From Pseudeuparius sepicola (lineage: Eukaryota > Arthropoda > Insecta > Coleoptera > Anthribidae), in NCBI GenBank assembly GCA_963920635.1, contig OY987303.1, forward strand, positions 15,354,175 to 15,418,174: 64,000 nucleotides of DNA, in the 5' to 3' direction. Numbering within the stretch: position 1 is the first letter of the stretch; every line of letters begins with the position of its first letter. A program made the translations under genes and the position numbers. Of this stretch, positions 1 through 64,000 are shown piece by piece. The notes under the pieces are model-generated. The model was given only the letters and a program-made list of their open reading frames with translations. It was not told the origin of the DNA and made no database searches.

Positions 1-600
1 CGCACCCAATACATAATGCATGGAGGGCAATGCGGCGGTAGAAATTATAGAATTTCAATTTCCCAATGATAATTATTATGGATATATTGCTCTCGGTTTA
101 ATAGACATGTCTCGCCGCCTATGCACCTTAATACAATTACATCGAATATTCAATAGCCCCGATGACTCTCTATGCGCTCTAATGGCGCGCACCGGAGGTT
201 GGTTTCAAGTATAATATGCTTGGAATAATGGGGAAGTTTCTGTTCAAACCTCCACTGACATTACCAAGTCAACCACATTTTTTAGAGAGGATGGTATTGT
301 GTTAATCGCAGATGGGAACAAAAAATATAGGTAAGACAGGCGATAATAATAAGAGAAAGTAATAATAATGCAAAATATTATGTTTTCCCCGTGAACCAAT
401 AACGAACAATGGGGCTTGACCGGAAAGAGACACAGTTCAACGCCGCACATTAGCAAATCCCTTTACCGGTGCAACGTTACAGGCTTCTCCTGACATTAGG
501 TCATCTCCGGGCTTTCGTTTTTTAGGTAAATCCTTTTAAACTGGACGAATTAAAAACAAACGACTCTATTTCGTCGCCGACTTTAAATAATTAACTAAGG
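1..600. other. AT-rich stretch, no gene recognised
   Basis: I see no coding pattern, RNA gene or repeat end here. Short open frames on both strands have composition and length expected by chance. Confidence 0.5.
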
Positions 601-880
601 CACGCTCGGCTTTTATTTTTCTGAGGTTGAAAACGGAATGAACCGGCGGCGGGGCGCCCCGCCCGAAGGGCACGTTTTTTAGTGTTTGTGCTTGACGGTT
701 GAGGCTCTCAGTGACCTAAACAAATACAGAGGGCCGTCCGTGCGTTGGGCAAATTAATTCGCCGACACATAACTTACAAACCTGCTGAGGTTGCGTTTGA
801 GCGAAGTAAAAACCAGTGGAGAGTCAGGAGCGCCCCTGTTTGTCCACCAGAGGTTTTCCCAGAAACAGCACAGCAGATTA
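600..880. other. GC-rich single-copy island 1
   Basis: This patch is visibly richer in GC and CpG than its flanks (GGCGGGGCGCCCC near 650) and has no partner elsewhere in the window. No reading frame resembles a known protein. It may be regulatory DNA, but only its composition suggests this. Confidence 0.25.
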
Positions 881-2153
881 GATTAGTTGACGTGACCCTA
901 TAGGAAACCTAAAAATTTGGTGACATTTTGCGTATTATGTTTTTAGTTTAATCATGCGTTCAAGAGAAAGAATAATAATTGTCATCAATCGGCGAATTGA
1001 CCCAAACTGAATTTTTAAAAAAGTAATTTTTAAAGAATCCGAATCACATTTTGTTGCGGGTTTCGCTTCCCTTAATTTGTGCCACTTTTACGTACTTTTT
1101 ACGTACTTTTACGTCAATTTTTGCTATGTTTGAAGCTATTTTGTGAACACCCTGTATAAGTTATGACCGTGAAACTTGGTATATAGGGTTTTCGGGTAAG
1201 GCCAATACGACTGTGCTATTCATTTTTTTCCTAGAAAAATGCCTAATGTACTTTTGCAGTTTTTGGGGGTATAATTTTGATCGTAGTAGGTCATGGAAAA
1301 GGCGAATCTGAAAAAAATTAGTGTCAAAATGTAGATCTTTCGGAGCACAATATTAAAAAAAAAAAAGTTTTTGAAAATCGGTCAACCCGTAAAAAATAAT
1401 GAATTGTCTCGACTTGAAGTGAAACACACTGTATATATTAGCAGATCGGGGGGAAGAAGACGAAGTAATTTGTTTACATTGCCATTTCTTAAATTAAGTC
1501 TGTTCCATTTTGTAATGCATAAAAAATAGTTTTTTGATATATTTGTATATCGTATATAATGATTTGAGTTGCTTATATGTACAAAATAACCTAAATCGTT
1601 TAAAAAAATTGGAAACCTTGAATATGCCAAAAATAACATCTTTTTAAAATCATGAAACAAAACAAGTGGCCTTTGGTAATGTATCTATTCCTATATACGG
1701 GTGATGAGTCTTAACTTATAGGCATCAAATTGGGAAATTGTAAGTTATGTCCAGTAGAGAATAAGTATAATAATGGAACAAATCTAATAAAATTAGATAT
1801 GTTCTGCGTTTGTGACATTACGCGCCATAATTTTTAATTTAGTTGTGAAAATAAACTCCGAATACCACAGCAAATAACAAAACACTACTGATAGAAACAC
1901 CAAATAGGCTGTCCTGCCTTGTTTACAATTTAGTAATACGTAACAAAAAATGACTACCTACCTATTTACAATTTTAGACATTTCGTTGGATATCTCGGTA
2001 ACTAAAAAACTTTTATTACAATTTTTTTCCGCTAATACACATAAGTTAAGAATCACCCTGTATATCGTTGTTAATTCCTAATTTAAATTACATTAACAAT
2101 TAATATTGTAGAACTTATTTAAGTACCGTTATTAATTAAATTGATGTTGTTTA
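881..2153. other. AT-rich stretch with three isolated transposon-like ends
   Basis: No gene is seen. The words CACCCTGTATA (about 1147-1157 and 2054-2064) and CACACTGTATA (about 1427-1437) match the right-hand ends of the TA-flanked foldback elements found later in the window. No matching left ends were found, so these are probably eroded or truncated copies. Confidence 0.35.
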
Positions 2154-2337
2154 CAGAGGCGTCACCAGGAGGGCGGCTTTGGGGGCTTTAGCCTCCTCCC
2201 AAAGATCTCTCACTTGGTATTTATTTTTAAATAACATTTATTTTGAAACAACAGTTTTGCCGTAAATATTACCGAAGATTTTTTTTAAATAATTATCTCC
2301 CCCCCCACCCCAACTTTACATTCTGGTTACGCCACTG
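2154..2337. mobile_element. hAT-like MITE R1
   Basis: Inverted ends CAGAGGCGTCACCAG and CTGGTTACGCCACTG (as read at the right) enclose 184 bp. The flanks GTTGTTTA (2146-2153) and GTTGTTTC (2338-2345) form an 8-bp target duplication with one mismatch. An 8-bp duplication with CAGTGGCGTAAC-type ends is typical of the hAT superfamily. A second copy lies at 47190-47362. There is no coding sequence, so this is a non-autonomous element. Confidence 0.85.
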
Positions 2338-2345
2338 GTTGTTTC

Positions 2346-2689
2346 CCAAAACAAGTACGAATTTATTTTTGAATTTGACCAAAAATTAAAAATTTGGTAA
2401 CCGATGGTTGTTTGTGGGCCTTCATATTATCGCCAAATCTGCTACTTTATAAAGTTGGTCAATTAGTTGGTCTCCTGTGATGAGCCCCCAGTATATTACT
2501 CTGGTACGACACACCACTCTCTATATTGTACGTTATAGTATCATGACCCTCTACAGATGGTCGCCTAACAAATGCCACGTGTACGGCTGTCTTAACTTTC
2601 TCGCTCGTGCATCTCCGCTGTCGCCGGTCTCCGGCTTCGTGCGCCTTCGCCACATTTTAAAGCTGACCACGCACGGTCAAATATTAATC
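2346..2689. other. unassigned single-copy DNA
   Basis: Overlapping short frames occur on both strands but show no recognisable domain. No repeat partner was found in the window. Confidence 0.4.
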
Positions 2690-3130
2690 CCGTGGCGTCG
2701 GCGTGCCGCCCGGGAGAGATTGAATATTTTATGATTTTTTTTCGCCGGTTTCCGCCTTTGTTTATGGCCGCGGCCGATGAATTATGAGCGACGATAAATT
2801 ACGGCGCGTCGCGGCCGTAAAACATCCGTAGAGTATTTAAATAATTTCGATGATTAATGTCTCAATGCGGCCGGGATCGGGTTTCGGACCCGGCCGCGAC
2901 AAAGATAGAGTCCCGTGGGGTATTATAATTTCGGAGCGGCGCGCCGGTGTAGGATGGCGAAATTTAAATATCGCGGATTTATTGGGAGAGGAGAGATCTC
3001 CCCGCGAACACTATATTCTTGTTGGGAAAGAGTGCTCGCATGTAACATGCGGAGAAATCGTACATATAACCATTTTTGGTGCGATTTATCATAACCGCCA
3101 GCGTCGCTGCTTTTCATGGGATGATCAGAC
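2690..3130. other. GC-rich single-copy island 2
   Basis: CpG-rich stretch with words such as TTTATGGCCGCGG and CGATGATTAATG, next to AT-rich homeodomain-like sites. A 162-codon frame runs through it (2850-3338) but enters the hairpin repeat at its end and shows no domain, so I do not call it a gene. Regulatory function is only a guess. Confidence 0.25.
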
Positions 3131-3201
3131 TTCTTGCGGCCTTAATTTTTTTCTAAAACTGTCACTAGTAATTGCGCTAGTGCTTGAATTAGGTACCTAC
3201 T

Positions 3202-3305
3202 GCCGGAAATTTTTCGAGTACACGAATTTTTTGAAAATTATCAGGAGTCGCGTAGCGACGAAGGATAATTTTCTTAAAAAAAATGGCGTTAGAGAAAAAT
3301 TTCCG
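3202..3305. repeat. hairpin repeat U, copy 1
   Basis: GCCGGAAATTTTT at the left and AAAAATTTCCGG at the right can pair, with GTCGCGTAGCGAC as a second palindrome near the middle. The same arm sequence bounds hairpins inside both family H copies. Confidence 0.5.
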
Positions 3306-3579
3306 GATATTAATTCAAGGACGTGGGGGATTCGGTAAGAAAATTCCATAGATACCTACACGTAAATTAAACGAAATTATTATCAAAATTTTTGTCGGGT
3401 ATCTAATTGTTACAATGTCACATTATAATAATGACATTTGTCAAAAAAATTTCCGCTGTAATCACCTCCTGCTGCCTAGAGAGCAAGTGAGAATATTTCC
3501 GGAAATTTTTTGAATTGCCATGACAACGAAGCAGAAAACGAGCCTCTGATTGGTCAAAAAAGGTAGGTATGGAATTTTC

Positions 3580-4300
3580 GTATGTAATATCACTAGTGCC
3601 GGAAATTTTATCGATAATTTTTTCGAAAGCGCTATTTTGCCTAGAAAGATCACGAGTCTAAAAAGAGATAAAAGCCCAATTTGTACGAGTGGTTTTGCTA
3701 ATGGGCAAAATAGGGCTTGAGAATCAAATTATCTAGAAAAATTTCCGGCACGAGTGGTATTTGTCGAGATTATTTCACGAATACGATTTAATAATTTCTG
3801 TATTAATTTTTTCTATGTTTACATTTCCAAAACGACTCATTTTGACAGCTTCGATTGTAGCGTTCGAGTAAACAAAAATGACGCTTGGGTATCCAAGGCA
3901 AATGCGATTATACCTACACCCTGTCGGCGTTGGTTTATTTTCTGAATGTGCCATAAATTTAAACGGAGGCTGAGGTCTAAATAACAAGAATTTAGCAATG
4001 TATTAGTTATATAAATGCATTGTATTAGTTATATAAATGCAAAATAATACCGCAACATAATTTATAAGCTGCATAATTTAGAACAGTGTGAAACACCCAA
4101 ACTTTAAGAAGTAGGTACGTGTTTGTATCCAACAGATTCGCGGTTGCTAAGCAACGAAGTGATAATTTGCACAAGTGCAATTACCGGTAATTGCACTAGT
4201 GCAGATTATCGCTAGCAGAGGCATATCATTGCTTGGATTTTTATGGAAGGAGCTACCTTATTGGATGCAAGCAGTATGAGGAAAACAATCAATGATATTT
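3580..4300. repeat. family H repeat, copy 1 (left end missing)
   Basis: Closely matches 34375-35093 over roughly 700 bp, including an inner hairpin (3597-3751) whose arms read GCCGGAAATTTTATCG and AAATTTCCGGC. It ends with the arm found as the right terminal inverted repeat of copy 2 (GCTACCTTATTGGATGC). The left terminal repeat of copy 2 is absent here, so this copy is truncated or rearranged. No transposase is present and the superfamily is unknown. Confidence 0.7.
3999..4040. repeat. 22-bp direct duplication inside H1
   Basis: The 22-bp word beginning TGTATTAGTTATATAAATGC occurs twice head to tail. Copy 2 of family H has only one diverged version, so the duplication arose in this copy. 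Confidence 0.7.
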
Positions 4301-6539
4301 TTTATTTTTTTGTAGGTAAAAAGTTAAAATTTTGAAGTTTAATAATCACTGCAACAAAGGGTATTCAATTAAGTCGAGCAATTTTGCATCTTCGAAAAAA
4401 CATGATATCTGGTCAAAAACACGTTTAAACGTACAAGTTCATGGAAAAAGTCAATTTTTCCCAGAGAACACATTTTCATGTTTGAATCATTTTAAAAAGA
4501 ATTTTTTTCTGAATAATTGACACGCCGAGCGTCGCTTGTTAAAAAATCTAAATTTTGTTTCCTTGCACCTTTTTCACATATTTTTTCCCTTATTAAAGTA
4601 TTATTTTTCTAGGAACTTGTTTGGAAAATTTAATATTTCAAACTTTGAATGAATGACAAACAACAACTGTCTTTTATAATATTATCGATTATATTATGAC
4701 AAGGGTCAAATCGTTGACTCTCATTGATCCAAAATGTGGCGGGAGATATATATTTTTTATAACATCTATATACATAATATGCATGCTCAATAAAAAATTG
4801 TGTGCTGTTTTAGTGAAATTACAGAATATTTTCTTCCTTTTTAATCATATACAAATCATTATCTTTCAACCTAGTGAAAGACTGTGGACTCTAGATATTT
4901 CGGACACATCTAAGTAAAACATTTGAGACAAAAAAAGGGGTGTCTACTTAAATATAATAAACTATTTTTTAAATTTGCTTTCTTCTACATTTTTTTATTG
5001 AAGCGAAAATGACAAAGTTTAGGACATAATATAATAATTATGATTCTTTCATATCTACAAAAAATTAGGGTAGGTTTTACCACAGACCTATATAGATAGG
5101 TCTGTGGTTTTACCAAACATGAAACTTTTATATTCAACAATAAACACATTGTAAACTTATACTACACTACCACTAAGTATAGGTACCTATTTCGATCGCC
5201 GATACTTTTTTTGGCAACCCAACAAAATATCTACCGCCCGTTGAAATCATAATATTTAAAAGGAAGTATAAGACCGCACAGAACCGTATTCAATAAATTA
5301 ATTCTTTGACGCCATAGAGAAAAATTATTTTCTAAATGATCTGGTAACACTAAAGGAAAGGAAAATGCTATGTGCACAATAATTAATTGAGTTGTTTATG
5401 CAGTCTTTGGCCACGCTACGTCCCTTACTCATCTTCAAAGTAAAATTCTACCATAGAAGAATCTATTGCGGCGTAGGTTCTTCTACGGTATTACTAAATA
5501 CGAACGGGTGTGGCTCTGTCCGATCTGACGCAGCAAAACAACCGGTTACTAGCCCTCGCGAGAGAGTCAGGCTACTGTTTATACTGCCCTTATACATGGG
5601 TATGAAAGAAAAAAATTATCGTCTATGTTGCGGCAAAACAACTTTTTAAGTGACCTAAAACGGACTGAGATATTATTATAACTTCAAATTTGGTATACAT
5701 AATGTGAGCTTGCCTTAATAGGAAAGTTCAGATTGCTTCTTTAAAATAGCTTCATGAAAAGAGTTGGAAACAGGGGATTTCATATATATTATGTTTTTGG
5801 GGCCAAGGAAGTTAATTTTAACAATATTTTAAACATTGTCTTTTGTCTTTAGGCTTTGTGATAAATACTGATAGAATTTACTTACGTATGGTATAAATGA
5901 AATGGAACAGCACAAAAACCTTTGAAAACCTTACACGGCTGATTTATGCTGATAAGTCTGGTATTTTTACCAGTAGTAGAGCGTGGTAAATGCTATGAAA
6001 CAGATCGCACCCCGTATATCACTGTGTTCCAAGTGAATTCATTTATATTTTACCGGGGTAGCTCGAGAACAGGCGCCTCGGTAACAAAATACCAGACAGA
6101 ACACTTTTTTAACCATATTAAACCGCACCTGGTATTAGTAGTGAAAAGAGGTGAAGGAGACAGATAAGATAGATGTTGTAGTAAAAACAAAAGTGGCTGC
6201 ATGCTCGCCTAATACTTGCATGGGTTACACGTTACACTGAGAGACTTTTTGACAATATTATATGGTGCATTAATCTTTACGTTGTGTTTGACGACAACCT
6301 TAAAAAACCTTAAAAGTGAAATATTATGTTGCTTGTAGAATATGTATATTTTTGAAAACTGCGTGACGCTTATGTCCTATATTCTTTTTGTGACGCCAAT
6401 TACAGTTTTTTGTTCTGTTTCAAGTGAATTTAGAAATACTATACCCGCATACGTGCTTGCCGTGTGTCGCTTTGGACAAAATTATTCGAACCTGGATATT
6501 CACTTTTAGTCTTGCCGGATGAGAGGAGCATACATCGAT
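4301..6539. other. AT-rich stretch, no gene recognised
   Basis: No coding sequence could be supported. A near-perfect short hairpin sits at about 5079-5110 (CCACAGACCTAT pairing with ATAGGTCTGTGG). Nothing else stands out. Confidence 0.4.
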
Positions 6540-6960
6540 TTCCACTCAGACCTAAGCACATGTTGCCCATCGACGCAACGTCACGCCGAGCGCCATCTGG
6601 CCGGCGCGCGCACCCGAAACGGCGCAGGTAGAAACCCTCCCTGTTTGCTCAGGCAATCAACATTTTAATTAGGCATGATAAATGGCCCCGTACAAATTGG
6701 CTCTTTCAATTTTCGACGCGGGCTCATATTTTACGCAGTTTAATTGCGTCAGTCAAATTATGCCTTTCTTTGCGAGCGGGGTATACGGCGGAGCGGCGGC
6801 CGTCGCGCCGGCCGACGAGCCGGTCGCCGGGCGCGGGCCGCCGCCGCCGGCCCGTTAATTGCGGAGTTGATGAGAGGAGACGAAACTCCTAAAATTTCGC
6901 TCTGATTCGCCCGGGAGATTACAAGGGGCAACTTCAGCCCGGCCTTGAAGAAATGACGGC
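6540..6960. other. GC-rich single-copy island 3
   Basis: Very CpG-rich core at about 6778-6860 (GGCGGCCGTCGCGCCGGCC) between AT-rich blocks holding TTTAATTAGGC and GTTTAATTGCGTC. No reading frame resembles a protein. The mix of GC core and homeodomain-like sites would fit a regulatory element or a distant promoter, but no transcription start can be shown. Confidence 0.3.
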
Positions 6961-7081
6961 AACATTCTGGCCCTTGTACTGTTCGGATTGTTCAAAGCAA
7001 AGTCACGGAATAAAGACAGCGCCACTTCTGTAGTACCTACCCCTACTGAATTCGGTCTTTTCAGAGACCGTCGGTTGCTAC

Positions 7082-8787
7082 CAGGGACTCTTTAAAGTAA
7101 GGGGACCCAGCATTATACTTTCCAAAGTGAGGCCTATTCTTTCCTAATTCTAATGGTCTCAGTGATGCCAAGTATGCCATTTTATTGGAGAATCTATGAA
7201 TATAACAGGTACTTTGATTGTTAGTAAAAATTAATAATGGTTTCCATGATTTCTAAAAATTAGACTTGACAATTTTGTGTATACAAGTGCAGAATGTGAC
7301 AATGAAAGAAATTTATTTTATAGTTGAAATCGATTTCCAGCAATTATTTCCAGGAATTTAAGTAATAAGTGTGGTATAAGTCAGTAGTGCCGATTTTGCT
7401 TATTTAGGAATTTGTCGCTATTGCACCTTGTCACCAGGTTCCTCATTCCATATTCTTTGTAATATGTATTCTTGAACTTTCTTCCCTTGTTGAATGTATC
7501 TACCCAAAGAACTTTCACAGATTTCGGGATGGACTAATAAGATTACGACTAGTAGTTCTAATGATGTAGTTTTTCTCGGAGTTCATTATAAAATTTTTGT
7601 GATTTTATTTCTCTCCCAAGGTAGGTAAGGGAAAGTCGCCGAATTTCGGATACTACTTTAAATTTACTAAGTATTTATTATACAGAAGTGTTTTTTATTT
7701 ATTTTTTCATATAAGCATATGCAACTTGTTATAATGAAACAAAATTTATTGTCAAAAGAATTTTACTACATTTGTTTTTCCAAGAAAACGACGGTATATG
7801 AATTCGGTACATTTTGGTGCGACTGAAAAAAGGTTCCTAATTTCGGACACCGTATCCGAAATTAAGAGACTACTTTCTACAAGTGTAAAAACTATATATT
7901 TAAACAAAAGGCGCACACATACGTTTTTTCTAGCTTCTTTATTAGCTTGTTTGATGTAATTTCCAATGTTTCGGGACCGAAACAAAATTGGAGACATTAG
8001 GATAGGTAGGTATCCCATTTGTTTTCCTCTGACCTCATTATAATAGCCAGTTTCAATGGATCTGTCACTTTTTCTGAAAATAAACAATTTACTCGCAACC
8101 AGCATATTATATTAAGCCAGAATTTTGGGTTTCATGCAATTTAGACGTTTGAAGCTGCCATCTAATGGAGAGAGATTGTACCACCACAATATTGCATAGT
8201 AGGCTTAATTTGACTTTTTGCATTGTATAGGGTGAGGTTTCAATTTAAAACAACAGATGGCTTCTTAGATAAACCACTATCCGAAATTAGGAAACCATCC
8301 GAAATTAGGCGACTTTCCTCTACCTTAAACTTAAAATAAACTTGTAGTCGTAGATAAAAACTCTTTAAACAAAGACTTGACTGAAGCTACCTGCTTAATA
8401 ATATAAAATTTTCGAAATACGATTTGTTTTGAACTACCTACTTATACATAATGCCCACGTAATGAGAATTGTAGGATTACTAAAGGTGATACAGGAAAAA
8501 TCTGGTTGCAGTTATTGGAACTACTACTACAGGCCTGCATTACCTTTAATTGACACATCTGAGTATCTGGGAGTTAGAAAAGTTAAAAATTGTGAATTAT
8601 GATGGGAAATATTTTTCCTCCTTTCGAATCTATGGCACTGGCATGTCACATAAAACCTGGTGGCAGTTGGACACTGACATATAACATAACCTTGAAGTCA
8701 ACAGAAAACAAACTTCCCCTCAAGGCTTCACTTTTCCTATGTGATAGACTGTGATATGCTGGGTCCCCTTATTTTAAAGAGTCCCTG
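7082..8787. mobile_element. hAT-like element Q, interrupted by L1
   Basis: Inverted ends begin CAGGGACTCTTTAAAGTAAG and match for about 35 bp (7082-7117 against 8752-8787). An exact 8-bp duplication, GTTGCTAC, flanks them (7074-7081 and 8788-8795). Both features are standard for the hAT superfamily. Without the nested L1 the element is about 1.0 kb and has no transposase-like frame, so it is a deletion derivative or MITE. Confidence 0.9.
7620..8323. mobile_element. unclassified element L1 with iterated subterminal motif
   Basis: Ends read GGTAGGTAAGGGAAAGTCGC and, on the other strand from the right, GGTAGAGGAAAGTCGCC. Inside, ATCCGAAATTAGG or a close variant occurs five times, near both ends and in opposite orientations (about 7640, 7836, 7853, 8279, 8296). 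No clear target duplication and no coding sequence were found. The element at 22799-24204 has the same terminal GGTAGAGGAAAGT but a different internal motif. Arrays like this are usually transposase binding sites. The superfamily is unknown. Confidence 0.7.
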
Positions 8788-8795
8788 GTTGCTAC

Positions 8796-9660
8796 AAGTA
8801 GCTACTACACGTTCTACTAATTCAATAATGAGATTCTACAGGAACGTGCGGACATCACAGTTCTGTCGGCTATTTTATTTTTCCATAGCTCTAGAGCCAT
8901 GATAATTCATGACGAGCTGAAATTAGGAACTATCTGAGCGTTGACTGAATTATATTTATATAAGACTTCTCACGGCTAGAGCTGCATGACACTGGAAAAC
9001 AGATCGCCAGTCAACGATCTAAGTGTTAACAACTGACAACGGTATCAAACTTCGGTCCAATCTGGCCCAACATGGCTCGGTAATATCCTCCAAAATCGGA
9101 GGTGTGGCTAATCGATCATCATTTAGATGATTCGTTTGATCGCAAAAGGCACGTCGCTTAAGTATTACAAAAAATATTCAAATTTGCGACATCAGTCAAG
9201 AGTGTCTCTGGGCATCTTATTAGCGATTAGAATCTAAGTGGCAACTCGTGCGTTAATGCACAGAGGGGTACCTAGTTTCGGCATGGGCTTTTTTATTTTT
9301 ATTTCTAGTATATAAATGACGTATATTGACATAATTAATATAAAAAGTACATACAACAATATAATCTGTTTTTTAAGAAGTTAATAACGTACATATTTCT
9401 ATAAAGCGTGGCGTAATATTGCGACTTGCAACTTTATCTTGTTGAGATAATTGCAAATCTAAAGTTGGCCTTCCAAGAGTTTTTATTTCAACGTTTTCTG
9501 TCAATAAAAGTCTTAAAAATTTACCTTTCGAAATGTCGTGCGCGCTATTTCTCATTTTGTTTACTTAAAACACACCAGGCACCCAGAGAAGTTTTGTAAG
9601 GACCCGACGACTCGTGCCACGCACTTGACTGACTGGGACTGGGGCTCAAGAACCGACAGC
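8796..9660. other. unassigned single-copy DNA
   Basis: No gene, tRNA or repeat end was recognised. Open frames here are short and featureless. Confidence 0.4.
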
Positions 9661-9668
9661 CCGCATTT

Positions 9669-11030
9669 TTTTAAATTATTAAATTATTATTATGATGTAA
9701 TCACTTGTCCCCACATAACTTTAATTAGGCAACTGTATTGTTGAAAGATAATTTTTTTATGTAAAACTTAAATCGTTTTTAATTCTTGTTTATTTTCGTA
9801 AATTTGTGAGAATTCGTGTAAAATATTCTTCGTGATTTGAAATGAATTATTCAAATGTTCTCGAAGCGTTTTACTTGGTCGTTCAGGAGGCAGGAAGACA
9901 TTAGACTTCTCCTCTCTCCTTCTATCTAAGATTTGATTGTTCCTTCGTAGTCTGCCACACGTCTGTTGGTTAAGAAACCTCGAAGAACTTTCTCAAAAGC
10001 GTCTATTCTTCTCGGCCGCCGCTCCCCTCAGCCACTTCCTCCGGTCCGCCCTTATTCTCTTCCGGGCGGGGTAATGAGTCGGGGCTCGAACACGAATTTT
10101 TCGATTATTTATCATTTTTTGAATTAATTAAATTATTATTATGAAGTAATCACTTGTCCCCACATCACTTTAATTAGGCAACTCTATTGTTGAAAGGTAA
10201 TTTTTTTATGTAAAAGCTAAATCGTTTTTAGTTCTTGTTTAATTTCGTAAATTTGTGAGAATTCGTGCAAAATATTCTTCGTGATGCGAAATGAATTATT
10301 TAAAAATGTTCCCGAAGCGTTTTACTTGGTCGTCCAAGTTGGGATGTTCAGGAGGCAGGAGGACAGCATAGACTTCTCTCTCCGTCTATCTAAGATTTGA
10401 TTGTTCCTTTGTAGTCTACCACTCGTCTGTTGGTTAAGAAACTTCGAAGAGCTTCCTCACAAGCGCCTATTCTTCTCGGCCGCCGCTTCCCTCAGCCACT
10501 TCCTCCGGTCCGCCCTTATTCTCTTCCGGGCGGGGTAATGAGTCGGTGCTCGAACACCAATTTTTCCATTATTTATCATTTTTTTGAATTAATTACATTA
10601 TTATTATGAACTAATCACTTGTCTCCACATCACTTTAATTAGGCAACTGTATATTGTTGAAAGGTATTTTTTTATGTAAAAGCTAAATCGTTTTCAGTTC
10701 TTGTTTAATTTCCTAAATTTTTGAGAATTCGTGCAAAATATTCTTCGTGATTTGAAATGAATTATTCAAATGTTCTCGAAGCGTTTTACTTGGTCGTCCA
10801 GGTTGGGATGTTCAGGAGGCAGGAGGACAGCAGCAGACCTCCCCTCTCTCCTTCTCTCTAAGATTTGATTGTTCCTTCGTAGTCTGCCACTCGTCTGTTG
10901 GTTAAGAAACCTCGAAGAGCTTCCTCAAAAGCGCCTATTCTTCTCGGCCGCCGCTCCCCTCAGCCACTTCCTCCGGTCCGCCCTTATTATCTTCCGGGCG
11001 GGGTAATGAGTCGGGGCTCGAACACAAGTT
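9669..11030. repeat. three tandem units of about 455 bp
   Basis: The marker TCACTTGTCC recurs at 9701, 10150 and (as TCACTTGTCT) 10615, giving unit spacings of 449 and 465 bp. Each unit runs from an AT-rich part into a GC-rich 3' part ending GGGCGGGGTAATGAGTCGG. The units differ by scattered substitutions and small indels, so the duplication is not recent. No open frame is conserved. It may be a local satellite or a multiplied regulatory element. Confidence 0.9.
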
Positions 11031-11235
11031 AATTGGGAGCCCGGCAACACAATTACGCTCGTCGCGGTGTTTCGGGGGAGGCTTTTGTGATCGCGGGGGC
11101 GCGCCGCCGTCTACGGCGATTTATGGGTCCGCCAGCTCCGGGCCGCCGCCGCCGCCGGCTGCAGATTGCGCGCGCTCGCCTATTTTGGCCCGTATTTAAA
11201 GGTGGCCGTAATGCGGCTGCAGGGAGTACCGTCAT
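11031..11235. other. GC-rich single-copy island 4
   Basis: CpG-rich sequence directly after the tandem units, with GGGCCGCCGCCGCCGCCGGC near 11140-11160 and ATTTATGGGTCC beside it. Both strands are open for 65 to 73 codons, an effect of GC content rather than a gene signal. Confidence 0.25.
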
Positions 11236-11296
11236 GAATAGATGTTTCATCTGATGAACTATGCGGTATTATTACATTATTTTCACTCCTTGCTTT

Positions 11297-11465
11297 AAAT
11301 AAGCTGTTATAAAACCTATTTTTAATGGTGGCGATAAAAAAATACCTTCAAGTTACCGGGCAGTATCTCTTATTACCAATTTTGCAAATATATTAGGAAG
11401 GGCCTTAGAATCTAGAATAACCGAAGGAGAACAATATATAACGGGTTTAAAATACCCCAACAAAC
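11297..11465 (+). pseudogene. LINE reverse-transcriptase fragment
   Basis: The plus-strand frame through 11330 reads KPIFNGGDKKIPSSYRAVSL and continues ITNFANILGRALESRI. This is the start of a non-LTR retrotransposon reverse transcriptase domain, where members normally show P(I/V)xKxGDKxxxxNYRP(V/I)SLL followed by a KxxExxxxxRL helix. The rest of the domain, including the catalytic aspartates, is absent. It is a dead fragment of a Jockey-, I- or CR1-like LINE; the clade cannot be resolved from this length. Confidence 0.75.
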
Positions 11466-11930
11466 ATGCGAAGTTAAAATTACCTAATTTTTATATTACC
11501 CAACTAGTCAGAAATGTATTTAAAAATTTAAAATAATTTCTTAATAAAAGTTATTTTTGGTAAAAAAGAGTGAGATTTTACTTTGTTTGCGCATGCGTAT
11601 TTTACAACATTTTTAATGGACAACATTGCCAGGTAAACACGAGATTTATAGCATCTAATAATATTTTGCATTATGTGAGAAGGCTAAAGGCCTCCAAACG
11701 AGAAAAGCTGCTCATGTACAAATTCGTCGATTTCTTCTCCAATTTCTTCGTACTTCGTAACCTTCCAAATTATTATAATTATCGGTTGATGCTCCTACTA
11801 AAAACATTTTTTAAATTATAAGATGACAGTTAGTTACTGATTTTTGGTGTTATTATACTAAATGGTGATAATATTATTGTAAAAGAAGGAAGTTTTATTG
11901 TCTATATTGAAATAATCATATACAGGGTTT
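11466..11930. other. AT-rich stretch, no gene recognised
   Basis: An 83-codon frame at 11570-11821 has no recognisable domain. Nothing else can be supported. Confidence 0.4.
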
Positions 11931-12406
11931 CCCAACGAAAACTTTACCCAAAAAATTAGAAAACCGAAAAATATTTGAAAAATCGCCGAGACTCGTCGAT
12001 TTTTGTTTTTGGGGGGAGCTTTTTTGACAGTCAAGCCAACCCGATTTGTTCATCCCCCTAATCCCTAGCAACCCCAACTTTTAAATTTCAAATGGAACTA
12101 CCCCCCTTGTGGCGCATCATTTTAAAGCCCTTTTTATTGCGAATACAGTGATGTATCATTTTTAGAATTCTGTCGAGATTTGGCAGAATTATTTACTAAA
12201 AACGGAAAGTTGACAATCCACTGTACGCGTAGTAATTTCTACACAGGACCAAATTACCTAGTTTTTATTGATGTGTCGATCAGTGTACAAAAAAGTCAAA
12301 TATGTTACAAAAAGTCACCGTCACAAAAAAAGTTCCCGGTTTTTTGCTTGTAACCACGAAATCGTTAGTTTCAGCCTGATATTGAAAGTGGAAACGTATT
12401 TTCGAA

Positions 12407-12475
12407 ATGATTTATTCTATCGCGGAAAGAGTAGAAATTGTTGCAATTCGTGCTGTAGCTTTAGTGCAATCATGA
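12407..12475 (+). pseudogene. transposase N-terminal relic in left arm of D
   Basis: From the ATG the frame reads MIYSIAERVEIVAIRAVALV and stops after 22 codons. The pattern M-x-Y/F-S-x-x-E/D-R/K-x-E-I-V matches the first helix of the helix-turn-helix in mariner-like transposases of the kind encoded at 45139-46215 (MEYLSIRDKIEIV). It suggests D arose by internal deletion and inverted duplication of a coding element. Confidence 0.55.
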
Positions 12476-12527
12476 TTTCGATAACAAATTGCAACAATTT
12501 CTACCCTTTTCGCGATAGAATAAACCA
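12470..12527 (-). pseudogene. mirror transposase N-terminal relic in right arm of D
   Basis: On the minus strand an ATG at 12527 opens MVYSIAKRVEIVAICYRNH, the counterpart of the plus-strand relic in the other arm. Having the same start codon region in both arms shows that the palindrome includes the 5' part of the former gene. Confidence 0.5.
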
Positions 12528-13429
12528 TTTCGAAAATACGTTTCCACTTTCAATAGCATGCTAAAACTAACGATTTCGTGGTTACAAGCAAAAAAAATGG
12601 GAACTTTTTTGTGACAGTGACTTTTTGTTACATATTTTAAAAAGATATAAGGTTTGAATTCGTATGAACCTTTTTTGTTTTGCTTCAGCTTTTTCATTTC
12701 TGACTTTTTTGTATACTGATCGACACGTGAATAAAAACTAGGTAATTTGGTCGTGTGTAGTAGATAAAAAACTTAATAGTGGCGGACATTATTTGTGTAG
12801 AAATTACTACGCGTACAGTGGATTGTCAACTTTTCGTTTTTTGCCAATAATTCTGTCAAATCTAGACAGAATTCTAAAAACGATACATCACTGTATTCGC
12901 AATAAAAAGGGCTTTAAAATGATGCGCCACAAGAGGGGTAGTTCCATTTGAAATTTAAAAGTTGGGGTTGCTAGGGATTAGGGGGATGAACATATCCGGT
13001 TGGCTTGACTGTCAAAAAAGCTCCCCCCAAAAACAAAAATCGACGGGTCTCGGCGAATTTTCAAATATTTTTTGGTTTTCGAATTTTAGGGGGGGTCAAG
13101 TTTTCGTTGGGAAACCCTGTATAATGTTGTGTTTAGTATTTTCATCTAGCTTATGTGCTAAATAAACTTGTAACTATTCTACTGATAGGTATCATTCATT
13201 GTTTGTTTATTCATTGTTTGCAATGAAAATTTATCCAATAGCTGGAACAGTCACAGACTTCTCAATCTCATCGATGTCATTTTCAAAGGGAGGAATTACT
13301 AAAAGCCCCGTATGTTGTTTAGACTTAAGCATGTTCCTACAATACTTTATAGAAAATAATGCTAAATCAAAATACAATAAATACCCTATACCTACTTACA
13401 TAATAAAACAACCTACACTTCAGTTTTTA

Positions 13430-14127
13430 ATTCTCAGGTTATGTTTTCAGTGTCCCTTTTTATTTAATACAAAATGCAACTCTAAAATCTTTATTGAGAT
13501 AATTTTATTTCGCGGTAATATTTATAAGGCATTTTGGCCTTCTTTAAGCCCTTTTTTACTTTCAAGTCCAAAAACCTACTCTTTTTGAACTTTTTAGTAC
13601 TTATTTAGGTATTGTTTTTTGTAATTAGGATATTATATATAAACCTAAAAATGACCAAAAACCTATAAGGATATAACAGGTCGAATATAGATTTTAAGTT
13701 ACTTACTATCTAATCTATTTTCGGCCTAATCTATAGGGACTAATATTGAGACAAAATGTACTTCTTTATAGTCTCTAAAATTTCACAAATTATTTTTTGA
13801 CTAATGACTATACGGGCATTTGGATGGTTAAAAGGAAGTAAATTATTGACCAAAAAATTGATGATAAAATAATATGTCCCTTGTCTTCAAACCCTGATTT
13901 TAGGAAATAATAAACTAAATTAGGACTAAATTACTTTCTTAAAAATTGAGCGTTTATGAAGCTTATTAGTAGATTAGAAATCAATAGTTTTAGATAACAA
14001 AAATTTCTTCTTAGGTTTTTCACACCTTAAACAATTATTTTCTAAAGGAAAAAATTGGTTAAACTTTACTTTCGTATAGGTAATTCTCATCCAAACATTG
14101 GTAAAGACTTGACTAGGCCTGCTTCTT
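13430..14127. repeat. repeat family O, copy 1 (uninterrupted)
   Basis: Aligns in reverse orientation with 62029-62970 and with 36555-36689 plus 37996-38060. The shared end reads ACATTGGTAAAGACTTGACT before AGG at 14127. It provides the empty site for the A3 insertion (about 37 kb) and the ribozyme insertion (62 kb). It has no coding sequence and its left limit is uncertain. The CTAG at the end would be compatible with a Helitron-like 3' terminus, but no hairpin or TC start was established. Confidence 0.7.
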
Positions 14128-16830
14128 GGGACATCTTATGGTCGACGCTATTTAACAATAAAATCAAGTCAAATCAAGAGTTTATCTGCTTTCAATTTTC
14201 TTAAATTATTATTAAAAAGTTTTTATCGCAAATCAACATTATTTGTAAATGTTTTAACAATGTATACAGAGCTTCCAAAAGTAGTTTACAAATTGCAGGT
14301 ACTGCCACTGATAGAACACCCAACAACCAAGAAATAGATAATGGCGTCGAGCGCTACTGTCTTTTTGCTGTAAACTAAATTAAAAATTGAAGCAAACCGA
14401 AAGAAAATGAAGACAGCAGGTAATTAAGAGGATATACGGTCGTTTGTACACAATTTATCAATTGCCAGTGGAAAATATTAAATTACTACACAAATTAGAT
14501 AGCGATCTGGACGTGATTATTAAGTCTTAATTATTGTGCGAGGAAGTTTATTAATTATTTTCGATCTTTATTTCGCTGTAATTACCGAGGGACATCTGAA
14601 AGAAGGCTAAGTGGACAATTAGTAATTTTCCCATTCCCGCTGCGAACGCAAATAGATTCTGTCGTCCATTCCGATTATTAATTTATTTATTATATTAAGA
14701 CCGGCGATTTTTTATTTGACAAACACCAATACGCGAGTTCTCAGAAGGTTTCAGGTTAGTTGCTATTTTTAAACTTGCAGTCATTTTTCGAAAGTTATGA
14801 GGCACCATTTAGAAACTGGTAGTCTGAACCCGATATTTATTAGGTATTATGTTTTTCTTAAGAGGTCCGAAAATAACAACAAAATGCCGCGACGGAGTTA
14901 ATGTCTTCATTTCGTTTTAACGTTTCATAATTCACGAATTGGATAGACACCTGATATTAGGGTCTTTAAAAGGCTGAAATATGCCCCTGTAAGGAAGTTT
15001 CCACAAGAGTTTCCGCAGGGACCCGGAAAGCCCACCTTAAAGCTTCGGGGTTCAAAAGAGGATATTAATAAAGTGCTTGACGTGTTGTCATAATAAATAG
15101 GGCTTTGGGGGCGACCTTTGAGACTCCTGGAGTTAATCGTTTCAAGCGGAAAGCCTTATCCCTCTTTTCATAAAAAATGCAGATAAAAACTGAATGCCCG
15201 ACCGATGGGCATACTTTAGGACAATGTAGTTTTTGCAATGCGCCTTCTATACGCATATGAGAACAACCATCAACCAGGCATTGGGTCTTCAAACACTTAC
15301 GGATTCACAATTTTACGTCTTTGCAGTAGACCGAACAAATACTAAATTTTTTGATGTATGTCGCTGTTGACTTGACTTTCTGTTTAATTGCTGGATTGAT
15401 AAAAATAATATTAGAAACAAACGCATCTTCTTCTTCTTTAATTTAGCGAACAACTAGCTTCAAAACATCGGCTCATTTTTGTTCTCGCTTTTAAACGTAA
15501 ACTTCCTTCTTTATTAAAATAATTTACTTTTGACCAGGTTGCAATGTAAGTTTTGGATGCTGCTAATGTTTGCAAACACAAAAGTCTTTTACTTACTGTC
15601 AGATAGACACAAGGAATATTGGATTTTTTCCAACAGCTGAGAACCGGTACTCAGCGATCTAATTGGCTAAAAACAGGTCTGGAATCATTTCTCTGCATTC
15701 TGATTCGCTAGAACTGGGTTCAGAACCATTGCTGGAACAAAGCTAATAGCTTGAACTTTTTAGAGCCCACAAAGACAGTAATAGAAAGTGCAATTTTGCT
15801 ACCTGAACGACATCAATACTGGTAGTTGCGCATCGCCAGCTCCAGCAGGATAATTTGACTCTGCCAGAGTGTGTATTCTGTCGTTTTGCATAAATTTCCT
15901 TAACAAAGCGAGTTTCGGCAACTTTTTGCCGCGCTTAATAGTCAATTTACCCTCCATTGTAGCGCAAATAATGCGGGATATTTTGTTTGTGTCGCCCCCA
16001 TACAGCCCAGGGGAGAGTCGGCATTGCGCCGTTAGATAAGCTCTCCAGAAAATATACAGGACAATTTGCATGTCTGGGACCGGTGCCGGGGCGGCGCTGC
16101 TCTAAGTGCATTCGCTATTTTTGCCCCGAAGTTTAGATTAAACTTCGGAGATTGCATTAAAGGGGTTGTATGGTTTCTTTTGTGAAAAGCGGGGGCTTGT
16201 TTAATCAAAACATGTTCATACGGCGCATATCGTATACGTCCACATTATGATATAGGTACCATAACTTGAGAAGATAAGCCCACGCAGATAATATTTGAAG
16301 TTTCGGTTTGGTGGCAAAGCATTTCGAGTTGTATTCTCGGGAGCCGAAGTAATCGAAGTTATTTTTAGCTAATATTTATGGTGTATTTCAACTGCTTGTT
16401 CAAGTGCAAGTAATAACAAAAAAAATCTATGTGTTACCTGTCCTTCCTAAAGAATATGAATCCTAAAGTGCAATCGGCGTTCAGCCTTGCTTAATTCGAA
16501 ATATAATATTGTAACTTAATTTCGAAAAGTCAAGTAGCTACACTATGCCTTCGAGATTTAGAAAATTTTGTTTTTAGCATTGGAGCAAGTACCTAATATT
16601 AATGTTATTCCGAATTAGAAAGTATGCTCTGGTGCAAAATTTCATAGATCTTGGTCAAATTGGATTCTTGTGGTTTATTTGTTATTTTTGAAAAACGAAC
16701 GAAATATACCTACTACAAACTTCTATTCAGTAGTTATTCCCTAAATTCCAGTGGTATGTAATACCCTTAGAAATTACTTTAAATTTCTGATGAAAACGTG
16801 AGATTTTATTAACAAGTCCAGCGAATATAT
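14128..16830. other. single-copy DNA with homeodomain-like AT words and a GC patch
   Basis: No gene was found. 14400-14700 is dense in TAATTA, ATTATTAA and AATTAATT words. 15800-16150 is richer in GC. Both are single copy in the window. This is plausible non-coding regulatory DNA but unproven. Confidence 0.3.
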
Positions 16831-16942
16831 ACGGGGTGTCCCACTTAGGACCTATATCTACCCCCGCATAAATTTTTATTTATAGGCCTATTTTCAAACC
16901 TTTTTTCTTAAATAGTTCTTCTTCCAAAAATGTATCAGATAG
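16831..16942. repeat. left end of a mariner-like element
   Basis: TACGGGGTGTCCCACTTAGG starts at about 16831 and resembles the CAGGGTGTCC ends of the other TA-flanked elements. A matching right end was not found. Confidence 0.35.
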
Positions 16943-17080
16943 ATAATAATAATAATAATAACGTTTATTTGCAAATACCATTCGAGTTACATAATTAGCA
17001 CAAATACAAATAATTTCGAATCGGTATAACAAAAGGTCTAAAAAGGCAGTAACAACTGATAATTAACTAATCTTTTTAAA
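16943..17080 (-). mobile_element. probable LINE 3' tail on the minus strand
   Basis: Read on the minus strand, the stretch ends in ATTTGCAAATAAACGTTATT followed by ATT repeats (16943-16960 on the plus strand). A short 3' UTR ending in a trinucleotide microsatellite is common in insect non-LTR retrotransposons. No coding sequence remains, so the clade is unknown. Confidence 0.4.
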
Positions 17081-17335
17081 ATCTAAGTTAAAGCCTATCG
17101 CGACCTGGAGTTTGAATTGAAAGGTCGAGACATATCAGACTATTAGCGATTTTATGAGATAGGATATACAATTTTATGAGGCTCTATTCATTAATTTTAC
17201 TCCAAAGTTGGAAGTTGGAATATGAGTCGTCCTTTGAATTAAAAAAAGTGAATATTATTTTTTTTAAGACGCCATGTACAGGTTGATCATTTTTTTTTAG
17301 ACGTCTAGCCTCTGTTGGCGGAAAACGTCATATGG

Positions 17336-18688
17336 AGATATACCAATTTGATACTGGACACCTCAGAACTATTATGAAGGACATGGAAAACAAATGGTCT
17401 CTATTTTTTTATTGGTAGTCCCAAGGGAGAGTATCACATATATACCCCGATTACTGTAAGAAGTCCCGATTTTGTCAGATGACATTCTCCACAAAATCCC
17501 TAGGAACTTTCTGTTAACCATGGGTATAACATTGGTATATGCGTCGCAACCAGTTAATGACGTCACTCATTGATATATATGATGTGAAAAGTTACCCAAG
17601 TGATACGAAAAAAAGAACATAATAAAATAAAAACCCTATTGAAATTAGGATTATACTGCTACAAATAAAAATAACTATGACTAGAACTCATTTTAATAAT
17701 AATTTCAAACGTCATGGAAACACTTTTCATTTTGATATTTTTGTAAAATCGGCTACTTGCGGCAGCGTCTATGGTGCGTACTCAGGCAAATTTTATTTCC
17801 GTTTTCCGTGTTGTGAAAGTAAAAACCTATATATATTTTGTGGTTCAAAAGGGTTCAAACTTTGGGCAGTGGAAATATTCGCGGGTTTTGTACGTTTCCT
17901 GAGTTTTAGCGTTATCTGTGTTGTTCTTGATATTGTTATTAGTAGTTATTCATTATGCAAATGAGCTCGTTACTGACCTGAACTTTTGACCCGGTTGCAT
18001 TTTTTTGCTCCATCGATGCCAACTTAGGATTTCGAAATTACCAATTGACAGTCCCAGTAAGGACTACTTATAATAATTTTACTATAGGCGGGTGGTATAT
18101 GGGTGGGGTAATTATTTCATGGCCTGCTATGATTTTTTAAAATAGCTAATTTAACAAAATGCTATTAAGAAAACTTGTTCAGAATGAAAAACTGAGTAGA
18201 ATTACAAAATTCCAAAAGTCTAGGCCTACTTTGATTTTTAGCTTTTTCGATTTCTTCTCCCACTTTTTTTCTTAAAAATGTGTCCTTTCTGGAGCTTTCA
18301 CATCAAAATATTATTAAGGAAACTTAATCATTGTGAAAAAATAAAATTTTGACGTGAAAGCTCCAGAAAGGACACTTTCTAAGAAAAAAGTGGGAGATAA
18401 ATCTAAAAATTAAAGCAGGCCTAACCTTTTGAAATTTTGCGAATCAACTCAGTTTTTCATTCTGAACAAGTTTTCTTAATAACATTTGGTCGTAAAAATC
18501 TCTAATGGGGTTTCTTGAAAATTTGCTGTTTTAAAAAATCAAGCAGGCCATGAAATAATTACCCCATCCAAATACCACCGCCTATGAGGTACTTTCCCTT
18601 GTTACTATTAATAAAAAAATAGAGACCATTTGTTTTCCTTGCCCTTCATGTATTTCTGAAGTGTCCAGTATCAAATTGGGACACACTG
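17336..18688. mobile_element. foldback element C, interrupted by B1
   Basis: The right end reads TTGGGACACACTGTA. The left end at about 17336 is its degraded complement (ATACCAATTTGATACTGG). Excluding B1, the left arm (17336-17440 plus 18087-18305) pairs with 18350-18688, for example ACAAATGGTCTCTATTTTTT in both. The centre loop is about 18305-18350. It has no coding sequence. The CACTGTA end and overall form match the TA-flanked foldbacks. Confidence 0.75.
17445..18082. mobile_element. element B1 (TATA-flanked)
   Basis: About 638 bp, nearly the same as 37155-37779 in inverse orientation. Both copies lie between TATA words (17441-17444 and 18083-18086 here). Ends show a weak inverted repeat, ATTACTGTAAGAAGTCC against ATTATTATAAGTAGTCC. 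The right arm of element C gives the empty site. A 95-codon plus-strand frame (17677-17964) is not conserved enough to be called a gene. Confidence 0.75.
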
Positions 18689-18944
18689 TATAAAGGAGAT
18701 GATATAGGGTGTATAAAGGAATAAATTGGCCCACTTAGCGACTCTTTGCAAATACGGCGCTAGGCGTCGCGACGCCAAGAATATTTTTCCCACCAAAATA
18801 CCACTTTTGTTACATTATTCGAGAGCCATAATTTTTCTGAACATTTTGCATTAATTCCGTTTTTCTTTATTCACTTCCGTCAAAAAGTTATTCTTCAAAA
18901 ACGCATTAAAATTTTATTTTTTGTTAATCGCAAATGACGTACTG

Positions 18945-19205
18945 TTTTATTTTTGGAGATATTCCCCCGACCCTTTATTTGTTTTAAAGATCTTCCCACC
19001 GCGTTTTTTGACCTTCTTACCGTTGTCGACATGCAAATCCAGGACCAGATACTTTTTTTACCCCCAATTTTCACCAAATGCATATTTTGCAATTTTTTCT
19101 TTAAAATCGGACACCACAGCATTAATAAGGACACCACAGAACCACCCATATTATACCAAATTCGAACAAAAAATATGCAGGAAGTTCTGTTCTACAGGGA
19201 GTCAA
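18945..19205. repeat. diverged single arm of element E
   Basis: Matches the arms of the 42-43 kb foldback E in order: TTGACCTTCTTACC, ATGCAAATCCAGGACC, TTTTTACCCCCAATTTT, AAAATCGGACACCACAG. Only one arm is seen, so it is a truncated or very old copy. Confidence 0.6.
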
Positions 19206-19479
19206 AATTTTGCAAAATAAAAATTTTAAAGGAATCTGGCGGGTCAAGAGTCAAGTATGCCATAGAATTACATGAAAAAATAAATAAATTTGAATGCCCT
19301 GTATTCAGCACCGAAGCAACTTGCTAACGGGCCCAAGTTCGACGCCATCTACGTAGGCCCCTGTATGTTTTTCCTAGTTAATTTTCTTAACTGTCTTAAC
19401 TATCACTTGGGTAAGTCATTTTTAGGGAATTTTAAGAAGTCACAGGAAAACAAGGAATATTAAAGGGAAAAAGGATTTT

Positions 19480-19766
19480 TTTTACCGCAATAAAGGGTAA
19501 CTGTAAACGCGAAAATATTTTTACCTCTAATATAGTTGGAATAGGGATAAAGCTGAGATTCCGAAAAGTCAGTAATATACATGGTGTCCCATCGAACAAA
19601 CATAAGTTTGCTTTGTATTGCTGTTACGGAACACCTTGTATCAATTTCAAGAAGACCATGGGAACTCACACCAAAAGTAATTAAACTTTTTTCTTTAGAA
19701 ATTTTTATTAACTTTAAAATAAAGAACTTAAAGGGGTGTAAATATTATGTGGATCACCCTATACCT
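19480..19766. repeat. degraded copy of element F (F2)
   Basis: Shares with F1 (23399-23854) the run TGCTGTTACGGAACACCTTG (TTTCACGGAACACCCTG in F1), then TGTATCAATTTCA, and ends GTGGATCACCCTATA. The left part is eroded. Confidence 0.55.
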
Positions 19767-20574
19767 ACGTATCTCAGAAAAGAAGCGCTTGCGGAGTATT
19801 TTTATTCTTCATTTTTATCTAAAAATTTCTAAAGAATCTACTGTATTTTTTTTCTCATAACTTCCGGACACACTGTATGCTTTCACTAACTCCTTTTGTG
19901 AGGAGCCAATAAATCGGTACGTCACCTAAGTTTATCTCTATTGTTTGGCACGTACCCAACAGTTTATTCTTCAAGATTTGAAGTGGCATTGAAATCATTA
20001 GATGCATGTCGAGATTAATGAAGCCATTATTATCCGCCATTTTACAATATTCCGGACAAAGGAGGTGAATGGAATAGCTGAAGTATATCGCGCTAATAGG
20101 AGCCCATGTATGGGGCTATTAGTATTCTGTTTAGGGTTTGTGTACCAGCATCCAGATTTCGTGAAGTAATTCCTTAATATGCGCTTTACTGTTAACGACT
20201 CTCCTACGGATGGAAACATAACGTAAACATCGTATTAGTTTATCTATCTTCCCCATAAATCCAATACCCTATTTTCAACAGCATATACTTTCACAGCTCC
20301 GTATATTACGAACTCTATGCGCGGTAGTGCTTTTAATCCAGGCGCAAATCCGCATTTTATCCCCATAAAGTTCAATGTGGCAGAGCAGTCTCCGTCTGGG
20401 CGCAGTATTTCTTAGTTATACGCACATGCAGCCGAACCATTTTCGAAATAAAAGCAGCCCAGCCGATTTAAGTGATTTATGTAGTGCCCCGTAATTGAAA
20501 TAAATAGTAGTAGGAAAAGGTCTTGCGATATTCTAAGCGAGGAAAACTTCCTTTGGCTCAACTCGGGGTGCACA
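19767..20574. other. unassigned DNA with one isolated transposon-like end
   Basis: CCGGACACACTGTATG at about 19862-19877 resembles a right end of the TA-flanked elements. No gene was recognised in the rest. Confidence 0.35.
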
Positions 20575-20582
20575 GGAGGAAC

Positions 20583-21250
20583 CTCAGAGAAATAACCAAG
20601 GATAGAGGGAGCAACAGCTTCAAAATACATACGTTTGTAGTCAACCAACATCTTATGCAAATTTACCGGAGTAAACAAACATTAGGCCTGTGTGTACAAC
20701 GTTTACCTGAGATAGGTTATATCCTGAGAAATATCAATTTAGCCACATACCACACACTTTCTGCATCCCATTGTATACAAAATCAGTCACTATATCCTAA
20801 ATACTAATATATAGCCTATAAATTAACAGAAAAACAATTAAAAACGGGAAAAATGCATACGTAAACAATCGGAAAACTTGACTTGCTGGGCATACACAAA
20901 ACAAATACCGCCGAGTTAACGAACGCGGCACCGGCGCCCGCGGCAGCAATTTCAGCGTTGCCATGTCGGGCGGTTTGAGGTATCTGTGACGATTTTATTA
21001 AAGTGATAATTAGATACTATAATTACAGCGCAATTTAGTTTTTGTTTAAAATTTTTACATACAAGAAATTAATAACTACATTTGTTAATTTAGCGTTATG
21101 GGAGGTGTGCCTTCATTGAATCCCATTATTAAACCCTTCTATTTTGAAATGAAATGCTGTAAACAATGGAGTACGTGGCATCACTCAAAAATATGTTGGC
21201 TTTGTTTACTTTTTGTTCTTACTCCCTCTATCCTTGGTTATTTCTCTGAG
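20583..21250. mobile_element. hAT-like MITE family A, copy 1
   Basis: Inverted ends CTCAGAGAAATAACCAAGG (left) and its complement (right) match over about 29 bp. The 8-bp target duplication GGAGGAAC is perfect (20575-20582 and 21251-21258). The 668-bp element has no transposase. The 8-bp duplication suggests hAT, although P-type elements also make 8-bp duplications. Confidence 0.9.
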
Positions 21251-21258
21251 GGAGGAAC

Positions 21259-22189
21259 AATGAGGTAGAAAATTTTGCTTTCCCGCTACACAATAGGTCT
21301 CACCTAAAACTATCTACATATTTTCTCTTTTTTTTGGCTAAAGGTTGGAGTCTGATATAGGTAGATATATATTGTTTATAGCTTTAGTCCCTCCAGTTTT
21401 CCACACAGCTAGACCAATGGCTTCAGCGTTAATACAAAGGCACCTACCACCCGTTATTGCAAAATACTTTTCTGCTCGATATTTCCCTAGTAACTACTAG
21501 TATCACGATATTACTTATAAGAAAAATAACTCGTATCCGAAAATGACAACAATAAGCATTCCAACCACGGCTAAAAGGAAAAGCCAACGTCGTGAATGGG
21601 GCATACTTAATATCTATGGAGGTAATTTCCCTCTGGGAATGGCACCGGTATTCCCTGCTCCACGTTACGGAGGTGTGTAAACGAGGATTTAAGTTTTGGC
21701 TGAATACTGGCACCAGTGGCGTAGGGTTTTAGAAATGCACAGCTATATAATGATTTAATCTAAAGGATGTTTAGTATTATATAAGCCCTTCTGTTAGCAG
21801 ACGCTTTGTTTGACAATTTTCAGCAATATAAGTTTAAAAAGTAGCAAACATGTAGTACCTATCACTTATTTTAACATATCAAGGCCAATGAAGAATTAGA
21901 GGCCCACATGCCATATCTGCCAACACCGTCTCTAATTATTGGTATTAGAGACGGTATTGCATCTGCTCGAAAGCACCTGGTATTCCCGGAAACTCCTGGT
22001 ATTATGTTCAGCGTGGCAACACTGCAAACACCAAAAAGATGCACTGTCGGACCAGAACCAATTGGTTAGGGGAAACATCCAAAAACAATATTTGTGGCAT
22101 ATTCTAGGGTCCTTGCCTAACACATAGGAATACAACAGACACCAGATGAGTATTCACAGGATTTGTAGGTGTCCCTTCGGCCATGTATT
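21259..22189. other. unassigned DNA, one strong hairpin
   Basis: ACCGTCTCTAAT at about 21925 pairs with the ATTAGAGACGGT that follows a short loop. No gene or repeat family was recognised. Confidence 0.4.
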
Positions 22190-22450
22190 TTAATTGCCCT
22201 TTTTTCGCATCGGCCAAAGCGACATCTAACTTAATTAGCCCTTAATATTAACCACGCGCCACTGGTTTTTTGCCGCGACAGAGATGAACCGCGGGCTACG
22301 GCCCTTTGTGCCGCTCTCGGGCCGGGCTTTTGATCCCGCCAACGTGGGCGCGTAGTCGCGCGACGAGACACTGCAGGTACGCGCGGTATTGCCGCAGTGC
22401 TGCGGGCTAGGTAGGACTCCCGGCGCTCCGCATCGCTACCAGGACTCCCT
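22190..22450. other. GC-rich single-copy island 5
   Basis: CpG-rich stretch with CGCGTAGTCGCGCGACGAGA around 22350 and TTAATTAGCCCTTAATATTA before it. No frame or partner was found. Regulatory role is a guess. Confidence 0.25.
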
Positions 22451-23011
22451 TCGCTGGATCCGAGTCAGCGGCGTAACTGGGGACTTTGGACGGAATTGTT
22501 ACGGAACCGTCGGGTATCATAGATGGTGCTGGCGAGGTTAGGACGTTCGGCGAGTTGGGAGGGAAGGGGAAGTGGGAGGCAAGGGGACGAAAGGGGCAAT
22601 TTAAGTTGGTAGCATTGACACATGAATGGGCGATTTAGTGATTTCTTAAACGTTTGGCCGAGTATTTGACTCTTCCAGTCATACAGGCGCACATAATATG
22701 TGTTTTTCTTTGTGTTGAGCGCATATTTATATCGTTTTTGTTAGAGTTACAGTTTTTGTCTGTTTCTTGGTTTGTATTTTGACGTTGGTTTCGGCCTTCA
22801 ATAGAGGAATGTACCCTAATATGAGACCACATTACAATTTGTTCTGTATTTTGTCCTATAATATATTATTTAATGCGCAAACTTACGTCGAATACGTTTA
22901 ATATATTCTCTATTTTCACTGCAGTTTATGTAGGATTGCCAAATATTCACAGTTGTTGCGTAAATGAGAATTACGAAAAAAAGTCAAATCTTCAATTTTT
23001 AAAATTGGGTG

Positions 23012-23300
23012 CCTAATATGAAACAGTCTCACATCCAAGTTTAACAGAAACGCTACTTGCCACAAAATAATTTTTGTTTCAAAAAGTTTAAAAGAATATC
23101 AAATTAAACTAGTATACAACAATTTAGTTACATAACACTTGACACACTTAACAAGTTCCTAATATGAGACAGTCTCATATTAAGGTTTAACAAAAATATT
23201 ACTTACCACAAAATATTTTTTATCTCAAAAACATTAAATGAATATCAACTTAACACAGTTTACAACTCTTTAATTATATAACACTTGACATTCTATTCAA
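23012..23300. repeat. 146-bp tandem duplication inside L2
   Basis: Two units beginning CCTAATATGA at 23012 and 23158 align along their length, with shared runs such as CACAAAATA and ATAACACTTGACA. The copies have diverged by many substitutions. Confidence 0.75.
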
Positions 23301-23398
23301 ATTATTAGTAATCTAAATTGAATGAAGCGAGTCATCTCCTTATATGAGATATCTCATATTAGGAACACTGGGGTGTCTCATATTAGGAATCCGATGTA

Positions 23399-23854
23399 CA
23401 GGGTGATCCATCCAAGAGGAACACCCCCCTTAACTTTTTTGTGTGGATGATTACAAAATGACTATTATGGTTTTAGGGGCATCATTTTTATCATTTTTTC
23501 TTATACTTAATTTATCAGCAAACGTTTTGTCTCTGAGATACAGGATGTGAAAACATGAAAATATGTAGTTCGAACGCCCTGTATTGTAAAAACGGCTGGA
23601 GAAATCATATAACATATATATGTCGTTGGAATCGGGACGAAGTGTAGATTCCAAAAATGCAATAATATACAGGGCGTTCTTGTGAAAAAACATCAGCTTG
23701 GTTTGTACAGCTTTCACGGAACACCCTGTGTCAATTTCAGTAAGTTCATGAAAAAGCTCACAAAAAACCTTAAAGCTTTTATCTCTACAATTTTTTCTTT
23801 AACTTGAAAAATAAAGTAGTTAAGAGCGGTGTTCCTCTTGGATGGATCACCCTG
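23399..23854. mobile_element. TA-flanked element F1
   Basis: CAGGGTGATCCATCCAAGAG at the left end and its complement at the right, with TA on both sides, enclose 456 bp inserted in L2. An inner hairpin at about 23662-23728 has arms ACAGGGCGTTCTTGTGAAA and TTTCACGGAACACCCTGT, which look like the ends of a further small element. No coding sequence. Confidence 0.85.
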
Positions 23855-24204
23855 TACATATCATGGAATTTTTTGCCATCGTTAACAAATGTTATTAAAT
23901 GCGTTATATAACTACTCTAATCATAAAATAAGTTTTATTCAATACATCAGCTACAAAAATATATTAAACCCTTACCGTGTTATTCAGAATTACAAGGTAA
24001 CCGAAGCTCTTTAAAAGTTTGTGCACGTGCGGTTGAAGTAAACAATGCCGTTCTTTAGATGAGCTAGACACTGCACTACATGTGGCGAGTTATACCATTA
24101 GTGATTATTTGAGACATTGACAGCTAGATGGAGACTCTTACTTTAGGAGTTATTGTGGGGTCTCATATTGGCAACTGTCTTATATTAGGGTACTTTCCTC
24201 TACC

Positions 24205-24614
24205 TGTGTTTTCCCTTTTGATACTCCACTGCCATCAAGTCATGAAAACAAGAAGAATAAGTAGTGGGGTATACTTTTGGTCGTATTTAAGATCGGCGAA
24301 TGTCCTAACCTTCCTATTAAGTAACCTTGGTGTTGGTAACCTCTGCAAGACAGGTTATACCTAAAGTGTATAAAAAATCGACCCGAGAAAGTTCAAAATA
24401 CCATTTAATATAGTTTGAAGTAAAAGTCTTTATTGATGATGTGACGAAAATATGAAATAAGGATATATTCATCAGTAGTGTCTAACGTGAAATTATTTTA
24501 AAAATGATATCAATGAATAACCCTCAACCAGCATTACCTTTAGATAAAAAGTTTAAGAGCAATTAGATATAGCCAAGAACTGAAAAATACTTGTTTATGT
24601 TTATGGATATGCCC
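24205..24614. other. unassigned AT-rich DNA
   Basis: No gene, RNA or repeat end recognised. Confidence 0.4.
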
Positions 24615-25187
24615 CCAGAGAAATAACCGAGGATAGAGGGAGCAACAACATCAAAATACACATGTTTGTAGTCAACCGACATCTTATGCAAATTTATCGA
24701 AGTAAACAAACATGAGGCCCGTGTGTACAACGTTTACCTGTGATAGGTTATATCCCGAGAAATGCCAATTTGGCCACACACTTTCTGCGTCCAATTGTAC
24801 ACAAAGTCAGTCACTAACAATAATTGAAACGGGAAAAATGCATACGTAAACAATCGGAAAACTTGACTTGCTGGGAAAATACAAAACAAATACCGTCGAG
24901 TAACGAACGCGGCGCCCGCGGCGTTGCCATGTTGGGCGGTTTGATGTATCTGTTGACGATTTTATTAAAGTGATAATTAGCTACTTTAATTACAGCGCAA
25001 TTTAATTTTAGTTTAAAATTGTTACATACAAGAAATTATTAACTACATTTATTGTTAATTTAGCGTTATGGGCGAGTGCCTTCATATAATCCCATTATTA
25101 AAATGGAGTACGTGGAATCACTCAAAAAGATGTAGGCTCTGTTTACTTTTTGTTCTTAGTCCCTCTATCCTTGGTGATTTCTCTGAG
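24615..25187. mobile_element. hAT-like MITE family A, copy 2
   Basis: Same ends as A1 (CCCAGAGAAATAACCGAGG here) and the same interior order with internal deletions. Flanking 8-mers GATATGCC and CATATACC agree at six of eight positions, consistent with an old duplication. Confidence 0.8.
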
Positions 25188-27985
25188 CATATACCCAATG
25201 TTTGACACCAACCATTTCATAGTTCTGTCACCGGTTTCTAATCCAAAAACAAGTCTGTCATCACATGGCGTAAATTTCTATCCAACAGATTTTATACACC
25301 GTTCATGTGCATGGCCACAGCCGGCTCTAGGAAAGCCCGGAAGTTGAGAAAGCTGGCAACATGGCTTGCGGGTCTGCGCGGCGTGGCCTGTCACTCCCTG
25401 TCATTTGATTTTACAAGAAATTTACCCGAATTAATTTGTTTAGTGCGGGTAGTGTTATCGTCGCCAGATTGCTACGACGAGGCGGTGTGTCTCTGAGTGG
25501 AAACAGACAACCCGAAGTGCTGGCGACAGCTTTTTTATAAATTTGTTTTGTTTGTGAAAAAATGAAACATTTCTCTAAAAATTCGAAGTGAAGAATCGTT
25601 CCTTTACAATTTCAAGCCTCAAGATGCCTACTAGAACAGTCGAGGGAAGCTAGAACATAGTTATATACCTGCGGCTGTAAGTCAAATCGTAATAATAACT
25701 TGAAGTAGCTAGGTTTTCTTTGATCGACGGCAAGCGGTCAACTTATATTTGTTTTGGGCTTTCCAAAGGACGAAAATTTAAGAATAAAATGATTAAGGAC
25801 CTATTGCGTAGACAAACTAAAGTAGGTACCCTTTAAAATTAAAGGAGTTTTCTAACAATCCAACCATTGATTGTTTAGTATTGTTGCACAAGTTTCTTTA
25901 CCTAATGTTAAAGTCAAAAGATAATTTAAACTGCCATTTTAATCAGAAGATATTACTCTGCTTCACAACATGCTGTTCTCTGTTCGCCTGTTGTTTGTAT
26001 TTTATGAAAGTTTAACCATCTGGGAAGATAGGTAATCATCATTTGCCTGATGGCGCACTTTGCGAAAAATTCTCACAAAAATTCGACTTACAAAAATATC
26101 TCTATTTGCCCAAATTTAACATATTTTTACCTATCCACACCAGGAATCGTACTTCTTGTAAATAATTATACTTCGGTGTATATTTTGTTACTTGGTACTG
26201 CTTTTATTGTCTGTTAAACAAACGTACCTACCTATATTCTATATACTTACTTAGGTACCCAATTATTGAAACAAAGTTCACAAATGTATCTAATAATAAT
26301 TAAGAAGATTGAACATTTATTAATATTAACTATATTTATAAATATAAACTAAGCCAAAGCGCAGACTGCTCTATGCTGCATAAACCCATTGAACCGTCAA
26401 CCGTCCCACTGCGGTGTTGCCACATGTTTGCCCATGGCTTGTAAGCTTGAGAAGGTTGTGGCATGGCCTGTATTGCATGGGATATAAGATATAAGGGATT
26501 TAATGCAATTTCTACAAATTGTTATTTATGGTGAAAATACATATCAGGCATTTTGCTAAATTTTCCTTCCTAAATTAAACTATTGCATCGCAACGAAAGC
26601 AAACAAAAATCGTATATACGATCCAACCTACATACCTACTCTCACAGCATTATACACACTCGTCCTTTGATATATCCCGATGTTACCGCAGAGCCTTGTT
26701 TTGATGTTACCCTAGCGGTGTCTCAGTAGACCGCATAGTGTAATTGCTTTCGTAGCCTGCAGGCTGCATCGTCCGACGAAGAACACACACTATGCAACTG
26801 AAACTTTGAAATTGCGGTGTGGTTTGTCTAGGTGCAGGGCATGTCGCTACGAGAAACTATAATAATGCAAGCATTCTGTAAACGTCAAGAAATAATTACA
26901 ACAACAGTAATTTCGGCCTTAGTTGGTTCATCAAGGCTAGGAAATATTTTGGCTACAAGACACAAGTTTGACAAGGAAGATTGGAAGATGTTCTTATCAG
27001 CTCTCGCTTCTGGTCGCATCATATTAAGAAGTCCAAGGATAGAATTCTGTATATAGGCTACAGACTTATCACAGACAAGAGTCTGGAATGCACTATAAGG
27101 TTGGTGTTTGTCTTCAGATTCAGATCTTGAAATTGTTTGGGAAGAGGACCTAGTCAGAGATACCACCTCAAACGTATAGAGTAGTCACGTATGTGCTGAA
27201 CATTCGGATCAGCCGGATAACCCATCTGGTGTCTGTTGTTTCCTATGCGTTAGACAAGGACCATAGAATATTCCATTATAAGGAGTGAAGTTTACTAAAG
27301 CGCTATCCTTTACAGCTTAAAAGTCCTGTGGCATTATACACTATACAGCATGGCTGTTGCGCGACAGTACAAAACAAAATAAAACAAAACTCTTAAAAAC
27401 CTATTTCAGGGGAGGCTTGTAGATGCAATAAATTCCCTAGAGAGGGATCATCTTAATGCCACCTTTTTTATTGTAGGTACTAATGTAGTTTCTAATGTTT
27501 CGCTATTTCTGTGGTGTGAACACGTCGGGTATCAAAATAGCTAATTTGGCCCAAGCCAAGGGCCAATTATAGATAAAAAAATGCCGCCTCAAGGTTCGCG
27601 TGCCGCCAATCAAAAATTATCAGATCCAATGGTTGGCGCAGCGCAACACAATCTGCTCGGACTGTGTCCGATAACTCCGAGTAGCGCCTCTGGGAAATTA
27701 CTTCTAGCCACGCGGCTGCCCAGAAAATGTCTTGATTAGAAACAAAGTTTCCTGCGGTGGCAAAACGACACGAAAACGTGGAGGAAATTGTCGTAAAATG
27801 TGGGTAATTCATCGAACAGTTAGGTATGTATACCTACTGCTTAGGGCAAAGTTAGCGAACACGACAAATTCATCGCTAATGCAAAACATTCAGCCAAATG
27901 TATAACTTTATTTCATTTATTGATATTCCGGTTGACCCGTAAATTACCAAATTAGCAATTTAAAAGCAATACGAATGTTCATAAA
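25188..27985. other. single-copy DNA, no gene recognised
   Basis: Open frames on both strands at 26832-27166 have no recognisable domain. 25290-25510 and 27560-27800 are richer in GC and may be regulatory islands. No splice or start signals could be tied to a protein. Confidence 0.35.
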
Positions 27986-27987
27986 TA

Positions 27988-29433
27988 AACTCCTGGACAA
28001 AATTAACGCACAAGTTCTCGACAAGTAGGCCATGGGCCCTGTTTGACAGTGACAGTTGTTAGTTAAGCAAACTATAGTATCACATAACCTTATTTTGACA
28101 GTAATTCGTTACCTCTGTGTTACAATTTTCTTAAATAGTGCTGATTAAAGCAAAGTGTCTGTGAAAAGCTTTCGATTTTGGTTGTTTTTATCACATGCAT
28201 TTGGGGAGTTCATTTTGAACCGCCAAAGAAATTTGTCAACTGAGGATGCAGTGCGAGCATCGACTCTCCTGGATGAAGCATATTCAATGCGATATGTTGC
28301 TGGTTTGTTAGGAAGACATAATTCCAGCATCTGCCGCCTGGTGAGGCGACATAATGAGATGGTCTCGTACAATCAAAGACTAGGGCAAGGGCGAAAACGT
28401 GGCACTAATCAAATTAATGACCGTTTTTTGAGACAACGTGCTCCCAGAGACAGGAGAGTCACCAGCAAACTGCTAAAAAATGAATTTAGCAGATGTTTGA
28501 AATATCGCTATATCGTCTCGAACGGTTAGAAGACGTTTACATGAAGCAGGATTGAGCAACAGAAGACCGGCCAAAAAACCATTGGTTACCAGAGAACACA
28601 AAGTTCAGAGATTGAATTTTGCAAGACTACATCAGAATTGGACCATCAATGATTGGAAACAAGTTCTGTTCTCCGATGAAACTAAAGTTAGCCTTAAAGA
28701 TCCAGATGGACTTGAGCGTGTCTGGCGAAGGCGAGGAAAAAGATTTGCCAGCTGCAATATCTCTCCTAAAGTACCTATCGGTGGTGGCTCTAAAATGTTT
28801 TGGGGGAATTAGTTTCGATGCTCGTACGGAGTTGGTCTCGATACGTACGAGGTCTATGATTGCCCAATATTACTTGGACAACATTATTGTTGAACATGTA
28901 ATGCCTTTTGCTCCTTTCGCTGAACCAATTTTTTATTCATGCAGGACAAGGCTTGCCACCTAACAGTCCTGACATGATTCCTATAGAGCATCTATGGGAC
29001 TATCTCAAAAAAAGATTCGAAATCGTAGACCCTCTGTTGCTAATCACAACCAACTCATAGAGGTCGCTACTGAAGAATGGCAGAATATTCCGCAAGTTTT
29101 TGTTGAACATTTGATATCAAGCATGCCTCGACACATGAATGCAGTGGTAAGAAGTAGAGGAGGGCCTATACGGTATTAGCGTTGACCCAGTTGCATTTAT
29201 TCTGTTTTGCTGTTTTTTTCTTTTTTTAATTTGGAGTTATGCCAGCTAATTTATGCATTTTCAGCAAAAACACATATTTAATGACGCGGTAAAGCAAATG
29301 AAAGTCATGTTAAGGTCATGTTTGACTAATTTGTAGGTGTTCATTATCATTTCAATGTAAATTAGTTTTGTTTCGTATTTTTATTGTAAATATTTAGATT
29401 AATTAAGTGGTGCGTTAATTTTGTCCAGGAGTT
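27988..29433. mobile_element. Tc1-family transposon, inactivated
   Basis: Perfect 24-bp inverted ends (AACTCCTGGACAAAATTAAC at the left, 27988-28011; right copy 29410-29433) lie between TA dinucleotides (27986-27987, 29434-29435). The 1446-bp length and single transposase region are standard for Tc1 elements. The gene inside is broken. Confidence 0.95.
28149..29179 (+). pseudogene. Tc1 transposase, frameshifted and internally deleted
   Basis: The N-terminal part keeps a helix-turn-helix DNA-binding region (STEDAVRASTLLDEAYSMRY ... SSICRLVRRHNEM). The frame changes at about 28495, then resumes as RRLHEAGLSNRRPAKKP and the catalytic block KQVLFSDETKVSL with the first aspartate. It shifts again near 28800 before GGISFDARTELVSI. 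The stretch that should hold the second aspartate (QDNAxxH in relatives) is missing at about 28945. The third acidic block, NSPDMIPIEHLWDYLKK, and the C-terminus to RGGPIRY remain. It cannot make a working DDE transposase. Confidence 0.95.
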
Positions 29434-29481
29434 TATAATCATGGATTTGAAGACAGAAAAAAATGTAAAAATGGCGCCTAT

Positions 29482-29918
29482 AAAATCAGGTATTTTGGGT
29501 AAAAATGCAGTCAAAATTTGAAAAAGGCAAAAAGGAAATTTCAATATTTTTATACAATTAACAACCACAAACAAATTATTTATTTTAGGCTGTCACTAAT
29601 GCTTTTCTTTATCACAAATTTTCTATAGTATATCATTGTTCCAAAGTGTTCTTTCTCAAAGTACTTCCGTCAGGAGCTTGTTTTTTTACACCATTTTTCT
29701 ATGGACATGTTAAAACTATACTAAAATCGAGCATCCTTACTTCTGGCGTAAATAAAAATAACGTGTTCAATGACGATCAGCGATTGGTCGCTTGGCTATA
29801 AAATTTGACCCGACTTGGCAACAGGGACGTACTCGATCGCAAAAGTGTAGTTACGCGGTTTTATCTTGTTGTTTTCAGCTATTTAGACACTGCCACAAAT
29901 AATTTTATCGATGTTTTG
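29482..29918. other. unassigned AT-rich DNA
   Basis: No gene or repeat end recognised between the Tc1 element and the Penelope-like insertion. Confidence 0.4.
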
Positions 29919-30020
29919 AAACATTTTAATTAATTTTCAAAATTCTTGTCTTGGGAATCAACCATCAAAATGAATGTGGTAGTGTTATCACATTAGATCT
30001 TTATTATTTAGTTGTAGACA

Positions 30021-30062
30021 GCTTACACATGTTTCGATCCGTAATGAGATCATCTTCAGAGC
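30021..30062 (-). ncRNA. hammerhead-like motif, left arm of Y
   Basis: On the minus strand: GCT, CTGAAGA, a GATC/GATC helix with one unpaired base at its foot, GAAA, then ACATGTGTA and AGC. This is the order of a minimal type I hammerhead with a very short stem III. The extra base at stem II makes activity doubtful. Confidence 0.45.
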
Positions 30063-30311
30063 AATTATAAAAACATGCATCTAACTAGCATTTTCTATTT
30101 TTTAGGTAAAAATTTTCATGTTGCATTAAACAGACATGGCTTTTATGAATAATACCCTAAGAGTATAATGAATAATGAATAATATCCTAAATAATACCCT
30201 AAGAGTATACCTACAACTATTTTTTAACTAAAAGCCATGTCTGTTTAATGCAACATGAAAATTTTTACCTAAAAAATAGAAAATGCTAATTAGATGCATG
30301 TTTTCATAATT

Positions 30312-30353
30312 GCTCTGAAGATGATCTTATTACGGATCGAAACATATGTAAGC
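30312..30353 (+). ncRNA. hammerhead-like motif, right arm of Y
   Basis: Same arrangement as the other arm: GCT (stem I), CTGAAGA at 30315-30321, GATC helix, GAAA at 30339-30342, stem III ACA/TGT with loop TA, predicted cleavage after A30350, then AGC closing stem I. Confidence 0.45.
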
Positions 30354-30481
30354 TGTCTACAACTAAATAATAAAGATCTAATGTGATAACACTACCACAT
30401 TTATTTTGATGGTTGATTCCCACGACAAGAATTTTGAAAATAAAATATTGACAACCAGGAAACCTAAAACATTTTAATTAA

Positions 30482-32999
30482 GGCAACAATTTTTTCCGAA
30501 ATATTTTGAGGTAAAAAGTTGTAAAACTAAAATTAAGTAAAGGTCGTGCTTCATTGCGGCCCTGGCGAATATCTCAACGCACTTGCTCTTGTTTACGCCA
30601 GGCGTAAGAGTTGCTCGAGTTTAGTATAGGATTACTTAATTTATAGCAAGGAATATGTTCGATTCAACTATAAACCGACACAAATTTGATTTAAATTCTT
30701 CGTCTTCACTTTTTGAAGTTCTTCTTGCACAATTTCTTTAATGAAGCGTAGTTTTACAGTGTTCTACAAAACACTTTTTGTTGCCGGAAATCTAAGAAAG
30801 AAAATAAAAATAAATAAGAATATTTGATAAAGTTTAAAAAATATTTTAGTGCTTTGCCACAGGGTTTGCAAAAAAACACCATCACCATCGAGGAGAAGCT
30901 CAGGGTAAAGGACGAATCCATGCACAAATTTACTACACACGCATTTACCTACCTACCTACCTACCACACTTTCAATAATAGTACATCCTACGTACTTGCC
31001 CCTAATTTTCCCGTCCATACTAACAATTATTGTAAATGAAGTTTAGGTAGAAGAATTAAAATACGTCATATACGAATTTTCCTTCGAATTTACAAAATAT
31101 GTTTTGAAATTTAATAAAAGGTTGTTTTTCTATAAAAGTAGTAGAAACATTCGGTAGGAATTGTATTTATGATTGATACATGCTTTCTAGACTTAGATAT
31201 ATCGGTTTTAGTTACAATGGGCCAGTACGATTAAATTTTAAAAATTAATTTGATGATTGCAATGGTAAACTACAGTCTTCTAGTTCCCTAAAAGGCCCCT
31301 TGTCCAAGATAAATATCAACAATCTTAGAAATTTGAAAATACCTTAACATATTTAAGGTAGTAGTAATCTTCTTTACCGACATCATAATATATCCACGGG
31401 TCTGTATCAAAACCGCGTGCGGCAACTTCAGGGGACCTAATTGGTTAGTGATTTGTGGGCTGACAGTATGACAGCATGGCAGCTAAAAGTATGGTTACCT
31501 GCTATCATTTGCTGGATGAGGCTGGATTCTAAGAATAAAACTGCTTGCTTCAAGTCTCCCTGTTGTTAGATACAAAGGCCTGGGGTAGTCCGTATGTACC
31601 CATTAATACCCTTTATAAATAAATAATGTAAGTACTTAAATCATACAATATTTTCGTATACATACATATTTTGTTTATTCGAAAACATATTTTCATTTTA
31701 GTGCTTGTGAAAGTGGCCTATTGAAGTTTAATAATAAGCTGCAGAAAGTATGGAGTAGGTATAGTTTTGAAAAAGCTTATTCCAGCTCCAACAATCTTCT
31801 TCAAATTATGGTGACAATAGATATGTTGCACTGATATTATATAAACAATTTAGATCTATTTTCACCAGAAAATAGAACAGTGAAAAGTACAAGGGTAGGT
31901 AAATTGATATATTTTTAATAGATTAGCTATAGTAAATATTCTTGCTTACAATTTATATAAATATAGACATTTGCCATGTTATTAAGTATCATGGATATTT
32001 GATATATCTATCTTCCTCGACAAACTCTTAGTTTTTAAAATGCTCATTTTCCTCTTTTGAAATTTGGGATGCTAGATTTGGTATAAAAGTATTCGGCAGA
32101 ACGTCAGGTTTTAATCAAAGGCGAATACGTGGACCTTGTAAGAATTTTCCCCAATTCATTTTGTTTTCTTCAAGCTGGGTAGGAAAAAATACATTGCAAT
32201 AAAATTATAACTTGGTATTGAAATAAGTACCTACTTACATTAAAAGGTAATTATTTCGCATTCACTATTCATTATTGGCTTGATACAGTAAACAGCACAA
32301 AAAACAGAACACGAATCACTAACACCTTCAGCAGAGGAATCTTGGAAGTATCTGGTATCTAAATATATCAACCAGATTTTATACCTATATTAGACTTTTC
32401 TGTACCTACGTTTCCTACCTACCTACATTGTAAAAATATTACATAAGTTTATTATTATGGTAAACAGATAAATAAGGTCATTTTTGGTTTTAATAGATAA
32501 TATAGATAATAATAAAAACTTTTTATAACGTTAGAACTGAAATATCAAAATTAAAATTATTTCAGTTTGAAATGTTTGAAGTTTGAAGTATAAAAGGATA
32601 AGTAGTTAGGTTAGATTTGTAAAAAATCGACAATTCACAAATATCTAATAACTAGGAAGATTGTGTGAACTTAGCTACAGAGGACTTTCAGCACATCGAT
32701 TGTATCTAGCGCCATCTTTTGAGAGCAAAAGGAGCAATACCTTAAAATTTTGGATTAGTTTTTATTTAAAAACTAAGAGGAACTATCAAAAATGAAATAT
32801 GCCAGGGGAGTCTACTAAACTTCTATTATCCGCCTGCATGCAGTTTTCTATATGACCAGACTAGCCCATTGAAAATTAGTGAAAATACCTGTTGCCAACT
32901 AATACCTACTCCATATAGAGAATAAGGGAATACAATCTGTCGTAGCAATTATTTTTATATTTCAGTTTCTTGAGTGTAGTTCGACCTGGCGAAGCTTCC
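30482..32999. other. AT-rich single-copy DNA, no gene recognised
   Basis: A short ACCT microsatellite lies at about 30942-30962. Otherwise I see no gene, RNA or mobile element. Confidence 0.4.
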
Positions 33000-33340
33000 A
33001 GGTCTTCCAGTACGTTAAAACAACCACCATTTAATAACGCAATTAGCGGTAATGGCCGAATAAAAAATTCTTTTGGAAAAGCGAGACAATTACCGGCGGA
33101 AGGTCGTCAAACTTTGAAATAAGGCCATTAAAGTGCTGGCCGAGTGAGGAGCTGCGAGGCGGGAATCTCTCCGGCATCCAGTCTTCACGCATTCGTCACA
33201 TTACGGGCAGTGTAATTGTTTTATTAAAAATTACGGGAGCCTCATTTTCGGCGCAAAAAATGCCTTCGCGCCATGAAATAACACATGGCGAAATTTAATA
33301 ACCTCCAAACCCGGGCCGAGCTTATAGAACTTAATTTCGT
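33000..33340. other. GC-rich single-copy island 6
   Basis: Island with ATTTAATAACGCAATTAGCG, GTAATTGTTTTATTAAAAAT and GC-rich blocks between them. Single copy in the window, no frame. Possible regulatory DNA. Confidence 0.3.
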
Positions 33341-33839
33341 TGATTACTTCACAGTTTTTCTCTCAAACAGATCCACATCTTAAAAACGATCAATCTTAAG
33401 AACAAAAGAGTGGTAAGGTAGCTATCAACTTGCCACAATTCTGGATACAAAGGAGAAGTACTATAAACCAATATGACTATACATTTTGGTATCTCAGGAA
33501 AACATTAATTTCGGCTTTAGGTGCGATATAGTCAGAATGTCGATGTTCAACTTTGTCATGAAACTGATTTGGTAATTTTTTTAGAAGTTTTTATTTTTTA
33601 GATTAGTGTTCGGCATTATCAAAAACTACTTATACGAAATTGGCACAAATTTATTAGGCGGTAATATTTTGTTCCGCTGCTTTATTTATTTGTTAGAAAA
33701 GTCTTGTTATTTAGTTGGCATTAATGTCACATTCAATGGGCTAAAAGAAATAAAGGAACAAGGCACCACCTTATGAGTTTTTAAGTGTAGGTATTAAAAA
33801 ATGATAGCTCATATCTTGGAAAGTCAATTATCAGGGGTA
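33341..33839. other. unassigned AT-rich DNA
   Basis: No feature recognised. Confidence 0.4.
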
Positions 33840-33845
33840 ATATAA

Positions 33846-34025
33846 CAAGTGGTGTGCCTATTATCGATAATACCTTTCGTTAATTTTACGAATTATAATC
33901 CCAAAGCGGAAAATACCACGACTGCCTAGCAGGAGTGGTATTTTCTTAGCATTGGGATTATAATGACTGATAAATTAAGGAAAGGTATTATCTATTATTA
34001 GGCATATCACGAGTTGTATTTAAAA
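33846..34025. repeat. foldback repeat I, copy 1
   Basis: Left arm GTGTGCCTATTATCGATAAT ... ATTATAATCCCAA pairs with TTGGGATTATAAT ... ATTATTAGGCATATCAC at the right. The loop carries a second palindrome around GAAAATACCACGACTGCC. A second, split copy exists at 38 and 40 kb. No target duplication could be fixed. Confidence 0.65.
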
Positions 34026-34261
34026 AGAGAATTTAACAACTGCAAATAGTTAGTTTGACAGCTAGCTGTCATATAGATTGAACATTCAGTTCTGAATATG
34101 TTTTTTGTGCTAATAGATATTTAAAGATCCATGTTTTAACTGAAAACATAATATATTATAGTCCTATATTAAATTTGGTAATGTGAAGAAGTTATCGGGT
34201 TATCAGTTTTAGCTGCCACAATATTGGTTTAGCGTAACTAGGACGTAACTAAGAGAGTAGG

Positions 34262-35093
34262 ATTTCAGCGATTATTTCCCTCATACTGCTTGGATCCAAT
34301 AAGGTAGCTCCTTCCATAAAAATCCAACCAATCATATGCCTCTGCTAGCGATAATTGCACTTGTGTAAATTATCGTATGTAATATCACTAGTGCCAGAAA
34401 TTTTATCGATAATTTTTTAGAAAGCGCTATTTTGCCTAGAAAGATCACGAGTATAAATTGGAGATAAAAGCCCAATTTGTACGAGTGGTTTTGCTATTGG
34501 GCAAAATAGGGCTTGAGAATAAAATTATGTAGAAAAATTTCCGGCACGAGTGGCATTTGTCGAGATTATTTCACGAATACGATTTAATAATTTCTGTATT
34601 GATTTTTTCTGTGTTTACATTTCCAAAACGACTCATTTTGAACGAGTTTATTGACAGCTTCGACTGTAGCGTTCGAGTAAACAAACACGGGTATCCAAGG
34701 CAAATGCGATTATACCTACACCCTGTCGGCGTTGGTTTATTTTCTGAATATGTCATAAATTTAAACGGAGGCGGAGGTCTAAATAACAAGAATTTAGCAA
34801 TGTAAAAGTTATATAAATTCATTGATATAATGCTTAATAATACCGCAACATAATTTATAAGCTGCATAATTATTAGAACAGTGTGAAACACACAAACTTT
34901 AAGAAGTAGGTACGTGTTTGTATCCAACAGATTCGAGGTTGCTAAGCAACGAAGTAATAATTTGCACAAGTGCAATTACCGGTAATTGCATTAGTGCAAA
35001 TTATCGCTAGCAGAGGCATATCATTGGTTGGATTTTTATGGAAGGAGCTACCTTATTGGATGCAAGCAGTATGAGGGAAATAATCGCTGAAAT
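34262..35093. mobile_element. family H element, copy 2, with long inverted ends
   Basis: Ends ATTTCAGCGATTATTTCCCT and its complement match for over 100 bp (34262-34380 against 34970-35093). Inside is the same hairpin (34393-34545) and sequence as H1 at 3.6-4.3 kb. No coding sequence and no clear target duplication, so the superfamily is unknown. Confidence 0.75.
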
Positions 35094-35757
35094 TATCACC
35101 TGATTGGTTAATACTTCAAAACTCATATTGGCAGGCGTTGAGTTCTCAGTTTTAAACGTGGGGCTAATCAACCTTACATCGTTCATAGGGAATTTTTTGT
35201 CACTTTAAATTGTAATATTATTCTGCAAAAATTGAAAGCGGTAGTTAAATTTTATTTTTGGATTTTTTTTTACCTGTGTTTTGGGGCACATTTTGCCGAT
35301 TTAAACGCAAACCGGTAATTTTATAGTTATGGAAGAAGACTACCCTTTTGTTGCAAATTGAACAGTTGCACTAAAATTATAAACTTGCAAGACCATCTTA
35401 TGAATATGAAACCCATTGTGCTACCGCTCCCCTCCGCCTCTTTGCGACGAGAATAAATTGTTTTTATACGAAAGTGTTGGACTTCAGCGACTGAAGGACT
35501 GCATGAAGTTTAATTTAAATTGCATAATTTCTGTAGAGGTTATCGAGAAAAATATATTTTTCAAACTGTACTTTTATCACCCTGTAACTTTTTTATTATG
35601 CATTTTCGGTAATAAGTAGTATTAAGCTATTTTTTTTCTCCATGTACCCTTAAAATTTGTTACATAATGACTGAATTACCCCATCTAAAATTTTTCTATT
35701 ATTCTTACCTGATTTTATATAATATTTTCTTCAAATTTGGTAAGTACCTATTGGGTA
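35094..35757. other. unassigned AT-rich DNA
   Basis: No feature recognised apart from short chance frames. Confidence 0.4.
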
Positions 35758-35759
35758 TA

Positions 35760-36071
35760 CACGGTATCTATTGCTGGGGGGGGGGGCACTTGGAAATATC
35801 TTGACAAATTAATATGAATCTGCATCTCGCACATTTTTAAAATCCTGAAAAAAATCGTAAGTTTTAATTTTTTCTGAAAAAAAAAAGAATATGAATCGGG
35901 CTAGCGCAAAGAATGTAATATGTAGCGCTTGTGATACAATATCGATTGAAAATGAATGACATAGATAATTTTTTGACGTCATAGCCTGCTCATTGTTTTT
36001 ATAATTAACTCCGAAAATGTGTATTCATTTGTCAAGATATTTCCAAGTGGCTCTCCGTCAACAGCACCCTG
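35760..36071. mobile_element. TA-flanked MITE P with a poly-G run
   Basis: The right end, complemented, reads CAGGGTGCTGTTGACGG. The left end is diverged (CACGGTATCTATTGC) and then has about eleven G residues. The inner inverted repeat CACTTGGAAATATCTTGAC is perfect in both arms. TA on both sides. No coding sequence. Confidence 0.65.
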
Positions 36072-36119
36072 TATAATAAACTGCTTAGTCGTAGTTTAGC
36101 TTCACGCAATTCTTTCCAA

Positions 36120-36545
36120 TCTAGATGTCCTATAAGAATTTCTCAATCGGTCCCGGTACGGGCAAAGCCTGACTCCGGCCGCTAGCAGCGCACCGAATTA
36201 CGTCGCCATTGAAACGGGTTTTCCTCCGAATTACCCCGGATTGTCCGGGACGATCCCCCGCCGCTTTATCCGGGGCCCGGATCGTCTGACACTGTGCGAT
36301 TTGTAGGCGTGTGTAGTAGTTAAATTCGGTCGATCCGATTCAACACCCAGGCAATACAGAACGGGGAACGCGACGATCTCCCCAACCGTAATAATTTCCG
36401 TCGGGAGATTTCAATCGTTTTAAGAGCTGCGGCGGAGTATTGAACACTCCGCCCTCGTCTCCGTTTCGTATTCGAAAATTTAAGTTAAAATCGATATGGA
36501 ATCGACGGACCGGGGGGAGCCACTGAAACCGCATATCTTCCTTTT
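36120..36545. other. GC-rich single-copy island 7
   Basis: CpG-rich region with inner short palindromes (GGAGTATTGAACACTCC) and CCGAATTACC words. No protein-like frame. Possible regulatory island. Confidence 0.3.
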
Positions 36546-36689
36546 CGTCCCCAACAAATAGGCCTAGTCAATATTACCAATGTTTGGGCGGGAATTATTA
36601 TCTACGAAAATAAAATATTCCCAAATTTTTTCTTTAAAAAATTGTCTAAAGTGGGAAACACCTAAGAAGAAATTTTTGTTATCTAAACC

Positions 36690-37987
36690 CTCAGAGAAAT
36701 AACCAAGGATAGAGGGAGTAAGAACAAAAAGTAAACAAAGCCAACATCTTTTTGAGTGATGCCACGTACTCCATTGTTTACAGCATTTCATTTCAAAATA
36801 GAAGGGTTTAATAATGGGATTCAATGAAGGCACACCTCCCATAACGCTAAATTAACAAATGTAGTTATTAATTTCTTGTATGTAATAATTTTAAACTAAA
36901 ACTAAATTGCTCTGTAATTATAGTATCTAATTATCAATTTAATAAAATCGTCACAGATACCTCAAACCGCCCGACATGGCAACGCTGCTGTTTATGCCGC
37001 GCCTGCCGAGGGCGCCGAGTCCGTTAACTCAGCGGTATTTGTTTTGTGTATGCCCAGCATGTCAAGTTTTCCGGTTGTTTACATATGCATTTTTCCCGTT
37101 TTTAATTGTTTTTCTGTTAATTTATAGGCTATTTATTAGGATTTAGGATATATACTCAAATTATCTTAAGAAGTCCTTACTGGGACTGTCAATTGGTAAT
37201 TTCGATATCCTAAGTTGGCACCAATGCAGCAAAAACTGCAACCGGGTCATAAGTTCAGGTCAGTAACTAGCCCATTTGCACTAATAACACAAAAAGTAAC
37301 ATGAACAAGAACAACACAGATGATGGTAAAACTCACGAAACGTAGAAAACCCGCGAATATTTTCATTGCCGAATGTTTGAACCAGTTTGAACGATCTGGA
37401 AAACCTTCACTGTCACTTTGACACACCGAAGCTAAATTTGCCTGAGTCCGCCCATAGACGCTGCCAAAAGCAGCTGATTATTACAAAATACCAAAATGAA
37501 AAGTGTTTCCATGACGTTTGAAATTATTATTAAAATGACTTGTAGTCATAGTTATTGTTATTTATAGCGGTATAATCGTGATTGCAATGGGGTTTTTATT
37601 TTATTATGCTGTTTTTTTCGTATCACTTGGGTAACTTTTCACATCATAAATCAATGAGTGACGTCATTAACTGGTTGAGACACATCTACCAATGTTATAC
37701 CCATAGTTAACAGAAAATTCCTAGGGATTTTGTGGAGAATGTCATCTGACAAAATCGGGACTTCTTACAGTAATCGGGGTATAGTGACTGATTTTGTATA
37801 CAATGGGACGCAGAGAGTGGGTGGTATGTGGCTAAATTGATATTTCTCAGGATATAACCTATCTCAGGTAAACGTTGTACACACGGGCCTAATGTTTATT
37901 TAAATCGGTAAATTTGCATAAGATGTTGGTTGACTACAAACGTATGTATTTTGAAGCTGTTGCTCCCTCTATCCTTATTTCTCTGAG
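36690..37987. mobile_element. hAT-like MITE family A, copy 3, split by B2
   Basis: Ends CTCAGAGAAATAACCAAGG and complement, in the opposite orientation to A1. The 8-bp duplication TCTAAACC (36682-36689 and 37988-37995) is perfect, and O1 gives the empty site. B2 divides the interior. Without B2 the length is close to that of A1. Confidence 0.9.
37155..37779. mobile_element. element B2 nested in A3
   Basis: Inverse copy of B1 (17445-18082). TATA lies on both sides (37151-37154 and 37780-37783). In A1 the same place reads a simple TATAGTGACTGA when complemented, confirming a TA-type insertion. No gene. Confidence 0.85.
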
Positions 37988-38060
37988 TCTAAACCTATAT
38001 ATAAATAATCTTCATAAACGCTCAACTTTTAAGAAACTTATTTAGTCCTAATTTAGTTTA

Positions 38061-38354
38061 TTATTACCTATAACTCGAAGCATCAAAAAAGGCCGACTTT
38101 TCGCGAAACCTAAATCGCAGGACCTATAGACTTTCCACAAAGTCGTCAGACCTTTGATATGACAACATTGCATTGCATGGGTGACCTAGCCTGTTGACTG
38201 AAATATTTCCGAATATTTTAGTCAACGCCTAGGCTCGGTCTACATATATATTGCTTGCCCCGTTGCGCCAGCGTTTAACCATATTATTATTCAGAACCGA
38301 AAGCTCAACCTATTTAGCAGCTGTCAAATGGAATTTAACTTTTATTGAATTTAT
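38061..38354. other. unassigned DNA
   Basis: No gene or repeat assigned. Confidence 0.35.
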
Positions 38355-38381
38355 ATACGGCTTAATTTATCACTCATTATG

Positions 38382-40284
38382 ATGAACCGGGAGATAGTGA
38401 CAGATTTTTGGACGTGATTTTACTCAGTATGCCTTTCATAGGGCATTATGTTACGTATATTCTCACAATAATAAGGTATGAATCAGAGAGTCATCCTGGG
38501 TTCTTCATATGGAAAAATAAATTTTCATTTCTTCGAAAAATATGAGTTTTGATATGATTTTAGTCAGGCTGCCATGTGTTTTATAATGAAGTTCAAAATA
38601 GAAAATTCCTCGGAAAACCATAAGCATATGGTGGGTCCAAAGGGCTATTATTGCCCTGTGAACTTGTATTTTAATAATTAATTTTTCCATGTTTCTGAAC
38701 AGGCTGCCAATGAGAAGTATGCAAGTTCCTGTTATGAAACTGCCGAAGAAAAGATGGCATACCGTTTGCGCATGTCCAAGTACGCTTTACATCGAATAAA
38801 TCCTTTAAGTTATTAAATCACATTCAATTTAAACAGTACTTGGACTTGGACATGCGCAAAAGGTATGCCATCCTTTTTTCAGCATTTTCATAACAAGCAC
38901 TTGCATATAGGTACTTCTCATTGGCAGCCTGTTCAGAAACGTGGAAAAATTCATTATTAAAATACAAGTTCACGTGGCACTATAGCCCTTTGGGCCCACG
39001 CTAACGGTATGTCTATGGTATTCCGAGGAATTTCCTATTTTGAACTTCATTATAAAACACATGGCAGCCTGTCTAAAATCATATCAAAACGCATATTTTT
39101 CGAATAATTGAAAACTCAGTTTTTCATATGAAGAACCCAGGATAACTCTCTAATTCATACCTTATTATTGTGAGAATATGTGCCACATAATGCCCTCTGC
39201 AAGGCATACTGAGTAAAATCACGTTCAAAAATCTGTCACTATATGCCGGTCGCATTTTTACCGACCCTATACACGTTCAGCGCGTCATTTTGCGGAAGAC
39301 GCCCGAACGGAAGGCGTACCGATCGTAAACGCCTTCAGGGCACGGTGACGGTGCTAAACGTATCTAGTATAGGTTAGGTTTGTAAGGTTTGTTTACGAAC
39401 TGCATCGCATGCTACTGGGTTCAAAATGAGTAAAATTAATAAGTTTTTTGCGTTTTATACAAGTTGCAAAGTAGAAACAAAGGATTTTAAATCCAGTGAA
39501 TGTTTTATAGTCGATATCCACCCAAAATTTGATTCAAATGACTACTAAATTTAAATTTAAATAATTTTTATCTTAAACTTTATTTTCAAGTTTTTTGTCG
39601 GTTCTATATAAAATAAGATAATTCGGTTTTAAGATTTTACCTGTTGCTTAATTTTTTGGTAATATTGATAACTTAATATTTTGTTTTTAGATACATTTTG
39701 AGCACAGCCATCTGATTAATGTTGCCGAAGCATATGGCATCAAACTCAAAAGGCCATTAACATATTCTATTTTCTTTTGTATTGTGTATTGTGTTATAAG
39801 TATGTTTGGAGCTTGATAATAAATCATTGTTTTTGAAAGTAACAACCCTTTACGCATAATATGTACTTAGTTATTTTTTAATATATTATCAAGAACAACT
39901 GTAGCTGAATATAAGAAAAGTATTTCTTTAAGTGCAAAAAATGGTAATTTTCTGCCTGGGAAAAAACGAACTAAAATAAAGCTTTGGTTCATTTGGTTTA
40001 TCTTATCACACTTTACCTATCTGCCATATCGCATTAAAATATAAAATGATTTTGGCATGAAGTACAAACATAAAATTCCCTCAATGCTAACTATAACTAT
40101 TTCTGTAAAGAAATGCCTGTGCAGAAACATGGCAAATGCTGCGAGAGATTTGGTTACTAATCCTACACATATTCAGCGCGAACTGCTGAAATCAGCTAGG
40201 GTCGGTAAAAAGAAGCATCGCATATCTTCGGCAAATTGACGCGCTGAACATGTATAGGGTCGGTAAAAATGCCTCCCGGTCTAT
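38382..40284. mobile_element. element K with long inverted ends, interrupted by J
   Basis: GCATTTTTACCGACCCTATA at the left (39253-39272) and its complement at the right (about 40250-40269) continue inward as CACGTTCAGCGCGTCA against TGACGCGCTGAACATG. The outer ACCGGGAG/CTCCCGGT words lie at 38386 and 40275, so J sits inside the left inverted repeat. The interior has a 40-codon frame from 39426 (MSKINKFFAFYTSCKVETKD) that I cannot assign. Confidence 0.6.
38397..39239. mobile_element. foldback element J (TA-flanked)
   Basis: GTGACAGATTTTTGGACGTG at the left and the complement at the right continue as an inverted repeat over almost the whole 843 bp, with a short loop near 38800. TA on both sides (38395-38396, 39240-39241). 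No coding sequence. Confidence 0.85.
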
Positions 40285-40405
40285 AATCCCAATGCTAAGA
40301 AAATACCACTCCTGCTGCGCAGTCGTGGTATTTTCGGCTTTGGGATTATAATTCGTAAAATTAACGAAAGGTATTATCGATAATAGGCACACCACTTGTT
40401 ATATT

Positions 40406-42003
40406 ATTGAAAATTAAAAATTGAGGTGTAGCTTGTTTTGTTACGCAAGTAGTAGATGTAGGTAAGCTGTTATTTGCTATATTTGGATTTAGCATTATTT
40501 TCTATAAGGTATTGAAAAAAATCTAAGCCTAAACGACATAAGTCTGTAAGAGTCCCAGCTATTGAACATATTGACATTGCAGAGGTAGTGGAGGTGCAAA
40601 CAGTGTATATAATACGTATTGGAAACAAAAGTAGATAATGATAATAATTACGAAGAAAGCAGCATAATACCTACATTATATTATATAGATGCTCTATATA
40701 AATGTAATCCTTGTTTATATAAATAAGGATGTAATGTAAGCTTCTTAATCCACTGACTGTTATTGAGTGTCCCTAGTATCTAAATCGAATCCTCGGACTA
40801 GAATAAGCCGTCGTATACTTATTATTTATGTAGTATTATGTCCTAGTATGATCATCGAATTGGAAATTTAAATGCCTAGTTTAATTCCACACCAGTACCA
40901 CGTCTGTGTATGCATATTGAGGACAAGCAAATGCGCATTTGGCGAGAGCATTACACTGACGCCTCTCTCATTTATTGTCTGCTGTCGAAATTGAATTGAC
41001 GGCTCAAAATCGTTACTTTTAAGGCAAAATATCAACTGTGCCGTCTGTGCCTATGGTGATGCGAATCCAATGCGCGTTGGTTACGGTGTGGGGCAAAGCC
41101 TCGTCTTCTGTTTGTTCAGTTGTCGACGAATTTTACGCAGATTTAACTCAAATTTTCCACCTTAATTTTAAAGCTCTATTTTATTACCGACGTTACAGCT
41201 TTACCTCGGAGCAGGGCATTCCATTCCAATGTTTAATTTAAATGTCGCACGCTTTTTTCGTTCCGCTGCAAAAAACACCTAATATGAAAAGAATTCTTCT
41301 AAAATGAATTTTATTGTCAACGCAAGATTGAAGAACGGTTTCAGTGAGATGCTAGACCTATTAATTCTTGATTCCATTTCGACTATATTCTTAAGGCAAC
41401 TTTTTGTTATAGTTCCATTAATGCAAGAACAACACATAAATAGAAGGGGAAGAAGAGGGATGGCGGTTTATGAGGACGACATCTTTCGGCGTACCTATAC
41501 AGGATGATTTTTTAGGTCTACCACCGCCATTTTCTCGCTTATTTTACGCCCTACAAAAAAAGCGTAAAAGACAAAAATGTTGAAATTTTGGACAGCTAAG
41601 TGGTGATGCAAAAGAAATCGGCATCCATGGCCAACTTGTCGCGCAATATTGAAAAAAACTCAAATTGAGCAAAACTATTAATAGCCGTGGAATGTTTATT
41701 TTAAGAGACAGAGGAAAACTTTTATATTGAAAATTGATGGCACTGAGGAGCTTTATCCAAGTATTCAGATAGTATCAGCAAATTACACAGGGTCTTCGGC
41801 TCTCTTGAGACCATGAAAATTTTTGTCGATTCTAAGTTTTCTTAGTACAGTGCGAAAAGTTGGGCATGGAGGCCCATTCCTTTTTTAAAGTTGCTTCGCT
41901 GACCAAAATTGCCATATTTTGTTTTCTTACGTATTTTCTGTGCGGCCTAAGCGAGAAATAAACAAAAAAAATAGAATTATCTGTCGCATAGCTTCGTCGT
42001 TTC
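40406..42003. other. single-copy DNA, no gene recognised
   Basis: Several 60- to 67-codon frames exist but none shows a domain. No RNA gene or repeat end found. Confidence 0.4.
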
Positions 42004-42539
42004 CAGTAGCGTGCCGTGTGTAAAAGGGCGGAGGGGGCGAGCTATTTTAAGGGCGCCAAAAAAATTCGTACATTTTTTTTTGTTTTAACAAAGTAAACAT
42101 ATATATGTACAGGGTGTCCAACTTTAAAATTGTACAAATCCGTAAAACCTTCATTTTTGGAGATAATCGCCTAAACTTTTTTTTGTTTGAAAGGCCTTCA
42201 AAAACCGATTCTTTTGACCTTCCTGCCATTTTCGAAATGCAAACCCAGGGCCGGCTGCGATTTTTTTATACCCCCGATTTTTACGAAATCCATTTAGCGA
42301 TTTTTTATTTAAAATCTGACCCCAGAGCGTTAATCAGAACACCCCAAAACCCCCATATACTAAATTTGAACAAAAAATATAGAGGGAGTTGCATTCTGTA
42401 GGCTGTCATAGTTGAGCAAAATAGGAATTTTAAATCATCTGGCGAGTGAAATGTAGCATGGAATCCCTTCAAAACAGTTGAATGGTCAACAGGATTACTC
42501 AAAATGTTGGTGTGTGAAAAGATTTACTACAAGAATATA

Positions 42540-42939
42540 CAGGGTATTTTTCCCGGAGCCATTTCAAAATTCTGAATTTTTATTAAACTTTATACTGGTC
42601 AGGAGTGCTTTGGAATCATTGAAAAAATATTAATAGACACAAAAGTTTTATTTATATAATTTATTTCTTTACAAAATGCCAACCAACAAATAAAAACAAT
42701 TTAAATTATTGGACCTTTCTCGACAAAGTCACTGTCTAAGATGATACATTTTCTGTGCGTTTCCTGCGGTGGCACACCAGCCACCTTAACTGATATGGAC
42801 TTACTGACTGGCAGGCTTCTGTTTTTTTTAGATTTAGTTCGTTTATAGTGTGTTTTGATATATACGATTTTTGACCCCTAGTTATAAAGTTCCAAAAATT
42901 GAGTACCTAATTTGATATGGCACAGATAAGAACACTCTG
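42540..42939. mobile_element. small TA-flanked element T at the centre of E
   Basis: Ends CAGGGTATTTTTCCCGGAGC and, complemented, CAGAGTGTTCTTATCTGTGC are similar, with TA on both sides. 400 bp, sitting exactly where the two arms of E meet. Confidence 0.65.
42701..42784 (-). pseudogene. possible transposase C-terminal relic in T
   Basis: The minus-strand frame reads PPQETHRKCIILDSDFVEKG and then PII and stop. The RKCI-x-x-D-x-DFxEK pattern resembles the end of mariner-like transposases (RxxKCIxxxGxxFE). The fragment is short, so the call is tentative. Confidence 0.35.
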
Positions 42940-43629
42940 TATATTTTGTATTGGACCTTTGCACACCAACACCTTGAGTGGTCCTATTGACCATTCAACT
43001 GTTTTGAGGGGATTTCATGACACACTTGACTCGGCAGATGCCTTTAAAATTCCTATTTTGCTCAACTTTTTCACCTTACAGAATGGAACTCCCTGTATAT
43101 TTTTTATTCAAATTTGGTATTTAAGGGTTTTGGGGTGTTCTTATTCACGGTGTGGGGTCAGATTTTAAATAAAAAAATCGCTAAATGGTTTACCCTCGAT
43201 TTGCATTTTGAAAATGGCAGGAAGGTAAAAAGAAGCGGTTTTTGGAGGCCTTTCAAACAAAAAAAAGTTTACGCAATTATCTCCAAAAATGAAGATTTTA
43301 CGGATTTGTACAGTTTTATAGTTGGACACCCTGTATAATATTTTAAGAGTTAGGTAAAGCTATACCTAAACAAAAAATAACACTGCCTACTTAAGTAAAA
43401 TAATAATCTTCTTGTTTTTAAGTAATGATAATTATTCGTCCTTTCCTGAGTCATTGAACACCTTTGGGAAATTCAAAATTTTGTTTAACCTGCTAACTGC
43501 TAAACGACCTTTCTGCTCCAGGGCAGTTGCAAAGTATGGTGGAAAATATTTTTAACAAGACAGTGAAAGCAGGAGAGCTAATGGTGAGGCCCCCCCGTGC
43601 CCCCCCTACGGCACGCTACTGGTCGTTTC

Positions 43630-44059
43630 GTGTGAAAAATCTTATTATTTTGCAACATTTCAGGTGTATGTAACCTTTACCCTTTACTTGCTGGATCAGT
43701 TGCTGTTTACGATTCCGCCATTTTGCACAGGGACGAACTCAAATGAACATTGCATAAAATACCTATCTATTTTTATAGCTTTAAACTAGATACTTATATT
43801 ATCATAATAGAGCATTAGTCGTTTTAGACCTCTAACTCAAAATCCTCTAAACGGATTTTGATTAAATTTAGTTTGTAAGATTGGTATTGTGTACAAAACC
43901 CATCAGAAATTGATATACAGACGAGGTAATTCGGGTGGTGTTTCATAAACTGGAACAAATGTGAGAATCATACCATATTAGACACTATCATTGTTGTATG
44001 CACCTTAATTACCAAGTATTATGTCTGATGCGATTTCTTGGCAAGAAACATGGGAAAGC
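43630..44059. other. unassigned AT-rich DNA
   Basis: No feature recognised. Confidence 0.4.
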
Positions 44060-44350
44060 GAATTAAGTTTTCTTTTAATGAACGTCCGACGTGTAATTAC
44101 GTACAATTGAAACGTCATTCGAGGGAAATGTAAAAAAATCGAGACGGCGGTTGACATAAAAGCAGGTCATTATTTACGCCATAGAGATTCGGTGTGTAAT
44201 TACGGCGAGGAATTAGTCAAAGTCGGTGGAAAAACCATTAAGGGCCAAGGGAAAAGTACTGTGTGAATTTCGAGCCACAACTTTCCCACTTCAGCAGAAA
44301 AAATCACGACTTTGTGGAATTAATTGAAGAAAGCCTCACTGTGTGAAGAT
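44060..44350. other. single-copy island 8 with TAATTACG words
   Basis: GTGTAATTACGTACAATTGA and GTGTAATTACGGCGAGGAAT share an eight-base core within 110 bp, next to CATTATTTACGCC. No protein-like frame. A regulatory element is plausible. Confidence 0.3.
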
Positions 44351-44526
44351 TAATCGTTGTGTTAATGTCACAGTGAAGCATTTTAACCACAACCTTGAAG
44401 TCGTCCACCATTTTTAATACTTGTTATCCACTGCTATCGTTTTGAAACATATTGAAACACTTATTTGTCATCTGAGTTGCTCTGTAACAGGATTCTGTAA
44501 TCAAATTTTTTTGAACCTATTTTTAG

Positions 44527-44552
44527 TATATATATATATATACCTATTTTTA

Positions 44553-44607
<55 letters not shown>

Positions 44608-44644
44608 CCTATTTTTAGTATATATATATATATATATATATACT

Positions 44645-44682
<38 letters not shown>

Positions 44683-44719
44683 AACCTATTTTTAGTATAT
44701 ATATATATATATATATATA
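44527..44719. repeat. TA microsatellite with an interspersed 15-mer
   Basis: Runs of TA are broken by copies of GAACCTATTTTTAG. The array directly abuts the left end of the DD37D transposon, so that element inserted into it. Confidence 0.9.
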
Positions 44720-45089
44720 CAGTGTGACCCATTTGTTTTGGGGTCAGTCTGTAAAAAGTGTATCAATCGTGCGATTTGGCTGATTTTTTTTTTAAATTGT
44801 AGAGCTCGATGAACTGCACATTTTGAACAAAAATTGCCTGGTTCGCATAAAATCCAAAGCCTACTATGACCGTTTTTATGAGCAAAATTTTAAGAAACCA
44901 TATTAGCGTTTTTTTTTTTGAAAAAATCTGTGTGCGCCAATGGATTGAGCACCCCTCGAAATGGGTATGTACAAAATTTCATCAAAATATTTCAAGTAAT
45001 AACGATTTTGTAGAAAAATTAAAAATGCAGCCAAGGTACGTCTTCATTTTCAAAAATTCAAAGTTGGCCATGGAAAATAATTGAATTGT
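44720..45089. repeat. left terminal inverted repeat of DD37D element
   Basis: Pairs with 46293-46660 almost without change, from CAGTGTGACCC at the edge to GGAAAATAATTGAATTGT at the inner limit. Far longer than the 20- to 30-bp ends of classical mariners. Confidence 0.95.
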
Positions 45090-45138
45090 AATAATACAAC
45101 CTTATGCTTATAAACACAAAACATAAAAACAATTAAAA

Positions 45139-46215
45139 TTATAAAATTTTTGTAACTTCTACCAAGCCTCCATTTTCTACAATGCATTTGTCGTTCCTCT
45201 TGCGTACATTCAAAATTACATTTCGTATTTGCTGTGGAGTAATTTCCTCACAACTACGGTTTATCCTAGCTTGCAGTTCTTGTAAATTATGGGGTCTTGA
45301 CTTATAAACATTTTGCTTAAGTGTACCCCAAAGAAAAAAATCTAAAGGAGTTAAGTCCGGAGATCTCGGTGGCCACTCACAGAAAGGACTATTTCGCCCT
45401 ATCCAACAGTTTTCAAAATTATTATCTAGCCAGTTTCTGATTAAACGAGCATTATGAATAGGACTGCCATCTAACTGTAACTTTAAATTTAAACGGTATC
45501 TTAATGGTAACTCATCTAAAGCATTTCTAAATTCAATTTCTAGAAAATTCAAGAAGCCAGCCGCATTCAAATTCCCTTCAAAGAAAAATGGGCCAATTAT
45601 TCTGTCGCGTAGTATTCCACACCAAACGTTAATTTTTTGTGAATATTGTCTCCTTGCATTTATTATAAACTCTGGATTTTCAGCTGACCAGTGACGGCAG
45701 TTTTGACTTGATACTACACCATTTGTAGTAAACGTGGCTTCGTCGGTGAATAAAATTTCATTTAAAAAGTTGCCATTATGGAGATATTCACCTTGCAGCC
45801 AATAGCAAAATTCTAATCTTCTCTCCTCATCTCCTGGTTCCAGGGTGTGCAAAAATTTTGGCTTAAACGGTTTTATTTTGTTTTGTCTCAAACATCTCCT
45901 TATACTCTCTCTGGGTATATGAAGGTCTAAACTAGCCGTTCGAACACTATTTCGAGGATTGTCACTAAAGTATTGCAGAATTTGATTGTTATTTTCAACA
46001 AGTCCACGGCGTCCATTTTGCCTAGTTTTTAATAAATTTTTAGAAATCGATCCAGTTTCATCAAAAATATTGTTTATACGTTGTACAGTACTTCGACTCA
46101 CTGATCTACCTGGGTGTCTATTGTTAAATTCGGCCGCAGCTTCTGCTGCCGAGCGCTCGTTGTCGCCCACGAGTCGAACAATTTCTATTTTGTCTCTTAT
46201 GCTTAAATATTCCAT
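45139..46215 (-). CDS. IS630/Tc1/mariner-superfamily transposase, DD37D
   Basis: It would cut and rejoin the ends of its own transposon in the nucleus. I start it at the ATG at 46213-46215 (358 residues, MEYLSIRDKIEIVRLVGDNE), because the ten codons upstream (MCSIQLIIII) are unlike the family. Residues 1-60 form the first helix-turn-helix, with RSVSRSTVQRI as recognition region. A second one follows at about 75-115 (RTASLDLHIPRESIRRCLRQ). The catalytic acids fit D158 (LFTDEATF), D249 (QLDGSPIHN) and D287 (WPPRSPDLTPLDFFLWGTLK), with 37 residues between the last two. The reading frame has no stop or frameshift. Lengths of 330-380 are usual for the group. Similar proteins in insects are often labelled Tc3-like or DUF4817-containing. 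Activity is likely but untested. Confidence 0.95.
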   Translation of the reverse strand: MEYLSIRDKIEIVRLVGDNERSAAEAAAEFNNRHPGRSVSRSTVQRINNIFDETGSISKNLLKTRQNGRRGLVENNNQILQYFSDNPRNSVRTASLDLHIPRESIRRCLRQNKIKPFKPKFLHTLEPGDEERRLEFCYWLQGEYLHNGNFLNEILFTDEATFTTNGVVSSQNCRHWSAENPEFIINARRQYSQKINVWCGILRDRIIGPFFFEGNLNAAGFLNFLEIEFRNALDELPLRYRLNLKLQLDGSPIHNARLIRNWLDNNFENCWIGRNSPFCEWPPRSPDLTPLDFFLWGTLKQNVYKSRPHNLQELQARINRSCEEITPQQIRNVILNVRKRNDKCIVENGGLVEVTKIL

Positions 46216-46292
46216 AATTATGATAATTAATTGTATTGAGCACAAACAATTTCTGAACTCAATTTAGACAGTTTGATATTTAATAAAAGTAA

Positions 46293-46657
46293 ACAATTCA
46301 ATTATTTTCCATGGCCAACTTTGAATTTTTGAAAATAAAGACGTACCTTGGCTGCATTTTTAATTTTTCTACAAAATCGTTATTACTTGAAATATTTTGA
46401 TGAAATTTTGTACATACCCATTTCGAGGGGTGCTCAATCCATTGGCGCACACAGATTTTTTCAAAAAAAAACGCTAATATGGTTTCTTAAAATTTTGCTC
46501 ATAAAAACGGTCATAGTAGGCTTTGGATTTTATGCGAACCAGGCAATTTTTGTTCAAAATGTGCAGTTCATCGAGCTCTACAATTTAAAAAAAAAATCAG
46601 CCAAATCGCACGATTGATACACTTTTTACAGACTGACCCCAAAACAAATGGGTCACA

Positions 46658-46660
<3 letters not shown>
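46293..46660. repeat. right terminal inverted repeat of DD37D element
   Basis: Counterpart of the left repeat, ending AAACAAATGGGTCACACTG at 46660, directly followed by TA repeats. It probably carries the transposase promoter, since the gene starts 78 bp inside it. Confidence 0.95.

Positions 46661-46702
<42 letters not shown>
46661..46702. repeat. TA microsatellite
   Basis: Pure TA run followed by ACATATTATTATGTTTTAG. The same junction recurs at 59027-59045 after another TA run. Confidence 0.95.
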
Positions 46703-46703
<1 letters not shown>

Positions 46704-47070
46704 CATATTATTATGTTTTAGTTTTATACACGTAAAAATCTCACCGGAGCTGTGACATCCATCGACGCTGTGAGATCCAAAATCGGATGCCACAACGTTT
46801 TCCAATGCTAATCGTGTTATAATGTTTGTAGAATCGTACCCTACGAATTCTGGCCGGATGTCAAAAATGCGTTGTTGTAAAAATTTTGTATATTTTTAGT
46901 TCCGGTGTATATCTACCAGGTGGCGCGCGAGTTGCGCGGTTTTGTATGTTAAATATACTCTGGATAATTTTACTCCATCGACTCGTGACATCCAGAACGT
47001 TTCTGGTGTATATTAGTTCTTACACGTTAGATTAAGTGGCATCCGAAATTTGACAACACCGCAAGAATAG
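46703..47070. repeat. repeat with clustered GTGACATCC motifs
   Basis: GTGACATCC or a one-base variant occurs at 46752, 46785 (complement), 46856 (complement, partial), 46985 and 47036. The same word clusters at 57672, 57880 and 57907 beside another TA run. Together with the shared ACATATTATTATGTTTTAG this suggests one dispersed repeat family. Function unknown. Confidence 0.55.
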
Positions 47071-47189
47071 CGGTCGCATCGCGTTGTTTTCCTATCGCTT
47101 CTGATGTTCTAAAGAACGGCACGCGGCTTAGGCAATAAACTCGGGCAGTGCGGTCATGAAGGTGACTGGTGATTTTTGTGCGTTATGAT

Positions 47190-47362
47190 CAGTGGACCAG
47201 GGGGGGGGGCTTGGGGCTTTAGCCCCCCCCCCCCCAAAGATCTGCCGCGTAGTATTTATTTCTAAATAAAATTAATTTTAAAACAATAGTTTTGCCGTAA
47301 ATATTACCGAACGATTTTTTAAAATAATTAGCCTCCACTCCAACTTTAAATTCTGGTTACTG
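47190..47362. mobile_element. hAT-like MITE R2
   Basis: Copy of R1, sharing AGTTTTGCCGTAAATATTAC and TTCTGGTTACTG. The 8-bp duplication GTTATGAT is perfect (47182-47189 and 47363-47370). The left end has lost a few bases and both homopolymer runs (G, then C) are expanded. Confidence 0.85.
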
Positions 47363-47370
47363 GTTATGAT

Positions 47371-48289
47371 ATATCATAAAAGTTTTTAGTAGATATTTCT
47401 AATAGTGCTTTTGCTCTTTTGTGTTGCATCAGCAACGGCCTTTTTCGGAGGTAAATCAATATGAATAATTTATAAATTTTAAAAACTCAATATAACTGGC
47501 TTTGAATCAGAGTATTAGTATTCTGTAGCTTTCAGTTTACCTCTGTTTAAAGGAATTTGTGAAATACAAAATTTGTATTGCCCAATCGAATAGAACACAC
47601 AAAAATTGTTTTATCTGTACTAATACTATAAAGAGTATTTTTGTTTGTAATGAATAAACTCAATAACTACTAGACCGATATTAAAAATTCTTTCACTAAT
47701 AGAATGCTACATTACCACTGAGTAACATAGGCTATATTGTTAATCGAGTTAAATTAGGCATCCCTACGAAAACTCCAATAATGTAATAATGTAAAAAGTT
47801 TACAAATGTTTGCCCGTGGGAAGCCGAGAAGGGCCGCTTGTTTTTTTTTTTAAGAAAAATGACAACAATAAATCTAGTCCTATTTTCTCTTAGTTTACTC
47901 AGAATATATTAATGAAAAAATCATTAGAGAAAAAAGTTTTACGAAAACTGAAGCTAAAATTTTTAGAAAAATTGGGAAAACAACATACCTAACGTCTAAT
48001 TCTTTTAATAGAAAATACCTTTAGAAAATTTATCTCCGAAGAAACCATTGGAGCCTATTTCAGGTTGTAATTTCGATGAAAAATATATATTGTAATGGTA
48101 CCTAAGTCTCTATAAAATAAGTAATATTTTCTTAGTTCAAATTAAGCTATATCTAGAGGACTTTTGGAAATAAGTAATACCAAGGAGACCATATATTAAA
48201 AATGCCTTTTATCAATAATTCTTAAGTATCTTTGGCGCAAGATCATACCCATGTAAATAAAATTATTTATTATTAGCCTAATTATGCAT
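47371..48289. other. AT-rich DNA, no gene recognised
   Basis: No repeat end, RNA or protein-like frame was identified. Confidence 0.4.
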
Positions 48290-48535
48290 TCTTCTCCAGC
48301 CGATGCCGGTGGGCAAGCCCGTAGCGGCCCGAGCGGTCGAATCTAGGCAAGCCATACGTCTGCGACAAGAGCTAACGCGCCCGAGCTGCGCGAAGATATA
48401 AACGTAGGTTACGCATATGTTCGGCCTTTAATTATTATTATGGTGGGCGAGCCCAGCCGACCCAGCGGCGAGCGTCCCGAAACAGCGACCGAACGAGGCC
48501 GTCCGCGGTCTGTTATTTAATTTACATATAGGTTA
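48290..48535. other. GC-rich single-copy island 9
   Basis: CpG-rich sequence around CTTTAATTATTATTATGG. No frame, no partner. Possibly regulatory. Confidence 0.25.
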
Positions 48536-48714
48536 AATCAAGTCGTGAAAATTCAGAAAAAATGAATCCATGTTGCATATCTTCAAAAATAACAGGTAGT
48601 ATTTTAAGCGCAGAAATGATCGAAAATAGAATAAGCAATGAAAAAAATTATAAGTGCACTTCAAACGAAAAATAATGCATAATGAATAATAATGATAATA
48701 ATAGTGGAAATGTA

Positions 48715-48930
48715 GCGTCCTCACTATTTGAGTTGATGGGCAAAATATCAGGTTGAGGACAAAAACAACAATATCTGTTTTTTTTTAGAAAGTGCCGACG
48801 TTTCGACGTATATTTTTCGTCTTCTTCAGGGCTAAAAATATATACAATGCTGACTATAGTGCAATGTATGACACAACAATAAATTACATAAACATATAAC
48901 AACTATGTATATAGGTACGCTTGGAATGTT
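48715..48930 (-). repeat. left terminal repeat of PLE1 with hammerhead-like motif
   Basis: Complement of the right repeat. On the minus strand 48792-48832 reads AGCC, CTGAAGA, A, GACG...CGTC (stem II), GAAA, CGTC, GGC. Stem I would be GCC/GGC and stem III a single pair. Such minimal hammerheads are described for Penelope-like elements and may work as dimers. Confidence 0.7.
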
Positions 48931-48942
48931 GGAATTTTTCGT

Positions 48943-49777
48943 ATTACAGTTTTTGTCGAAACAAAAACGCTTAAACTTTGGCGTACAATGTGTGGTATCA
49001 TTGAGTAAAGGAATAAAATTATTCCTTTACTCAATGGTGGTATGGATTCTTGGGAAGAAAATATATGGGAAGCCAGTTGTCGTTTACTGAAGTCCATCCA
49101 TAAGATCCAGGATCTTCAAGTTGTGACTTCGCAACATTACTTGAATATTTTTAACTGCTACGGGCACCTGCAACTGCCAATAATTAAACAATCCAATATA
49201 TAATTTCAAACTAGTAATACCTCAAAAAATGTTGATAAAAAGCACAATCAGTAGGGGGAAGATCGAAGAAAGTTTATTAGATTTGGTGGCCATTGCGTTT
49301 AGTGACTATGGCCACATTTTTATGTTTACAGCTCTTTGTTTTTGCGTGATTTTAAAAAGTCACGAAACGTATGCACCTATCTACTACTATGCACGTTAAA
49401 ATCTAAAATCTATAAAATAAATAAACATTTCATTTCCATAAACAAAATTGTAAAAAAATTCTTACGAATTTTCCCCTACTAACATTTTTTGAGGTATTAC
49501 AAGTTTGAAATTATATATTATATAATCAACATTTTTTGAGGTATTACAAGTTTGAAATTATATATTGGATTGTCTCATTATTGGCAATTGCAGGTGCACG
49601 TACAGTTAAAAATATGGTATTCAAGTAACGTTGCGAAGTTGCAACTTGAAGATCCTTTATCTTATGGATATAGACTTCAGTAAATGACAATTGAATTCGC
49701 ATATTTTCATCTCAAGAATCCATACCAAACATTGTACGCCAAAGCTTAAGCCTTTTTGTTCCGACAAAAAGTGTAAT
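48943..49777. mobile_element. foldback element V inside PLE1
   Basis: ATTACAGTTTTTGTCG at the left pairs with the complement at the right, and about 290 bp of each arm match (48943-49235 with 49505-49777). A 37-bp direct duplication begins at 49491 and 49528 (AACATTTTTTGAGGTATTAC). No coding sequence. Confidence 0.7.
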
Positions 49778-50064
49778 GCAAAAAAGTGCAAATTTAATAT
49801 TATTATAAAAAATCAATATAAAAATTTTTTTATTTTGCAGTTCATTAAATAAATGGTGACTTTAAACAGATACATAAAATAAGCAGGTGGTTGTTTGTTC
49901 ATCTGGCAACTGTAATTACTGCTCAAAAATTGCCAAAAATCAACTATTTGGTTATTTTATTTCTTATTTTATTTTATTGGTCTGCTTGAACCCACATTAT
50001 TTGGTCTAAAATTAATAATTAATTTTACCAGCGATCTGTTATAGAATAGTCCACACGGAGAGGT

Positions 50065-50247
50065 AAAACTACCACAAGTCGTATATCTGAGAGTACTTCC
50101 AAATAGTTTATGTAAACGCTCCCAGAGACTTACCTACTCTTTGTCTTTTAGAGATCGTTTACAATGGCAGTGAGTTCTCCCTGAGAGGGTTTACATTGGC
50201 AAACTATTAGGAAGTACTCTAAGATATTTATACTTGTGATAGTTTCA
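50065..50247. repeat. small hairpin X inside PLE1
   Basis: GAGAGTACTTCCAAATAGTT and, complemented, TTAGAGTACTTCCTAATAGT form the arms of a hairpin of about 180 bp. Possibly a tiny MITE. Confidence 0.55.
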
Positions 50248-50856
50248 CTTGCGCGTGTAAACTACGCATTAGTTGTTGAGACATGCCTGCCACGCGTGGA
50301 TATTCTCACGCAAGGGATTAATTTTGCGTTCCACGTGAGTAGCGTGCGCCACAAAAAAATTCACAGTTCAAAAACTATAGGCGCTATAGGTAATTTTTTT
50401 TACCAAAAACTTCTTTTATGTTTTGGGCACATTTCCCTTGCAGCATGTATATAAAAATTTCCGCAAATAAAAAAGTTTCTCGCTTAGTGAAAATTTCATT
50501 ACACTTTTTATAACCTTGCAATTTTGTTGCTATTTAAAGTGGTTAATAAACAATATTGGACAATAACAATGGCATTCGTTGTAAGCGCTCATATTTATGT
50601 TAACTTCAATTTAAAAAAAATCGAGTCAATAGCTCCACTACTCTCAAAGATATGACGATGGAAACGTAAAAAACACAATTTCCGTTTTTTCGAAATAAAA
50701 AAGGTCTCGACCACAAAAAAATGTCCTAAATCGCCATTTCGTATGCAGAGTGATGTACTTAACAACACCTATGGGGTCTGATCTAGTCTGATCTACCCAC
50801 AAAATTTTTTTTTGAGAACGGAGCGACTTTTTAGCCCGATTTCGCTCCACTAGTAG

Positions 50857-50938
50857 GTACCTTTCTTAAAACTGTATGTTGATGACATAATTTTAGCCAT
50901 TCCAAAAAAACATGAATCTGAGTTGCTACAGATATTTA
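50857..50938 (+). pseudogene. Penelope reverse transcriptase fragment with YVDD
   Basis: The plus frame reads VPFLKLYVDDIILAIPKKHE then SELLQIF. YVDD holds the catalytic aspartate pair, and VPFxxxYVDDI is typical of Penelope-type RTs. A stop lies just upstream and no earlier RT motif is present, so the N-terminal two thirds are lost. The frame resumes at 53907 after W: joining across the TA gives continuous sense. Confidence 0.85.
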
Positions 50939-53904
50939 TAGTCGAATTAAATTACGGACTTAAGCTTGCAAAAAATTGTAACATTATGAATTAAAGTGAA
51001 TCCTATGTATTTTGAGGTCTTTCCGAAAAAAGTAAAAAAAAAATGTAGCCCCGGGTCGAAATTGCCCAAATTTGGGATTATGTTCACTTTTCAATTTTGC
51101 GCAGGCGTATCTTGGAAACGAATCAATATTTTGAAACGGGGTTTACACCATTTTAAAGCATAGGAAAAATGGTAATTTTCATGTCCCTTGAAAAATTTTG
51201 ATCCGAGGCACCGTTCCCGAGATATAGACGATTGAAATGTATGTAGTATTTTGAGAAAAAATTGGGTGCTGAAGGCAGAAAATTTGAATGTTCGAACACT
51301 AAAGTTTTCATAACTTTGGTAAAAATTAAGATATTTGAAAAAACAAAAATGCGTTTTGAATGTAAGGGACGAGACTATTGATATCCAGAGGGACGCAAGA
51401 AAAATCCCAAAATTGGGCATATGGCGGAGGGGCAAATGACCTAATTTCATTGGTTGCCTGTAACAGGCAAACTATTTGAAATTTGTTAATGCCACTGACA
51501 GAGCTTACTCTTGAATGTCCATTCTTATGTTTGTATGAGTTTTACCGAAATCGGACTATAATTGGCCAAGATATCAAAGAATTAAATATTTTTTTCCCCA
51601 AAAAAAATATTTTTTTGAAAATCTGAAATGCACAAAAATGCCAAAAATGCACCCAATGACTAGAATTTTTTTATTTTTTAGTACCTCAATGTGTCTAGAA
51701 TACCACTACGTTATAGAAAATTCGTCAAAAATATTTTGTCTATTTTTCTGACATTGTTCATTGTGTGAGTACCAAAAAAACATGGTTTTTGGGAAAAGTT
51801 GCCTAAATTGGCAATTTTCAATAACTTGGTCTGAAAGGTGGGCAAACCTAAATTGGATGTCGTCTCAACATGTGTACGAAGTTACAAGTCTGTATGTCTA
51901 TTCTAAGTTTTAGAATTCCCCCGACAAAAGTCCCGTTACACGCGCTCCGCGGGATCCAAAAATCGTACAGTGTCACTATTGAAGCAGGCACCATAAGGGA
52001 TTTTTTTTTATTTTGGATAAAATGTTAATTTGACTTTGCCATCGATTTGTGCTTGTCAGAGGATGAAAATGACGTCGCAAGAGTCGACCACGTGACTTGC
52101 GGTATCTGTCAAAATTGACATTTTTTTCAAAAATTATCCAAAATCGGCTTTATTTGACACATTTTCGATAAAAGTTATTAGAAAAAGTTGTTTCTTTTGC
52201 AATTTTTGGCCTACATACCAATTTTCAGAGACCCTTGATAACATTTAACTTTTTGCGTGTTTTTGTAAAAAATTTCCAAACATTTCAACTGAAATGTATT
52301 TATTGAAAGTTGTATTTTTACCTAACCTAACCAGTTGATTTCTTAAACAATCTCTATTTGGTTTAAAAAATTATGTTAAGCTTGGTGCAAAGTTGATTTA
52401 ATTTCAAAGGTTTGATGAACACAAACCTAGTCTATTTTTCACGTCGTTAACTACTTTCATCTAAAAAGAGTTATGTAAAGAGAATACAAATAAATGAACA
52501 CATTTGGTTCATTTGGAAATTAAAGTAGCGGTTCCCGATGGAAATTTATCTCTGATAACAGTTTAAGTAAAAAAAATGAGTAGGCTATGGAGACAGAAAT
52601 CTTGCATTCCATTTGCGCGCTTTGAGTGCCGAACATTGCCAGAGAAATGTATACAAAATGGTTTCTATTGACAATCATCCCAAAAGTCAATGTTCAGGTT
52701 CTCGTTGAGATAAAGGCCATTGCTTTCCAGATATTCTGCCGTCTTCTTTTAAATGGAGGAAAATTTCGTTGAATAACAATGACTTGTCGATTTACTGAAA
52801 GAGAGAGAAAAAATTGGGAAAAAATTCAGAAAAAACTTTTTGTCATATTTTTGCATACTATTGCAGATTTGGGCATGCGACTTATCACATTCAAAATATA
52901 TCCGAAAAATACTCATTTTTTGGTCTTAGGAAATTGCTCATAAAACAAAAGTGGTTTTCTCTTAAATCCAAAATTTTCAATTTTTTCGAGTAAGAACAAG
53001 CACACTGTCGACCTTTTCCGTAATTTGGGCACCTTACAGACATTAGCGCAATTTCGTTTTGTTTCCATCTACAAGAGTGCCTGAAAATACGTAATAATCA
53101 GTAGGTCAAAAAATTAATGTTTTGCAAATTTTTCGCAAAATATTACAGATTTCGCCACCCGACCTCATTCGAAAGGTAACCAGAAAATACGCATTTTTTG
53201 TTTAGCATATATATCTTCTCGTATTTCAAGTTTTTTTTTCAAATCACGAAAAACCAGATTTTAGAGAACAAAAAACAAACTTATCTTATCACCAAGTTGG
53301 AACTTACACACAGGCTTAGGATTAATTTCCTAAAATTATTTACAGTATATTTTTTGTGTATTTTTTTGCGTTCTTACCGAAGGCGAAGTAAGCTTTCTAC
53401 CAAATTGCAAATTTCCGAAAAACTATGGCAGATTTCGCCGCAGGACCTATTTTGTTTGAAAGCCAAAAAAAAACCAAAATCTCTCATAGGCACATATTAT
53501 GGCCTAACACTTATAGTTTCGCCACAAATTCAACGTGAATTTCGTGTTCATGGTTCTGATCAAAAAAACGAAAAAATCAACTTTTTGGTATAAGCGCCTC
53601 TGGCGGCGAGAAATACGCCTTAAAAATATGGGTATATGAATTTCCGAACTATTTTTGCCTCCTCTTTCGACTGGTGCATTTATTTTTACCATAGGGGTAG
53701 TACTTGGCGAGATAATTAGCAATTTTCCTTGAGAAAATCCGGAAAACCCGGTTTTTCCCAATTTAGAAAATTTCGACCAGGGGCTACATTTTATTTTTTA
53801 TTTTTTTGGACAGAGCGCATCAAAATACATAAGATACAATTTGTTTCATCCAGTTACAATTTAATGCAAGCTCGAGAGGTCTTTTTTTCGTAATTTAATT
53901 AGAT
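50939..53904. mobile_element. 3-kb TA-flanked long-TIR element W, splitting the PLE1 RT
   Basis: Outer TA (50937-50938 and 53905-53906). Inverted ends of about 140 bp align, with AATTAAATTACG, AGCTTGCA, TATGTATTTTGA and ATGTAGCCCC in the same order in both. Removing W plus one TA restores the RT frame (LLQIF then INNFQPQ), which is strong evidence for the insertion point. The interior has no frame above 131 codons and none resembles a transposase. Non-autonomous, probably of the mariner/Tc1 group from its TA site. Confidence 0.85.
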
Positions 53905-53906
53905 TA

Positions 53907-54652
53907 TTAACAATTTTCAGCCACAGATACAATTTACAATGGAAACAGAATCTGATAATCAACTCCCGTTTTTGGATGTTTTGGTTGTCAGAGATCATGT
54001 AGGTACATTGTCCACCAACTGGTACACCAAACCAACAAGCTCAGGGAGAGCTGAATTATTTGTCCGGTCATCCACAGTCACATAAAGTTAGCACTATTAA
54101 AAATTTAATACGTAGATCAGCCTCTCTCAGCAGTCCTCATTTTCACAAACAAAACAAAGAAAAAATAAAATCTATTTTAAAATTAAACAACTATCCATTA
54201 TATTTTAAGTTTCCATATATCCGCAATTTGTCAGAAAAAAATAGAAAAGGTCAAAATCTAGTCACCCTCTTTATCCTGTCAGACAGGTAAAATCTATATT
54301 ATCATGTTTAAAAGACAAAACACCTCACATGGTCAATTCCAATTTAGTGCATCAAATCAATTGCAAAAATTGCAATAAGTGTTACATTGGTATTACAAAA
54401 CAGTATTTAAAAAATCAAGTCTACCAACATACCAACAATATAATTGTCGTGAGAGAAAAAAAAAACAAATTTGAAAAAACTGCCTTAGCACAGCACCATT
54501 TTTTGACAAAACATGATTTTGACTTTGATGAAGTAAAGATTCTAGACAGAGAGCCATATTATTATAAAAGAACTATTAGTGAGATGATTCACATATCTAC
54601 AAAGTCAACGGTGAATTTTAAAACTGATGTAGCAGGTCTAAGTATCTAATAT
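53907..54652 (+). pseudogene. Penelope RT C-terminus plus GIY-YIG endonuclease, frameshifted
   Basis: Begins INNFQPQIQFTMETESDNQL, then PFLDVLV and TNWYTKPTSSGR, the conserved RT thumb region of Penelope-like elements. A frameshift near 54045 is followed by LNYLSGHPQSHK and a basic helix region. A second shift near 54285 leads into the endonuclease, with CKNCNKCYIGITKQYLKN (zinc-binding cysteines beside the GIY-YIG core) and a nearby histidine, ending DVAGLSI. GIY-YIG nucleases nick the target for reverse transcription. Two shifts and the lost N-terminus make it non-functional. Confidence 0.9.
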
Positions 54653-55111
54653 TTGTAAAGGCTTGTTAACGATATACATCAAATTTGCAAAAGTAAAAGA
54701 TAATGGTTACAGGTAGTAAAATGAATACACCCAGTATATAACTGTAAAATAAGTAGTTAAATTATAAAAAAATAAATAAAAAATAATCCATAACTTGATA
54801 TCTACCGAACTAATTTTTTGTTGTAACATACTGAGGTTTTTTTGGGGAAAAAATCTAATTATATAGCTGTTCTCGTTGACGTCCCGACCATAAATATATT
54901 TACGTTCTACATTGATCGCCAACTTTGACTAACAAATGATTTGGTTTCGTTTCTGTATCATTTTATCCTGTGATACCTATGTGCTCTATGAAATTTTGTA
55001 TAATTGACTTAAATATCTGTGATATAGAATAGGTGAGTACTCTGTATTTTTGTATTGTTTCTTTTACGTTTGTTTGTACACATAGTTATGGTTGTTATCA
55101 AGTTATCCTAA

Positions 55112-55289
55112 CTTTCCAAGCGTACCTATATAGTTGTTATATGTTTATGTAATTTATTGTTGTATCATATACACTATAGTTAGCATTTTTAGCCCTGAAG
55201 AAGACGAAAAATATACTTCGAAAAGTCGGCACATTCTAAAAAAACAGATATTTTTGTTTTTGTCCTCAACCTGATATTTTGCCCATCAA
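55112..55289 (+). repeat. right terminal repeat of PLE1 with hammerhead-like motif
   Basis: Same sequence as the left repeat in opposite orientation. The motif at 55191-55231 (AGCC CTGAAGA A GACG ... TTC GAAA AGTC GGC) has a weakened stem II compared with the left copy, so it is more decayed. Confidence 0.7.
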
Positions 55290-55301
55290 ATGATAATAAT
55301 A

Positions 55302-55638
55302 ATGTGAATTTACCTAGTTTATCAAATTTTTATCCCGCTATATAAAATTTGATTTTGGCTCCAAAGGAACTGTCAAATTTTGTCCAATAGATACGATTAT
55401 TATGGCTTATACCGGCAAAATTAGCATACCTACTAAAAAACATGTTTGTACCAAGACATAACCAAAATTCGATTAAGTATCTCAAAAACAAAAAACTAGG
55501 AAAAGACCATTATTTTGTTACATTCTATTTGTACCAGAAATTATGGCACCTTGTTTTTAAACACCCCTTTCTATTGTTTATATTAATAAATAAATTATGT
55601 TAGGTATACAAGTAGTGAATCATATAATAATGTCAATA
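55302..55638. other. unassigned AT-rich DNA
   Basis: No feature recognised. Confidence 0.4.
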
Positions 55639-55870
55639 CAGGGCCGTAGCCAGACAGAAACTTCAGGCAGGACAAAGGACTTTCCTGTCAGGGCAGTACA
55701 CATTTGAGAAGTGAGGGATAGGTACCTACAGGGCGTTACTTTGTTGGTGGGGAGAGGAGGGGAGGGGGGAGGGTAAAAAAATTGAATATAATTTTTGTTA
55801 TAAAAAATGCGCCGCAGGCGAAAATTCCTGAAATTTTCAAGGTCAAATATAATATGAATATACAATTTTA
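55639..55870. mobile_element. hAT-like end fragment
   Basis: CAGGGCCGTAGCCAGACAG is a typical hAT terminal sequence, and AAAATGCGCCGCAGGCG downstream is common inside such elements. A similar AAATGCGCCGCAG occurs at about 56293. No matching right end was found. Confidence 0.5.
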
Positions 55871-57659
55871 AGTCAATGGTAGGTAATTTTTTTTGCTAAT
55901 TATGCGGGCGCATAATCATTTGTGCAGTAAGCAAGAATACTCTGTTTTCTTTCATAGAGCAGGAGACAAAAATGTGTTAGGTATCAAATTTCTATTTTAT
56001 TGTTGATTTTTAACTGACAAAAATCCAGCAAAAATTATCAATAACAACAATGAACACCGCCTTTTGTGATGTGGAAGTAAAAATAAAAGTTAGTGCTCAT
56101 AGTGCCCTATAAATTATCATATTTTTTCAAAGGGACACATTATGTCTATAATTTTTGCAAAAATTTTCTGGCTGGCCAATGTAGTAGGTAGGTATGGGTA
56201 AATTGCAATTTGTTTGAAGGTGGGGCAATAAAGATTGTTGTTTTTTAAGCGGGTAATAAAAAGAGTACCTACTTAGAGGTGTCTGCTTACTAAAATGCGC
56301 CGCAGACAATTTTTTTTCGAAGCTAAGGACCAATTCAGTTTAAATGAAGTATAATAAATTGAAAAATCATCATGAGTCAATAGCAAAATTTTCCTAACAG
56401 AAATCCTCCTGCTTTTCGGTTCTCTTCGCGACCTTTTATAGCCAACGTTAAGTCAACAATATGATAACAAAACACTAACAGCAAAAATAACAGCGGCAAT
56501 GTCAAAAACAAAACAACAAAATGTTCAAAAAGAACGTATCAACAAAACAACACAATAATAACACCAAAGCATACACGAAATATCGGAAATCCGTCGCTGT
56601 TAAACCGACAAACCACTTCCTGAGCTAATTCTGGAACGACGAAATTATCATATTTTTTAAAAAGCAATAAAAACTGCATCGCCTATGATGTCCGCTGCCT
56701 AGAGAGGGGAGGTACAAGTCACGTACGACCCCGGCGATGCCCCTCTCCGCGTTCCATACGTAGGGGAGTACGCCAGCCGAATAAAATGAAAGAAAATGTC
56801 ACATTTTTCACTTTATTGCCGATTTAAAAAAAGAAAACTGTTTAGAGACGTTGTACCGATCGATTGATGGTTTTAGAATTTTGATTTTCGGCCTAGAAAT
56901 ACGATTTTTGAATAAATAAATCAGAATATGAAAAAGGTAAAACCATCAATCTCTTGCTATTACTTTTCTAAATACAATGAAAAAAAAATCATCAAAATTG
57001 GTTGGAAAATAACGAAAAAAAACGGGTCCAAAAGATTGCTACTTTAATACACTGCGAGTTCCACCTTAAAATAAATAAATAGTTTTCCGGGCCTACATTT
57101 ATGTCCATTTCAAATAATAATTGTCCCAAAATTTTCTTTAAATGGTTTTATGTCTTTTTACTTGTTACTTTATTTTTAGTATTTTTTTGAAACAATGTAG
57201 CTGTCTGCCACCTTTAAACGTAGATAGGTATTTAATTTTTTTTCGTTTCAAGTGCCTGTGCTTATAAAATGTTAGTTTGATTTTGTACCTACTACTTATT
57301 TTATTTTCAATCATTTCTGCTCTCAAAACATTACCTACCTAATAATACAACTTAATAAACCAGTATAATATAATATTATAATTTACGTAATGCTAATAAT
57401 GATTAGGAAGTGTGTTAAAATGCGAAATTGCAGACAAAGTTTACTACGTTTAAACACCCTCCTGTGTTGAGCTGCAGTTAGGTTTGTTACGAGAGAAAGA
57501 TTATATCTTTTTAGGCAAACCTTACTGCATGTCAAACAGCCTCTGCGTTGAACCGTAGTAAACAATCCACAGTTCACTAATCACTAGCCACCGCAGCGGC
57601 CCCCGCCCTTCCACCTGCTTATTTATCGCCGTGATTGTAGTGCAACAGTCGGTGAAGTG
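55871..57659. other. unassigned DNA, no gene recognised
   Basis: Moderately GC-rich near 56690-56780, otherwise AT-rich. No frame or repeat could be assigned. Confidence 0.4.
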
Positions 57660-57932
57660 GCAACGCTGCACGGATGTCACGAAATCCGTAATATTTTGGC
57701 GGATGATGCAAGCACCGTTACGTAAGAATGTATATAAGATATACGACGGACTTCACAGAGATAGGAAATTTATTTTTTTCATTTCGTGTATGGTTCGATT
57801 GTTAATAGCTTAATCGAATCCTCTCCTCAGACTTTCAAAGTCATATTTTTGTTTTGGGGCTAATGTGTTTCCTTCGTGTGGATGTCACAGAGCCGCACTT
57901 TTTACCGGATGTCACAAGTTGCCCTGGATAAG
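57660..57932. repeat. repeat with clustered GGATGTCAC motifs
   Basis: GGATGTCAC occurs at 57672, 57880 and 57907, the last just before a TA run. It matches the motif cluster at 46752-47044. Confidence 0.5.
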
Positions 57933-57961
57933 TATATATATATATATATATATATATATAA
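57933..57961. repeat. TA microsatellite, left of ribozyme array
   Basis: Pure TA run. Together with the run at 58984-59026 it brackets the tandem array, which therefore probably landed inside a TA tract. Confidence 0.9.
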
Positions 57962-58191
57962 GAAAAGGTGATAATGCAGCTTCAGTCAGCACATCCCCTA
58001 TTTTGGGGCTTGTACTAACATCGCCACGGAGGCTGCTAAAGCGACCTGCGTGGAAATCTTCATAACCCAAGATACAATGACAATAAGGATGTAAGATTAT
58101 GACTGAAGCTGCAAATGTGCTGTTGGCTCCTGCCTGGACTTCATTTGTTGCTTCCCAAATCATGCCTATCTTTTGATTTGGTTAATGTTAC

Positions 58192-58236
58192 ACCGTACTG
58201 ATGATTGCCAAATAGCATGAAACACGTGTATGCGGT
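58192..58236 (+). ncRNA. hammerhead ribozyme, array copy a
   Basis: Stem I ACCGTA (58192-58197) pairs with TGCGGT (58231-58236) over six positions, one of them a G-T pair. CTGATGA is at 58198-58204, stem II TGC/GCA at 58206-58217, GAAA at 58219-58222, stem III ACA/TGT with loop CG, cleavage after A58230 (GTA triplet). The first pair of stem II is a U-U mismatch, which may lower activity. Confidence 0.8.
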
Positions 58237-58517
58237 TACTAGTTTTTTCTTTTTGTTAACTTTGAGTGTTTGCCCATTATCACCTTTTCTTGTAATTGTT
58301 ACATTTACACTCGCTAATCTTACATCCTTATTGTCATTGTATCTTGGGTTATGAAGATTTCCACGCAGGTCGCTTTAGCAGCCTCCGTGGCGATGTTAGT
58401 ACAAGCCCCAAAATAGGGGATGTGCTGACTGAAGCTGCAAATGTGCTGTTGGCTCCTGCCTGGACTTCATTTGTTGCTTCCCAAATCATGCCTATCTTTT
58501 GATTTGGTTAATGTTAC

Positions 58518-58563
58518 ACCGTACTGATGATTGCCAAAACCTCATGAAACACGTGTATGCGGT
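58518..58563 (+). ncRNA. hammerhead ribozyme, array copy b
   Basis: Same stem I, CTGATGA (58524-58530), GAAA (58546-58549) and stem III as copy a. Stem II has changed (CAAAACCTCAT), so this copy is probably weaker. Cleavage is predicted after 58557. Confidence 0.7.
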
Positions 58564-58844
58564 TACTAGTTTTTTCTTTTTGTTAACTTTGAGTGTTTGC
58601 CCATTATCACCTTTTCTTGTAATTGTTACATTTACACTCGCTAATCTTACATCCTTATTGTCATTGTATCTTGGGTTATGAAGATTTCCACGCAGGTCGC
58701 TTTAGCAGCCTCCGTGGCGATGTTAGTACAAGCCCCAAAATAGGGGATGTGCTGACTGAAGCTGCAAATGTGCTGTTGGCTCCTGCCTGGACTTCATTTG
58801 TTGCTTCCCAAATCATGCCTATCTTTTGATTTGGTTAATGTTAC

Positions 58845-58889
58845 ACCGTACTGATGATTGCCAAATAGCATGAAACACGTGTATGCGGT
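58845..58889 (+). ncRNA. hammerhead ribozyme, array copy c
   Basis: Identical to copy a in the core: CTGATGA at 58851-58857, GAAA at 58872-58875, stem III ACA/TGT, cleavage after A58883. Confidence 0.8.
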
Positions 58890-58981
58890 TACTAGTTTTT
58901 TCTTTTTGTTAACTTTGAGTGTTTGCCCATTATCACCTTTTCTTGTAATTGTTACATTTACACTCGCTAATCTTACATCCT

Positions 58982-58983
<2 letters not shown>

Positions 58984-59026
<43 letters not shown>
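58984..59026. repeat. TA microsatellite, right of ribozyme array
   Basis: TA run followed by ACATATTATTATGTTTTAG, the same junction as at 46661-46721. Confidence 0.9.
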
Positions 59027-59027
<1 letters not shown>

Positions 59028-59239
59028 CATATTATTATGTTTTAGTTTTTTTTGGTTGGTGGCTTCAAGTAAACTTTACAATGGATAAAACAGGGATATT
59101 CACAACAAAATAAAATTTAGTTTAAAGCCATAAAAAGGCCTCAAATAAAATCTGTGTATTACAAAAAAATCAAACAATCTTTTCTGTACAAACATAGCAT
59201 GAAGTACCTGCTGTTTCTATTTGGCATTTAATTTGGTGT

Positions 59240-59780
59240 AGGTACCTATATGCATAACTCATTAACAGCAGAATATTCTTGCAATGCTCAAAAACTTCAG
59301 GAACCTCGGTCGCCCCGAGGCTATATTTATGACCCGTGCCGCAGCCGGGTTATTTTCAAAGTAAGCGGCTATTTGCTGGAATTCTTAATTTCTCCGGTGC
59401 ACAACATCCCATCCATGATTAATAAAGTACTCGGTTTATTCCGGTTCGAGTGAGCTGGAACACTGCCATAATTCAGTAATTTCCGCGGGCCAGGGATATT
59501 AAAAATTAAAAGTAATGCATTCCGGAGATGCCTAACGAAATTAAAGTACACCGGAATGAATAGCAAGAGAAGTTATTTTCTAGCCGGAATAATTATTTAA
59601 ATTCGTTCCATTAAGAATTGAAGAAACGACCGTCGAAACCCAGCCCACTTAAGTAGTGTTTTATGAATTCAGAGTAAATTGGTGCATTAACGCGTTAAAA
59701 ATTATTCCCGAACATTTAAGAAACTAACGTCAGTGTAATAACGGCCAGGATGAATAAAATACCTTTGCTGGAATACCAAT
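59240..59780. other. single-copy island 10
   Basis: Several CCGGAAT words (GGTTTATTCCGG, CATTCCGGAG, CACCGGAATG, GCCGGAATAATT) spread over 250 bp, with TTAATTTC and AATTAAA words between. No protein-like frame. Possible regulatory DNA. Confidence 0.3.
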
Positions 59781-59818
59781 AATCTCCAAAAATAGCCTAG
59801 ACTTAACATTACTTTGTA

Positions 59819-60627
59819 TCGAAGTATGAGTAATCAATCAGTCACCTAAACAATCGATTGATCACGGACTATTATAGAGATAGCACATCCAAAGATGAGG
59901 GACCAAACCACTGGTCTGGAGACGGTTGGTAGTAAGCTCTCGGTAGTTGTGACGTCAGTCTTTGACGATCCGAGGACTACGATAAAGACAGGCCATGGCG
60001 CAGAAAAATCACGTCCGACGTTACATATCATTTGTCACATAACTGAAAGCGGCAGCTTGGGTTTTGAGAAGTTTTAAATGTTTAAAGTGGTTTTAAACAT
60101 CTTAGTTTATATTTCAGAAACAAGTTTTTGTCTAGTGCGCGTGTGTCCTGGCGGAGGGGAACCGCCCAGGTGTTATTATGGCCTCTGGGTGGAAGCCGTG
60201 CCGTCCAGGAGTATTGGCGCCGCTCGCGCCGACGCGGGAGCGCTGTAAGGGGAATTCTCCCCCCGGAATGGTCAATGGACAGTGGAGCCTGAGACACAGA
60301 CGGGTGAACTGCTTACGGGAGATCAGACGGTCCGGGTGGCTGGAAGCCGTTCCCGTTGACCACGTTCGGGTTTGTGTATTTTGTATTGACCACCTTGTGC
60401 GAATTAAATCAGTGTTGTAATGTACTCGAGGATTTTCGTTGTCGAACCACGCCCTGATACGGTTCCTATTCGACCTTTCACGCTGCCGATCAACTGGGAC
60501 CTCGTCAATATTTACAGTATACTGAGGTGAGTTTTCATTTTTATTTCGTTATTGCGTGTGCTATCTCTATAATACTCCGTGATAAATTGATTGCTTATGT
60601 GACTGATTGATTACTTAGTTCGATTCA
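59819..60627. mobile_element. TIR element of about 0.8 kb, unclassified
   Basis: TAATCAATCAGTCACCTAAA at the left and, complemented, TAATCAATCAGTCACATAAG at the right are the edges of about 57-bp inverted repeats that continue through TATTATAGAGATAGCACA. Weak similarity continues outward to ATCGAA. No clear duplication. The GC-rich interior has an 80-codon frame (60178-60420) without any domain. Confidence 0.7.
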
Positions 60628-60663
60628 TTTTTACACTTATTGTCTACTAATTCTTGTATGCGA

Positions 60664-60727
60664 CAGTCGGTTGATCCATATTGATGAGGGATCACCATCC
60701 CGAAACAGTGCTGTCTATGGTCGACTG
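60664..60727 (+). ncRNA. solitary type I hammerhead ribozyme, GTC cleavage site
   Basis: Stem I is CATA/TATG (60677-60680 with 60716-60719) plus, beyond an internal loop, CAGTCG/CGACTG (60664-60669 with 60722-60727). The core is TTGATGA (60681-60687), then stem II GGGAT/ATCCC with loop CACC, GAAA (60702-60705), stem III ACAG/CTGT with loop TG, and cleavage after C60715 in the GTC triplet. The only core deviation is U for C at position 3, still able to wobble with G8. The internal loop of stem I could make the tertiary contact used by fast natural hammerheads. Confidence 0.8.
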
Positions 60728-60735
60728 CCATCTCT

Positions 60736-61429
60736 TTCTATTACTTTATAGTTCAGTAATTCTGCGAATGGTATGGCTTAGCTACAATGTGTTTTACTTG
60801 ATGCAAATCTCAAAAGTTAGCTTATAATTCCAAGAAGTAGGAAAACTTCGCATTTTAATATATTTAAAATGCATAGCTACCAAGTTTTCAGGCAAATACA
60901 TTATTCGGAGATTCATTTTCGAAACAAAGAAACCAAGGCGTCCTTTTCGCTTAACTTTACTCGACTATATTATAATACGTATTTTACTCTGAAATAATAA
61001 ATAGATGCCCCCCCTATTACAACTTAGATTATGCGAGTCGCGAGCTATCTATTTATCTGTTAGCGCATCGAGCTTATTACAACAGCGAGAAAGCCAGACG
61101 CGAAAGAGATAGAGATCTTTACGATTCGTCTCTGTCCACCCATATTTTATAACCCTTCGTGATGGACTAATTAGTTCAGAGGATACTGCAATAATTGCGC
61201 AGAATTAATTTTGCTGCGATTCGAAACGTTACGCCACAAAGTCATGGAAACATCTGCGTAATTCTTGGATGAGTCTAGAGCTTGATTGATGAGTTATTTG
61301 GATATAAAGCCAAAAACATACCAAGACAACACGCAATTTAACTCTTAATCGACGAAGATGATATAACCAGATGAATATAATGCTGAAAATTCCTTGATCT
61401 TCATCAACAACGGTTCATTTGTGTACTAT
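60736..61429. other. unassigned DNA
   Basis: No gene or repeat assigned. I find no second hammerhead in tandem with the one just upstream. Confidence 0.4.
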
Positions 61430-61960
61430 CCCTTTTAACCCTCGAACGCCCGATATCCCCCTTTTAAAATTCATTGTTTGTCCCCGGACCCGTATATACG
61501 AATTTCAGTCGCATATATTGCCTTATTTCTCGGGCATACTAATTCTTCCATATTTATCTTGATCTCATTTGGGATTCAGGCGGGCAGGCGACCGTCCCCG
61601 AAATTAGGTGGCTGTCAGATAAAAACTGAAATAATGCTTCCTCGGAATTATGCACGCAGACTGGCGGATGACATACAATCCACCACTGGAAGCAAACCGA
61701 GCATGAGCTCGGATCCCCTTCATTTTTTCCGTGTTTTGTCCTCCTTTAAATTCGGAGCATGAGGTTTCTCCCAAATATCTGAAAAACGCTAACGAATTGC
61801 TTATGGATAAACAAAAACACAGAACTAACGCATATGGGAATCGATTATTCACTATCTTCATATATTTTGCTAGCCTCCTGCCGGCCAGAAACGCATTATT
61901 TATAAATAATTGTGGTTTACACGCGTTCGGATTGGGAATAAGTTGCAAGTGAGGTAATGT
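61430..61960. other. single-copy island 11
   Basis: Moderately GC-rich stretch open on both strands for 70 to 114 codons, without recognisable domains. Possible regulatory DNA or an unrecognised exon; neither can be shown. Confidence 0.25.
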
Positions 61961-62286
61961 TTAGTGACAACACCGGCATTTACAATAATAGCGAATTTAT
62001 TAATATGATATTACCCCAACCAACATTTCTAGTCGAGTTTACCAATATTTGGTTGAGAAATACCTTATGAAGATAAAATATTACCAATTTTTTGCTTTGA
62101 TTGTTTAAAGTGCGGAAACCTAAAAGAAGAAGTTTTATTATCTAAAACTACTAATTTCTAACTTAATTATAAGGACAATAAGGATGTAAGATTAGCGAGC
62201 GTAAATGTAATAATTACAAGAAAAGGTGATAATGGGCAAACACTCAAAGTTAACAAAAAGAAGAAAAAAAAAAGAAAAGACTAGTA

Positions 62287-62334
62287 ACCACATACACGTG
62301 TTTCATGCTATTTGGCAATCATCAGTACGGTGTA
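62287..62334 (-). ncRNA. hammerhead ribozyme, minus-strand copy
   Basis: Minus strand reads ACCGTA, CTGATGA, TTGCCAAATAGCAT, GAAA, CACGTGTA, TGTGGT. Core identical to array copy a; stem I carries one more G-T pair. Confidence 0.7.
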
Positions 62335-62430
62335 ACATTAACCAAATCAAAAGATAGGTTATTGGCTCCTGCCTGGACTTCATTTGTTGCTTCCCAAATC
62401 ATACCTAACTTTTGATTTGGTTAATGTTAC

Positions 62431-62475
62431 ACAGTACTGATGATTGCCAAATAACATGAAACACGTGTATGCGGT
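62431..62475 (+). ncRNA. hammerhead ribozyme, plus-strand copy
   Basis: CTGATGA at 62437-62443, GAAA at 62458-62461, stem III ACA/TGT, predicted cleavage after A62469. Stem I has a mismatch (ACAGTA with TGCGGT) and stem II is weakened (AACAT), so activity is doubtful. Confidence 0.6.
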
Positions 62476-62971
62476 TACTAGTCTTTTCTTTTTTTTTTCT
62501 TAATTATAAGCTTCATAAACGCTGAACCTTTAAGAAAGTTATTTACTCCTAGTTTATTTTATTATTACTTAAAATGATACTCTGAAGACAAGGAAAATTT
62601 TATCATCAACACTTATAGCCAAAAGTTAACTCATTAAATTCTGGAGGTTATAAAGAAGTAAATTTTTTCTCAATATTAGTCCCTGTTGGTTGGGTCTAAA
62701 ATGGGTTAGATAGTAAGTAATTTAATATTTATATTCGACCTGTACATCATTATAGGTTTTCGATCGTTTTTAAGTTTATATGTATACACAATAATTACCA
62801 ATAAATACTATTAAGTTCAAAAAGACTAGTTTCTTGGGCTTGAAAGTAAAAAAAGGGGTTAAAGAAGGACACAATATCTTATAAAAATGACAATGAAGTA
62901 GAATTATCCCAATACAGATTTTAAAGTATGAAAATGATATAATAGAGAGGGCCACTCACACAATAAATATA

Positions 62972-63670
62972 CAGGGTGAGTCACATTTAAAGGCAGTGCC
63001 GAAAATACAAGGTAGAATTCGCTAAAATAAGCACATATGATTAATAAACATGAGCTCAAAACCGCTTGGTTCTCCATATACAGCGTGTTGAACCTTTTCC
63101 AAAAATAACATATATTTTTTAATTTCTTTCGAGCCCGTTTAGGAATTCCAACCAAATTTCGTACATATTATGGGTTGTCATTTTTTTCAATAATTTGGCC
63201 CTGTTCAGATGACCAGCGGCGTAGATACAAATAATTTTATTTTAAATGCCAGCATAATCGCCTTAGCACTAGTTTAAAAAATCCGAAATTACGAAGAAAG
63301 TGTACCATATATAAAAAAATATCAAGATGCGCTTTTTGTTCCAAATTGAATGGGCTATGGTTTTTCATAGAACCGTACTATTTTTTTAATTATTTACAGT
63401 AACTATTTGTATCTACGCCGCTGGTCATCTGAACGGGGTCAAATTATTATACAAAATGGCAACCCCCCAGCATAATGTGTACCAAATTTGGTTGGAATTC
63501 CTAAATGGGCTCGAAAGAGATTAAAAAAAAATGTTATTTTTGGAAAAATTTCAACACGCTGTATATGGAGAACCAAGCGTTTTTGAGCTAATGTTTATTA
63601 AGCATATGTGCTTATTTTAGCGAGTTCTACCTTGTGTTTTCGGCTCTGCCTTTAGATGTGACTCACCCTG
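62972..63670. mobile_element. foldback element G (TA-flanked)
   Basis: CAGGGTGAGTCACATTTAAA and complement at the ends with TA outside. The arms match to near the centre (for example ATCTACGCCGCTGGTCATCT in the right arm and its complement in the left). 699 bp, no coding sequence. Inserted in O2. Confidence 0.9.
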
Positions 63671-63702
63671 TATATTATAAATATATTATTAGATACTATA
63701 TA

Positions 63703-64000
63703 CAGTGTCCACCATAAATATTGCTACAAATTGAAAACATTGTATTTCCAATTTCTGAAAGAAATTGAATCTTGATAAAAGTTTGTGCTTCTTCTAAAAC
63801 TCAAAATGTATACTTATAAAAATTAGAAAATCTGCTTCTCTATGCGACGGAGATTTAAAAACCTAAAACTTGCTCAATAGTACAGTGCCCTCATTTTTCA
63901 AAATAGGGGCAAAAGTTATTTCAGAAAGTAGTTTAGAATTAAAACGTTTCAACTACCAAGTCACATGTATGTTTTTCATGAACACATACGTTACAAAAAA
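63703..64000. mobile_element. left part of another TA-flanked element, cut by the window edge
   Basis: TACAGTGTCCACCATAAATA at 63701 has the form of the other element ends. The remainder runs to the window edge without a right end. Confidence 0.4.

Follow-up and report, generated by a model that had tools for sequence, protein, structure and literature searches.

Insertions of a Probable Retrozyme in the Window

The window, that is, the whole 64,000-nt stretch of Pseudeuparius sepicola DNA analyzed here, carries two insertions of a repeat family referred to below as a retrozyme. The first one, at 58 kb, comprises a tandem array and an inverted left arm, set between two TA tracts. In the unit numbering, position 1 is the base directly 3' of the predicted hammerhead cut.

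57933..57960, no strand: left target tract (TA)14, Tandem Repeats Finder
57961..58099, – strand: inverted left arm, exact match to the reverse complement of unit pieces
58100..58985, + strand: direct arm of 2.7 units, with unit position 196 at its start and 102 at its end (site B)
58100–58425: unit 1, 326 nt
58426–58752: unit 2, 327 nt
58753–58985: unit 3, incomplete, 233 nt
58192..58236, + strand: hammerhead copy 1, predicted cut after 58230, HH9 27.1 bits, E 2.7e-4
58518..58563, + strand: hammerhead copy 2, predicted cut after 58557, stem II damaged
58845..58889, + strand: hammerhead copy 3, predicted cut after 58883, HH9 score as in copy 1
58985..59026, no strand: right target tract (TA)21, Tandem Repeats Finder

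The initial annotation, made from the sequence alone, had described this locus as three tandem 327-bp monomers. The period stands (327 with 98% matches in 58100–58985, Tandem Repeats Finder), but the array holds 2.7 copies, the third one having 233 nt, and 57961–58099, taken there for the start of the tandem run, is inverted: 57975–58099 is the exact reverse complement of unit positions 85–209, and 57961–57976, of unit positions 45–60. This left arm omits approximately 161 nt of the unit including the hammerhead, and the two arms overlap by just 12–14 nt on the unit. The sequence of units 1, 2, and 3 is the same throughout save a single patch in the middle unit, 58534–58546, the sole place where unit 2 departs from its neighbors, located inside the ribozyme.

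The GC content of the unit is 40.8%. Counted from stop to stop, all reading frames over the array are shorter than 100 aa, an 82-aa frame across the unit has no relatives at E≤1 in a protein search, and no poly(A) is seen at element ends within the window. The linear unit RNA has a self-pairing z of –2.58 (one of 100 shuffles was as good), and the circle fold, a z of –1.06 versus first-order random sequences, with 58% of bases paired, below the 70% quoted in PMC4918200. As for the surroundings, the same 65 bp, (TA)21 and the next bases, occur at 58985–59049 and 46661–46725, adjoining two unrelated mobile elements, and the left flank has a 557-bp match (99%) adjoining another retrozyme copy elsewhere in the genome (L026).

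The second insertion, at 62 kb, has two arms and perfect target duplications.

62162..62173, no strand: left target duplication CTTAATTATAAG, 12 bp, perfect
62174..62361, – strand: left arm, from unit position 261 to ~105 (site B), or 111 by an alternative gap placement
62287–62331, – strand: left-arm hammerhead, HH9 24.5 bits, E 8.4e-4
62362..62498, + strand: right arm, from unit position 219 to 27, off both sites
62431–62475, + strand: right-arm hammerhead with broken pairs, Hammerhead_1 at 13.6 bits, E 4.8 only
62499..62510, no strand: right target duplication CTTAATTATAAG, 12 bp, perfect
13962–13967: old empty paralogous site of this insertion

It sits in a repeat whose old paralog at 13.48–14.12 kb is uninterrupted, with 72% and 76% identity on either side; in the paralogs at 38.0 and 36.6 kb, compared with the flank join placed one base short (62511), there is no empty site on both sides. 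An altered T-tract is common to both arms and absent from the 58-kb array, and the arms differ at 4 of 95 shared positions. The predicted cut is read through in both arms, so that a linear unit ending at the cut was not their template.

Predicted Hammerhead Ribozymes

The CTGATGA, GAAA, and GTA elements initially annotated in every monomer are present in all three array copies, and the cut positions proposed there (58230, 58557, 58883) agree with our predictions. The claim of a type I hammerhead in each copy holds for the core; copy 2, where CCAAAACCTCATG stands in place of CCAAATAGCATG, has lost stem II pairs. The predicted hammerhead has six pairs in stem I, three pairs above a U-U mismatch in stem II, and two pairs with an ACGU loop in stem III. 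The three-pair stem III described initially would leave a 2-nt loop, whereas two pairs and the ACGU loop are realistic; the energies were computed with the latter. Folded as a hammerhead, the isolated motif has –4.4 kcal/mol versus –6.9 kcal/mol for the minimum-energy fold, which is not a hammerhead, and for copy 2 the values are +0.5 versus –5.7 kcal/mol.

No Rfam family reaches its gathering threshold in the whole window. A permissive search over 1.15 kb ranks Hammerhead_HH9 first; it matches copies 1 and 3 with 27.1 bits and an E of 2.7e-4, short of the gathering score of 52, and copy 2, searched as 111 nt, matches no hammerhead family at E≤10. The hammerheads are beyond chance: a three-stem descriptor finds three sites in the window, all belonging to this retrozyme family, versus a single match when 300 first-order random sequences of 64 kb were scanned on both strands. 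A loose core pattern has seven matches in the window (mean 0.43 and maximum 4 in 100 random windows), and a second descriptor, composed after the motif at 30 kb (see below) had been noticed, has five, versus one in 200 random windows. A degenerate core pattern yields no matches in viral contigs and one in prokaryote contigs, in a cyanobacterial contig without comparable tandem repeats, which we judge to be due to chance.

The unit lengths of 327 and 326 nt are as annotated, but the release of such units from the 58-kb array is doubtful, because copy 2 has lost stem II pairs and matches no hammerhead family; a 653-nt double unit would be as likely a product. In the predicted circle of 58558–58883, the hammerhead core is modeled as paired near unit positions 2–13, which would block the ribozyme.

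Dispersed Copies in the Genome

Searching the animal's own genome (769 Mb) with the monomer, as had been proposed, gave 141 matches; 40 of the 83 candidate places were scored, and all counts below come from the scored places. Retrozyme matches occur at no fewer than 37 genomic places beyond the window. The initial annotation had named loss of the conserved core from copies elsewhere as evidence against its reading, and the copies do not bear this out: among 105 hammerhead-like sites in those fetched, a tally that includes duplicated loci and the array on contig C11, the core is kept in 79, core and stems in 55, and 39 are identical.

For the analysis of insertion structure we retained 45 insertions of at least 150 nt, which include the two window copies and otherwise come from 38 fetched stretches minus the two covering the C11 array (L046 and L047). 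Clusters shorter than 150 nt were excluded, and one locus, L012, is a single insertion present twice. Arms in both orientations are found in 29 of the 45 insertions, and 27 of these 29 are head to head, the exceptions being L040 (tail to tail) and L038 (mixed).

The outer 3' ends are strongly clustered: 59 of 70 fall on two sites downstream of the predicted cut, 29 at positions 62–71 (near site) and 30 at positions 99–112 (far site). The two windows were fixed post hoc, with the data already seen; the fullest 10-nt window holds 29 outer 3' ends, and 2000 random sets gave at most 11. Only 4 of 74 5' ends lie inside the same two windows. The remaining 11 outer 3' ends, including the right end of the 62-kb copy (position 27), miss both sites. 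Both outer ends are on a site in 17 insertions, and all 17 (16, if L012 is counted once) combine one near and one far end. In the left arm of the 58-kb copy the automatic cut skips the 16-nt end piece, and the manually assigned end is position 60.

The 5' ends gather at unit position 196 (9 of 74) rather than around the cut, where the interval 322–5 holds 3 of 74. The clustering at 196 may reflect the point where transcripts begin or where a stable stem halts the enzyme. Target duplications of at least 8 bp outside TA runs accompany 14 of 43 insertions, compared to 6 of 924 shifted controls. A further 13 of 43 are set in TA repeats, and 16 of 43 have neither such a duplication nor a TA target.

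Contig C11 carries approximately 11 kb of diverged tandem units (L046:1331–6469, L047:1575–3574; 79–87%, short pieces to 97%). By sequence, this array looks like a satellite-like relative of the retrozyme family.

Penelope-Like and Other Elements

Judging by sequence, the region 48733–55289 of the window is a decayed Penelope-like element, and a palindromic element is found at 30 kb.

48733..48930, – strand: inverted pseudo-LTR, 87% to 55110–55289, with a minimal hammerhead motif from 48829 to 48797 (motif only)
53903..54649, + strand: broken reverse transcriptase end and GIY-YIG endonuclease frame (protein match, Pfam)
55110..55289, + strand: direct pseudo-LTR, hammerhead motif mutated
29934..30466, no strand: palindromic element with a hammerhead-like motif in each arm (motif only)
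29919–29933 and 30467–30481: 15-bp target duplications of the palindromic element

The joined 53903–54649 query is 48% identical over 99% of its length to a protein of Harmonia axyridis, and two ladybird proteins top the protein search with this frame; the Pfam GIY-YIG match (E 0.013) is below the cut-off. A piece of reverse transcriptase with YVDD, 50857–50937, is weakly supported (E 0.003). Neither the pseudo-LTR copies nor the 30-kb palindrome have an Rfam hammerhead at E≤10. The arm ends of the palindrome lie at +90 and +116 relative to the predicted cuts, and 29919–30481 as a whole looks like a Penelope-derived head-to-head insertion. MicroRNA-type Rfam matches on palindromes were rejected as matches to long hairpins.

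Other repeats in the window include a DDE transposon at 44720–46660 in a TA tract, with an uninterrupted 374-aa frame flanked by terminal inverted repeats that measure approximately 370 bp and are 99% identical; by these sequence features it was probably active recently. Three 464-bp tandem units (90% matches) occupy 9664–11025. Long palindromic repeats at 12298–12637, 18084–18585, and 38386–39250, with 74–85% between arms, gave no hammerhead match in the core scan.

In the genome, Penelope-like frames gave 111 matches, and 109 of 7809 candidates were scored. Among the matches listed, many frames are intact, several of them of 816–841 aa and in tandem. One intact, autonomous family, PLE2, could be compared with the retrozyme directly, using 37 copies with the 3' end inside the query. 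Counted from its own predicted cut, 15 of the 37 ends are at +61..68, 21 at +95..100, and one at +119. The copies form 13 outermost head-to-head pairs and no tail-to-tail pairs; 12 pairs have both ends on a site, all 12 being of the near-and-far kind, and the remaining one ends at +67 and +119, one end thus being off-site. Pairing was restricted to outermost pairs, and an inner minus-strand end at +98 on contig C9 was left unpaired. In another family, PLE1, the two copies read have ends at +70 and +107.

The far sites, ~102 in the retrozyme and ~98 in PLE2, differ by a gap of approximately 5 nt. Over the 125 nt following the cut, the similarity of the retrozyme to PLE1 and PLE2 is not significant (p 0.24 and 0.23, respectively), and a TCGCTAA match near the far site, considered as a shared signal, was dropped as not significant. 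As the distances are similar and a shared sequence was not found, the recognized feature may be structural.

Relation to Known Elements

The identification as a retrozyme in the initial annotation is supported, and this is the best name for the family, given its tandem units, its type I hammerhead, the lack of any frame reaching 100 aa, and the target duplications seen at dispersed copies. Metazoan non-LTR retrozymes have been described by Cervera and de la Pena (2020; PMC7229834), with insects named as hosts of similar repeats. The family agrees with that description in the type I hammerhead, short tandem units (~170–400 nt; here 326/327), GC content below 50%, the absence of a coding region, and target duplications of more than 4 bp where present (here 12 bp at 62 kb). 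Unlike the elements as described in the main text of that paper, where the words "inverted" and "head-to-head" are absent, it has head-to-head arms and two fixed 3' sites. In a search of open-licence texts without supplements, none of the matches listed described retrozymes with arms in inverted orientation or with two 3' ends. The ribozyme, compared by description, resembles the axolotl HHR_Amex2 (PMC7229834) in the U-U at the base of helix II and in helix III of two pairs and a tetraloop, and differs from it in the unit sequence and the host.

With Penelope elements (PMC3846280 and PMC11167929), the family shares a preference for AT-rich targets, which are duplicated over a short length, an inverted arm placed head to head, a hammerhead upstream of the 3' ends, and a 3' end that on one arm may be slightly extended. 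In its arm layout it thus behaves like a Penelope element. The former source describes the Penelope layout as head to head with short duplications, where one inverted pLTR may carry a 31-bp tail; according to the latter, a lizard Penelope enzyme cuts AT-rich DNA and extends both strands, starting at two internal sites. Unlike Penelope elements, the retrozyme encodes no reverse transcriptase or GIY-YIG endonuclease, and hence is not a member; moreover, its hammerhead is canonical, not minimal, and no significant sequence is shared with PLE1 or PLE2. Penelope elements were considered strong helper candidates from co-occurrence (PMC7229834), and retrozyme repeats were said to lack any motif pointing to the helper (PMC7761336).

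Mode of Insertion

Based on the sequence comparisons, we consider it highly probable that the copies are non-autonomous retroposons akin to other metazoan retrozymes and that Penelope-type machinery inserts them. We infer this machinery because the retrozyme and PLE2 both have two fixed 3' sites at similar distances after the hammerhead and use one of each. The hammerheads would cut the transcripts, which a host ligase would then close, a step taken from published work only. A Penelope-type enzyme would open AT-rich DNA, and each target end would prime cDNA synthesis within the retrozyme RNA, the first end using the near site and the other the far site; both cDNAs would extend upstream through the ribozyme and be joined where they stop. 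Tandem units could arise from cDNA synthesis that continues around a circular template or through an uncut multimer. Several observations stand against Penelope-type insertion: 11 of 70 ends are off-site, L040 and L038 have aberrant orientations, 16 of 43 insertions lack both a duplication and a TA target, the far sites are offset by ~5 nt with no shared sequence, the Rfam score is sub-threshold, and the minimum fold is not a hammerhead.

The element might instead be simply a non-autonomous Penelope derivative in which the hammerheads are decayed passengers, rather than a retrozyme with ribozyme-made circles. The sub-threshold Rfam score and the U-U at the base of stem II point that way, as do the broken ribozymes of copy 2 and the 62-kb right arm, the 5' ends not gathered at the cut (3 of 74 within 322–5), and the lizard element, whose ribozyme mutants left insertion in vitro unaffected (PMC11167929). 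Against it, the core is kept at 79 of 105 sites, with core and stems in 55 and 39 identical, and HHR_Amex2, which likewise has the U-U and only two pairs in stem III, reaches 22% cleavage within one hour, and more as a dimer (PMC7229834). We regard this explanation as unlikely.

Very unlikely is the mobilization of the retrozyme by LINE (L1-type) machinery, the inverted arms resulting from ordinary twin priming, with the second target strand priming inside the same RNA. Twin priming likewise yields head-to-head arms and accords with the short overlap of the 58-kb arms on the unit (just 12–14 nt), and the 15-bp duplications of Nematostella repeats were likened to those of LINEs in PMC4918200. 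It is, however, expected to produce one fixed and one variable 3' end, whereas all 17 insertions with both ends on a site use two fixed sites, one of each, and the Penelope family PLE2 has the same one-of-each pattern. No poly(A) end is seen at the two 3' sites, and the feature of LINE-dependent SINEs, a fixed 3' end with poly(A) or a similar tail, is not found: there are two sites, with 29 and 30 of 70 ends. Finally, ordinary satellite DNA spread by unequal crossing-over may fit the diverged ~11-kb array on C11, but as the origin of the family it is extremely improbable, being contradicted for the dispersed copies, which are short insertions with inverted arms, fixed 3' ends, and target duplications, one of them with an empty site.

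Returning to Penelope-type insertion, we tentatively put forward a bolder version, which we think possible though not probable. In both retrozymes and Penelope elements, the hammerhead region might serve as a landmark for the Penelope enzyme pair, cDNA starting ~65 and ~100 nt after the cut, one start per target end. Cleavage and circles would then be unnecessary for insertion, and the template would be a transcript with its 5' end near position 196, not a ribozyme product.

The retrozyme kind itself is already known; the footprint shared by the retrozyme and the Penelope element seems to be new. Any animal genome can be surveyed for this insertion footprint, and purified protein offers a way to test it. 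It suggests why a retrozyme and a Penelope element both carry a type I hammerhead. Moreover, the insertion ends, with the same two start sites, one of each, as in a Penelope element of the same genome, provide a clue to the helper of animal retrozymes.
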